44,499 nucleotides of DNA, taken from the NCBI GenBank assembly GCA_021791815.1, contig JAJYVV010000011.1, forward strand, positions 1-44,499, written 5' to 3'. The translations under genes were made by a program, and so were the position numbers. The stretch comes from Bacillota bacterium (GTDB lineage Bacteria > Bacillota > Sulfobacillia > RBS10-35 > JAJYVN01). Each line of letters begins with the position of its first letter. The stretch's first letter is position 1. Of the stretch, positions 1 to 44,499 are shown one piece after another. The notes under the pieces are model-generated. The model was not told the origin of the DNA and ran no database searches. It was given only the letters and a program-made list of their open reading frames with translations.

Positions 1-155
1 GCCACAACCCTTTCCAGGGATACTGTAGCCGGCGGCGCGACCCGGGGTTCCGGCCGCCGACTGCGGGGACCGGGAGCGTCCCCCGGGGCCGGCAGGCCCG
101 GAGAGGGTGCCCGCGGGGCGGGTCCCTCGCGCTCGACAAGGGCCCGCGAGGAGCG
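1..155. other. upstream region without a recognisable gene
   Basis: No convincing reading frame is seen before trxB. GAGGAG at 148-153 sits only two bases ahead of the trxB ATG. A poor -10-like hexamer (TACTGT) near 21-26 has no partner, so no promoter is called. The stretch may hold the end of a leader or of an upstream gene lying outside the window. Confidence 0.4.
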
Positions 156-1118
156 ATGGGATTGGCAGCGGCCGGCAGGACGGAACTGTGCGTGATCATC
201 GGGTCGGGCTGCGCGGGGCTCACGGCGGCCGTGTACGCCGCGCGGGGCCGGCTCGAGCCGCTCGTGATCGAGGGCACCGAGCCGGGCGGCCAGCTCTCGC
301 TGACCAGCACCGTGGAGAACTTCCCGGGCTTTCCGGACGGCATCGGGGGGTACGACCTCATCGAGGCCATCCGGAAGCAGGCGGAGCGCTTCGGCGCCCG
401 CATGCACCCGGGCGTCGTGTCCCGCGCGCACCTCGACCGGCACCCCTTCGAACTGCAACTGGACGGTGAGGACGAGCCTGTGGCGGCCCACTGCGTGATC
501 GTCGCTTCCGGAGCCCGGGCCCGGACCCTCGACCTGCCCGGGGAGAAGGAACTGTGGGGACGGGGCCTGTCCTCGTGCGCCACCTGCGACGGCGCCTTCT
601 TCAAGGAGAGGCGCGTGGTCGTGATCGGCGGCGGGGACAGCGCCATGGAGGACGCCCTCTACCTGACCAAGTTCGCTTCGGAGGTCCACGTCGTCCACCG
701 GCGCGACCGGCTCCGGGCGAGCCGCATCATGCAGGACCGCGCCCAGAGCCACCCCAAGATCCGCTTCCACTGGAACCGACAGCCGGTGGAGATCCTCCGC
801 GGCGAGGGCGGCCGCCTGCAGGGCCTCCGCGCGCGGTCGACGGCCGGCGAAGCCGCGGTGGAGGACATCGAGTGCGACGGGGTCTTCTACGCCATCGGCC
901 ACATCCCCAACACCGACATGCTCGGCGGGTCCCTGCCCCGCGACGCCCAGGGCTACCTCGCGGCCCACGGCGTCCGCAGCGACATCGACGGCGTGTTCAT
1001 CGCCGGGGACGTCGCGGACCACCATTACCAGCAGGCCATCACGGCCGCGGGCACGGGCTGCGCCGCCGCCATGGAGGCGGAGGACTGGCTGCAGAACCGG
1101 GGCCTGATCCCCACGTGA
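156..1118 (+). CDS. trxB: thioredoxin reductase (NADPH)
   Basis: This flavoenzyme reduces thioredoxin with NADPH in the cytosol. The 320-residue length is normal for low-molecular-weight TrxR. An N-terminal FAD-binding GSGCAG lies at residues 16-21, with the usual Pro of GSGPAG replaced by Cys. The redox-active CATC is at 141-144, the NADPH-binding GGGDS at 158-162, and the basic HRRDRLRAS stretch near 181-189 binds the 2'-phosphate. A C-terminal FAD motif (GDVAD...QQAITAAGTG) completes the fold. The ATG follows GAGGAG at a short spacing of 2 nt; codon 13 is an in-frame GTG but would cut into the FAD strand. In a bacillithiol-type organism (see the BshB fusion downstream) this enzyme would serve the thioredoxin branch of thiol homeostasis. 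The assignment is firm; a ferredoxin/flavodoxin-reductase role is unlikely because CATC is intact. Confidence 0.95.
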   Translation: MGLAAAGRTELCVIIGSGCAGLTAAVYAARGRLEPLVIEGTEPGGQLSLTSTVENFPGFPDGIGGYDLIEAIRKQAERFGARMHPGVVSRAHLDRHPFELQLDGEDEPVAAHCVIVASGARARTLDLPGEKELWGRGLSSCATCDGAFFKERRVVVIGGGDSAMEDALYLTKFASEVHVVHRRDRLRASRIMQDRAQSHPKIRFHWNRQPVEILRGEGGRLQGLRARSTAGEAAVEDIECDGVFYAIGHIPNTDMLGGSLPRDAQGYLAAHGVRSDIDGVFIAGDVADHHYQQAITAAGTGCAAAMEAEDWLQNRGLIPT

Positions 1119-1167
1119 GCCGTGGCCCGGCGCCGCCCCCGTCCCGCACCGCGCGTGCCGAGGGAAG

Positions 1168-1521
1168 GTGGTGTGGATCCCGCAGCAGGGACAGGCGGGG
1201 GATCCCGAGGTGTCGTGGCGGCTGATCCGGCCGGGGCTCGCGGTGTGCGGCCCGGAGGGCGCGCGGCTCGGGCGGGTCACGCGGCTGCTCGGCGATCCGG
1301 GGCGCGACATCTTCGACGGGATCGCCTTTCGCGCAGGATGGTTCGCCCCGGAACAGACGGCCTCCCTCGCGGATATCGCGCGGATCACCGAGCGCGCGGT
1401 CCATGTGCGCCCGACGGCGGGAGGGCCGCGGACCGGAGGCGCCGGAGCCGGCGCGGCCGGGCGGCGCCGGCGCTGGTACGACGAGGACGGCGACGACGGG
1501 GACCTGCCCCGCCGCCGCTGA
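1168..1521 (+). CDS. small PRC-barrel / DUF2171-like protein
   Basis: A 117-residue protein follows trxB on the same strand after about 50 nt. Residues 16-65 read like a PRC-barrel or DUF2171 beta-barrel: a conserved GARLGRV turn (GxxxGxV pattern), then DIFDGIAF, then a short helix with ADIARITERAVHV that matches the family's terminal I-x-x-I-x-x-x-x-V. The last 40 residues are Gly/Ala/Arg-rich, ending in an acidic DEDGDDGD and basic RRR tail, and look disordered. The start is GTG at 1168 or the next GTG at 1171, behind a purine-rich AGGGAAGG that is very close to it. Proteins of this type are often annotated as stress or photosynthetic-reaction-centre H-like barrels with no defined chemistry. 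Function unknown; the fold assignment is inferred from pattern only. Confidence 0.65.
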   Translation: MVWIPQQGQAGDPEVSWRLIRPGLAVCGPEGARLGRVTRLLGDPGRDIFDGIAFRAGWFAPEQTASLADIARITERAVHVRPTAGGPRTGGAGAGAAGRRRRWYDEDGDDGDLPRRR

Positions 1522-1574
1522 TGCCCCAAGCCTCGGCCGGCCTACCCGTCCAAGCCATGACGCGCCCCGCGGCC

Positions 1575-2852
1575 TCAGCCGCCGCGTTCCGCGGCGACGG
1601 CGGGCCCGCGCAACACCTCGGCGTGCCGCACCCCGAGGACCCCGCGGGAGCCTCCGGCGGTCCGCAGCACCACGAACACCCACCCGCTGCGACCGAGGGC
1701 GGCTTCCACGCGGACCGCGGTCGCGGAGTCCAGGCGCCAGCCGATCATCGCGTCCGGTCCGCAGCCGTGCCCCGCGCCGGCGGTGGACGCCGCCGTGCCG
1801 AGCGCCGTGAGCCACGTCTCCGTCCACGAGCCGTGGCGGTGCCGCAGCCGCAGCACCGCGCCCTCGGCCACGCGCACTTCCAGCCCCCGGGTGGCGGCGA
1901 AGTGGTGCATCCACGGCTCCGGCGCGCGGCGCCCGTCCTCGTCCGGGGCGCGGTGGCCATCCCAGAGCGCCGCCGCCAGGCCGTCGGCGTCCGGCCCGCC
2001 GAAGGTGACGTAGAGCACCGGCGCCAGGTCCCGGCGCGCCGGATCGGCCAGCGCGGCCAGCACCGCGTCGGCGTCGGCGAAGGCCTCGCCGAGCGACTCG
2101 ACCGTGACCTCGACGCGGGTCGAGCTCGTCCGCACCGGGGTCCGGCCCACCGGAGCGCACGCCGCGGCCTCCCGCCCGTCTCCGTACACCGCGGAGGCCC
2201 ACCGCCGGCCCACGCCGGCCTCGGCGGCCGGGGATGCATCCGCGCCGCCGGCCTCCAGGGCCCGGATGCACCAGGCCCCCAGCCGCTCCCAACCGCCGTG
2301 CCAGCGCTCCGACAGCCGAGGGCCCCCCGCCTCCGCCATCGGGCGGACGGCCAACACGCCGACGGTCCGGTCGCCGGCGCGCAGGACCAGGAAGAGCCAC
2401 CCCGAGCGGCGCAGGAGGTTGCGCACCGCGCGGCGCGGCGTCGGACCGACGCGGAAGCGAACCCCGTCGACGCCCGCCCGCGTGCCGCACGGCGCCCGGA
2501 CGGTGAACTCCCACATCCCGGGCAGGTCGGACCGGGTCTCGGTGCACGTCGCCTCGGGCCAGAGGCGCGTCGGCAACCCCTGGGCGCGCAGCAGGTCGGC
2601 GACCCAGCGGGCGGAGCCGGGGGCAGCGCCCGCCCACGCCTCGCGCGGGCGCCCCTCCTCGGCCCGCCGCCAGAGGGCCTCGGCCGCCGACTCGGCCGCC
2701 GGCCCGCACAGCCGAACCACGAACGCCGGGGCCACCGGCGGCAGGCGGGCCTCGAAAGGCGCATCGGAGCCGCCGTCCCCGACCGAGGACGGTCCGGCCC
2801 GCAGGACCCGGAATTCGGCGACCGCATCGACAATGACCGAGGGCGCGCGCAT
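1575..2852 (-). CDS. uncharacterised protein with two tandem copies of one domain
   Basis: I recognise no known family in this 425-residue protein. It has no signal peptide or membrane helix. Two halves can be aligned by eye. Residues 42-61 ([10 protein letters not shown]...AAEALW) match 278-297 ([10 protein letters not shown]...LAAALW). Residues 148-170 ([11 protein letters not shown]...VGVLAVR) match 387-409 ([11 protein letters not shown]...RGVLGVR). Each half is about 130 residues, separated by a linker of roughly 100 residues. The start ATG is well supported by AAGGAGG (complement of 2863-2869) at 10-nt spacing. It is transcribed alone, convergent with the preceding gene. The Ser-Gly-Trp-(Leu/Val)-Phe core and strand-like VxVLR/VGVLxVR pairs suggest an alpha/beta fold. 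Coding potential is good: balanced composition with regular hydrophobic strands, unlike the Arg/Pro/Ala-rich frames on the other strand. Confidence 0.75.
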
Positions 2853-2885
2853 CGGGACGTCCCCTCCTTGGGACGGCCGGTCCCA

Positions 2886-2913
2886 CTCCGATCATCGGAG
2901 GGGATCGCGCGAT
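2886..2913. promoter_or_regulatory. two adjacent short palindromes upstream of the orphan gene
   Basis: CTCCGAT-C-ATCGGAG spans 2886-2900 and the perfect palindrome ATCGCGCGAT spans 2904-2913, 34-61 nt upstream of the minus-strand start at 2852. They could form an operator or leader hairpin. No convincing -35/-10 pair is visible, so this is suggestive only. Confidence 0.25.
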
Positions 2914-2947
2914 TGTGAGGAGCCGGCGCACGCACGGCGGGCGGGGC

Positions 2948-2982
2948 GGCGGCGGATCCGGCCCGGGTGTCCGACCGCCGCC
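2948..2982 (-). terminator. GC hairpin after the first Gfo/Idh/MocA gene
   Basis: GGCGGCGG (2948-2955) pairs with CCGCCGCC (2975-2982) around a 19-nt loop that can fold further. It lies 16 nt past the stop codon of the minus-strand oxidoreductase. There is no U-tract. Confidence 0.4.
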
Positions 2983-2998
2983 TGTCCTCCGCGCCCGC

Positions 2999-4084
2999 TC
3001 AGATTTCGGGAATCTCGATCTCGACCTCGCGGCCGGACGCGGCCGAGCGCAGGACGCCGTCGATGATGGCCTGGTTGCGCACGATCAGCTCGCCGGGGAT
3101 CGGAGCCGGCCGGCCGGCCCGGATCGCGGCCACGAACTCCTTGACCTTCTGGGCGAAGATGTCGATGTCGTGGCGCCGGACCGGAATCGCGGTCTCGGTC
3201 TGCTGGCCCAGGAGGTCCCGATACAGCGTGATCGAGCCCACGCCGCCATCCCAGACGCCGCTCCACGGCCCGCTGCCGGCGGGGGTCACCTTCAGGCCGG
3301 CATCCGTGCCCAGAAACATCGTGGCGCCCAAGGTGTCCATGTGCATGGCCCACGAGATCTTGAAGTTCAGGACGACGCCGCCCTCAAGCCGGACGATGGC
3401 GACCCCGAAGTCTTCGACCTCGAAGCGGGAGGCCTCGCCGTGATACCGCGGCGACGTGCCGAAGTAGTTGGAGGTGTAGGCGGAGACCGTCAGCGGCCTG
3501 GGGTAGCCGATGGCGTTCATGGCCATGTCGATCGAATAGCAGCCGATGTCGGCCATGGCGCCGGCCCCGGCCAGGTCCTTGCGGATAAACGTCCCGCCCG
3601 GCATCCCGCGGCGGCGGCCGCCACCCGTCTCGACGTAGTAGACCTTGCCGAGGTCCCCCGACTGCACGATGCGTTGGACCATCTGCATGTTGGGGTCGTA
3701 GCGGGGCTGGAAGCCGATCGTCAGAATCTTGCCGGCCCGCTTCGCCGCGCGCGCCATTTCCACGGCCTGTTCGAGCGTGACGGCCATGGGCTTCTCGCTA
3801 AGGACGTTCTTCCCGGCCTGGAGCGCGTCCACCGCGGTGCGATGATGCGCCACGTTGGGCGTGCAGACGCTGACGCCGTCGAGGTCCAGTTCCAGCAGGG
3901 CCCGGTGGTCCTCGAAGGGCCGCGCCTGGGCCAGCCCGGTCCGCTCGATGAACTCGGCCGCCTTGCCCGGGATGACGTCCGCGACCGCGAGGACTTCGAC
4001 GTCGGGGATTTGCTTGTATGCGTTCGCGTGCGCGTGGGCGATGCCGCCGCTGCCGACGATGCCGATCCTGACCGTGCCAGCCAC
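2999..4084 (-). CDS. Gfo/Idh/MocA family oxidoreductase (paralogue A)
   Basis: This is an NAD(P)-dependent sugar, polyol or inositol-type dehydrogenase of 361 residues. The N-terminal Rossmann fold carries GSGGIA at 11-16, and the catalytic-lysine motif EKP is at 97-99. The active-site helix reads DIGCYSID at 179-186, with Tyr183 where most members have His, as in glucose-fructose oxidoreductase of Zymomonas. There is no Tat or Sec signal, so it is cytosolic. The start is GTG at 4084 behind AAAGGGG. It lies divergent from the GH51 arabinofuranosidase across 285 nt, which suggests a shared carbohydrate role, and is followed by a hairpin at 2948-2982. It is about three quarters identical by eye to the gene at 34301-35383, including a shared [11 protein letters not shown] block and a [10 protein letters not shown]-terminal motif. 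Substrate unknown. Confidence 0.9.
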
Positions 4085-4208
4085 CTGTGTGCGCGTTCCC
4101 CTTTCCGCGCCCGGCCGGGCGGCCCATCGCCGCGCGCCGACGGCGCCCCGCCCGCCAGGAGCCCGGTGGCGGGCGGACGGGGAGGGCTTGGCCCCCGCGC
4201 GCGGAAGT

Positions 4209-4230
4209 CCTGCCGCCCTGCGGCGGCAGG
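4209..4230. repeat. 9-bp hairpin in the divergent oxidoreductase/arabinofuranosidase spacer
   Basis: CCTGCCGCC and GGCGGCAGG form a perfect 9-bp stem with loop CTGC, in the middle of the 285-nt spacer (4085-4369) between two divergent genes. No -10/-35 elements are recognisable in this spacer. The element could be an operator or an RNA hairpin in the leader of either gene. Confidence 0.35.
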
Positions 4231-4369
4231 CCCGGAACGGCCGTCCGGCGAACCGCCCGCCGTCGTGCTCCGATCACCACGTCCCGGAAGGCCCCGGGGG
4301 GCGGGGCGCGCGGCCTCTGGCCGCGCCGGGCCCCAGCGGCTGGCCGACCGCGCGGAAAGGCGGCGCTCC

Positions 4370-5845
4370 ATGAGCCGGATCACCGTCCACGGCGATCGCC
4401 CCGCCGGCCGCATCAGCCGGCACATCTACGGCCACTTCGCCGAGCATCTGGGCCGCTGCATCTACGAAGGGTTCTGGGTGGGCGAGGACTCCGCGATCCC
4501 CAACGTGCGAGGGATCCGCCGCGACATGGTGGAGGCGCTGCGCCGGATCCGACCGGCGGTGCTGCGCTGGCCGGGGGGCTGCTTCGCGGACGAGTACCAC
4601 TGGACCGACGGGATCGGACCCCGCGCGTCGCGGCCCACGATGATCAACACCCACTGGGGCAAGGTGGTGGAGTCCAACCACTTCGGCACCCATGAATTCT
4701 TCGACCTCTGCGAGATGCTCGGGGCCGACCCGTACATCTGCGGCAACGTCGGCAGCGGCACGGTCGCCGAGATGCAGCAGTGGGTCGAATACTGCACCTT
4801 CGACGGCGTCTCCCCTCTGTCCGAGCGCCGCCGACGGAACGGCCGCGACGACCCCTGGCGCCTCCCCTACTTCGGCGTCGGCAACGAGAACTGGGGCTGC
4901 GGCGGCAACATGCGCCCCGAGCACTACGCCGACCTCTACCGCCGGTACCAGACGTACGTGCGCAACTTCGGCGGCAACCGGATCTTCAAGATCGCCTGCG
5001 GTCCCAACGGCGGCGACGAGCGGTGGACCGAGGTGCTCATGCAGGAGGCCGGGCGCCACATGCAGGGCCTGAGCCTGCACCACTACTCGGGACCCGGGCG
5101 AGGCGCCGCCAGCCGCTCCGCCACGCGCTTCGGCGAGCCCGAGTGGTACGCGGTGCTCTCGTCGGCGCTGCGGATGGAGAGCCTGGTGTCCCGCCACGAG
5201 GCGATCATGGACCGCCACGACCCGGAGCGGCGGGTCGCCCTCGTGGTCGACGAGTGGGGCGCGTGGTACGAGGTGGAGCCGGGGACCAACCCGGGCTTCC
5301 TCTACCAGCAGAACACGATGCGCGACGCGCTGGTCGCGGCCGTCACGCTGAACGTCTTCCACGCGCATTGCGCCCGCGTGCGCATGGCGAACATCGCGCA
5401 GACCGTCAATGTGCTCCAGGCCATGGCCCTCACGCGGGGCCCCGAGTTGCTGCTGACCCCGACATACCACGTGTACGACATGTATCAGGTCCATCAGGAC
5501 GCGACGCTGCTGCCCGTCGACGTCGACTGCGAACGCCACGCGGATGGCGGAGACGGGATTCCGCTCCTGCACGCGTCGGCCTCCCGCGACGGCTCCGGCA
5601 CCACCCACCTTTCCGTGTGCAACCTGGACGCGGCGGCCGAGGTGGAGGTGGAATGCGCCCTCGCCGGCCTCGACGCGACGGAGGTCGCGGCCCGCGTCCT
5701 GGCGGGCGATGCGATCCAGTCCCACAACACCTTCGAGGAACCGGAGGCCGTGGCGCCCGGCGAGCTGGCCGGCGCGGTCCTGGGCACCCGGACCCTGCGG
5801 CTCCGCCTACCGGCGCACTCCGTGGCGGTGCTCGCGCTGCGGTGA
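4370..5845 (+). CDS. alpha-L-arabinofuranosidase, family GH51
   Basis: This retaining glycosidase releases terminal alpha-L-arabinofuranose from arabino-oligosaccharides. The 491-residue length is normal for bacterial GH51. The (beta/alpha)8 barrel carries the acid/base Glu in [11 protein letters not shown] (Glu173) and the nucleophile Glu in VVDEWGAWY (Glu295). Other family signatures are [13 protein letters not shown] near 66-78 and LHHYS near 246-250. A C-terminal beta-sandwich (from about residue 400) ends in [14 protein letters not shown], typical of the family. No signal peptide is seen, so it works on imported oligosaccharides in the cytosol. The ATG at 4370 follows GAAAGG at about 10 nt. 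The reading frame is open far upstream, but that part lies antisense to the oxidoreductase gene and does not resemble GH51. No transporter for the sugar lies next to it. Confidence 0.93.
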
Positions 5846-5859
5846 TCCCACCGCGCCGG

Positions 5860-5879
5860 GCGGGCCGGCGCAAGCCCGC
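5860..5879. terminator. hairpin between convergent genes
   Basis: GCGGGC (5860-5865) pairs with GCCCGC (5874-5879) around an 8-nt loop, in the 50-nt gap between two converging stop codons. It could serve both strands. No U-tract. Confidence 0.35.
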
Positions 5880-5895
5880 GTTCCCCCGGTTGGGG

Positions 5896-6948
5896 TTATG
5901 GGCTTCCCGGTTCCAGAACGACGTACCGCTCCGTGTGGAAGCGCTGCCGCCGGCGCTCCAGTTCCTCGGCCGTCAGATCGCGCCACCCGGCCTCGCTCTG
6001 CGAGCGGTGGGCGAGGACGGCCTTCTCCTTGATGTCCATGACCGGACGGATGTCGATGGCGTGGACGTCGACGCCCAGGCGTTCCGCCGCCACGCCCGGG
6101 ATCATCGCGTGGACCCGTGGGCGCGCGCCGGGCGCGAGCTGGCGGACGGCCTCCAGGGTCGCCGCCGCGACGGCGCAGTGGTCCGGGTGCCGCCCGTGCT
6201 CGGGATGCGAGGTGAGCACCAGGGAGGGATGCAACTCGGCGATCAGGGCGCCGACCCGAGCGGCGAGCGCCGCGGGATCCGCGAACTCGGTGGTCTTGTC
6301 CCAGACGCCCAGGAGGCGCACGTCGCGCACCCCGAGGATCGCGCACGCCGCCTCAAGTTCGTGTTCCCTGAGATCCCGCAGGGATTCGCGCGTCGCGAAC
6401 GGCGGCTTGCCCATGTTGCGGCCCATCTCGCCGCCGGTGGCGATGGCGACGGTGACCGGAACCCCCGCGCGGGTGTATAGGGCGATGGTGCCGCCGCACC
6501 CGAAGGTCTCGTCGTCGGGGTGGGCGTGCACGAACAGCACCGCGCGCTCGGCCGTGGGGGGGCCGGCCGCCGCCTGACCGGCGGGCGGGGCGGCCGGCTC
6601 GGGGCGGAGCCGCGCCGGACGGCCCTGGGCGGGGAACGGCCGCTCGCCCAGCTCGCACACCACGGTCACGCGGCCCTGGGCGTCGTGCCCCGCCATGAGG
6701 ACCCGGCCCTCCGCGTCGACCTCCCAATCGGTGAGCCCCTCGGCGTAGACCCACCCCTCGTCGATCTCCAGCCCGGCGCGGTAAGGACCGCCGCCGCGGA
6801 TGGCGGCGCGCCGCAGGTGCACCCGGGCGTTGCGCACGAAGGCACCGAACCCGCCCTCGGTGTAGGCGCCCGCCGTGGTCTCCAGGTGCAGGAACACGGC
6901 GCGGCCCAGCAATCCTTGGAGCGCCGCCTCGACGGCCGCCGGCACCAT
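5896..6948 (-). CDS. YojF (DUF1806) domain fused to BshB-type PIG-L deacetylase
   Basis: A 350-residue fusion. Residues 1-110 match the Bacillus YojF/DUF1806 pattern: FLHLETTAGAY, VRNARV, GPYRAGL, GWVYAEGLTDWEV, LMAGHD and a closing ERPF. A Pro/Ala-rich linker (about 111-133) leads to a PIG-L/LmbE deacetylase with HAHPDDE at 141-147 (Zn ligands His143 and Asp146, general base Asp145) and a second motif HPDH at 254-257 (third ligand probably His257). In Bacillus, yojF and yojG (bshB2) are separate neighbouring genes; YojG deacetylates GlcNAc-malate in bacillithiol synthesis. By homology this enzyme makes GlcN-malate or a related deacetylated sugar, or removes bacillithiol conjugates. The start is ATG 6948; an upstream TTG (6957) with GGGGGA nearby is an alternative. 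No bshA or bshC is in the window. Confidence 0.88.
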   Translation of the reverse strand: MVPAAVEAALQGLLGRAVFLHLETTAGAYTEGGFGAFVRNARVHLRRAAIRGGGPYRAGLEIDEGWVYAEGLTDWEVDAEGRVLMAGHDAQGRVTVVCELGERPFPAQGRPARLRPEPAAPPAGQAAAGPPTAERAVLFVHAHPDDETFGCGGTIALYTRAGVPVTVAIATGGEMGRNMGKPPFATRESLRDLREHELEAACAILGVRDVRLLGVWDKTTEFADPAALAARVGALIAELHPSLVLTSHPEHGRHPDHCAVAAATLEAVRQLAPGARPRVHAMIPGVAAERLGVDVHAIDIRPVMDIKEKAVLAHRSQSEAGWRDLTAEELERRRQRFHTERYVVLEPGSP

Positions 6949-7217
6949 GGGCGACAATGGGATCCCCCCGTCTCCGCGGCCGGGCGGCTGGCGATGGAGC
7001 CTTGCGCGCCGGTCCGCACCAGAGGACATGGGCAACCCGCACAGGGGCTCGGACCGGGGAGGCCGCAGCAACCCGCGCGCCGGAGCCTGGCCCAGCCGTT
7101 GTTCTCGTCCCGCGCCGGCCGCGCCTGCCGCCGCCGGGATCGGGACGCCGGGCCGGAGGGACCCGCTCAGGGTCCGAGGGTCCGGCGTCCGTGCGTCGCG
7201 GCCCGGCGGGGGCCGCG
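6949..7217. other. 269-nt spacer between ene-reductase and YojF-BshB genes
   Basis: Both flanking genes are on the minus strand. An in-frame ATG near 7028 could extend the fusion protein by 27 low-complexity residues, but it has no ribosome binding site. No promoter or hairpin is clear. The spacing suggests the two genes may be separate transcription units. Confidence 0.3.
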
Positions 7218-8282
7218 TCACGGAGCGGCCCGCCGATACTGCACGGCCCACGGGACGTCGGCGCCAAGTTCGTGCGCCGCGTGCAGAGGCCAATACGGAT
7301 CCCGCAGCAGCTGCCGGCCCACGGCGACGAGGTCCGCATCCCCCGCCGCCAGGATGGCCTCGGCCTGCGCCGCGCCGGTGACGCGGCCCACGACCGCCGC
7401 GAGCATGCCGGCTTCGCGGCGCACCCGGGCGGCGAAGGGCGCGTGGTATCCCGGCGCCTCCGGCGTCCGGACGCCGGGAACGGCGCCGCCCGAGGAACAG
7501 TCGACCGCATCCACGCCGAGGTCGCGCAGCTGCCGCGCCGTCTCGACGCTCTGGTCGGCATCGATGCCCCCCGGCGTCCAGTCCGTCATGGACAGGCGCA
7601 CCAGCATGGCGCCTTCCTCGGGCCAGACGGCGCGCACGGCGCCGGCCACCTCCCGCAGCAGGCGGCGGCGGTCCGCGCCGTACGCGTCCGTGCGCCGGTT
7701 GACCAGCGGGGACAGGAACTCGTGCAGCAGATAGCCGTGGGCCGCGTGCAGCTCCACGGCGCGGAAGCCGGCGTCCCACGCCCGGCGGGCCGCCGCGCGA
7801 AACGCGGCAGTGACGGTGGCCAGGCCGTCGGCGTCCAGCGCATCCGGCGGGGTCGCCCCGGCGGTGAACGGCTCGCGCGTGGGCCCTACGGGCCGCCACC
7901 CTCCCTCGCCCGGGGGACACGCCCCCCCGCCGTCCCACGGCCGGCGCGTGCTGGCCTTCCGGCCGGCATGCGCGAGTTGGATGCCGGCGACGGCGCCGTG
8001 GTCGGCGATGAACCGGGCGATCCGCGCCCACGCGCCGGCCTGCGCGTCGTTCCAGATGCCCGTGTCCTGCGGGCTGATGCGCCCGCGCGGCTCGACCGCC
8101 GTTGCCTCGGTCAGCACCAGGGCGGCCCCGCCGATCGCGCGACTGCCGAGGTGGACGAGGTGCCAGTCCCCCGGCATCCCGTCCACCGACGAGTATTGGC
8201 ACATCGGCGACAGCACGATGCGGTTCCGCAGGGTCTGCCCGCCGACCCGGAGCGGTTGGAAGAGCAGCGGCGCCGCGGCCAA
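7218..8282 (-). CDS. namA: NADPH-dependent ene-reductase, old yellow enzyme family (YqjM/NamA-like)
   Basis: This FMN-dependent TIM-barrel enzyme reduces activated C=C bonds (enones, nitro compounds, quinones), usually as a detoxification or redox-stress enzyme. It has 354 residues, close to Bacillus YqjM. The N-terminal LSPMCQYSS carries the Cys that tunes FMN in the YqjM branch (Cys28 here). HAGRKA and the active-site pair HAAHGYLLHEFLSP provide substrate and FMN contacts; VGRQLLRDP near the C-terminus binds FMN phosphate. The start is TTG at 8282, chosen because GAGGAGGG (complement of 8293-8300) lies exactly 10 nt upstream and the family begins just here (LLFQPLRVGG). The gene follows a Gfo/Idh/MocA gene, from which a 16-bp hairpin separates it. 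Native substrate unknown. Confidence 0.9.
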   Translation of the reverse strand: MAAAPLLFQPLRVGGQTLRNRIVLSPMCQYSSVDGMPGDWHLVHLGSRAIGGAALVLTEATAVEPRGRISPQDTGIWNDAQAGAWARIARFIADHGAVAGIQLAHAGRKASTRRPWDGGGACPPGEGGWRPVGPTREPFTAGATPPDALDADGLATVTAAFRAAARRAWDAGFRAVELHAAHGYLLHEFLSPLVNRRTDAYGADRRRLLREVAGAVRAVWPEEGAMLVRLSMTDWTPGGIDADQSVETARQLRDLGVDAVDCSSGGAVPGVRTPEAPGYHAPFAARVRREAGMLAAVVGRVTGAAQAEAILAAGDADLVAVGRQLLRDPYWPLHAAHELGADVPWAVQYRRAAP

Positions 8283-8302
8283 GCCCCGTGGTCCCTCCTC
8301 GC

Positions 8303-8338
8303 CCGCGCGCGGGGGGCCATGCGGCCCCCCGCGCGCGG
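8303..8338 (-). terminator. 16-bp perfect hairpin between Gfo/Idh/MocA gene and namA
   Basis: Positions 8303-8318 pair perfectly with 8323-8338 around the loop ATGC. The hairpin begins 4 nt after the minus-strand stop at 8342 and ends just before the namA ribosome binding site (8293-8300). It has no U-tract. It could terminate the upstream gene, stabilise its 3' end, or attenuate read-through into namA. Confidence 0.6.
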
Positions 8339-8341
8339 CAT

Positions 8342-9250
8342 TCAGATGCGCGGAAGCGCGACCGCGTCCCCGTCGCTCGCCGCGGAGCGAAGCGCCGCCT
8401 CCTGGAACGCGACCGCCTCCACCAGTTCCGCGCCCGACACGGGCGACGGCGCGGCCCGCGAGAGCACCCGGACGATGACCCGCAGGAGGTTGCGGTAGAT
8501 GAACGCGGTGTCCACGCGCGCCGCGACCAGCGCGCGCTCGCCGAACGCCGTGAAGCCGTAGCCGGTGCGGCCCTCCCGCAGGCCCCGCACCGCGCCCAGC
8601 CGCCCGTCGTCCCAGACCCCCAGCACGCCGTCCGCCCCCGCGAGGCTCACGCAGCGCACACTGCGGCAGCCGGGGCCGCCCATCAGGGCGTAAAGGAGCT
8701 CGACGCCGTGGACGCCGTAGTGGAACAGGCCCGGGTTCGCCGGGTGCAGGGACGCCGGGCTGTGGGTCTGCGCGCCCAGCACGCGGCCGACGTCCAGCGC
8801 CAGCACCTCTTCGGCGAACCGCAGCGACGACGCCGACAGCAGGGGCGTGACCGTGCGCGCGGCGGCCTCGACCATCGCGGCCGCGTCCGCGGCGGCGCAC
8901 GCGAACGGCTTGTCGACGAAGACGGGGACGCCGGCGCGCAGCCAGGGCAGCGCGAGCCCCGCGTGGAGCGCGCCCTGCTGCGCCTCGACGAGCACGGCGT
9001 CGAGCCCGTGCGAGGCGAGGTCCTCCGCGACGTCGACGACGGCGACATCCATGTCGCGCAGCGTCTGGACGTACTCTGACACGCGCTCGGGCGCGACCTC
9101 GGAGGGCGCGCCCGGCCACGCGGCGACGACGCGGGCGCCCTCCACCTGCTGCTCCGCGCCGACTCCCACGCCATGGAGGCGCCGCGTGAACTCCACGACG
9201 TGGCTCGTGTCGCATCCGAGGATGCCGAGCCGCAGCGCGGGCCCCGCCAT
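8342..9250 (-). CDS. Gfo/Idh/MocA-like oxidoreductase, divergent member
   Basis: The 302-residue protein begins with a Rossmann-like strand LGILGCDTSHV, in which the canonical GxGxxA/G is replaced by GCDTSH. The lysine motif is VDKPFA rather than EKP. The active-site segment GLFHYGVHGVELLY keeps a His (D-x-G-x-H position occupied as H-Y-G-V-H). The C-terminal domain is shorter than in the other four family members of the window. The start is ATG 9250 with a strong GGGAGGAGGG (complement of 9257-9266) 6 nt away. It is divergent from the ABC operon across 146 nt and followed by the 8303-8338 hairpin. It is probably an NAD(P)-dependent enzyme acting on a small polyol or sugar, but cofactor use should not be assumed given the altered nucleotide loop. 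Confidence 0.8.
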   Translation of the reverse strand: MAGPALRLGILGCDTSHVVEFTRRLHGVGVGAEQQVEGARVVAAWPGAPSEVAPERVSEYVQTLRDMDVAVVDVAEDLASHGLDAVLVEAQQGALHAGLALPWLRAGVPVFVDKPFACAAADAAAMVEAAARTVTPLLSASSLRFAEEVLALDVGRVLGAQTHSPASLHPANPGLFHYGVHGVELLYALMGGPGCRSVRCVSLAGADGVLGVWDDGRLGAVRGLREGRTGYGFTAFGERALVAARVDTAFIYRNLLRVIVRVLSRAAPSPVSGAELVEAVAFQEAALRSAASDGDAVALPRI

Positions 9251-9309
9251 CGCCGGCCCTCCTCCCGGGGCCGCGGCGCCCGGCGCCGTCCCCCGGGGGA
9301 GTGTACACC

Positions 9310-9323
9310 AGGGCGTGCGCCCT
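9310..9323. promoter_or_regulatory. palindrome in divergent spacer
   Basis: AGGGCG-TG-CGCCCT is a 14-nt perfect palindrome, directly after an 8-nt palindrome GTGTACAC (9301-9308), in the 146-nt spacer between a minus-strand oxidoreductase and the plus-strand ABC operon. Such paired palindromes may be operators. A weak -10-like TAGACT is at 9382-9387, only 9 nt before the first GTG of the operon. Confidence 0.3.
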
Positions 9324-9396
9324 GCACCGCCGGCCGGGGCTGCGGGAACCGTGCCGCTGGCGGAAGCGTCCAGATCACGGCTAGACTTCGGCTGGA

Positions 9397-10290
9397 GTGG
9401 TGGCCGCGGTGGTGGCTCCGACATCCGTGCTGGCCCGGGACCTTACCGCGACGTACCCCGGGGCGCCGCGCCCGGCCCTGGCGGGGGTCGACTTCGCCGC
9501 GGGCCCGGGCGTCCACGCGGTCGTCGGGCCGACGGGCGCGGGGAAAACGACACTGCTCCGCGTGCTCGCGGGCCAGTTGCCCCCTGCCGGAGGGCGCGCC
9601 GTGGTGGGCGGGCGCAACGTCGGCCTCCGGCCCCTGGCCGCCCGGGCGGGGGTCGGCTACGTGCCGCAGGAGGTCGGCCTGCCCCATGAGCTTTCTCTTG
9701 CCGAGTACCTCGACGAGCTCCTGGCGCTGGACGGCGAACGGGGGCGCGAGGCGCGCGCCGGCCTGGCGCGGCAGGCCGCCGCGGCCGTCCACCTGGACGG
9801 AGCGCTCGACCGCAGGCTGCGCCATTTCTCGGGCGGAATGCGGCGCCGGGCGCTGCTGGCGCAGGCCCTGGCCCGGCGCCCGTCGGTGCTGCTCGCCGAC
9901 GAGCCGTCGGCGGGCCTGGACCCCGAGGAGCAGCTGACGGTGCGCGACCTGCTGCGCGACCTGGGCCTTCGCTGCTGCGTCGTCCTGGCCACCCACTTCC
10001 TCGACGAGGCCGAGGCCTTGGGCGGACGGGTCACGATCCTGCGGGAGGGCCGGGTGCTCCGCAGCGGGTCCGTGCCCCAACTGCTCGCCGCGGCCCGGGG
10101 CATGGTGTGGATGGTCGGCGCGGACGCGGAGCCGGGCCCGGGTCGCGTCCTGCAACGCACGGTGGAGCCGGGCTCCCGCCGCCTGCTGGGGAGCCCGCCC
10201 GCGGGAACGCCGGCGCGGCCCGCGCCGCCGACGCTCGAGGACGCGTACCTGCTGGCGCTCCTGGGCCAGCTGCCGGGTGATGCCGCGTGA
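9397..10290 (+). CDS. ABC-2 type transporter ATP-binding protein 1
   Basis: This 297-residue ATPase is the first gene of a four-gene export operon. The Walker A is GPTGAGKTT near residues 45-53. Other motifs are a Q-loop (GYVPQE), signature FSGGMRRRALLAQAL, Walker B VLLADEPSAGLD and H-loop ATHFLDEAE. The C-terminal 70 residues include the usual closing TLEDAYLLALLG of ABC-2 ATPases. The start is uncertain: GTG occurs at 9397, 9400, 9409 and 9412. The only Shine-Dalgarno-like run (TGGAG 9393-9397) would suit 9409, while a weak TAGACT at 9382 could make 9397 nearly leaderless. The stop overlaps the next start as GTGA, implying translational coupling. It presumably pairs with the second ATPase to drive the two membrane proteins downstream; the cargo is unknown. 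Confidence 0.9.
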   Translation: MVAAVVAPTSVLARDLTATYPGAPRPALAGVDFAAGPGVHAVVGPTGAGKTTLLRVLAGQLPPAGGRAVVGGRNVGLRPLAARAGVGYVPQEVGLPHELSLAEYLDELLALDGERGREARAGLARQAAAAVHLDGALDRRLRHFSGGMRRRALLAQALARRPSVLLADEPSAGLDPEEQLTVRDLLRDLGLRCCVVLATHFLDEAEALGGRVTILREGRVLRSGSVPQLLAAARGMVWMVGADAEPGPGRVLQRTVEPGSRRLLGSPPAGTPARPAPPTLEDAYLLALLGQLPGDAA

Positions 10291-11348
10291 GCGGCGAGGG
10301 AGGCGCGCCGGGATCTTCCGGGGCGCCCTTCGCGGCGGTCTCCCGGCTCGCGCCGCCGCGTGCGCTGACCGATCCCCCGCCCCTCGAGGCGCGGGCGGTG
10401 GGACAGCGCGCCGGGCCGCTCTGGTTCCTGCGCGACTGCTCGCTGGAGCTGGAGCGGGGCTGCACGGCGCTGGTGGGCCCGAACGGGGCGGGCAAGACGA
10501 CCCTGCTGCGCGTCCTCGCGGGGATCCGGCCGCCCGCGGCGGGGCGCATCTACCTGCACGGGCGGCCCGTGGGGGAAGACGAGCTGCGCCAGGCCGTGGC
10601 GTATGTGCCGCAGTTCCCGGGCGTCCACGGCCGCCTGCGGGCCGCGGCACACCTGGAGCGCATCGCGGCGTGGTGGGGCCTTCCCGCGCCTCGGGCCGAG
10701 GCCGCGGAGGCTCTGGAACGGCTCGGCCTCGCCGCGGCGGCGGACCGCAGGGGCGGCGAACTGGGCGCCGCGGAACGCCGGCGGCTCGCCCTGGCCGAGG
10801 CGTGGATCCGGCGCTGCCGCATCGTCCTGTTCGACGAGCCGACGGCCGATCTGGATCCCGAGGAGCGCGCGGCCTTCTGGGCCGAGCTCTCGGCGCTGCA
10901 GGATGACCCCACGGGCCCGGACGCCGCCTGCGTCACCACCCATCGGTTCGACGAGGTCGGGGCCCATTGCGCGGGGGCCGTGGTCCTGGCGCAGGGGCGG
11001 GTCTGCTTCGCCGGATCGGTCCGGGAACTTGCCGCGCGCGCCGCCGGCCGGTGCTTTCGGATCCCGCCCGCCGGGCACGGGGACGCCGCGGAAACCGCCG
11101 CGGCCTCGGACGGGGCCGGAGCGGCGCAGGGGCCCGGCCGCCGGCCCGGGATCATCATCGGGGTCGATCCCGACGGGGCGCGGCTCACCTTCGGGTACGA
11201 GGCCGACCACCTCCCGGCGGAGGCGGTGCCCCGGGCGCCCACTCCTCTCGACGGGTACCTCCACGCCTTGGTGGAACCCGCTCGCGGGCGCGGCGGCCTG
11301 GGCCGCCGCGCCGCGCGGACGCGCCGCGGGGAAGGTGGAGGGGCGTGA
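10287..11348 (+). CDS. ABC transporter ATP-binding protein 2, degenerate signature
   Basis: A 353-residue ATPase whose GTG start overlaps the stop of the previous gene by 4 nt. The first 35 residues are low-complexity. Walker A is GPNGAGKTT at about residues 64-72, the Q-loop is AYVPQF, Walker B is RIVLFDEPTADLDPEE and the H-loop is TTHRFDE. The signature LSGGQ is replaced by LGAAERRRLALAEA: the Ser-Gly-Gly core is lost while the following basic helix is kept. This suggests an asymmetric heterodimer in which the first ATPase supplies the only competent signature. A 90-residue C-terminal part ends in TPLDGYLHALVE, echoing the TLEDAY end of ATPase 1. The stop overlaps the start of the permease gene, again as GTGA. 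Confidence 0.88.
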   Translation: MSGEGGAPGSSGAPFAAVSRLAPPRALTDPPPLEARAVGQRAGPLWFLRDCSLELERGCTALVGPNGAGKTTLLRVLAGIRPPAAGRIYLHGRPVGEDELRQAVAYVPQFPGVHGRLRAAAHLERIAAWWGLPAPRAEAAEALERLGLAAAADRRGGELGAAERRRLALAEAWIRRCRIVLFDEPTADLDPEERAAFWAELSALQDDPTGPDAACVTTHRFDEVGAHCAGAVVLAQGRVCFAGSVRELAARAAGRCFRIPPAGHGDAAETAAASDGAGAAQGPGRRPGIIIGVDPDGARLTFGYEADHLPAEAVPRAPTPLDGYLHALVEPARGRGGLGRRAARTRRGEGGGA

Positions 11349-13477
11349 GGCGCGGCAGGAGCGAACGGCCCTCCGCTGGCCCTGATCCGGGAACGGCGGG
11401 CGACGGGCCTGGGCGGGAGGCGCCGCCGCCGGAGACGGCCCGGGACCAGCCGCTCCCCGCCGCCGGGACCCCGTGGCAGCCGCCGCCCCCCGCGGCTGCC
11501 GCCTCCGCCTGGCGGCAGGGCTGGATCCTGGCCGCGGGCGCGTGGCGTCTTGCCTGGCGCGAACCGCTGACCCGGTGGCTGCTCGCGCTGGCCCTGCTGC
11601 TCTCCGCCGTGGGAGCCGTCGCCGCCGTGGGCTCGCCCACCGCGGGCGACGGCGCGATCCAGATGCTCGCCGTCTGCCTCCAGGTCGTGCCCTTCGCCGT
11701 CGTTCTGCTGGCGGGCGACGTCTGGCGGCGGGACGCCGACGAGGCCGCGGTCTTCGCCCGGCCGGTGGATGCCCTGACATACGTCCTCGGCCGCGCCGCC
11801 GGCCTGACCATGGTCGGGCTCAGCCTGCTGGGGGCCGTGGCGGCGGCGTCCGCCCTCGGTCTCGTGGCCGTCGCCCGCCTGCCCGTGGGCGCGTCCTTTG
11901 CGTGGATCGGCGTCTTCGCGGGCGTGTACGTGGCGCCGGGGCTGCCGCTCCTCTGCGGGGCGTGCCTCGCGTGGCTCGGCCGCGGCGGGTCGGGACCCCG
12001 CTACCACGCCGCGGTCCTTCTGGGGGCCCTCCTCCTCGCCTTCTACAACTACAAGCTCGACGCGATCGCCGGCCGGGCGCACGTGCTGGCCTTCCTCTCG
12101 CCGCTGCCCGGGTTCCTCACGCTGGGGCTCGCCCTCCCGCCCGCGCTCCTCGGCGCCCCCGCCGTCCCGGGATGGCTCGTCGCCAACCGCGTTCTGTACG
12201 GGGTGGCCGGATTCGGCCTTTTGCTGCTGGCGGCCCGCCGCCGCTCCGCGGGCTTCCCCCGGTTGCCGCTGCGCCGCGTCCGCGGCTGGAGGACCCTGGC
12301 CGTCGCCTCCGCCCTGGGGGCCGCCTCCCTGCTCCTGCGGCTGGGGATGCTCGTGCCGCGGCTGGCGCCGCCCGTCATGGCCGCCGCCCCCCGTTTGGCC
12401 GCGGCCCCCACGCCGGCCGCCTCCGCCCTGGTCCTGAACGTCACGGCGGACGCCCGCGCCGGCACTCTGCGCGGCACGGCCCGGTGGACCCTGCAGCGGC
12501 CGGGAGACGTGTACGTGCTGCTCGACGCCGGGCTCCGGCTGGATACGCCCGCCGGGGCCGCGGCCGCGCCCTTCGGGGACGGGATGGTTCCGGGAACCGC
12601 CGCGCGGCTGTATGAGGTGCACGTGGCGAGTGCGGGCGACCTCGTGCTGCCGTTCGGCGGGCGCCTCCTCCCCGACCCCTCGGCCCTGCCCTACCCGCCG
12701 TTCCCGCTCGCCGAGCCGTTCGAAGGGGCGGCCCTCGGGCACGGGCGGGCGTTCTTCGACGGCCGGGGGACCTGGTACCCCGTGCTGGTTGGGCCGGGCC
12801 TGCGCCCGGCGGCGCCCGGACAGACGACCATCCACCTCGCCGTGACGGGGGTGGACCGCCCGTGGGTGGGCGTGTCGACCCGCGACTACGTCGGGCCGGT
12901 CCTCCCCCCGGTCCTCGGCGCCGCCGCCCCCTACCAAACCTTCAGCGGCGCGGGCTGGCGGCTCCTGGCGGCGGGACCTCCCCCGCCGGCGGAGGCGGCC
13001 GTGCTGACCACGTACGCCCGCGCGGGCCGCCTCCTCGCCGCCGTCCTGCCGGGCGACTTCCCGTCCTCGGGCCCCCTGCCCGTGGCGGTATCGCCCCTTC
13101 TGCTGCATCCCCTGCTGTCCGCCGAGACGCTGTGGATCCCCGGCGCAGAGCCCTTCTGCGTCCCGGCGGACCCGGTCGCCGCTGTCTGCGGTGGGACCGC
13201 CCCCGACCTGGAGACGGCCACCCTCCGGCTGGCGGTGATCGCCTGGGAGGCCCGGCTGGAACTGCCGGGGGGCAACCTCGCCTTGCCGGCGCAGGCGGGG
13301 CGGGGACCGGCGGCCGCCGAACTGGCGCCGCGGGCGGCGGTCTCGGCCTGGGAGGCGTTGGGACGGAGCGCGGCCGTCGCCGCCGCCTGGACGGACGCGG
13401 CCGCCCTGCCCGTTGTCGGCGTCCTGGATCCGGCGCAGAGGGCGGAGGCCCTCGCGTGGGCGGATGCCGCGTCCTGA
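11345..13477 (+). CDS. ABC-2 permease fused to an M1-peptidase-like ectodomain lacking HExxH
   Basis: A 710-residue membrane protein, third in the ABC operon. After a 60-residue Pro/Ala-rich cytosolic N-terminus, about eight hydrophobic segments span residues 75-345, including FAVVLLAGDVW and HAAVLLGALLLAFYNY. The rest (about 360-710) is beta-rich. ARAGTLRGTARWTLQRPGD, then an RGTWYPVL segment, then a VTGVDRPWVGVSTRDYVGP stretch resemble the N-terminal sandwich of M1 aminopeptidases, which are known to be fused to ABC-2 permeases. Where the catalytic HExxH would be expected there is WEARL (634-638), and no HExxH occurs anywhere, so catalysis is unlikely. GTG 11345 overlaps the previous stop. 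The role may be lipid, peptide or antibiotic export, or substrate sensing by the ectodomain; the M1 relationship is inferred by eye. Confidence 0.75.
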   Translation: MRRGRSERPSAGPDPGTAGDGPGREAPPPETARDQPLPAAGTPWQPPPPAAAASAWRQGWILAAGAWRLAWREPLTRWLLALALLLSAVGAVAAVGSPTAGDGAIQMLAVCLQVVPFAVVLLAGDVWRRDADEAAVFARPVDALTYVLGRAAGLTMVGLSLLGAVAAASALGLVAVARLPVGASFAWIGVFAGVYVAPGLPLLCGACLAWLGRGGSGPRYHAAVLLGALLLAFYNYKLDAIAGRAHVLAFLSPLPGFLTLGLALPPALLGAPAVPGWLVANRVLYGVAGFGLLLLAARRRSAGFPRLPLRRVRGWRTLAVASALGAASLLLRLGMLVPRLAPPVMAAAPRLAAAPTPAASALVLNVTADARAGTLRGTARWTLQRPGDVYVLLDAGLRLDTPAGAAAAPFGDGMVPGTAARLYEVHVASAGDLVLPFGGRLLPDPSALPYPPFPLAEPFEGAALGHGRAFFDGRGTWYPVLVGPGLRPAAPGQTTIHLAVTGVDRPWVGVSTRDYVGPVLPPVLGAAAPYQTFSGAGWRLLAAGPPPPAEAAVLTTYARAGRLLAAVLPGDFPSSGPLPVAVSPLLLHPLLSAETLWIPGAEPFCVPADPVAAVCGGTAPDLETATLRLAVIAWEARLELPGGNLALPAQAGRGPAAAELAPRAAVSAWEALGRSAAVAAAWTDAAALPVVGVLDPAQRAEALAWADAAS

Positions 13478-13525
13478 CGCGCGTCGACGGAGCGGGGACC
13501 CGGGACGGGAGGAGGGTCCGGTCCC

Positions 13526-14200
13526 GTGCGCAGCTGGCGGCGCTGGCGCCTCGAGTGGCCGATCCTCGCGGGTCCCGAGACGGCGTTGCCCGTCGTGGCG
13601 CTCGTCGTCTTCACGGGGCTGCACGCGACCCTGCCGCGCTCGGGCGCGGAGTCCTGGGCCCGGCTGTTCGTCGAGAACTGCCAGTCCCTGCTGCCGCTCG
13701 CCCTGGCGCTCGCCGCCGTGCCGGCCCTGCTGCGGGACGCCGAGCACGGGACGGTGGAGGCCGCGATCGTCCTTCCGTCGCGGGCGGTCCTCGCCACCCG
13801 GCTGGCCGTCATCCTGGGCGGCGGCGGCGCCCTGTGCGCCGCCTGGCTGGGGGTCCTCGCCCTCCTGTGGGGACCCGTGGCCTTCGGCGCGGGGCTGTGG
13901 GCCGCGGCCGGACCCACCCTGTTCCTCGCCGGTCTGGGGCTCCTGCTCGCCTCGGCCTCCGGCCGCTCCACCGTCGGCTACCTGGCCGTGATCGGCTGGG
14001 CCACGGGCGACCTCGTGCTCCGCCTGCTGGGCGCGTTCCGGGCCGTGCCCGCCCTCCAGTGGTGCGACGTGTTCGCCTTCCGCTGGCCCCTGCCGGCGCC
14101 CGGCTGGCCCGCGGTGGCGGGTGGACAGGGCGCGTTTGGGGCCGCGCTCCTGCTGGCCACCTTGCTCGCCGCGCGGCCCCTGCTCCGCCGGCTCCTGTGA
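13526..14200 (+). CDS. ABC-2 type permease-like membrane protein
   Basis: A 224-residue, six-helix membrane protein and last structural gene of the ABC operon. The N-terminus is basic (MRSWRRWRLEWP), followed by hydrophobic segments near 22-38, 53-66, 84-110, 115-145, 150-170 and 200-218. A typical ABC-2 coupling region, LLRDAEHGTVEAAIVLP (about 67-83), resembles the cytosolic loop (R-E-x-G-T-x-E) of ABC-2 permeases. The GTG start at 13526 is preceded by GGGAGGAGGG (13507-13516) at 9-nt spacing. It has no soluble domain, so together with the larger permease it would form an asymmetric transmembrane dimer. The operon probably ends here: a 7-bp hairpin follows 14 nt after the stop. Confidence 0.85.
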   Translation: MRSWRRWRLEWPILAGPETALPVVALVVFTGLHATLPRSGAESWARLFVENCQSLLPLALALAAVPALLRDAEHGTVEAAIVLPSRAVLATRLAVILGGGGALCAAWLGVLALLWGPVAFGAGLWAAAGPTLFLAGLGLLLASASGRSTVGYLAVIGWATGDLVLRLLGAFRAVPALQWCDVFAFRWPLPAPGWPAVAGGQGAFGAALLLATLLAARPLLRRLL

Positions 14201-14214
14201 CCCCAGCGACCGCG

Positions 14215-14235
14215 CCCGGGCGAGGTCTGCCCGGG
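14215..14235 (+). terminator. hairpin after the ABC operon
   Basis: CCCGGGC (14215-14221) pairs with GCCCGGG (14229-14235) around a 7-nt loop, 14 nt past the last stop of the operon. There is no U-tract. Confidence 0.45.
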
Positions 14236-14365
14236 GGCAGGTGCGCCCCGGGGGCGGCCGGAGCCCGCGGGGGCCTCAACATTTGCCCGCCATCCCCCGA
14301 CAACAGGACCAAGGGTGATGGCCGCCCGGGTGCGGACCTGGGCGCGCACGGGGAGGTCCGGCACG

Positions 14366-14431
14366 ATGGTGCGAGGGGTCTTGGTCGGGGCCCTGTTCTG
14401 GGCGGCGCTGGCGCTGGCGATCTGGCACTGA
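14366..14431 (+). CDS. 21-residue single-helix microprotein
   Basis: A short frame reads Met-Val-Arg followed by an uninterrupted hydrophobic stretch (VLVGALFWAALALAIW) and a terminal His, the shape of a single-pass membrane microprotein. The ribosome binding site is strong: GGGGAGG at 14350-14356, 9 nt before the ATG. An in-frame ATG at 14318 would add 16 Arg/Thr-rich residues and also sits behind a purine run (AAGGG). A 6-bp hairpin follows the stop directly (14435-14452). It lies on the same strand as the ABC operon, 165 nt downstream, and could be an accessory subunit or an independent small regulator. Nothing homologous is recognised; such short frames can arise by chance in GC-rich DNA, but the signal combination is better than random. 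Confidence 0.45.
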   Translation: MVRGVLVGALFWAALALAIWH

Positions 14432-14434
14432 GCG

Positions 14435-14452
14435 CCTTCTTCGCCGAGAAGG
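14435..14452 (+). terminator. hairpin directly after the microprotein frame
   Basis: CCTTCT (14435-14440) pairs with AGAAGG (14447-14452) around TCGCCG, four bases past the stop. The stem is AT-richer than the other hairpins here. It could also act on the converging rlmCD transcript. Confidence 0.4.
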
Positions 14453-14486
14453 GCCCGACGTGCCGCGGGCATGGGGGACGCGCCGC

Positions 14487-15911
14487 CTACGGACCCTCGC
14501 GTTGCAGGAGCGCCGAGCACTCGACGTGGGGCGTGTGCGGGAACATGTCGACCGGCTGCACCTCGGCCAGCCGGTAGCCGGCGCCGGCCAGCAGTTCCAC
14601 GTCCCGCGCCAGGGTGGCGGGGTTGCACGACACGTAGACCACGCGGCGCGGCCGCGCAGCCGCCACGGCCTCCAGCACCCCGGCCGCGGCGCCCCGCCGC
14701 GGCGGATCGCAGACGACGACGGCCGGCCGCCTCCCCCGCCGGACGAGGTCGGGAACCACCGACTCGGCCGGGCCCAGGTGAAAGCGCGCCCGGTCCTCGA
14801 GGCCGTTGGCCGCGGCGTTGGCGCGCCCGTCGGCCACCGCCGCGGGCACCTCCTCCACGGCCTCCACGAACGCCCCCGCGCGCGCCAGGAAGAGGGTGAG
14901 GGTGCCCACCCCCGCATAGAGGTCGAAGGCCGCCTCCCCCGCGCCGAGGTCGGCCTGGGCGACCGCGGTGGCGAACAGGGACTCCGCCTGGGCCGGGGCG
15001 ACCTGGAAGAACGAGGGCGCCGAGACGAGGAATCGGAGGCCGCCGATCGTCTCCACGAGGTGGTCCGCGCCCGCGAGGGTCCTGGTCTCGGGTCCCAGGA
15101 TCGCGTTGCCGGGCGCGCCGTTGACGTTCTGCACCACGCCCACGCAGGCGGGGAGCGCCGACATCAGGCCCGACGCCATCCGGGCCGCCCACGGGGCCGC
15201 GGGCCTGGCCGTCACCAGGCAGAGGAGAAGCTGGCCGGAGTCCCGGCTGACGCGGCCGACGAGGTGGCGGAGGTCTCCCCGCCGAGTGCGCTCGTCGTAC
15301 GCGGGCACGCCGAGCCGCTGCGCGAGGCGCCGCGTCTCCGCCAGGGCGCGGTCCAGTTGCGGGTGCTGGATGGCGCAGGTCTCGAACGGAACGATCTCAT
15401 GGCTGCGGGCGGCGTAGAAGCCGGCCATGGGCGGCAGGCCCGCCCGGGGCGGCGGTGCGAACGGGACGGCCATCTTGTGGCGGTATCGCCACGGCGGCTC
15501 CGCGGGAAGCGCGGGGCGGACCAGGGGCTCGGGGTCCGCGACGTGCCCGAGCCGGCGCAGCGCCTCCACGACCAGGCGGCGCTTCCAAGCGCATTGGGCC
15601 GGATAGGCGATGTGCTGCCACGCGCACCCCCCGCACGCCGCGTACACGGGGCACGGGGCGCCGACCCGGTCGGGCCCCGCCCGCAGCACGGCCACGATCC
15701 GCGCCCGCGCGAAGCGGGCCGCGCCGTCGGTGACCTCCACCTCCAGGCGGTCGCCGGGCGCCGCCTGCGGGACGAAGACCGCGATGCCGTCGTGCCGGCC
15801 GACGCCATCGCCCGCCGCCGCCAGGGAAAGGACGTCGATCTCGAACCGCGTCCCGGGCGCGATGGCCGCTCCGGGGCCCGGCCGCCGGCCCATGCGTGCC
15901 GTCTTGCCCAT
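14487..15911 (-). CDS. rlmCD: 23S rRNA (uracil-5-)-methyltransferase, RlmCD/RumA family
   Basis: This SAM-dependent enzyme makes 5-methyluridine in 23S rRNA; Bacillota RlmCD modifies both U747 and U1939 (E. coli numbering). It has 474 residues. An N-terminal TRAM beta-barrel (about 20-80) precedes the [4Fe-4S] cysteine cluster C-x5-C-G-x-C (CPVYAACGGC) with the fourth Cys in FETCAIQ. The Rossmann-like methyltransferase domain has DLYAGVGTLTLFLA for SAM binding, VCDPPRRG, and the catalytic Cys in VYVSCNPATLARD. The C-terminal VDMFPHTPHVECSALL contains the family's conserved general base region. There is no Shine-Dalgarno sequence ahead of ATG 15911; instead an extended -10 element ends 6 nt upstream, suggesting a leaderless mRNA. 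A second ATG at codon 7 is an alternative start. Confidence 0.92.
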   Translation of the reverse strand: MGKTARMGRRPGPGAAIAPGTRFEIDVLSLAAAGDGVGRHDGIAVFVPQAAPGDRLEVEVTDGAARFARARIVAVLRAGPDRVGAPCPVYAACGGCAWQHIAYPAQCAWKRRLVVEALRRLGHVADPEPLVRPALPAEPPWRYRHKMAVPFAPPPRAGLPPMAGFYAARSHEIVPFETCAIQHPQLDRALAETRRLAQRLGVPAYDERTRRGDLRHLVGRVSRDSGQLLLCLVTARPAAPWAARMASGLMSALPACVGVVQNVNGAPGNAILGPETRTLAGADHLVETIGGLRFLVSAPSFFQVAPAQAESLFATAVAQADLGAGEAAFDLYAGVGTLTLFLARAGAFVEAVEEVPAAVADGRANAAANGLEDRARFHLGPAESVVPDLVRRGRRPAVVVCDPPRRGAAAGVLEAVAAARPRRVVYVSCNPATLARDVELLAGAGYRLAEVQPVDMFPHTPHVECSALLQREGP

Positions 15912-15917
15912 GCCCGC

Positions 15918-15926
15918 ATTCTACCA
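15918..15926 (-). promoter_or_regulatory. extended -10 promoter of rlmCD
   Basis: Read on the minus strand, TGGTAGAAT matches TGnTATAAT with one mismatch in the hexamer. The hexamer's 3' end is 6 nt from the ATG at 15911, so transcription would begin at or next to the start codon. No -35 hexamer is seen. Confidence 0.45.
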
Positions 15927-16193
15927 GGCCGCAGCGGCCGGGCCCGGGCGCGGGGCGCGACCCGGCTTGGACCCCCGCGGCGTCCCCTCGCGAACGCCCG
16001 CGGAGAGGTCGACCGGAGTCGACGACCTGCGCCTGCTCGGCCCTGGCTAGCCGGTCAGAATTCGACTCCTCCATTCCGACATACGGCCCGCGGAGCCTCC
16101 GGCGTCGGGAAACGCCGCGGGGCGGAGGTGCGCCGGGCGCCGCTGGCTGCTTGTGCCCCAGAGCCGGGCGGGACGCGGCGGGGCGAGCACCTC
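15927..16193. other. intergenic stretch upstream of rlmCD
   Basis: About 270 nt with no frame that looks coded on either strand. The GTG at 16128 is in frame with the small ORF listed next but has a purine run directly abutting it. No tRNA, hairpin or repeat is seen. Confidence 0.35.
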
Positions 16194-16430
16194 GTGGGCG
16201 CGGGGCCGTGCGTGGTCGTGGAAGCCCTGGGCAAAGCGCGGCACGTCCATGCCGTCGTGCGCTACGAGCGCCGTCCGGGCGGCGTGTGCGCGACCTTCGC
16301 CCTCCTCCCGCGGCTGTGCCGCATGGCGGACCAGATCCTGGACCCCATGACGGCCGGGAGCGGCTCGGGCCTCGCCATCGGGCCGGGTCAGCGCATGCCG
16401 GGGAAGCCGTGTTGGCGGAGGGCCTCGTAG
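16194..16430 (+). CDS. possible small protein, unrecognised
   Basis: A 78-residue frame starts at GTG 16194 (or at GTG 16128 for 100 residues). The central part, VVVEALGKARHVHAVV followed by YERRPGGVCATFALLPRL and MADQILDPM, has mixed hydrophobic and charged composition. Its third codon positions are almost all G or C while second positions are balanced, as in the real genes of this window and unlike shadow frames. The ribosome binding site is weak (GGGGCGAG, 6-nt spacing). It converges on trmL and would overlap its 3' end by 43 nt, which argues against the full length. I recognise no family. Confidence 0.35.
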   Translation: MGAGPCVVVEALGKARHVHAVVRYERRPGGVCATFALLPRLCRMADQILDPMTAGSGSGLAIGPGQRMPGKPCWRRAS

Positions 16431-17047
16431 ACCGCGACCGCCACCGCGTTGCTCAGGTTCAGGGAGCGCCACCCGGGGAGCATGGGCAGGCGGACCCAGC
16501 GCTCGGGGAAGGCGGCGAGGATATCCGGCGGTAGGCCCGCGCTCTCGCAGCCAAAGACGAGCGCATCGTCGCCCCGGAAGGGCACCGCGGTGTGGGGCCG
16601 CCCCCCCTGCCCTGTGAACAGCCACACGGGACGGGGCGCCAGCACCCGACGGGCGTCCGGCCAGGAGTCGTGGACGCGGAGCGCGAGCGCGGGCCAGTAG
16701 TCGAGCCCGGCGCGCCGCAGGTAGCGGTCGGCGAGGGAGAATCCGAGGGGCCGCACGAGATGCAGCTCGGAGCCCGTCACGACGCAGGTCCTCGAGACGT
16801 TGCCGGTGTTGGGCGGGATCTCGGGCGCGACCAGCACCACGGCCAGCCGCACGGCGCGGCCCGGGACCTCTGGACCGATCGGGGCCGAGGCGGCCCCGCC
16901 TTGAGGTGCGGGACCGGACGGGGCCGGCGCCCCGCTTCCCGCGGGCTCGGTCCCGGATGGGCCGGTGGAGGGTGGCCGGGTGCGCTCCGCCCGCGGCACC
17001 TTGTCGGGTACCGGGGCCCGAGGCGTTTCCGCCTGACGCATCGCCAT
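16388..17047 (-). CDS. trmL: tRNA (cytidine/uridine-34 2'-O-)-methyltransferase TrmL
   Basis: A SPOUT-class methyltransferase that adds a 2'-O-methyl group at the wobble base of tRNA-Leu isoacceptors in the cytosol. From about residue 66 it follows the YibK/TrmL pattern: VVLVAPEIPPNTGNVSRTC, then LVRPLGFSL, the SAM-knot motifs VFGCESAGLP and RSLNLSNAVAVAVYEAL. The catalytic domain of about 154 residues equals the whole normal TrmL. Residues 1-65 are an additional Pro/Ala/Gly/Ser-rich, apparently disordered extension. The ATG at 17047 is kept because GGGGAGGG (complement of 17058-17065) lies 10 nt upstream; GTG 16852 would give the standard length but has a poor ribosome binding site. The gene is transcribed alone or ahead of rlmCD, 476 nt away. 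Confidence 0.9.
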   Translation of the reverse strand: MAMRQAETPRAPVPDKVPRAERTRPPSTGPSGTEPAGSGAPAPSGPAPQGGAASAPIGPEVPGRAVRLAVVLVAPEIPPNTGNVSRTCVVTGSELHLVRPLGFSLADRYLRRAGLDYWPALALRVHDSWPDARRVLAPRPVWLFTGQGGRPHTAVPFRGDDALVFGCESAGLPPDILAAFPERWVRLPMLPGWRSLNLSNAVAVAVYEALRQHGFPGMR

Positions 17048-17173
17048 GCCCAGCCCGCCCTCCCCGGCCGTCTTCCGGTGTGCTCGCCGACATCCCTTCC
17101 CGCGCGGAGGGGGCGACCGCGCCGCGGTCGAGAATCAGACTCGGCGGCGGAGTCGGAAGGGAGTGGACGGCCC

Positions 17174-17479
17174 ATGCCGGGCGTCTGGGACAGCATGAAG
17201 AAGGCGGCGATCGCCGGGGCGGCCCACGTGGCGGTCAGCGCCGAGCAGGCGGCCCGCCGGATCGATCTGCAGCGCAGGCTGGGCGAACAGGAGGCGGCGC
17301 TGGAAGCCCGCTATGCCGCGATCGGCCGCCGCGCCGCGGCCGCCGCACGCGCCGGCGAGCCTGTACCGCCCGGCATCGCCGAACACGTGGCCGCCGCCGA
17401 GGCGCTGGAGGCGGCGGTTGCGGCCCTCCGCGCCGAGATCGACCGCGCGGCGGGCTCCGCGCCGCCCCCCTCGTCGTAG
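17174..17479 (+). CDS. small coiled-coil protein
   Basis: A 101-residue, mostly helical protein. The N-terminal MPGVWDSMKKAAIAGAAHVA segment and the following Ala/Glu/Arg-rich stretch with heptad-like spacing (LQRRLGEQEAALEARYAAIGRR) predict a helix, then a Pro-Pro turn near residues 64-65, then a second helix (EALEAAVAALRAEIDRA). The shape is a helical hairpin like the small coiled-coil proteins found before zinc-ribbon domains in Bacillota, but no Cys ribbon is present. The ATG at 17174 follows AAGGGAG (17157-17163) at 10 nt. It diverges from trmL across 126 nt. Function unknown; a structural or membrane-associated role is only a guess. Confidence 0.7.
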   Translation: MPGVWDSMKKAAIAGAAHVAVSAEQAARRIDLQRRLGEQEAALEARYAAIGRRAAAAARAGEPVPPGIAEHVAAAEALEAAVAALRAEIDRAAGSAPPPSS

Positions 17480-17730
17480 GATCGCCGGGTTGTGCGCGGG
17501 TCCCCCGGCGGGACGGCGGGCAGGGGCGGCACAGGCGGTGCGCCCGCCGGGAGCTGCCCGCCCTGCGGGCCCCGGACGGTGCGAAGGCCCGACGCCTGCG
17601 CCCGGACCGGACGAAGCTCTCCGAAGTGCGCCCAAGGCCTCCCCGCGGCGACATCCGGAAGCATGGCCCGCTCCCGCGGGCCGGCGCCGCGGCCAGGTCC
17701 ATCGGGCCCGCACGCTCCGGCCCGGGGCGC
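17480..17730. other. 251-nt spacer between convergent genes
   Basis: No coding frame stands out. A 9-bp inverted repeat, CCCGGCGGG (17504-17512) and CCCGCCGGG (17543-17551), separated by 30 nt, could form a long-loop terminator for the coiled-coil gene. Nothing else is recognisable. Confidence 0.3.
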
Positions 17731-19587
17731 TCAATCGGCGGGGGCCGCCGCGGCCAGGGGCGTCTCGAACTGTTCCCGGTAGATCCGAGCATACAGCCCG
17801 CCCGCGGCCAGCAGGTCCTGGTGCCGGCCCACCCCGACGATGGCGCCGTGGTCGACCACCGCGATGCGGTCCGCCGCGAGCACCGTGGACAGCCGGTGCG
17901 CGATCACGAGCGCCGTGCGGCCCTCCAGCAGGTGCTCCAGCGCGGCCTGGATGCGGCGCTCGGAGAGCGTGTCGAGCGAGCTCGTGGCCTCGTCCAGCAG
18001 CACGATCCTGGGCGCCCGCAGCAGCACCCGGGCGATGGCCACCCGCTGCTTCTCTCCGCCCGACAGCCGGTAGCCGCGCTCGCCGACCACCGTGTCGTAG
18101 CCCTGGGGCATCGCCTCGATGACGTCGTGGATCTGCGCGGCGCGGCACGCCGCCTCGACCTCCGCCCGGCTCGCCTCGGGCCGCGCGTAGAGAAGGTTGG
18201 TGAGCAGCGTGTCGTGGAACAGGAAGGGCTCCTGCGGCACCAGCCCGATGACGCCGCGCAGGGACTCCAGGCGCAGGCGGCGGATGTCGCGCCCGTCCAG
18301 GAGCACGCGCCCCTCGGAAGGGTCATGGTAGCGGGAGATCATGCTCATCAGCGTGGTCTTGCCGGCCCCGCTGGGACCGACGAGGGCGACCAGCCGGCCG
18401 GGCTCCATCTCGAGGGTCACCCGGTTGAGGGCCAGCGGCAGGTCGGGCGCGTAGCGGAAGGATACATCCTCGAGCGCCACGTGGCCGCGCACGCTGGCCG
18501 CGTCGACGACCTCCGTTCCGTCCTGGATCTCCGGCGTCCGGTCCAGGATCTCGAAGATCCGCCGGAAGAGGGCCAGCGACGTCAGGACGTTGACGTGCAG
18601 TTGGGCGATCTGGCTGATGGGGCTGTATAGGCGGCCGAGATAGCCGACGAACGCGAGGATGATACCGATCGAGATGGCATGATGGATGTAGAGATATCCG
18701 CCGACGGCATAGAGGATGGCGGGGCCCAGACTACCGAACAGGCCGAGCCACATGAACAGCCACCTACCGATGAGGCTCGACTGGACGTTGAGCCGCCGCA
18801 CCTCCTGGTTGTTCTCCCGGAAGCGCCCAAACTCGAATTTCTCCCGGGCGAAGGCCTTGACGAGGAGGGCCCCGCTCACGCCGAAGGTCTCCGTGAGCTG
18901 CGCGGTCATCCGCGCCAGGGCCATCTGGATCTGGCGCTGCAGGTTCTGGCGCAGGCGGCCGACCCGCTGGGTCGGAGCGACGAACGCCGGCACGACGAGG
19001 AGCGCCACCACCGTCAGCTTCCAGTTCAGCGCGAACATGATCCCCGCCGTCGTCACCAGCACGAGCACGTTGCTGACGACGCTCACGAGCGTGCTGGTGA
19101 CGACGGTCTGGATCGCGTTGACGTCGTTGGTGACCCGGGAGACCAGCTGCCCCGACTGGTTGTCGGTGAAGTAGCGCAGCGGCTGGCCGTGGATGTGCTC
19201 GAAGAGCCTCTGGCGGAAGTCGGCCATGACCGCCTGGCCGATCATGTTCGAGTACCAGTTCTGGAGGACGCCGATCAGCCCCGACGCGAGCGCCACCGCC
19301 ACCAGGACGGCGGTGTAGAGGAAGACGACGTGGAGGTGGCGGGCGAGTATCCCGTGTTGGACGATGTAGACGCCGGTCAGGAGCGGGGGCAGGGTGCCGA
19401 GGGCCGAGCTGACGAAGATCATGCCGGCCGTGGCCAGCGCGCGCCACCGATATGGGCGGAACGCGGCGATGGCGCGCCGCGCGATCGGCAGGTCGAACGT
19501 CTGCCCCTTGGCCAGCTCGCGGAGCTCGGCGCGGCCCCCCCAGCCGCCCCCGCCGCCGCCTCCCCAACCCATGCCGCCCATGCCCAT
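17731..19587 (-). CDS. MsbA-like ABC exporter (fused membrane and ATPase domains)
   Basis: A 618-residue half-transporter working as a homodimer (or with an unlinked partner) to export lipids, drugs or peptides. A glycine-rich N-terminus (runs of Gly with Met and Trp) leads to six transmembrane helices (about 50-350), including the conserved ABC-membrane region QPLRYFTDNQSGQLVSRVTN. The ATPase has Walker A GPSGAGKTT, Q-loop GLVPQEPFLF, signature LSGGEKQRVAIAR, Walker B RIVLLDEATSSLD and H-loop IAHRLST, all intact. Start ATG 19587 is one of three clustered ATGs (19587, 19581, 19572); GGGGGTG lies about 14 nt upstream. An extended -10 element is at 19660-19668 and a 13-bp inverted repeat lies just beyond it, so regulated expression is likely. 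Confidence 0.92.
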   Translation of the reverse strand: MGMGGMGWGGGGGGGWGGRAELRELAKGQTFDLPIARRAIAAFRPYRWRALATAGMIFVSSALGTLPPLLTGVYIVQHGILARHLHVVFLYTAVLVAVALASGLIGVLQNWYSNMIGQAVMADFRQRLFEHIHGQPLRYFTDNQSGQLVSRVTNDVNAIQTVVTSTLVSVVSNVLVLVTTAGIMFALNWKLTVVALLVVPAFVAPTQRVGRLRQNLQRQIQMALARMTAQLTETFGVSGALLVKAFAREKFEFGRFRENNQEVRRLNVQSSLIGRWLFMWLGLFGSLGPAILYAVGGYLYIHHAISIGIILAFVGYLGRLYSPISQIAQLHVNVLTSLALFRRIFEILDRTPEIQDGTEVVDAASVRGHVALEDVSFRYAPDLPLALNRVTLEMEPGRLVALVGPSGAGKTTLMSMISRYHDPSEGRVLLDGRDIRRLRLESLRGVIGLVPQEPFLFHDTLLTNLLYARPEASRAEVEAACRAAQIHDVIEAMPQGYDTVVGERGYRLSGGEKQRVAIARVLLRAPRIVLLDEATSSLDTLSERRIQAALEHLLEGRTALVIAHRLSTVLAADRIAVVDHGAIVGVGRHQDLLAAGGLYARIYREQFETPLAAAAPAD

Positions 19588-19659
19588 GCCCAGCGCCGTG
19601 CACCCCCTGCCGTCCGCGAACCCGCGCCCCCGCCCGACCCGCGCCGCCGCGTGTTCCGC

Positions 19660-19668
19660 ATTGTAACA
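19660..19668 (-). promoter_or_regulatory. extended -10 promoter of the ABC exporter
   Basis: On the minus strand the sequence reads TGTTACAAT: TGn followed by TACAAT, one mismatch from TATAAT. Transcription would start near 19653, leaving a leader of about 65 nt. At 17-nt spacing the -35 position falls on TCGAAG (3 of 6 matches), which is part of the inverted repeat at 19683-19718. Confidence 0.5.
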
Positions 19669-19682
19669 GCCCCGCGGATAAA

Positions 19683-19718
19683 CTTCGAGTCCCGAGGGAG
19701 TTTGTTCGGGACTCGAAG
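19683..19718. repeat. 13-bp perfect inverted repeat in a divergent promoter region
   Basis: CTTCGAGTCCCGA (19683-19695) is repeated inverted as TCGGGACTCGAAG (19706-19718) with a 10-nt spacer. It lies between the divergent exporter and NADH dehydrogenase genes and its left arm covers the -35 position of the exporter promoter. It resembles an operator for a dimeric regulator, though it could also form an RNA hairpin. The local composition is noticeably less GC-rich than the flanks. Confidence 0.55.
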
Positions 19719-19776
19719 CGACGCCGCCGATCCCGCCGCGCGGCGGGGGGCAGCATAGGCCCGGGGGTGCCGCCTC

Positions 19777-20967
19777 GTGGGGAAGGGGACGCCGACCGTC
19801 GTGATCGCCGGCGCGGGCTATGCCGGCCTGGCCGCGTACCTGGCGCTGCGGGCCCACGCGCGCGCCGGCCGGCTCCGTGTGATCGTGGTGAACGCCGACA
19901 ACTGGCACGTGCTCGTTCCCGAACTGCCGCTGTACCTGGCCGGGGACGAGCCCGGGTCCGAGCTGCGGATGGACCTGCGGCGCGCCGTGCAGCCCCCCGC
20001 GGAGCTTGTCGTGGCCCGGGTGGCCGGCCTGGAGACCGGCGCGCGCAGGGTGGTGTGCGCAGGCGGCATCGGGCCCATCGGCGGGGACGCCCTGATCCTG
20101 GCCCTGGGCTCGGTCTCGTCCGATTTCGGCGTGCCCGGCGTCGCCCGGCACGCCCTGGCCATCGGGCGTTGGCACGACGCGCAGGAGATGCGCGCCCGCG
20201 TGCTCGCGGACCTGGAGGCCCGGGCGCAGAAGAAAGTCGCGGTCGTGGGGGCCGGGTTCACCGGCGTCGAGATCGCCGCCGCCCTAGCGGAGCGGGCCAT
20301 CGAGGCGGGCTCGCCCCTCCACGTCGCCCTGATCGGGGATCACGTGCTGCCCGCGATGCCCGGGGACGTGCGCAGGGTCGGAGAGAGCGCCCTGCGACGC
20401 CTCGGCATCGAGTTGGTCGCGGACCGCGCGCAGGCGGTCGACGCGGGCATGGTCCGTTTGGAGCACGGGCCCCCCCACCGCGCCGACACCATCATCTGGG
20501 CCGCGGGGGTGCGGGCGAACCCCGTCCTCGGCAGCAGCGGGCTGCCCGTCAACGGGCGGGGCCAGGTCCGGGTCGACGGCTATCTGCGGGTGGCCCCCCG
20601 TGTGTACTGCGCCGGCGATTGCGCCGCCGTGCCCGACCCGCACACCCGGCGCGACGCGGCGCCCACGGCCCAGCTCGCGCTGCAGGAGGGCCCGGCGGCC
20701 GCGTGCAACGCCGTGCGGGAGATGGACGGCCGTCCCCTGGTGCCGTTCCAGCCGAAGGAACGGGGCTTCCTCGTCTCGCTCGGCCGCCGCGAGGCGGCCG
20801 GCACGATCGCCGGCGCGTCGGTGCACGGCGGGGACGTCGCCGCGCTGAAACGGATGATCGAGCGCTACCACGCCTTCCAGGTCGGGGGCCTCCGCGCCCT
20901 CGCGCGCGGCCTCCTGCGCGGCCAGCCGACCGAGGCTCGCGCGGACCGCGCCACCGCGCGGGCCTGA
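19777..20967 (+). CDS. type II NADH dehydrogenase-like FAD oxidoreductase
   Basis: A 396-residue two-dinucleotide-binding flavoprotein. FAD-binding GAGYAGLAAYLAL is near residues 12-24, the NAD-binding VGAGFTGVEIAAALAE near 154-169, and the second FAD motif YCAGDCAA near 279-286. These features and the C-terminal amphipathic region (LKRMIERYHAFQ...LRALARGLL) fit non-proton-pumping NDH-2, which passes electrons from NADH to quinone at the membrane surface. It could instead be a related sulfide:quinone- or rubredoxin-reductase-like enzyme; no catalytic cysteine pair is seen. The GTG at 19777 follows GGGGGTG. It diverges from the ABC exporter, sharing the 13-bp inverted repeat region, and is followed by a Gfo/Idh/MocA gene 113 nt downstream. 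Confidence 0.85.
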   Translation: MGKGTPTVVIAGAGYAGLAAYLALRAHARAGRLRVIVVNADNWHVLVPELPLYLAGDEPGSELRMDLRRAVQPPAELVVARVAGLETGARRVVCAGGIGPIGGDALILALGSVSSDFGVPGVARHALAIGRWHDAQEMRARVLADLEARAQKKVAVVGAGFTGVEIAAALAERAIEAGSPLHVALIGDHVLPAMPGDVRRVGESALRRLGIELVADRAQAVDAGMVRLEHGPPHRADTIIWAAGVRANPVLGSSGLPVNGRGQVRVDGYLRVAPRVYCAGDCAAVPDPHTRRDAAPTAQLALQEGPAAACNAVREMDGRPLVPFQPKERGFLVSLGRREAAGTIAGASVHGGDVAALKRMIERYHAFQVGGLRALARGLLRGQPTEARADRATARA

Positions 20968-21080
20968 GGCGGGCCTTCCGCCCGGGAGCCGCAGGAAAGA
21001 CCCGCCCGCTCGGAAAAGCCGGCGCCGGGCATCCGGGCCGGGTGCACGCGGGCCCCGGCGCCAGAAGGGTGGCGGCCGCC

Positions 21081-22181
21081 GTGGACGAGGCGCGCATCGG
21101 CGTCATCGGGGTCGGGCTGATCGGCAAGAGCCATGTGGAGGGGTACGCCGGCATCCCCGGCGCCCGCGTCGTCGCCGTGGCCGACATCGACGAGGCGGAG
21201 GCCCGGCACGTGGCGCAGCGCTGGAACGTTCCGGCCGTCCACCGCGATTTCCGCGAACTGCTGGCGCGCGACGACATCGACGCCGTGGACGTCTGCCTGC
21301 ACAACAACCTCCACGCGCCGGTGGCGATCCAGGCCCTGCGCGCGGGTAAGCACGTCTATTGCGAGAAGCCCATCGCGGGCTCGTACGCCGACGGCCGCGC
21401 CATGGTGGAAGCGGCGCGGGAGTCCGGCCGCATGCTGCACGTCCAGCTGGCCACCCTGTACCAACGGGAGACCAAGGCCGCCCGCCGTCTCATCGAGCAG
21501 GGTGAGCTCGGGCGCGTGTACTACGCGCGATCGGTCGGCTACCGCCGCCGCGGGCGGCCGTTCGTCGACGGGTACGGGGCCCCGTTTTTCGTCCGCAGGG
21601 AGACCGCCGGGGGTGGCGCCCTGCTGGACATGGGGGTCTATCACATCAGCCAGATGCTGTGGCTCCTCGGCCAGCCGCAAGCCGAACGGATCTCCGGGCG
21701 GACCTATCAGGAGACGTCCATGGACGAGGCGAGGCGCGCCGCCAGCGGCTACGACGTGGAGGAACTCGCCCTGGGGTTCTGCCGGCTGCAGGGCGGGATC
21801 ACGCTGGAGGTCATCGAGGCTTGGGCCATCCACCTCGGACCCGGCGAGGGCAGTTGCGTCGCCGGCAGCCGGGGCGGCGTCCGCCTCTCTCCGTTCTCTT
21901 TCCACACCACCCAGGGCGACGTGCCGTGGGACATGACCACCGACCTGGGCGACCTGGAAACCCGGCTGCACCGCCTCGAGCCCGCGTATGGCGCCTACGA
22001 CTCCTCGCAACGCCACTGGGTGGCGGCGCTCCGCGGCGAGGTGCCCCTGCTGCCCTCGGCCGCGCTCGCCCTGGAGACGATGCTGATCAGCGAGGGCATC
22101 TACCTGTCGGAGCGGCTCGGCCGGGAGGTCACGGCCGCCGAGGTGCGCGCGGCGTCGCAGAGCACGGCCCTGCACCTGTGA
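21081..22181 (+). CDS. Gfo/Idh/MocA family oxidoreductase
   Basis: A 366-residue NAD(P)-dependent dehydrogenase. The Rossmann motif is GVGLIGKSH near residues 10-18, with an acidic VAVADID at the end of the second strand that favours NAD. The catalytic lysine motif is YCEKPIAG near 92-99, and the active-site segment LLDMGVYHISQML has Tyr at the usual His position followed directly by His. The C-terminal beta-sheet is complete and ends in an extended helix. It is only distantly similar to the pair at 2999-4084 and 34301-35383. Start GTG 21081 is 12 nt from AGAAGG; GTG 21069 is in frame but abuts it. It ends 16 nt from the converging gatB stop. Substrate unknown; inositol, hexose or uronate derivatives are typical. 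Confidence 0.88.
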   Translation: MDEARIGVIGVGLIGKSHVEGYAGIPGARVVAVADIDEAEARHVAQRWNVPAVHRDFRELLARDDIDAVDVCLHNNLHAPVAIQALRAGKHVYCEKPIAGSYADGRAMVEAARESGRMLHVQLATLYQRETKAARRLIEQGELGRVYYARSVGYRRRGRPFVDGYGAPFFVRRETAGGGALLDMGVYHISQMLWLLGQPQAERISGRTYQETSMDEARRAASGYDVEELALGFCRLQGGITLEVIEAWAIHLGPGEGSCVAGSRGGVRLSPFSFHTTQGDVPWDMTTDLGDLETRLHRLEPAYGAYDSSQRHWVAALRGEVPLLPSAALALETMLISEGIYLSERLGREVTAAEVRAASQSTALHL

Positions 22182-22185
22182 CGGC

Positions 22186-22206
22186 CTCGGGCACCAGTCA
22201 CCCGAG
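22186..22206. terminator. hairpin between convergent oxidoreductase and gatB
   Basis: CTCGGG (22186-22191) pairs with CCCGAG (22201-22206) around a 9-nt loop that contains the gatB stop codon. It could end both transcripts. Confidence 0.4.
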
Positions 22207-23667
22207 CTCCCGGGCGATGGCCTCGCGCACCAGGCCGGGGTTCGCCTTGCCCCGCGTCGCCTTCATGACCTGGCCGACCAGGAAGTCGGCCGCCTGCTTC
22301 TTCCCCGCGCGATAGTCGGCGACGCTCTGGGGGTTCGCCGCGATGGCGGCCCGCGCCGCCTCGCCGATCGCGCCCTGGTCGCTGATCTGCTGCAGGCCCT
22401 TGCGCTGGACCACCACGGACGGATCGGAGCCGGTGGCCAGCATCTCGTCGAGGACGTCCTTGGCGATCTTGCCGCTGATGCTGCCCGAGGCGATCAGCCC
22501 CTGCAGCGCCGCCAACTGCTCCGGGTGGACCCGGCATTCGGGGCTGTCCACGCCGATGCCCGCGGCGTTGAGGCGGCCCAGCAGCTCCACCGAGAGCAGC
22601 GCGGCGCCCTCGCGCGCCGCGGCGCCCGCCCGCAGCATGCGGTCGAAATAGGCGGCGAGGGCCGGGTCCGCCACGAGGACGCCGGCGTCGTAGCCCGGGA
22701 GCCCCAGCGCCTCGTAGCGTGCCTGCCGGTCCGCCGGTAACTCCGGCAGGGAGCGGCGCGTGTCCTCGATGAACGCCGGGGCCAGGCCGACGGCGCCGAG
22801 ATCCGGTTCCGGGAAGTAGCGGTAGTCGTGCGCCTCTTCCTTGCTCCGCGACGGGAAGGTGATGCCGCGGCGCTCGTCCCAGTGGCGCGTCTCGCGGGCG
22901 ATGCGCTCCCCGGCGTCGAGCGCGGCCGCCTGACGGCCCTCCTCGTACTCCAGGGCGCGCTGCACCGACCGGAACGAGTTCATATTCTTGATCTCGACCA
23001 GGGCGCCGAGCTCGGAGGAGCCCGCCGGGCGCAGGGAGACGTTGGCGTCGCAGCGGAGGCTGCCCTCCTCCATCCGCACGTCCGAGACGCCGGCGTAGAG
23101 GAGCAGGAGCCGCAGGGCCTGCAGGTAGAGGCGCGCGTCCTCCGGACCCCGCAGGTCGGGCTCGCTCACGATCTCGATGAGCGGGACGCCGGCGCGGTTC
23201 AGGTCCACCCCCGTGGCGCCGCCGGGCATGCCCTCGTGCGTGGACTTCCCCGTGTCCTCCTCCATGTGGAGCCGCCGGATGCGCACGGTTCGGGATGCGC
23301 CGCCCGCCCCGGCGAAGGTCAGTTCCCCGCCCCGGCCCAGCGGCCGCGCGTACTGCGTGATCTGATAGCCCTTGGGCAGGTCCGGGTAGTGGTAGTTCTT
23401 CCGGTCCCAACGGCAGTCCGGGTCGATCTCGCAGCGGAGGGCGAGCGCGGCGCGGAGGGCGAGTTCGATGGCGCGCCGGTTCGGGACGGGCAGCGATCCG
23501 GGCAGGGCGAGGCAGACCGGGCAGACCTGCGTGTTGGGCGGCGCCCCGAAGGCGGTCGAGCAGCGGCAGAACATCTTGCTGCGGGTGGCCAGCTCGACGT
23601 GCACCTCGAGGCCGATCACCGTCTGCCAGCGGCGGGCCGTCTCCGCGGGAGCCCCCACGCCACCCAT
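22198..23667 (-). CDS. gatB: aspartyl/glutamyl-tRNA amidotransferase subunit B
   Basis: GatB binds misacylated Glu-tRNA-Gln (and Asp-tRNA-Asn), phosphorylates the acyl group with ATP and transamidates it with ammonia delivered from GatA. The 489-residue length is normal. The N-terminal IGLEVHVELATRSKMFC, the C-x-C...C-x2-C cysteine cluster (CRC to CPVC), and NRAGVPLIEIVSEPD are all typical of the cradle domain. The C-terminal YqeY-like tail domain runs from about residue 340 to GKANPGLVREAIARELG. Start ATG 23667 follows GAGGCG at about 5 nt. It is the last gene of pcrA-ligA-gatC-gatA-gatB, 51 nt after gatA. Confidence 0.97.
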   Translation of the reverse strand: MGGVGAPAETARRWQTVIGLEVHVELATRSKMFCRCSTAFGAPPNTQVCPVCLALPGSLPVPNRRAIELALRAALALRCEIDPDCRWDRKNYHYPDLPKGYQITQYARPLGRGGELTFAGAGGASRTVRIRRLHMEEDTGKSTHEGMPGGATGVDLNRAGVPLIEIVSEPDLRGPEDARLYLQALRLLLLYAGVSDVRMEEGSLRCDANVSLRPAGSSELGALVEIKNMNSFRSVQRALEYEEGRQAAALDAGERIARETRHWDERRGITFPSRSKEEAHDYRYFPEPDLGAVGLAPAFIEDTRRSLPELPADRQARYEALGLPGYDAGVLVADPALAAYFDRMLRAGAAAREGAALLSVELLGRLNAAGIGVDSPECRVHPEQLAALQGLIASGSISGKIAKDVLDEMLATGSDPSVVVQRKGLQQISDQGAIGEAARAAIAANPQSVADYRAGKKQAADFLVGQVMKATRGKANPGLVREAIARELG

Positions 23668-23718
23668 CCCCTCGCCTCGGGTCTTCGGTGCGCCCGGTCC
23701 CGGGCGCCGCCCTCGCCG

Positions 23719-25209
23719 CTAGCCACCCATGCGCCCGGCGCCGAGGAGCGGGGGCCGACGGCGGGTCAGGTCCGCGGCCTGTTCGAAGGCGAACGCGACC
23801 CGCAGCACCGTCTCCTCGTCCCAGGCCCGACCGATGACCTGCAGCCCGAGCGGCAGCCCGTTGTGGAAGCCGCAGGGCAGGGAAAGGGCGGGTAGGCCCG
23901 CCAGGTTCACGGCGACCGTGCACACGTCGCTCGCATACATCTGCAGGGGATCCGCCGTCTTCTCTCCGAACGCGAACGCCGGGGACGGCGTCGTCGGGCC
24001 GACGAGCACGTCGAAGCGTGCCAGGGCGGCCTCGAAATCTTGGCAGATGCGGGTCCGCACCTGCAGGGCGCGCCCGTAATACTGGTCGTAGTAGCCGGCC
24101 GACAGCGCGTAGGTGCCCAGCATGATCCGGCGCCGCACCTCGGGACCGAAGCCCTCCCCACGGGTCCGGCCGAACATCTCCACGTAGTCGGCGGCGCCCG
24201 CCGCCCGCCGCCCGTAGCGCACCCCGTCGTAGCGGGCGAGATTGCTGGAGGCCTCGGCCGGCGCGATGACGTAGTAGGCGTCAAGCGCGTAGGGCACGGT
24301 GGGCAGGCTGCATTCGTCGACCTCGGCGCCCAATTCCGCCAGGAGGTCGGCGGCTGCCATGACCGACGACCGGACCTCGGGCGCCGTGCCCCCGCCGAGG
24401 AGTTCGACGGGCAGGCCGGCCCGCAGGCCCCGGCAGTCCCGCCGCAGCGCGGCCTCGTAGTCGGGGGAGGGCTCCGCCGCACACGTGGCGTCGGCCGGAT
24501 CGGCTCCCGCGATGGCCGCGAGGACCAGGGCGCCGTCCCGCACGTCCCGCGTCAACGGGCCGATCTGGTCGAGGGATGAGGCGAACGCGACGAGCCCGTA
24601 GCGGGACACGCGCCCGTACGTTGGTTTCAGGCCGACGGTCCCGCAGAAGGCCGCCGGCTGGCGGATGCTGCCGCCCGTGTCCGAGCCGAGGGCGATCGTG
24701 GCTTCGCCCGCGGCCACGGCGGCAGCGGCGCCGCCGCTGCTGCCCCCGGGGACCCGGCCGAGGTCCCACGGATTGCGCGTGACGTGATCGGCCGAATGCT
24801 CGGTGGAGCTCCCCATGGCGAACTCGTCCATGTTGGTCGCGCCCAGGATGACGGCGCCCGCGGCGCGCAGGCGGCCGACGGCCGTCGCGTCGTACGGCGG
24901 CACGAAGCCTTCCAGGACGCGCGACGCGCACGAGGCGGGAACGCCCCGCATGCACATGTTGGCCTTGATGGCGGCGGGGACGCCGGCCAGGGGCGGCAGC
25001 GTGGCGCCCCTGGCGATGGCCGCGTCGACCGCGTCGGCGTCCGCCAGGACGTCCTCGCGGGCGCGCAGGTGCAGGAAGGCGCCGACCGCCGGCTCCACCT
25101 CGTCGATGCGTCGGAGCGCGGATTCCGCCACCTTCCTGGCCGAAACCTGGCCCGCGGCGAGGGCGCGGCGCACCTGATGGGCCGGCCACTCGTACGGCGC
25201 CACATCCAC
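23719..25209 (-). CDS. gatA: aspartyl/glutamyl-tRNA amidotransferase subunit A
   Basis: GatA is the glutaminase that supplies ammonia to GatB. The 496-residue amidase-signature protein has the Ser-cisSer-Lys triad: Lys in AAIKANMC, cis-Ser in the SDTGGSIRQPAAFCG segment and nucleophile Ser in the same segment after GGSSGGAAAAVAAG. GLKPTYGRVSRYGLVAFASS is also typical, as is LGLQVIGRAWDEE near the C-terminus. Start GTG 25209 is supported by GGGAGGTG (complement of 25217-25224), about 7 nt away. A GTG two codons later is possible. It follows gatC by 80 nt and precedes gatB, as in Bacillota. Confidence 0.97.
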   Translation of the reverse strand: MDVAPYEWPAHQVRRALAAGQVSARKVAESALRRIDEVEPAVGAFLHLRAREDVLADADAVDAAIARGATLPPLAGVPAAIKANMCMRGVPASCASRVLEGFVPPYDATAVGRLRAAGAVILGATNMDEFAMGSSTEHSADHVTRNPWDLGRVPGGSSGGAAAAVAAGEATIALGSDTGGSIRQPAAFCGTVGLKPTYGRVSRYGLVAFASSLDQIGPLTRDVRDGALVLAAIAGADPADATCAAEPSPDYEAALRRDCRGLRAGLPVELLGGGTAPEVRSSVMAAADLLAELGAEVDECSLPTVPYALDAYYVIAPAEASSNLARYDGVRYGRRAAGAADYVEMFGRTRGEGFGPEVRRRIMLGTYALSAGYYDQYYGRALQVRTRICQDFEAALARFDVLVGPTTPSPAFAFGEKTADPLQMYASDVCTVAVNLAGLPALSLPCGFHNGLPLGLQVIGRAWDEETVLRVAFAFEQAADLTRRRPPLLGAGRMGG

Positions 25210-25289
25210 GGCGACACACCTCCCGGGACAGTCGGGAACGCCGGCCCCGCGTGGGCCGCACGGGCCGGAGGCGCCGGGGATCGGGGCCC

Positions 25290-25580
25290 TTATCCTTCGA
25301 CGACCCTGGGGACCTGGAACATGCCGGCCGCGCTCGCCGGCGCCCCGGCGAGGGCCTCGGACGCGGTCAGCCCGGCCGACGGCTCGTCGTCCCGCGCCAC
25401 CCCGGGCCGGCCCAGCGCGGCGGCCGTCGGAGGGACGTCGCGCACGTCCAGCTCCTGCAGGCGCGCCACGTGCTCGAGGATGGCGCCGAGTTCGGCGGCG
25501 AAGCGCGCCAGGTCCGAATCGGGCACGGCGAGCCGGGCCAGCCTCGCCACGTGGCGGACCTGGGCCTCGTCGATCGGCAC
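25290..25580 (-). CDS. gatC: aspartyl/glutamyl-tRNA amidotransferase subunit C
   Basis: GatC is a 96-residue helical belt protein that wraps around GatA and stabilises the GatCAB complex. It opens with the conserved pattern I-D-E-A-Q-V-R-H-V-A-R-L-A-R-L and continues with FAAELGAILEHVARLQELD, then a Pro-rich extended stretch ending FQVPRVVEG, exactly as in the family (FxVPxVxE). The GTG start at 25580 is preceded by GGGAGGGG at about 6 nt. It sits between ligA and gatA with short gaps, consistent with one transcript. Confidence 0.95.
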   Translation of the reverse strand: MPIDEAQVRHVARLARLAVPDSDLARFAAELGAILEHVARLQELDVRDVPPTAAALGRPGVARDDEPSAGLTASEALAGAPASAAGMFQVPRVVEG

Positions 25581-25670
25581 CGTCCACCCCTCCCACGGCT
25601 TGGAGCCCGCGGCCCGACTCCAGGGACGATACCACAGCGGGACGGGGGGTCGCTCCGGGGCGGCCTGCGC

Positions 25671-27839
<2,169 letters not shown>

Positions 27840-30353
27840 TCACAGCCGGCGCAGCCGCGCGTACGCCAGGACGAGCTGGCGCCGCCCGGCGTCGGGGAAA
27901 TCGACCGTGACCTCGGCGCCCGCGCCGGTGCCGGCGCACGCGACGACCACGCCCTCGCCCCACTTGGGGTGCAGGACGCGGTCGCCGGGCTCCAACCGGG
28001 GGACCGCCGGATCCTCCGCGGGCGCGGCCGCCGGCCCCGGCGCATGCGGGGCCGGGCGGCGCAGCAGCCCGTTGCCGCGGAAGCTGCGCTCGGCGCCTCG
28101 CTCCCGGAGCAGGCCCGGCTCGATCTCGCCGAGGAACCGCGAGGGCCGGGACGGCATGGGAGGCCCGCCGTACAGGGAGCGCTGGCCCGCATGGGACAGG
28201 TAGAGCCGCCCGCGCGCCCGCGTCATGCCGACGTAGCACAGGCGCCGCTCTTCTTCCATCTCCGCGGCCGCGCCCTCGAGCGCCTGGACGGCGCGGCTGT
28301 GGGGGAAGACGCCCTCCTCCAGCCCGACGAGAAACACCACGGGGAACTCGAGACCCTTGGCCGCATGCAGGGTGAGGAGCACCACGGCCCCGGCGTCGGC
28401 GGCCGCGCGGCCCTCCGGGCCCGCCGCCGGGTCCTCGCTCGCCGCCGGCACGGCGTCGGCCTCGGCGATCAGCACGGCCTGCTCGAGGAAGCGGCGCACA
28501 CCGTCCAAGCCGCGGCCGACCACCGGGGCGTTCTGCTGGGCGACGACCAGGAGTTCCGCGCAGTTCTCCAACCGGGCGCGGGACTCGATGGTATCCTCCG
28601 ACCGCAGCTCGGCCTGGAGGCCGCTGCGATCCAGGACCGAGGCGATGACCTCGGCGACCTCGGCGGGGGCGCGGCGCGCCCCGGGCGGCAGGGGCAGACC
28701 CTCCCGGTCCACCGCACCGCCGGCCTCGCCGCGCAGGCGTTCGATCAAGGCGGCGAAGTCCTGGAGCGCACGGCTCGCCCTCCCGGCGCCGGCGATCGTC
28801 TCCGCGTGGGCCAGCACCGACGGCAGCGCTTCCCCCGTCGCCTCGATGTGCTCGGCGAGGGCGCGCAGCGTGGCGTCGCCGACCCCGCGGCGGGGCACCG
28901 CCACGGCCCTCCGGAAGGATGTCCAATCGAGCGGATTGACCAGCAGGCGGAGGTAGGCGAGGGTGTCCTTGATCTCCTTGCGCTCGTAGAATTTCAGCCC
29001 GCCCACCACGACGTAGGGAATCGCGAGGCCGAGCAGTGCCTCCTCGACGGCCCGGGACTGGGCATGCGTCCGATAGAGCACGGCGAAGTCCGACCAGCTG
29101 GCCGCGGCGCCGCGCAGGCGCTGGATCTCGCGGGCCACGAAGAGCGCCTCGTCCCCCGGGTCCTCCGCCCGGTAGAGCGTGATGGGCTCGCCGGCGCCGC
29201 GGTCGGTCCAGAGGCGCTTCGGATACTTGCGGGGGTTGTGCCCGATGACCGAGCCGGCCGCATCCAGGATGCTCTGCGTCGAGCGGTAGTTCCGTTCCAG
29301 CCGCACCACGCGCGCCTCGGGGAAGTCGACCTCGAACCGCTGGAGGTTGCCGGCGTCGGCGCCCCGGAACCTGTAGATGCTCTGGTCCTCGTCCCCGACC
29401 GCCGTGAGGCTGCGGTGGCCGGAGGCGAGGGCCAGGACGAAGCGGTACTGCGCCCGATTGGTGTCCTGGTACTCGTCGACCAGGACGTGGCGGAACAGGG
29501 CCCGGTAGCGCGCCCCACCCTCCAGCGCGGCGAGCGCCCGCGGCGAGACGTCCTCCCCCGGGCCGGGCCCGTCGCCGGACGCCGGCTCCTCCAGGAGCCG
29601 AACGGTCAGCGTCATCAGGTCGTCGAAGTCCACGCAGTTCGCCTGCTCCAGCTTCCGCTGGTAGCGCTCATACACCGTGGCCACGGTCTGGCTCCACGGG
29701 TCCCGCCCGACCGCCCCCTCGGCCGCAGGCCCCCGCATCTCATTCTTGGCGCGCGAGATCCGGCCCAGCACGGCGCTCGGCGCGAACTTCTTCTCGTCCA
29801 GGCCCATGTCGCGCAGCACCTCGCGCACCGCGGTGCGCTGATCGTCGCCGTCCAGGATCGTGAAGTCCGGCGTGTAGCCGAAGCGGCCGATCTCGCGGCG
29901 CAGGATGCGGGCGCAGGCCGAATGAAAGGTCTGCACCCACATGCCTCGGGCGGAGGGTCCGAGCAGGGCCTCGACGCGGGTCTGCATCTCGTGCGCGGCC
30001 TTGTTCGTGAACGTGATGGCCAGCAGCCGGTGGGGATCGGCCCCGCGGCGGATCAGCCAGGCCAGCCGTCGCGTGAGGACGCGCGTCTTGCCGGAACCCG
30101 CCCCGGCGAGGATCAGCAGGGGGCCGGCGGGCGCCGTCACCGCAGCCCGTTGTTCCGGATTGAGGTCATCCAGGAGGTCGGCATCCGGGTCGGCCCCGGC
30201 GCGCGGCCGTACGGGAGGGGGGCCTGCTCCCGGCTCCAACGGCCCGGGTGCCGCGGAACGCCCGGGGAAGATGGGGAGACCGGTCATCGGGGAATACTCG
30301 GGCGGCGCCTCCCGGGAGAGTGGACCCCGGGGTGGATGGGGATCGGCCGGCAC
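27840..30353 (-). CDS. pcrA: ATP-dependent DNA helicase PcrA (UvrD family)
   Basis: PcrA is a 3'-5' SF1A helicase for repair, rolling-circle replication and removal of stalled RNA polymerase. All motifs are present: Q motif LNPEQRAAV, Walker A GAGSGKT (84-90), DEYQDTN (motif II), GDEDQSIYRFRGA (III), RLERNYRS (IV), LTLHAAKGLEFPVVFLVGLE (V) and EEERRLCYVGMTRAR (VI). The C-terminal PGDRVLHPKWGEGVVV ... VDFPDAGRRQLVL domain is the Tudor-like module known to contact RNA polymerase. With GTG 30353 the protein has 837 residues; ATG 30287 would give 815 and drop part of a Pro-rich, poorly conserved N-terminus. GAGGAG lies about 11 nt before the GTG. ligA follows after 90 nt. Confidence 0.96.
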   Translation of the reverse strand: MPADPHPPRGPLSREAPPEYSPMTGLPIFPGRSAAPGPLEPGAGPPPVRPRAGADPDADLLDDLNPEQRAAVTAPAGPLLILAGAGSGKTRVLTRRLAWLIRRGADPHRLLAITFTNKAAHEMQTRVEALLGPSARGMWVQTFHSACARILRREIGRFGYTPDFTILDGDDQRTAVREVLRDMGLDEKKFAPSAVLGRISRAKNEMRGPAAEGAVGRDPWSQTVATVYERYQRKLEQANCVDFDDLMTLTVRLLEEPASGDGPGPGEDVSPRALAALEGGARYRALFRHVLVDEYQDTNRAQYRFVLALASGHRSLTAVGDEDQSIYRFRGADAGNLQRFEVDFPEARVVRLERNYRSTQSILDAAGSVIGHNPRKYPKRLWTDRGAGEPITLYRAEDPGDEALFVAREIQRLRGAAASWSDFAVLYRTHAQSRAVEEALLGLAIPYVVVGGLKFYERKEIKDTLAYLRLLVNPLDWTSFRRAVAVPRRGVGDATLRALAEHIEATGEALPSVLAHAETIAGAGRASRALQDFAALIERLRGEAGGAVDREGLPLPPGARRAPAEVAEVIASVLDRSGLQAELRSEDTIESRARLENCAELLVVAQQNAPVVGRGLDGVRRFLEQAVLIAEADAVPAASEDPAAGPEGRAAADAGAVVLLTLHAAKGLEFPVVFLVGLEEGVFPHSRAVQALEGAAAEMEEERRLCYVGMTRARGRLYLSHAGQRSLYGGPPMPSRPSRFLGEIEPGLLRERGAERSFRGNGLLRRPAPHAPGPAAAPAEDPAVPRLEPGDRVLHPKWGEGVVVACAGTGAGAEVTVDFPDAGRRQLVLAYARLRRL

Positions 30354-30498
30354 GCTGACGATCGCTCCTCAGGGGAGGGCCCCGGCGGCACTCCTTCGCC
30401 CCGCCTCCTCCCTTCCCTCCGCCCGGGGGCGCCGCGTGCCCTGGCGGGGGCCGCAGGGCGGCGATGGGCCCCGGCGCTTCGCACCCGGCCGCGCCCGC

Positions 30499-31653
30499 TC
30501 AGGTCCCGGCCGGCTGTTCCGCCACGGGCAGCTCGATCCGGAAGGTGGCGCCCGCCCCCCTGGCGCTTTCGACGCGGATCTGCCCGCCGCATCGCCGCAC
30601 GATCCCCTGGCTCACGGCGAGACCCAGCCCGGTCCCGCCCGCCTTCGTGGTGAAGAACGGATCGAATATCCGCCAGACGTCGTCCGCCGGGATGCCGGGG
30701 CCGTCGTCCGCGACCACGATCTCCACCCACGATCCGCGGCACCGGGCCGACATGTCCACGTTGCCGGCGGCCCCGATGGCCTCCAGGGCGTTGGTCACCA
30801 GGTTGAGCACGACCTGCCGCAGCCGCGGGGCCTCGATGGCCGCCGGCGGGAGCGCGGGGTCGACGCTCACGCCCACCCCGATGCCGAGGGCCGCCGCCTG
30901 CCCCTGCACCAGCGCCGCGACGAACCGCAGGCAGGCCCCCACGTCGGAGGCCCGAGCGGTCGCGGGCGCCTCGGGGCGGGGCCGGCCGAGCAGCAGGAGG
31001 TCGGAGGCGATGCCCTCCAGACGGGCGATCTCCTCCCGGATGATGTCCAGGTAGCGGGTGCCCGTCTCGTCCGCGACCAGGGGTGCGAGCAGCTGGACCA
31101 GCCCCGCGATGGCGGTGAGCGGATTGCGGATCTCGTGCGCCGCACCGGCGGCCAGGCGCCCGACGACCTCCGCCTCGGCCTCGGGGAGGGCCCCTCGCAC
31201 CCCGGGGCCCGGTGCCGGCCACCAGGCGGATCCGAGCTCCGGCGCGGACCGCTCCGCCTCGGGCGGCCCATCCGCGCCCATCGTGCGGCGGGTCCGACCG
31301 ATGAACCCGGTGAGCACGACGCGCCCACCTGTGCCGACGAGCGGAACCAGCCGTCCCGGGAGCTGTGCCGGGGCCCCCGGGACGTCGGGTTCGGGCCCGG
31401 CCCCGGTCTGGCTCGGGCTCCAGCGTGCCACGTCGGCCAGCATGCAGCGCGCGGGGGGCGGCCCCGCGCCGCGCCGCCTCAGGGCGGCGCGAAACGCCGG
31501 GTTCAGATGGAGGACGCGTCCGTCGGGCCACGCCAGCGCCACCGGCTGGTCGACAAGGGCGAGGACCCGGCGGTACCAGACCTCCATGGCCGCCCGGGAG
31601 ACCGGCCCCACGGCCAGCGCGGAGAGCACGGAGCCGTCCGTCGCGCGTTCCAT
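30499..31653 (-). CDS. soluble PAS-domain sensor histidine kinase
   Basis: A 384-residue cytosolic kinase with no transmembrane helix. An N-terminal PAS-like domain (about 20-100: ALVDQPVALAWPDGRVLHLNPAF) precedes the dimerisation domain with the phospho-acceptor His in GAAHEIRNPLTAIAG and the ATPase domain with N-box NLVTNALEAIG, G1 DDGPGIP, F-box FDPFFTTK and G2 GGTGLGLAVSQGIV. The layout resembles the KinA-KinE group that feeds phosphorelays in Bacillota. No response regulator is adjacent, so the partner lies elsewhere. ATG 31653 was chosen over an upstream in-frame GTG (31737) because GGGAGG (complement of 31664-31669) is 10 nt away. It lies upstream of pcrA on the same strand with a 145-nt gap. 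Confidence 0.9.
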   Translation of the reverse strand: MERATDGSVLSALAVGPVSRAAMEVWYRRVLALVDQPVALAWPDGRVLHLNPAFRAALRRRGAGPPPARCMLADVARWSPSQTGAGPEPDVPGAPAQLPGRLVPLVGTGGRVVLTGFIGRTRRTMGADGPPEAERSAPELGSAWWPAPGPGVRGALPEAEAEVVGRLAAGAAHEIRNPLTAIAGLVQLLAPLVADETGTRYLDIIREEIARLEGIASDLLLLGRPRPEAPATARASDVGACLRFVAALVQGQAAALGIGVGVSVDPALPPAAIEAPRLRQVVLNLVTNALEAIGAAGNVDMSARCRGSWVEIVVADDGPGIPADDVWRIFDPFFTTKAGGTGLGLAVSQGIVRRCGGQIRVESARGAGATFRIELPVAEQPAGT

Positions 31654-31915
31654 ACGCTGCGGGCCTCCCAGCGCGACCCATCCGCGACGCCCGTCGGGAC
31701 CCCGGGCCGGGAGGCGGCCGGACGCGGGATGCGCCACCGCGCCCGGCGCCGGGGCTTGGAGCCCCTTCCCCGCGCTCGCCGTTCGGTGGAATCCTGTACC
31801 TCCCTGCTCCGCGGCGGGGCACGGTCGTTCGTCGCAATCCGGTGAAATTCGACACCGCGGCGCACCGGCGACGGCGCGGTGGCGGACGCGGCCGGCGCGC
31901 GGCGGTATGCCCGCA
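31654..31915. other. divergent spacer between the histidine kinase and trpS
   Basis: With the trpS leader this makes a gene-free stretch of 320 nt. No small frame, T-box (no AGGGTGGNACCGCG-like segment) or stable hairpin is seen. No convincing promoter for the kinase is found. The trpS extended -10 is annotated separately. Confidence 0.4.
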
Positions 31916-31924
31916 TGCTATAGT
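31916..31924 (+). promoter_or_regulatory. extended -10 promoter of trpS
   Basis: TGCTATAGT fits TGnTATAAT with one mismatch. Transcription would begin near 31931 and give a leader of about 43 nt, too short for a T-box. No -35 hexamer is seen. Confidence 0.5.
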
Positions 31925-31973
31925 GTTCGACGCGCGCCGCGCGTCAGCCGGCGCCGTTGGCGGGGGCAAAACG

Positions 31974-32960
31974 GTGCGCGTGTTCTCGGGGATCCAGCCG
32001 ACGGGAAGCCTGCACCTGGGCAACGACCTCGGCGCCATCCGCCAATTCACCGACCTGCAGTCAAGGGCGGAGTGCCTGTTCTGCGTGGTGGACCTGCACG
32101 CGCTCACCGTCCCGCAGGATCCCGCCGCCCTTCGGGCGGCGACCCTGCAGGTGGCCGCGCTCTACCTCGCGTGCGGCATCGACCCGCGGCAGGCGGTCGT
32201 GTTCGTGCAGTCGCACGTCGCGGCCCACGCGGAGCTCGCGTGGCTGCTGGGCTGCCTCGCGACCACCGGGGAGCTCGGCCGCATGACGCAGTTCAAGGAG
32301 AAGAGCCGCGGCCACGAGTCGGTCTCCCTGGGCCTGTTCGCCTATCCGGCCCTGATGGCGGCCGACATCCTGCTCTACCGCTCCACGGCGGTGCCGGTCG
32401 GCGACGACCAGCGCCAGCACCTGGAGCTCACGCGCGACATCGCGCAGCGCTTCAACGCCCGCTTCGGGGAGACGTTCCCGGTTCCCGACGCCTTCATCGG
32501 CAAGGTCGGGGCGCGCGTCATGTCGCTCCAAGACCCCGCCGAAAAGATGAGCAAGTCGGCGGCGGATCCGGCGAGCCGCGTGGAACTCCTCGACCCGCCC
32601 GCGGCCGTGCGGGCGAAGATCCGCCGGGCGGTCACGGACTCGGGGCGCGAGGTGCGGCACGACCGGGAGGCCAAGCCGGCCGTCTCCAACCTCCTCGAGA
32701 TCTTCGCGCTCGTTTCGGGCGAGCCCGTGGCCGCCCTGGAGGGCCGCTACGGGGATGGCGGCTACGGGCGCTTCAAGGCCGACCTGGCCGAAGCCGTCGT
32801 CGCGCACCTGGAGCCCATCCAGGGCCGCTACCGCGACCTGCAGGCGGCGCCGGACCACCTCGAGGCCGTCCTGGCGGATGGTGCCGTCCGGGCCGGCGCC
32901 CTGGCAGATCCCACGATGCGGGACGTGCGGGCGCGCCTGGGGCTCCTGCCCCGGCCGTAG
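31974..32960 (+). CDS. trpS: tryptophanyl-tRNA synthetase
   Basis: A class Ic synthetase that charges tRNA-Trp. The 328-residue length is standard. It begins RVFSGIQPTGSLHLGN, where HLGN (14-17) is the HIGH motif; the second ATP motif KMSKS is at 191-195. GLFAYPALMAADILLY and VPVGDDQRQHLELTRDIA (indole and tRNA-binding regions) are intact. The start is GTG 31974, since the family begins directly with (M)RVFSG and GGGGG precedes it by about 7 nt; the frame is open farther upstream but unrelated to the family. It is transcribed alone, ending in a hairpin shared with the converging cupredoxin gene. Confidence 0.96.
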   Translation: MRVFSGIQPTGSLHLGNDLGAIRQFTDLQSRAECLFCVVDLHALTVPQDPAALRAATLQVAALYLACGIDPRQAVVFVQSHVAAHAELAWLLGCLATTGELGRMTQFKEKSRGHESVSLGLFAYPALMAADILLYRSTAVPVGDDQRQHLELTRDIAQRFNARFGETFPVPDAFIGKVGARVMSLQDPAEKMSKSAADPASRVELLDPPAAVRAKIRRAVTDSGREVRHDREAKPAVSNLLEIFALVSGEPVAALEGRYGDGGYGRFKADLAEAVVAHLEPIQGRYRDLQAAPDHLEAVLADGAVRAGALADPTMRDVRARLGLLPRP

Positions 32961-32977
32961 CGGGCCGTGGTCCCGGT

Positions 32978-32999
32978 GGCGGGGGAAGGCGCCCCCGCC
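32978..32999. terminator. bidirectional hairpin between trpS and the cupredoxin gene
   Basis: GGCGGGGG (32978-32985) pairs with CCCCCGCC (32992-32999) around AAGGCG, between two stop codons 40 nt apart. Wobble pairs can extend the stem. No U-tract. Confidence 0.5.
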
Positions 33000-33000
33000 G

Positions 33001-33660
33001 TCACGACACCGTCAGGGTTCCGACCATCCCGGCCTGGGCGTGGCCGGGGAGGGCACACCAGAAGTAATACATGCCGCGGCGGCTCGCGGTGAAGGTGACG
33101 GTGGTGGTCCGACCCGCCGGGAGCGAGGCGTCCACGCCAAACGCAGGCAACGTGAAGTTGTGCGTCCCGGAGGAGACGTTGCGGATCTGGAGCCGCACCC
33201 GCGTGCCCACCTTGGCCGACAGCGTGTTGGGCTGGAACACGAAGTCGTTCGCCGTCAGGACCACCGGAGCGGCCGAGGTCAGAACCGCGGTGCCGTTGGC
33301 CCGATAGTAGGGGGCGAGCTGCGCCGCGGTTGGCGCGCCGACCGAGCTCGATGCCGCAGCCGGCCGGGCGGCGTGCGTGGACGACGACATGCCGCCCGCC
33401 CCTCGCCCGGCGGCGGAGAGCGAGGGCGCGGACGCGGACGAACCGGGCGCCGAGGGGCTCGGCGCCAAGCGGCGGGTTCCGCACGCGGAAAGCCCGACGA
33501 GTCCGGCTAGGCTGACCGCCGCAAGGAGCGACGCGCGCACGGCCGGGGGCCGCCGGCGTCGCCGCTGCGCATGCACTGCGGCACGTGGCGTGGCCACGCC
33601 CGCTGCCCCCGCCCGGCCGGATTGCGGCCGGTCACCCCGACCCGACCCCGCGTCCGTCAT
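33001..33660 (-). CDS. cupredoxin lipoprotein (type I copper)
   Basis: A membrane-anchored blue-copper protein, probably an extracytoplasmic electron carrier or copper-binding protein. With ATG 33660 it has 219 residues. A basic n-region (several Arg near 33-37) and hydrophobic stretch end in the lipobox LSAC, with lipid-modified Cys60. A Ser/Ala/Gly-rich spacer (61-115) precedes a plastocyanin-like beta-sandwich (from about 130). Copper ligands are His167 (GTHNF), Cys202 (FWC), His207 and Met212, with classical C-x4-H-x4-M spacing. The start is uncertain: no good ribosome binding site precedes ATG 33660, and GTG codons 22 and 29 would give a shorter, more normal signal peptide. No oxidase genes are nearby; the only obvious redox neighbour is NDH-2 at 19.8 kb. 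Confidence 0.88.
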   Translation of the reverse strand: MTDAGSGRGDRPQSGRAGAAGVATPRAAVHAQRRRRRPPAVRASLLAAVSLAGLVGLSACGTRRLAPSPSAPGSSASAPSLSAAGRGAGGMSSSTHAARPAAASSSVGAPTAAQLAPYYRANGTAVLTSAAPVVLTANDFVFQPNTLSAKVGTRVRLQIRNVSSGTHNFTLPAFGVDASLPAGRTTTVTFTASRRGMYYFWCALPGHAQAGMVGTLTVS

Positions 33661-33831
33661 CCCGGACCCCACGGCTTCTCCCCCCTCCGCGCCGGCACGC
33701 CCCCGCAGAGGGCGCCGGGCGCGACACGCGCCAAAGGGCGCCTCCCGGCGCCCCCGGCATGTCGATTCCGACCGGTCCCGGCGCATCGTGCGCGGGGCGC
33801 GAACCCGGGTCCGGCGGCTCATCGCCCCCGC

Positions 33832-34068
33832 TCAGCTCGACGACGTGCTCGTCGACGAGGTCGTCGTCCCGCTGGTGCCCGTCGCCGTGCTACCCGCCGC
33901 CGAGGAAGTCGTCGCCGGGCTACTCGTGCTGGTCAGCGTCGACGAACTGGTCGTCGACGGCCCACCCGTCGCACCGCAGCCCGCGGCCAACCCCGCGAGC
34001 AGCGCGAGCGCGAGCGGTGCGGCAAGGCGCCGGATGCGGCGGGCGCCCCGGTTCCCCTCCGATGCCAC
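33832..34068 (-). CDS. Ser/Thr-rich short lipoprotein
   Basis: A 78-residue protein starting at GTG 34068, chosen because GGAGGAGGG (complement of 34077-34085) is 8 nt upstream. The basic n-region (RGARRIRR), hydrophobic core and LAAGC lipobox give lipid-modified Cys31. The mature 48 residues are almost only Ser, Thr, Gly, Ala and Pro (for example TTSSSTLTSTSSP), with no folded domain. It lies 171 nt upstream of the cupredoxin gene on the same strand. It could be a surface spacer or glycosylated peptide; similar low-complexity spacers follow the lipid Cys in the cupredoxin. A longer frame from ATG 34140 is possible but would create an implausibly long Arg-rich n-region. Confidence 0.6.
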   Translation of the reverse strand: MASEGNRGARRIRRLAAPLALALLAGLAAGCGATGGPSTTSSSTLTSTSSPATTSSAAGSTATGTSGTTTSSTSTSSS

Positions 34069-34244
34069 CTGCGGATCCCTCCTCCGTGCCTTGCGCCCGT
34101 CGCGGCGGGGCCGCCCCGGGGCAGGTCCATGTGCGGCCATAGACTCTCCCAAGAGGGCCGCACGGCATGCATGGCTCGGCGAGGCGCCCGGCTGGCAGGG
34201 AGCGCCGACGAGGCGGGGTGCGTAGGGTGGAGGGCGGATGGGAA

Positions 34245-34284
34245 GGGCCGCGGGCCGGCGCATGGGATCGCCGGCCCGCGGCCC
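34245..34284 (-). terminator. 16-bp perfect GC hairpin after Gfo/Idh/MocA paralogue B
   Basis: Positions 34245-34260 pair perfectly with 34269-34284 around CATGGGAT, 16 nt past the minus-strand stop at 34301. Only a short TT follows the stem. It is among the strongest hairpins in the window and parallels the one at 8303-8338. Confidence 0.6.
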
Positions 34285-34300
34285 GGGATGGAGGGGCGGG

Positions 34301-35383
34301 TCAGATGGCCGGGATGTCGATGTCCACTTCGTGGCCGGTCGCGGCCGAGCGCAGAATCCCGTCGATGACGGCCTGGTTGCGCACGATGGTCTCGCCGGGA
34401 ATGGGCGCCGGCCGGCCCTCCTTCACGGCGACGACGAAATCGCGGACCTTCTCATAGAAGATGTCCAGATTGCCCCGCGGCCGCAGGGGCAACGGGCTCT
34501 CCGTGTGCATGCCGAGGACGTCGTGGTAGAGGGTCACACCGCCCACGGTGCCGTCCCAGGCGCCGCCGGAAGGAAGCACCTTGAGGCCGGCGTCGGTGCC
34601 AAGGAACAGCGTGTTGCCCAGCGAGTCCATGTGCATCGCCCAGGACACCTTGAAGTTGAGCACGGCGCCGCCCTCCAGGCGCACCAGGGCGATGCCGAAA
34701 TCTTCCACCTCGAAGCGGTCCGCCTCGCGGTGGTATTTCGGGTTCGTGCCGAAGTAGTTGGACGAATAGGCCGACACCGTGAGGGGGCGCGGGTAGTCGA
34801 GCGCATGGAGCGCCATGTCCAGGGCGTAGCACCCGATGTCCGCGATGGCGCCCGACCCCGCAAGGTCCTTGCGGATGAACGTGCCGCCGGGCGCCCCCCG
34901 CCGCCGCCCGCCGCCGGTCTCCACGTAATAGACCCGCCCGAGCTGCCCGGACTGGACCACCGACCGAACCATGCGCATGTTGGGGTCGTAGCGCGGCTGG
35001 AATCCGATCGTCAGGATCTTGCCGGACTCCTTCGCGGCGCGGGCCATCTCGACCGCCTGCTCCAGCGTGACCGCCATCGGCTTTTCGCACAGCACGTGCT
35101 TGCCGGCCCGCAGGGCGTCGACCGAGGTGCGGTGATGGGCCACGTTCGGCGTGCACACGCTGACGCCGTCCAGGTCCAGTTCCAGGAGGGCCCGGTGATC
35201 GTCGAAGGCGCGTGCGGCCGGCAGGCCGTGGCGTTGGACGAACTCCGCCGCCTTGCCGGGGACGACGTCCGCCACCGCCACGATCTCCACGTCGCTCATC
35301 CGCTTGTATGCGCCGGCGTGGGCGCCGGCGATGCCCCCGCTGCCAATGATCCCGATGCGCACCGAGTCCGCCACCGCGACCAT
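34301..35383 (-). CDS. Gfo/Idh/MocA family oxidoreductase (paralogue B)
   Basis: A 360-residue NAD(P)-dependent dehydrogenase closely resembling the product of 2999-4084 over its whole length, with identical stretches such as [19 protein letters not shown] and [12 protein letters not shown]. It has Rossmann GSGGIA, EKP lysine motif and DIGCYALD with Tyr at the usual His position, as in paralogue A. Divergence concentrates near residues 260-300, where B lacks a few residues of A ([12 protein letters not shown] versus GGAWDGT) and where the substrate loop probably lies. The start is ATG 35383; the GTG three codons later lines up better with paralogue A and leaves a more normal distance to AAAGGGG. 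The strong hairpin at 34245-34284 follows. No transporter or kinase is adjacent. Confidence 0.9.
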   Translation of the reverse strand: MVAVADSVRIGIIGSGGIAGAHAGAYKRMSDVEIVAVADVVPGKAAEFVQRHGLPAARAFDDHRALLELDLDGVSVCTPNVAHHRTSVDALRAGKHVLCEKPMAVTLEQAVEMARAAKESGKILTIGFQPRYDPNMRMVRSVVQSGQLGRVYYVETGGGRRRGAPGGTFIRKDLAGSGAIADIGCYALDMALHALDYPRPLTVSAYSSNYFGTNPKYHREADRFEVEDFGIALVRLEGGAVLNFKVSWAMHMDSLGNTLFLGTDAGLKVLPSGGAWDGTVGGVTLYHDVLGMHTESPLPLRPRGNLDIFYEKVRDFVVAVKEGRPAPIPGETIVRNQAVIDGILRSAATGHEVDIDIPAI

Positions 35384-35531
35384 CCACCCCTTTCGCCGGC
35401 CGTGGCCGCCACGGTGCCGCCCGGCGGCCGCGGCGCGCCCGAGCCGGGACACGCCGGCCCGACGTTCCCCCTGCGCGGGGCTTCTCCTGCGCGGCCGGGG
35501 GTGGCAAACGACACAAATGGCCGGCACGGGG

Positions 35532-35546
35532 CGAGGGCCGCCCTCG
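35532..35546 (-). terminator. short hairpin after the cyclophilin gene
   Basis: CGAGGG (35532-35537) pairs with CCCTCG (35541-35546) around CCG, 3 nt past the stop of the minus-strand cyclophilin gene. No U-tract. Confidence 0.4.
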
Positions 35547-35549
35547 GCG

Positions 35550-36224
35550 TCAGGACCCGGAGGACGCAGAACCGGCGGCCGCCGCCGTCTGGTCGATCGT
35601 GACCCGGATGATGTGCGCGTTCCGCTTGGGCGAACTGATCTCGCTCGGGTTCAGAGGGTTGGCGGCCACGGGCAGCGCGGCGATACGATCGACCACCGCC
35701 TGGCCGGATGTGACCATGCCCACCTCCGTATAGACGGGGTCGGCGTTGAGGTTGGCGCACTGGGACCCCGTGCAGATGAAGAATTGGCTCCCGTTGGTGT
35801 TCGGTCCGGAATTCGCCATGGCCACGATGCCGGGTGCATATGGATAGGGCGGCGGAAGCTCGTCGCCGAACCGGTACCCGGGACCGCCCGTGCCGATGTT
35901 GTTCGGGTCGCCGGTCTGCACCATGAAGCCCTTGATGACGCGAAAGAACCGCAGGCCGTTGTAGAAACCGTGCCGCGACAGGAACACGAAGTTGTTCACC
36001 GCGACAGGGTCCTGGGCAGCGAACAGGTCGATGGTGAAGGTGCCGAAGTTGGTGTCGACGACCGCGGAGTAGGCGTCGCCCGGCGTCAGCGTCACGGGCG
36101 GGGCCGAGGACCAGGTCGCATGGGTGGCGGTCCGCCCGCACGCGGCCGTCAGGAGGGCAGCCAGAAGGGCCCCGGCCGCCGCCCGCAGCGCGGCGCCCCC
36201 TCGGGGCATCCGCCGGTCGCGCAT
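35550..36224 (-). CDS. lipoprotein cyclophilin-type peptidyl-prolyl isomerase
   Basis: A 224-residue exported cyclophilin that would catalyse prolyl cis-trans isomerisation outside the membrane. The signal peptide has a basic start (MRDRRMPRGG), a hydrophobic core and lipobox LTAAC with Cys29. The cyclophilin fold covers about 50-215: LRFFRVIKGFMVQTGDP contains the catalytic Arg, and MANSGPNTNGSQFFICTG contains the substrate-binding Gln/Phe. DELPPPYPYAPGIVAM is a typical bacterial variant of the loop. ATG 36224 was chosen because GGAGG (complement of 36235-36239) lies 10 nt away; ATG 36230 is closer than ideal. It is divergent from the MFS gene and ends in a short hairpin. Confidence 0.92.
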   Translation of the reverse strand: MRDRRMPRGGAALRAAAGALLAALLTAACGRTATHATWSSAPPVTLTPGDAYSAVVDTNFGTFTIDLFAAQDPVAVNNFVFLSRHGFYNGLRFFRVIKGFMVQTGDPNNIGTGGPGYRFGDELPPPYPYAPGIVAMANSGPNTNGSQFFICTGSQCANLNADPVYTEVGMVTSGQAVVDRIAALPVAANPLNPSEISSPKRNAHIIRVTIDQTAAAAGSASSGS

Positions 36225-36292
36225 CCGCATACCGCCTCCAGGTCCTGCGCCGGTGCGCGGGCCGCCCCCGGCCGCCGCCCTCGGACCGAGAC

Positions 36293-36301
36293 ATGGTACC
36301 A
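36293..36301 (-). promoter_or_regulatory. possible extended -10 promoter of the cyclophilin gene
   Basis: On the minus strand TGGTACCAT has the TGn extension and a TACCAT hexamer (4 of 6 matches). It would start transcription near 36286 with a leader of about 60 nt. Confidence 0.3.
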
Positions 36302-36377
36302 GAGACAGACCCGGCATGCGCGGCCCGGCACGAACGGTCCGGCCGCGGCTGGCGGTGGGCGCGACCGTTCCGCTAAG

Positions 36378-37649
36378 ATGCGAGGCGTGATCCGCCGACT
36401 GCGCGCGACCCTCGGCGCCCGAACGATGCGCAGCTTCGGCGTGGACGTCGCGGCGACGAGCCTGTTCGCCGTCTTCCAGGCGCTGCTGTCCCCGTTCGTC
36501 CTCATCGTGGCGGTCCAGCGCGGCGCGGCGCCGTGGGAGGTCGGCCTCCTCACCGCGGCTCCGAACGCCGCGATGCTGCTTTCGGGGTGGTACGCCAGAC
36601 TGGCGGAACGCCGGCGCCTGGTGCCATGGGTGTCGTGGACCAGCGGCCTCGGGCGGGCGCTCCTGCTGCTCGGGGCGTGGGGCAGCGGCCTGGGGCTCTT
36701 CCTCGGGGCCTACTGCGGCTTCAGCATCCTGTCCGCGGCCTCCAACCCCGCGTACACGGCCATCGAGCGCGCGATCTACCACGAGCGGTGGCGCGGGCAG
36801 CTGATGGCGGGCGTGCGCACCGCCCTCGGCCTCGTGCAGTTCCTCGGGACGCTGGTCGCCGGCCGGCTCATGGACGCCTATGGCTCGGCGCGCGTCTGGA
36901 CGGTCGCGGTGATCTTCGGCATCGGCTCGGCGGTGGTCTTCACGCGCATGCCCGAGCCGGCGAGCGCGGCCCGGCCGGCCGGGAGCGAGCCGCGGGACCG
37001 GGTCGCCGGCCGCGGCGCCCTGGCGCTCGCCGCGGCGGATCCGCGCTTCCGCGCCCTCATCGTCGCGGTGATGCTGGCCGGCGGCGGCAACCTGCTCGTC
37101 GCCCCCGGCTATCCGCTGTACCAGGTCCACCGGCTGCACCTTACCGACGGAGCGGTCGCCGACCTGACCGCGGTATGGGCGCTCGCCTGGACCGTGTGCT
37201 ACCCCCTCTGGGGGCGGATCTGCGACCGGCGCCGGCCCGCGCTCGTGGTGGCCCTGGCCTGCGGCTGCTACGTCGTCCCTCCCCTCTGCTACGCCGCGGG
37301 CGCGCACCTGCCCGTGCTCCTTGGGGCCTACCTCGTCCAGGGGGTCGGGGACTCGGCCCTCGACGCCGGTTGGCAAAACCACGTGATGCGCCTCGCGGGC
37401 GACCGCATCGGGGTCTACGCCGCCGCCTACTACACGTTCCTCGGCGTCCGCGGCACGCTCATGCCCATGCTGGGCGCCGCCGCGGCCGCGCGCTTCGGGC
37501 TGGTCCCCCTGTTTCTGGCCGGCGCCGCCATGGTTCTCGCCGGGCTGTGGTGCGCGCGCCGGCTGCCCGATGCGCCGCTGCCGCTCGCAAGGGACGTCCG
37601 CGGCGCGCCGGAGCAGCGGGTCGCACCGGGGTCGGGGGCCCGCGCATAG
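36378..37649 (+). CDS. major facilitator superfamily transporter
   Basis: A 423-residue inner-membrane transporter with about 12 hydrophobic segments in two halves, separated by a cytosolic loop (about 190-225, MPEPASAARPAGSEPRDR). Segments include FAVFQALLSPFVLIVAV, LLLLGAWGSGLGLFLGAYCG and LIVAVMLAGGGNLLVAPGY. A short polar loop (ARLAERRRLVPW) sits where MFS proteins carry their loop 2-3 motif, in degenerate form, and a partial repeat (WGRICDRRRPALV) appears in the second half. The substrate cannot be read from the sequence; drugs, sugars and small acids are all possible. The ATG at 36378 has no ribosome binding site; the GTG three codons later, or ATG 36426, are alternatives. It is transcribed alone and converges on the sugar kinase. 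Confidence 0.85.
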   Translation: MRGVIRRLRATLGARTMRSFGVDVAATSLFAVFQALLSPFVLIVAVQRGAAPWEVGLLTAAPNAAMLLSGWYARLAERRRLVPWVSWTSGLGRALLLLGAWGSGLGLFLGAYCGFSILSAASNPAYTAIERAIYHERWRGQLMAGVRTALGLVQFLGTLVAGRLMDAYGSARVWTVAVIFGIGSAVVFTRMPEPASAARPAGSEPRDRVAGRGALALAAADPRFRALIVAVMLAGGGNLLVAPGYPLYQVHRLHLTDGAVADLTAVWALAWTVCYPLWGRICDRRRPALVVALACGCYVVPPLCYAAGAHLPVLLGAYLVQGVGDSALDAGWQNHVMRLAGDRIGVYAAAYYTFLGVRGTLMPMLGAAAAARFGLVPLFLAGAAMVLAGLWCARRLPDAPLPLARDVRGAPEQRVAPGSGARA

Positions 37650-37692
37650 GGCGCGGCGCTCCGGCGGGGTGCCGCTCCTAGGTCGGGCGGGT

Positions 37693-38694
37693 TCAGCCCC
37701 GGGCGCGCAGGAAGGCGTCGACCTCCCCCCGGTCGGGCATCGCCGCCATCGCGCCCGGGCGGGTGGTCTGGAGGGCCGCCGCCGCGCAGCAGCGCCGCAG
37801 CATCTGTTCCGCCTCGGCGATGGACATCGCGGCCGGGCCCACGGCGGAAGAGCCGGGCGCCGCCCCGGCCCACCAGGCGAGCATCGTGCCGAGGAAGCAG
37901 TCCCCCGCGCCGACCGCGTCGACCGCCTGAACCTCGAAGCCGGGATGCGCGGCGACGGCATCCGGCGTGACCCACAGGGCGCCGCGCTCGGCGCGGGTGA
38001 CGACGACGGCCGCCGGTCCGCCCGGGGCGCCGCGGGACGCCGCGAGCAGCCGGCGGGCGCGATCCTCCGCGGAGCCCTCGGCATCCGCGAGCAGTTCCAA
38101 TTCCGCCTCGTTGCACTTCAGGACCTCCGCGAGGGCCGCGGCCTCCCGTGCGGCCGCGGCCCCGGCCGAGGCGGATGGCCACAATCGGGGGCGCCAGTTG
38201 ACGTCGAAGCAGGCGGGCACCCCGAGCGCGCGCGCCCGCTGCAGCGCGTGCAGGGTCGCCGCCCGTGACTCCGGCGCGGATAGGGAGACCCCTCCGCACC
38301 CCAGGCCCGCCGCGCCGCGCAGAACCTCATCCCCCACGTCGCCGGGCGCCAGGGCCGCGTCGGCGCCCCGCAGGAACTGGAACCCGGCGTCGCCTCGCGC
38401 CAAGGGCAGCACGAAGGCGAGCGTCGTGAACAGCGTCGGGTGCGTCCGCAGCAGGGCGCCGTCCACCCCCGCGCCGACGAGCGCCTGCCGGAGGAGCCGG
38501 CCGAACGCGTCCCCGCCGACGCTCCCCACGAAGGCCGCGGACGCACCCGCCCGGGCCGCCGCGACGGCCGCGTTGGCCGGCGCGCCTCCGGGCGACGGGC
38601 GGAACGCGCGGGCCTCCTCCAGCGCTGCGCCGCCCTCGCCCAGGAAGTCCACGAGCACCTCGCCGATCAGGACGACCCTGCCCACGCCCGACAC
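37693..38694 (-). CDS. PfkB family sugar kinase (fructokinase/KDG-kinase-like)
   Basis: A ribokinase-fold kinase that phosphorylates a sugar or sugar acid with ATP. With GTG 38694 it has 333 residues. The N-terminal VVLIGEVLVDF strand, the substrate-binding GGAPANAAVAAARAG (PfkB signature 1 region) and the catalytic DAVGAGDCFLGTML (signature 2, Asp base in GAGD) are all intact. A further VLKCNEAELELL helix is typical of fructokinase and 2-dehydro-3-deoxygluconokinase. GTG 38694 was preferred over GTG 38718 because AAAGGGGGG (complement of 38702-38710) lies just upstream. It is the last gene of the five-gene operon, 30 nt after the AP-superfamily hydrolase. It would act on whatever the upstream hydrolases or dehydrogenase release. 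Confidence 0.9.
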   Translation of the reverse strand: MSGVGRVVLIGEVLVDFLGEGGAALEEARAFRPSPGGAPANAAVAAARAGASAAFVGSVGGDAFGRLLRQALVGAGVDGALLRTHPTLFTTLAFVLPLARGDAGFQFLRGADAALAPGDVGDEVLRGAAGLGCGGVSLSAPESRAATLHALQRARALGVPACFDVNWRPRLWPSASAGAAAAREAAALAEVLKCNEAELELLADAEGSAEDRARRLLAASRGAPGGPAAVVVTRAERGALWVTPDAVAAHPGFEVQAVDAVGAGDCFLGTMLAWWAGAAPGSSAVGPAAMSIAEAEQMLRRCCAAAALQTTRPGAMAAMPDRGEVDAFLRARG

Positions 38695-38724
38695 GCCGGT
38701 TCCCCCCTTTGGCCCCACTTCGCC

Positions 38725-40155
38725 TCACGATCCGGTCCAGAGCCCGGGGGCGATCGGTTGCCCGACCGCGTCGGGAAGGTCGGGCAGGCCCAGGTGACGG
38801 GCGGCGGTCGGCCCGACGTCCACCAGGCGCAGGCCACGGGCCGCCCGCCCCGGCCCCGCGCCGCGCCGCAGGTCCCGCCCCGAGATCGCCGTGAACACCC
38901 CGTACCGGGCATGATTCGCCCCGTCCGGTCCGGTGTCGTTCTCGCGGGTGAACACCTCGCCGGCGCGGCTCGCGAACCCGCCGAGGGCGCGCCAGTAGAG
39001 GTCGCCGGGATACACGATCAGGTCCGGCGCGAACCCGGCCACCCGCCGGTAGACGCGCTGCGGGACGTGGACGCGCGTGCGCGCGCCGGCGGGACCCCAG
39101 GGCATCCGCACGGCCCGCAGGCGGCGCGCGATCTCGTCCCGCGCCTGGGCGGCCCGGTCTGCGGGCACCCGCCCTTCCGGTTCACGGCCCGCGATGTTCA
39201 GGAACACCCGGCCGTAGTATCCGCCGTCCCCCCAGGCGGTTGTGGCCGCCCAGTCGACGTCCTCGGTCCGCAGCCGCCCCGGGCGCTCCGGAGGGCGGCG
39301 CAGGCGCAGCAGCCCCTCGCGCAGCAGCCATTCGTTGATGAGGAAGCCTCCGTCCATGCGCTGCGCGCCATGGTCGGAGACGCAGAGCACCAGCGTCTCG
39401 TCGTCCACGAACCGCAGGGCCTCGCCGAGCCAGCGATCGACCACCGCGTAGTACTCGCGGATCGTATCCCGGAACGGGCTCCCGGCCTCGTGCAGCACGT
39501 GCCGCGGGTCCATGAACTGCCAGAAGGCATGATGGGCACGGTCGGTTCCGATCTCGACGATGGCGAACAGATCCCAGGGGCGCGTGCCCAGGAGGTGGGT
39601 GGCCAGCCGCCAGCGCTTGTCGGTCATGTCCAGGATCTCATCCAGCACCCGGCGCCGGTCTGGGCTGCGGGCGTCCTCGACGTCGAAGCGGTAGTCGCCG
39701 ACCAGGGCCCGCGTCTCCGCGACCAGCGACGCCGGCTCGGCGAACGCGCTGTCCGGCCCGGGCGTCAGGAAGCAGCCGACGAACTCGCCGCGAACCCTGC
39801 GGGGCGGGTAGCCGGGCGGCACACCGACGATGGTGCTGTGCAGGCCCGCGGCGCCGGCCAGGTCCCAGACGGCCGGCGCGGACGAGGCGGGTATCCCGTC
39901 GGAGAAGGTCAGGCGGAGAGGCCCGTAGCCCCAACCCGCGCGGTTCCGGAACCCGTAGACGCCGAGCTGGCCCGGGTCCCGGCCGGTCATGGCGCACATC
40001 CAGGCGGGACAGGTGATCGGCGGGCACACACTGAGCAGGCGGCCCGCGGCCCCGGCCGCGATCCGCTGCAGATTGGGCATGGCGGCCCGGAAGCGGCCGA
40101 GCGCCAGCGTCGGTTCGAGGCAGTCCAGGCCCAGGAGCATGACCCGGGGCCGCAT
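38725..40155 (-). CDS. alkaline-phosphatase-superfamily phosphodiesterase/nucleotide pyrophosphatase-like
   Basis: A 476-residue metal-dependent hydrolase without a signal peptide. It begins VMLLGLDCLEP (first metal Asp), then CPPITCPAWMCAMTG carrying the predicted Thr nucleophile, as in type I phosphodiesterases. IGTDRAHHAFW provides Asp and His metal ligands and CVSDHGAQRMDGGF the second Asp-His pair. HARYGVF near residue 400 probably holds the last His ligand. This pattern matches the phosphodiesterase/nucleotide-pyrophosphatase and iPGM-like branch rather than sulfatases. Start ATG 40155 follows AAGGGAG (complement of 40165-40171) at 9 nt. It sits between a sulfatase-like gene and the sugar kinase, so it probably acts on a phosphorylated sugar or nucleotide-sugar in the cytosol. 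Confidence 0.87.
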   Translation of the reverse strand: MRPRVMLLGLDCLEPTLALGRFRAAMPNLQRIAAGAAGRLLSVCPPITCPAWMCAMTGRDPGQLGVYGFRNRAGWGYGPLRLTFSDGIPASSAPAVWDLAGAAGLHSTIVGVPPGYPPRRVRGEFVGCFLTPGPDSAFAEPASLVAETRALVGDYRFDVEDARSPDRRRVLDEILDMTDKRWRLATHLLGTRPWDLFAIVEIGTDRAHHAFWQFMDPRHVLHEAGSPFRDTIREYYAVVDRWLGEALRFVDDETLVLCVSDHGAQRMDGGFLINEWLLREGLLRLRRPPERPGRLRTEDVDWAATTAWGDGGYYGRVFLNIAGREPEGRVPADRAAQARDEIARRLRAVRMPWGPAGARTRVHVPQRVYRRVAGFAPDLIVYPGDLYWRALGGFASRAGEVFTRENDTGPDGANHARYGVFTAISGRDLRRGAGPGRAARGLRLVDVGPTAARHLGLPDLPDAVGQPIAPGLWTGS

Positions 40156-40211
40156 GCTGCCCAGCTCCCTTGCCTCGCGGGGTTCGGACGGCCCGGGCCC
40201 CGCGGGGCGCG

Positions 40212-41576
40212 TCAGTACCCCAGGTTGGCGAGGCGCCGGGAGACCCTCTCGCGATCCTCCTCGCTCACGGCGGGCGGCGCGGGGGCTCCCGGCGCCACGA
40301 TCCTCCGGAGCGACACCGTCTGCCGCGCCAGCGGGTCCCCATCCCCGGTCTCGCGCGCACGCCGCGCCACGTGGTCCTCGAGCCGCCGCAGCAGGGCGGA
40401 CGCGACCTCCGGCCGCACCGCCGCGAGGTTGGCGGTTTCGCCCGGATCCGCGACCATATCGTAAAGTTCCACGTCGGGCCCGCCGTGGAAGTCGGGCTCC
40501 AGGGCCGAGATGAGCTTGTAGCGGCCGTCCAGCCAGGCACGCTTGCGCATCCAGCTGCACTCCGTGCAGTAGAGGGGATCCTCGGAGCCGAGCCCTCCGC
40601 GCCAGGCCATACCGAGGTCCCGCCCGGGCAGGAACGCCGGCGCCGGTACCCCCAGGGCCCCGAGGACCGTGGGCGCCACGTCGAGGAGCGTCACGGGCCC
40701 GCCGCACGCCACGCCCCGGGGTACGCGCCCGGGTCCCCACAGCAGCAGGGGCACCCGGAGGTTCGTCTCGTACAGGCCGTGGTGATCGAACCAGATGCCG
40801 TGCTCGCCGAGCTCCTCGCCGTGGTCCGCCGTCAGCAACACGATCGCGTCCTGCAGGCAGCCGGCCGCCCCCAGCAGGCGCAGGAGGCGCCCCACGCCGT
40901 GGTCCAGGGCCCGGACGCACGCCGCGTATTGGGCGCGGGGGAAGGCGCGGTCGGTGACGCCCGGCATCCAGCCGGCGAAGTAGTCGGCGAAGGGGGCGAA
41001 GGCCCACATGGCATCCAGCCCGTGTTCCCCCGCCCGTTTCTCGTCGCCCGCATAGAAGAGGCGGTGCCACGGCGGGGGCGGGCAATAGGGCGTGTGCGCG
41101 TCCCAGAAGTGGAAGAAACCGAAGAACGGCCGCCCGGCGCGCGCCGCCGCGCCCAGCGTGTCCACGGCCTCCGCCGCGGCGGCGAGCACGGCCTCGGACT
41201 TGCGCCAGAACCCGTCGGGGGACGGTTCAAGGGCGTATGGGCAATAGCGGTCGAAGCCGCGCGGAAACCAGCGGCCCAGGTTGTCGGCCGCCGCCGTCAC
41301 GACGCCGGCCCCGGAGAGCGCCTCCGGGAGCCACCACAGGCCGGCGGGCGGCAGCACCGGTCCCCCGTGGGCGACGACGTGGTGGACGAACGCATCCTGG
41401 CCGGCGAACAGGGTGGTGTGCGCCGGCTGGGTCGGAATGTGCGGGGAACGGGCCTGGGTGAAGCGCGCACCCTCGGCCGCCAGGCGGTCGATCGCGGGGG
41501 ACGTCGGCAGGGGGCAGCCGTAACAGCCGAGGTGGTCCGCGCGCAGGGTGTCGCACACGATCAGCACGACGTTCAG
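40212..41576 (-). CDS. sulfatase-fold hydrolase 1, Thr in place of formylglycine Cys
   Basis: A 454-residue alkaline-phosphatase-superfamily protein. The first metal-binding strand is VVLIVCDTLRADHLGCYG. The sulfatase signature C/S-x-P-x-R is replaced by T-Q-P-A-H (Thr49 to His53) within HIPTQPAHTTLFAG, so formylglycine cannot form. WDAHTPY and LTADHGEELGEHGIWFDHHG provide further ligands. LYCTECSWMRKRAW near the C-terminus is shared with the next gene. No signal peptide. The start appears to be CTG at 41576: GGAAAGGGG lies exactly 9 nt upstream, the paralogue's GTG aligns at this codon, and no ATG/GTG/TTG precedes it; GTG 41567 is the only nearby alternative. About half identical by eye to the product of 41627-43129. 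Substrate unknown: a phosphoester is more likely than a sulfate ester. Confidence 0.85.
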   Translation of the reverse strand: MNVVLIVCDTLRADHLGCYGCPLPTSPAIDRLAAEGARFTQARSPHIPTQPAHTTLFAGQDAFVHHVVAHGGPVLPPAGLWWLPEALSGAGVVTAAADNLGRWFPRGFDRYCPYALEPSPDGFWRKSEAVLAAAAEAVDTLGAAARAGRPFFGFFHFWDAHTPYCPPPPWHRLFYAGDEKRAGEHGLDAMWAFAPFADYFAGWMPGVTDRAFPRAQYAACVRALDHGVGRLLRLLGAAGCLQDAIVLLTADHGEELGEHGIWFDHHGLYETNLRVPLLLWGPGRVPRGVACGGPVTLLDVAPTVLGALGVPAPAFLPGRDLGMAWRGGLGSEDPLYCTECSWMRKRAWLDGRYKLISALEPDFHGGPDVELYDMVADPGETANLAAVRPEVASALLRRLEDHVARRARETGDGDPLARQTVSLRRIVAPGAPAPPAVSEEDRERVSRRLANLGY

Positions 41577-41626
41577 GGCAGGCGGCCCCTTTCCGGGATG
41601 GTCAGGCCCAGGCGCCGGCCCCGCCG

Positions 41627-43129
41627 TCAGGCCTCGCTCGGCGGCGCACGGCGGGCTCGACCGCCCGCCCGGGTACCGCCCTTCCGAGCCGGGGCCGCCG
41701 GTGCGTCGCCAGGGACCGGGGGCACGGGAGCCGGCGGGCCCTCCGTTCGGGCGGGTTCCGCCGGGGGGACGACCGCGGCGGGGGCGGGCGGGGATTCCGG
41801 CGGCGCGGCCGGCACGGCCATGCGGACGTTGCCGATCCGGCGCATCGTCACGCCCTGGACCGAGACCGGCGCGGGCCGACCGGTCTCCCGTTCCCGCCGC
41901 TCGACGTGGGCCAGCATGTCCGCCCGCAGCCGCGCGACCACGTCCGGCCGCGCGTCCGCGAGGTTCCGGCGTTCGCCGGGGTCGGAGGGCAGGTGGTACA
42001 GCTCGACGGGCGGCATGTGGTGGAAGTCGGGCTCCAGCGCGAGGATCAGCTTCCACTCGCGCGTCCGCCACGCGTGCTTCCGCATCCACGAGCACTCGGT
42101 GACGTAGATGCCGGTGTCGTTTTGGCCCCAGGTGCCGAGTGCTCCGTCCGCCGCGCCGCGCAGGATGGGCCAGAGGCTGCGGCCCGCGAGGCCGAGCCCC
42201 TCGGCACCCTGCCCGGCGGCCTCGAGGACGGTCGGGGCGATGTCGTAGTGGCTGACGGGACCGTCGTGCACCCGGCCCGCGGGCACGCGGCCCGGCGCCC
42301 AGAGGATCAGGGGCACATGGACGACGGTCTCGTACAGGCCGTGGTGATCGAACCACATCTGGTGCTCATCCAGTTCCTCGCCATGATCGGCGAAGAAGAT
42401 GACCAGAGTGTCGCGGTCGAGACCCCGGGCCTTCAGCATGACCAGCATGTGCTGCAGGCACACGTCCATGTAGGCCAGCTCCGCGTCATACTGCCCCTTG
42501 GGGAACTCGACGTCGGTCACGCCCTCCATCCACTCGTGGAAGTACCAGCGGAACGGCTCGAAGGCCCACATCGCCTCCAGGGAGCGGTTGCGGGGATCCC
42601 GGGGATCCCCCGCGTAGAACGTCCCCCAGAACGGATCCGGGGGCAGGTATGGGGTGTGCACGTCCCAGTAGTGCAGGAAGCAGAAGAACGGCCGGTCCTG
42701 GGACGCTATGGCCGTAAAGACCTCGTCCGCGGCGGCGTTGACGGCTTCGGCCTTGCGCCAGCGCCCGGCCGGATCCGGGCCCAGATGGTAGGTGCGGTAC
42801 AGATCGAAGCCGCGGGAGAACCACCGGCCGAGGTTGTCGGCGGCCGCGGTGAAGTAGCCCGCCTCGCGCAGGCGCTCCTGGATCTGCCGGATGCCGGGAT
42901 CGAGCTCGACCCGGCCGCCGTGCGCGACGATCTGATGGTCGAACACGTCGACGCCCGTCAGCACCGTGGTGTGGCCGGGATGGGTCGGGACGTGCGGGGC
43001 GATGCAGCCCCGGAACAGCGCGCCCTCCGCCGCGACGCGGTCCAGGTGGGGCGAGGTCAGGCGCGGATAGCCGTGGCAGGACAGGTGATCCGCGCGCAAC
43101 GTGTCGAGGCTGACCAACAGGACGTTCAC
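41627..43129 (-). CDS. sulfatase-fold hydrolase 2 with disordered C-terminal tail
   Basis: A 500-residue paralogue of the adjacent hydrolase 1. It has VLLVSLDTLRADHLSCHG, then HVPTHPGHTTVLTG with T-H-P-G-H (Thr49 to His53) at the sulfatase C-x-P-x-R position, WDVHTPYLPP, and FFADHGEELDEHQMWFDHHG. The conserved VTECSWMRKHAW segment also appears. From about residue 440 an additional tail of some 60 residues is Pro/Ala/Glu-rich and ends in Lys/Arg/Gly (KGGTRAGGRARR), looking disordered and basic. GTG 43129 follows a GGAG at about 11 nt. It is second in the operon, 57 nt after the oxidoreductase and 50 nt before hydrolase 1. No signal peptide, so it is expected in the cytosol. Together with hydrolase 1 it suggests two related substrates or a heteromer. 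Confidence 0.87.
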   Translation of the reverse strand: MNVLLVSLDTLRADHLSCHGYPRLTSPHLDRVAAEGALFRGCIAPHVPTHPGHTTVLTGVDVFDHQIVAHGGRVELDPGIRQIQERLREAGYFTAAADNLGRWFSRGFDLYRTYHLGPDPAGRWRKAEAVNAAADEVFTAIASQDRPFFCFLHYWDVHTPYLPPDPFWGTFYAGDPRDPRNRSLEAMWAFEPFRWYFHEWMEGVTDVEFPKGQYDAELAYMDVCLQHMLVMLKARGLDRDTLVIFFADHGEELDEHQMWFDHHGLYETVVHVPLILWAPGRVPAGRVHDGPVSHYDIAPTVLEAAGQGAEGLGLAGRSLWPILRGAADGALGTWGQNDTGIYVTECSWMRKHAWRTREWKLILALEPDFHHMPPVELYHLPSDPGERRNLADARPDVVARLRADMLAHVERRERETGRPAPVSVQGVTMRRIGNVRMAVPAAPPESPPAPAAVVPPAEPARTEGPPAPVPPVPGDAPAAPARKGGTRAGGRARRAPPSEA

Positions 43130-43186
43130 CGGTATGCCATCTCCGCTTCGCGGGAGTGGGGGCGGGCGGACCGGCTCCGCGCCGGC

Positions 43187-44233
43187 TCAGGGGATCGGCA
43201 CCCGGCGGCCCTGCGCCGCGGCGTCATACGCGGCCAACACCATGGCGACCGACTGCCGTCCGTCGCGCGCGGTCGCGGCCGGGCTGCCGGCGCGCAGGCC
43301 GTCGAGGAACCCGCGGGCGACGGCCGCGATGCGCTCCCCGTGGCCGGCGGGGATGGGCAGGCCCTGGTCCTGCCAACCGCGCTCCGGTTCGGCCCGGCGG
43401 TACACCTTGAGGAGGATCGGTTGCGGCGGCCGGATGGCGCCCGTGCTCACGAGGTCGTCATGGTTCTGGATGATGACACCCTCGTCCCCATACACCTCGG
43501 TCGTGTTCTCGCCGACCAGCGTGGTCGCGGAGTTGGCGAGCTCGGCCAGGACGCCGCTCGCGAAGCGGTAGATGCACAGCCCGGTGTCCTCGAGACCGCC
43601 CGGCGCGAGCCGGCTCCCGACCTCCGCCACCACGCTCTCCGCCTCGCCGAAGACCCACCGCAGGAAGTCCGTCGCGTGCACCGCGTCGTCGAAGAACAGG
43701 CCGCGATTCAGCGCCGGGTCCGCGTGCCAGCGCGAGGCCCCCCGCAGGAACGCCTCGTCGAAGAGCACGCCGATGCAGTGCCTGCGGCGCGCCCAGCCGA
43801 TGCGGCCGATGGCGCCGCCCAGGACGAGCTCCCGCAGGCGCAGGTTGGCGGGATCGTGCCGCATCTGGAACGCGGTCTCGAAATGGGTCCCGGCCCGCGC
43901 CACCGCGGCCACGACCGCGTCGCATTCGTCGAGGGTGAGGCAGAGCGGCTTCTGGCACAGCACCGCGCGGCCCGCGGCCACGGCCTGCAGGCACAGATCC
44001 GCGTGGAAAGCGGTCTCGGCCGTGACCACCGCGGCGTCGCAATCGGCAAGGACCTCGTCGGGGGACGGCGCCACGGCGGCGCCGAACCGGGCCGCGAAGG
44101 CCTCCGCACGCTGCGGATCCGCGTCGTAGACCCGGCCAAGCTCCGCGTCGGCGAAGCCGCGAAAGCGCACCGCGTATGCGGCTCCGTGCCCGTGCGCCAC
44201 GCCCAGGTACCCGATCCGGATCTTCGCCGCCAT
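43187..44233 (-). CDS. Gfo/Idh/MocA family oxidoreductase, first gene of the hydrolase operon
   Basis: A 348-residue dehydrogenase. The Rossmann loop is GVAHGHGA rather than the usual GxGxxA, and the lysine motif is QKPLCL (Lys conserved, Glu replaced by Gln). The active-site helix reads FFDDAVHATDFLRW, with a true His in the D-x-x-x-H position, unlike the Tyr variants elsewhere in the window. The C-terminal sheet ends GRRVPIP, a common family ending. ATG 44233 follows GGGGAGGG (complement of 44239-44246) at 5 nt. As the first gene of the operon it may oxidise or epimerise the sugar that the PfkB kinase and hydrolases then handle; which step comes first cannot be read from sequence. Confidence 0.88.
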   Translation of the reverse strand: MAAKIRIGYLGVAHGHGAAYAVRFRGFADAELGRVYDADPQRAEAFAARFGAAVAPSPDEVLADCDAAVVTAETAFHADLCLQAVAAGRAVLCQKPLCLTLDECDAVVAAVARAGTHFETAFQMRHDPANLRLRELVLGGAIGRIGWARRRHCIGVLFDEAFLRGASRWHADPALNRGLFFDDAVHATDFLRWVFGEAESVVAEVGSRLAPGGLEDTGLCIYRFASGVLAELANSATTLVGENTTEVYGDEGVIIQNHDDLVSTGAIRPPQPILLKVYRRAEPERGWQDQGLPIPAGHGERIAAVARGFLDGLRAGSPAATARDGRQSVAMVLAAYDAAAQGRRVPIP

Positions 44234-44408
44234 GCGGTCCCTCCCCCGGGCCACTCCCCCGCGGGGCCGGCGCGTCGACGCCGCCCCGCACGGGCAGGGG
44301 CCGGCCGGCGCGGCAACCGGCCTCGACGTTTCCGCCCAGGGGCGCCGCTTCCTTCCGCCGGCCGGACCCGGCCCGGCGGCGGAGGGGTGCGGCGCGGCGA
44401 TCCGAAAT
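44234..44408. other. spacer upstream of the five-gene operon
   Basis: This holds the operon ribosome binding site at 44239-44246 and several GC-rich palindromic runs, but no -10/-35 pair can be picked out. No gene is seen. Confidence 0.3.
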
Positions 44409-44433
44409 CCCCTGCGGCCGGCGGCCGCAGGGG
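44409..44433. terminator. 11-bp hairpin near the window edge
   Basis: CCCCTGCGGCC (44409-44419) pairs with GGCCGCAGGGG (44423-44433) around GGC. On the minus strand it is followed by ATTTC, so it could end a minus-strand gene lying beyond the window, or lie in the leader of a plus-strand gene beginning at 44457. Confidence 0.45.
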
Positions 44434-44456
44434 GCGCGGCGGAAGGAGCGGATCCC

Positions 44457-44499
44457 GTGGCTCGGGGACCGGCGCCTGGACGCGGAGGGCTCTCCCGGG
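44457..44499 (+). CDS. possible start of a gene running off the window
   Basis: GTG at 44457 is preceded by GGAAGGAG (44441-44448) at an ideal 8-nt spacing and the frame stays open to the end (14 codons: Val/Met, Ala, Arg, then Gly/Pro/Arg-rich). The fragment is too short to identify and its third codon positions are not especially GC-rich, so this is a weak call resting on the ribosome binding site. Confidence 0.3.
   Translation, partial: MARGPAPGRGGLSR

Follow-up and report, generated by a model that had tools for sequence, protein, structure and literature searches.

A Bacillota operon of Gfo/Idh/MocA, Thr-type sulfatase-fold, NPP-type and PfkB proteins with a possible role in cytosolic catabolism of a phosphorylated or phosphodiester-linked glycoside

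What kind of pathway might bring together a sugar-type oxidoreductase, three hydrolases of the AP superfamily and a sugar kinase in the cytosol of a Bacillota bacterium, and on which esters would the hydrolases act?

Composition and extent of the operon

The window, i.e., the whole 44,499-nucleotide stretch of DNA that was analysed, is apparently the entire contig C272 (bases 1-44499). Five minus-strand genes at 37693-44233 code for a Gfo/Idh/MocA protein, two PF00884 proteins, a PF01663 protein and a PfkB protein, and the operon reaches the contig end, where it is cut off upstream. GfoA (43187-44233), the first operon gene remaining on the contig, carries GFO_IDH_MocA and C-terminal domains; it is followed by SulA (41627-43129) and SulB (40212-41576), each with Sulfatase and SGSH_C domains, by PDE (38725-40155) with a Phosphodiest domain, and by the PfkB-family sugar kinase (37693-38694; PF00294), all domains scoring above their Pfam cut-offs. 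The coordinates come from codon-model gene calling; SulB was taken from a TTG at 41576, the codon model itself having chosen the GTG at 41567, and PfkB starts at a GTG at 38694, with 38718 also possible. The intergenic gaps computed from these calls are 57, 50, 56 and 30 nt, the same values as in the preliminary description of the locus, whose assignment of a sugar-type oxidoreductase and kinase and of three related AP-superfamily hydrolases is borne out by Pfam.

Neither signal peptides nor membrane segments were found in the five proteins: none of them starts with a hydrophobic segment, and KD 1.7 is not exceeded in any 19-residue window. Their N-termini already belong to the core of the enzyme folds, as its first strands, in agreement with the cytosolic location that had been proposed. 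No sigma-70-like promoter and no terminator-like site exceeding the shuffled level were detected inside the operon, and its visible part contains no transporter or regulator gene. An MFS transporter gene (36387-37649, plus strand; MFS_1), convergent with the operon and also its neighbour in G401 and G402, was not assigned to the pathway. The cyclophilin-type peptidyl-prolyl isomerase identified by Pfam downstream of PfkB (35550-36230, minus strand), which is syntenic in G398, G401 and G402, is not considered part of it.

Active sites of the three hydrolases

SulA and SulB are 53-54% identical, have the same active-site residues and match PF00884 with 131-142 bits (cut-off 25). In the tree, SulB is the sister clade of SulA, with support of 97/93 for the pair, and as judged from these sequences the pair stems from a duplication in or near the family. 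The earlier view that three hydrolases are needed is modified by this result: three are present, but two of them are paralogues, so that the set comprises one duplicated type and one NPP type.

Residues D9, T49, H53, D156, H158, D248, H249 and H262/H263 are invariant across the SulA and SulB orthologues. T49 aligns with the formylglycine position of sulfatases, as the term 'Thr-type' in the preliminary description implied. The Cys (or Ser) of the C/S-x-P-x-R motif is missing, T-H/Q/E-P-G/A-H being found instead, and H53 and H262 stand in place of the signature Arg and catalytic Lys, respectively, with Thr/His/His in every orthologue. If the pathway proposed below is right, the genes of this clade, which have no formylglycine motif, are probably misnamed 'sulfatase', the label used in a Paenibacillus plasmid record. 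The AF2 model of SulA is poor (pLDDT 67), for which reason a fold comparison was dropped, and the sulfatase fold is here predicted from Pfam.

In PDE, a putative two-metal site is formed by D11, T48, D205, H209, D261, H262 and H415, residues that were matched to the NPP ligands by motif rather than by superposition of active sites. In the alignment, 14 of the 15 PDE homologues have every ligand of the NPP-type set, D205 being lost solely in L012 (G402). The AF2 model (pLDDT 93.6) has its best Foldseek matches in Xac NPP and in human ENPP3, ENPP6 and ENPP1, with E values of about 1e-15 to 1e-14, and the PDE profile weakly picks up phosphonoacetate hydrolase and Xac NPP. By residues and modelled fold, PDE is apparently an NPP-type phosphodiesterase with predicted activity. 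Because the sulfatase Cys, Arg and Lys are replaced in SulA and SulB, and because PDE has an NPP-type site and predicted fold, the hydrolases likely act on phosphate rather than sulfate esters. Both types of cleavage had initially been allowed for; the sulfo-ester part now appears unlikely for all three enzymes, the hallmark residues of sulfatases being replaced.

Conservation and genomic surroundings

G399 has the complete set of five genes in the same order, and G401 has four of them. G398, G400 and G402 retain parts of the operon: G400 has three genes in the same order and lacks SulA, and G402 has kept PDE and PfkB without GfoA, SulA, SulB or the TIM barrel at that locus, which indicates that parts of the operon are separable and counts against the pathway proposed below. 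PDE and PfkB homologues were found in all six family genomes, the PfkB copy of G400 being just 45% identical and located elsewhere, and GfoA homologues in five of six, with orthologues at 74-78% identity in G398, G399, G400 and G401. In three other genera of the family (G398, G399 and G401), GfoA is preceded by a second Gfo/Idh gene (Gfo0) and by a TIM-barrel gene of isomerase/lyase type, whose product has putative metal ligands (E68, D164, H190 and E235) that are invariant. The five genes are thus not the complete operon that had been described: the order in the relatives is Gfo0 - TIM barrel - GfoA - SulA - SulB - PDE - PfkB, of which the window holds the 3' part. The same gene order in other genera argues that the grouping is more than chance, and the conserved-neighbourhood search suggested in the preliminary description found the co-directional unit in other genomes, whereas the inference made there would have been refuted if the genes never co-occurred elsewhere. 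Spacers of ~1.3 kb between SulB and PDE and ~1.0 kb between PDE and PfkB make one transcript uncertain in G399. In the phylum sample (n = 398 genomes), a SulA relative at E <= 1e-60 was found in a single genome besides the window's own, so that few genomes underlie the co-occurrence statistics across Bacillota. Close to the operon, G398 and G401 also have NagA and a GlcNAc-kinase-like gene; these belong to a separate unit, with a gene on the opposite strand in between.

Beyond the family, SulA/SulB homologues from Paenibacillus, from a further Bacillota class and from a Chloroflexi MAG adjoin Gfo/Idh genes and mostly a TIM barrel too. The SulA relative is accompanied by Gfo/Idh, TIM barrel and an ABC sugar importer in Paenibacillus, by Gfo and an ABC sugar importer in G324, where a TIM barrel was not called, and by Gfo/Idh and TIM barrel in Chloroflexi G483, where an importer was not called. 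The reported absence of a transporter holds for the operon as seen, but is partly an effect of the contig end, since the Paenibacillus and G324 loci do contain such importers. The Paenibacillus cluster, at 833-849 kb of plasmid NZ_CP045296 of the cultivable Paenibacillus cellulositrophicus KACC 16577, encodes a solute-binding protein (WP_152404547.1) and, in addition, an APS kinase and a sulfatase of the Cys type; other loci of the SulA family mix Thr-type and Cys-type members. As a pathway member in the window's own family, cysC (APS kinase) was rejected: in the genomes where its surroundings were long enough to be judged (G000, G399, G401 and G402), it lies away from the operon, and its neighbours, inspected by eye, are of the sulfate-assimilation type (PAPS-reductase-like in 4/4, sulfite-reductase-like in 3/4). 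PDE homologues beyond the family lack the operon partners, 4 of 11 being near sulfate-activation genes, and one further homologue, in G425, has glycosyltransferases and a distant SulA relative nearby; both observations count against the pathway proposed below.

Proposed pathway, alternatives and known systems

We tentatively favor a pathway in which a phosphorylated or phosphodiester-linked glycoside is imported and then catabolized in the cytosol. After import, its phosphoryl or phosphodiester parts would be removed by the metal-dependent SulA and SulB, with their Thr nucleophile, and by the NPP-type PDE, via a covalent phospho-threonine intermediate. Both Gfo/Idh enzymes and the TIM-barrel enzyme might then cleave the glycosidic bond through successive oxidation, elimination and re-reduction steps, in the manner of levoglucosan and 3-keto-glycoside pathways, and PfkB would phosphorylate the freed sugar for entry into central metabolism. 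The genes present, their conservation and linkage and the active-site residues were observed; the phosphate chemistry, the order of the steps and the catabolic direction are what we infer. It is more doubtful that the operon represents a catabolic route not yet described, acting on a glycoside with phosphodiester (or mixed phospho/sulfo) linkage, where cytosolic Thr-type sulfatase-fold enzymes of a duplicated clade would have turned to phosphoester chemistry and been combined with redox-assisted glycoside cleavage, the module SulC - Gfo - TIM barrel recurring in Bacillota and Chloroflexi. A limited literature search, for which the slash-written 'Gfo/Idh/MocA' was not usable as a term, found no pathway of such gene composition, as the preliminary description had supposed. 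If right, the proposal would add a new pathway for breaking down a carbohydrate or phospho-sugar and provide a handle on AP-superfamily shifts between sulfate and phosphate chemistry; it also makes the substrate question testable for Bacillota that are represented here by metagenome-assembled genomes alone.

If SulA and SulB were unusual Thr-dependent sulfatases, the operon could serve to desulfate and break down a sulfated sugar. This alternative would agree with the PF00884 fold of the two proteins, with solved sulfatases being their closest structures by sequence, with the Cys-type sulfatase and APS kinase of the Paenibacillus cluster and with the mixture of Thr- and Cys-type members at other loci. 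Nevertheless, it is unlikely, as the formylglycine Cys, signature Arg and catalytic Lys are consistently replaced in both proteins. Similarly unlikely is glycan building or modification, in which the AP-superfamily proteins would act on a surface polysaccharide as transferases or trimming enzymes: the five operon proteins are without membrane segments, no glycosyltransferase was seen beside the operon, and close SulA relatives accompany Gfo/Idh, TIM barrel and ABC importers. On the other hand, membrane transferases are known among Thr-type PF00884 enzymes, glycosyltransferases surround a homologue of PDE and a distant relative of SulA at the G425 locus, another distant relative in G486 is near a glycosyltransferase-like gene, and ATP sulfurylase and APS kinase adjoin relatives of PDE in other phyla.

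The hydrolases might instead free inositol from an inositol phosphodiester or inositol phosphate, for degradation by IolG-, IolE- and IolC-like enzymes. Such catabolism is suggested by the top NCBIfam matches of GfoA (IolG) and PfkB (IolC_N) and by the upstream TIM barrel, whose two top matches, both weak, include IolE. The scores are far under the curated cut-offs, however (109 of 355, 158 of 300 and 32 of 290 bits, respectively), and IolD exceeds its cut-off in none of the six, incomplete, family genomes (best 296 of 715 bits), which renders this explanation improbable. Quite improbable, too, is cytosolic salvage of a nucleotide sugar or cofactor, where PDE would cut a pyrophosphate or nucleotide diester and the remaining enzymes would recycle the sugar. 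That PDE has an NPP-like fold and a complete set of ligands, and that NagA and GlcNAc-kinase-like genes are nearby, is consistent with such salvage, but homologous loci carry sugar ABC importers and the NagA/NagK-like genes form their separate unit.

Among known systems, the levoglucosan cluster (lgdA, lgdB1, lgdB2, lgdC) combines a Gfo protein with two proteins resembling sugar-phosphate isomerases, and a gene for a sugar ABC transporter lies in the same region, according to the accessible part of the published account (PMC7676230). The clustering of a Gfo/Idh/MocA oxidoreductase with sugar-phosphate-isomerase-like proteins is common to these and 3-keto-glycoside clusters and to the favored catabolic pathway; in contrast, AP-superfamily hydrolases and a PfkB kinase are not mentioned in that part of the account (PMC7676230), and the sugar ABC gene has no counterpart in the visible part of the operon. 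The combination expected of a 3-keto-glycoside cluster, i.e., Gfo/Idh, TIM-barrel isomerase-like protein and second Gfo/Idh together, is present in G398, G399 and G401 and not visible on the window's contig. GfoA and Gfo0 reach 49-66 bits with the levoglucosan dehydrogenase model LevoglcsnDh (cut-off 650), a resemblance at family level only, and the BT_2158/2159 families are far under cut-off or unlisted. Myo-inositol catabolism (iolG, iolE, iolC) uses the same superfamilies of oxidoreductase, TIM barrel and kinase, whereas here all scores are under cut-off, no IolD passes its cut-off in the family and three hydrolases are added. SulA and SulB share with S1 sulfatases and phosphonate monoester hydrolases (PF00884) the fold, an SGSH_C-like C-terminal domain and the D and DH metal motifs, and differ in having Thr/His/His for the formylglycine Cys/Arg/Lys. 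Finally, although PDE is only 12-17% identical to solved NPPs, is predicted to be cytosolic and has large insertions, it resembles the NPP family in its Thr nucleophile, its apparent full two-metal ligand set and its similar predicted fold (TM 0.5-0.57 by query length).

The operon and its conservation in the family

The five genes lie on the minus strand and encode the Gfo/Idh/MocA oxidoreductase GfoA (43187-44233), the Thr-type sulfatase-fold proteins SulA (41627-43129) and SulB (40212-41576), the NPP-type phosphodiesterase PDE (38725-40155), and PfkB (37693-38694). Their placement in the preliminary description was borne out, with starts at 44233, 43129, 41576, 40155, and 38694 that leave gaps of 57, 50, 56, and 30 nt, as was the absence of signal peptides, since none of the five proteins has an N-terminal hydrophobic segment or membrane span. 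Within the operon, no internal promoter-like sites and no excess of terminator-like sites were found. Because the window is contig C272 itself (bases 1-44499; parent assembly 3.86 Mb, 87% complete), the operon is probably truncated at its 5' end. Further Gfo/Idh genes are found at 2999-4084 and 34301-35383 (75% mutual identity) and at 21069-22181, and the genome is thus rich in this family.

In the taxonomic family, sampled as six genomes from six genera, homologues of PDE and PfkB occur in 6/6 genomes and GfoA in 5/6; the PfkB match of G400 has only 45% identity and is located away from the operon genes. The order in G399 is Gfo0 - TIM barrel - GfoA - SulA - SulB - PDE - PfkB, Gfo0 being another Gfo/Idh/MocA oxidoreductase. 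G401 has the same order through PDE, with PfkB at the start of another contig, followed by cyclophilin and MFS genes that are neighbors shared with the window. In G398, Gfo0 - TIM barrel - GfoA ends one contig and PDE - PfkB - cyclophilin another, while G400 has GfoA - SulB - PDE, and G402 only a Gfo0 remnant - PDE - PfkB - cyclophilin - MFS. The genes are thus found together, in the same order, in other genomes of the family, and the proposed operon stands. By gene-finder starts, 4-nt overlaps join SulA to SulB in G399 and SulB to PDE in G400, which suggests translational coupling of these pairs; in contrast, spacers of ~1.3 kb (SulB-PDE) and ~1.0 kb (PDE-PfkB) are present in G399.

In the PDE of G402 (L012:10001-11419), whose locus lacks GfoA, SulA, SulB, and the TIM barrel, the putative metal ligand D205 is replaced by Ser and H208 by Gln, possibly through decay after partner loss or an assembly error. 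In G401 (L011:547-2732) and G398 (L087:5432-7278), the extended operon is preceded by genes for an N-acetylglucosamine-6-phosphate deacetylase (over the cut-off in L011) and a GlcNAc-kinase-like protein, with an opposite-strand Gfo/Idh gene in between.

Sequence features of the operon proteins

SulA and SulB share 53-54% identity and form sister clades (support 97/93), the products of a duplication. The next branch is a protein of G324, from another Bacillota class (86/76, weak), followed by a third type, SulC, the whole clade being supported at 100/99. SulC members come from contig C243 of the same genome (L034:9665-11047), other family genomes, Paenibacillus, G324, and Chloroflexi, with counterparts in L079, L080, L081, L082, and L084; the C243 protein is 70-80% identical to its family counterparts, 71% to that of Paenibacillus, and 67% to that of G324, and SulC adjoins a Gfo/Idh and/or TIM-barrel gene in several loci. 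Across this clade the sulfatase motif C-x-P-x-R is replaced by T-x-x-x-H/Y (T-x-P-x-H in SulA and SulB), with His at the catalytic Lys position; other PF00884 members of the same genomes retain C-x-P-x-R. By motif, SulA and SulB fall outside the S1 formylglycine sulfatases. A second Thr-type group, T-x-x-x-R with the Arg kept (L085, L086, L089, L090), forms its own clade (100/99) apart from SulA/B/C, and Thr at the formylglycine position may therefore have more than one origin.

The PDE model (AF2, pLDDT 93.6) finds its best Foldseek matches in Xanthomonas NPP and human ENPPs. The conserved residues D11, T48, D205, H209, D261, H262, and H415 we take, from the motif and family knowledge, to be putative NPP ligands. 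The upstream TIM barrel belongs to AP_endonuc_2, and its invariant E68, D164, H190, and E235 likely constitute a metal site. The best scores of GfoA (inositol dehydrogenase) and PfkB (5-dehydro-2-deoxygluconokinase) are far below the cut-offs, and by that criterion the operon does not classify as inositol catabolism.

Related loci and the proposed pathway

Elsewhere, SulA relatives are accompanied by the same kinds of partners. The plasmid cluster of Paenibacillus cellulositrophicus (L041, NZ_CP045296.1, ~833-849 kb) reads two-component system - SBP - two permeases - Gfo - TIM barrel - 'sulfatase' - Gfo - cysC - 'sulfatase' - AraC - Cys-type sulfatase, and includes an ABC sugar importer (SBP and permeases); of its three sulfatase-fold proteins, two are Thr-type and one is Cys-type. 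The order is Gfo - Sul - SBP - two permeases - Sul - Gfo in G324, and Sul - Gfo - Gfo - TIM barrel, then a GH127-type gene, in the Chloroflexi genome G483. Gfo0 of the window's relatives is 48-54% identical to its counterparts from G324 and Paenibacillus (Gfo2), and the TIM barrels of these loci are 37-39% identical to that of G399.

When 84,980 species genomes were searched with PDE as the query, four Bacillota MAGs matched at 67-70% identity, and eleven homologues at greater distance came from other groups. One homologue (43%; L035:3098-5829, in G425) lies beside a distant Thr-type SulA relative, among glycosyltransferases. In 4 of the 11 loci from other phyla, the homologue adjoins or is near ATP sulfurylase and/or APS kinase genes (L013:8788-11371, L014:972-3069, L016:3751-10830, L023:5743-12023); three of these four also carry further, more divergent PDE paralogues (one or two each). 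This association, together with the APS kinase of the Paenibacillus cluster (over its family cut-off), keeps alive the alternative that SulA and SulB are Thr-dependent sulfatases acting in sulfated-sugar catabolism. In the window's family, where surroundings are readable, cysC lies with sulfate-assimilation-type genes, away from the operon.

The operon is real, conserved, and functionally coherent. From the observed parts list, linkage, and residues, we infer its chemistry and order of steps: SulA, SulB, and PDE would remove phosphoesters, the Gfo pair and the TIM barrel would perform redox-assisted glycoside cleavage, and PfkB would phosphorylate. This proposal draws on the partner genes of other lineages and on the levoglucosan cluster of Bacillus smithii, in which the dehydrogenase is accompanied by a Gfo/Idh/MocA enzyme and two sugar-phosphate-isomerase-like proteins, and the steps are oxidation, elimination, hydration, and reduction (PMC7676230). 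This cluster offers the nearest described logic. In its working, the operon most resembles a cluster for redox-assisted glycoside catabolism, to which it adds phosphoesterases.
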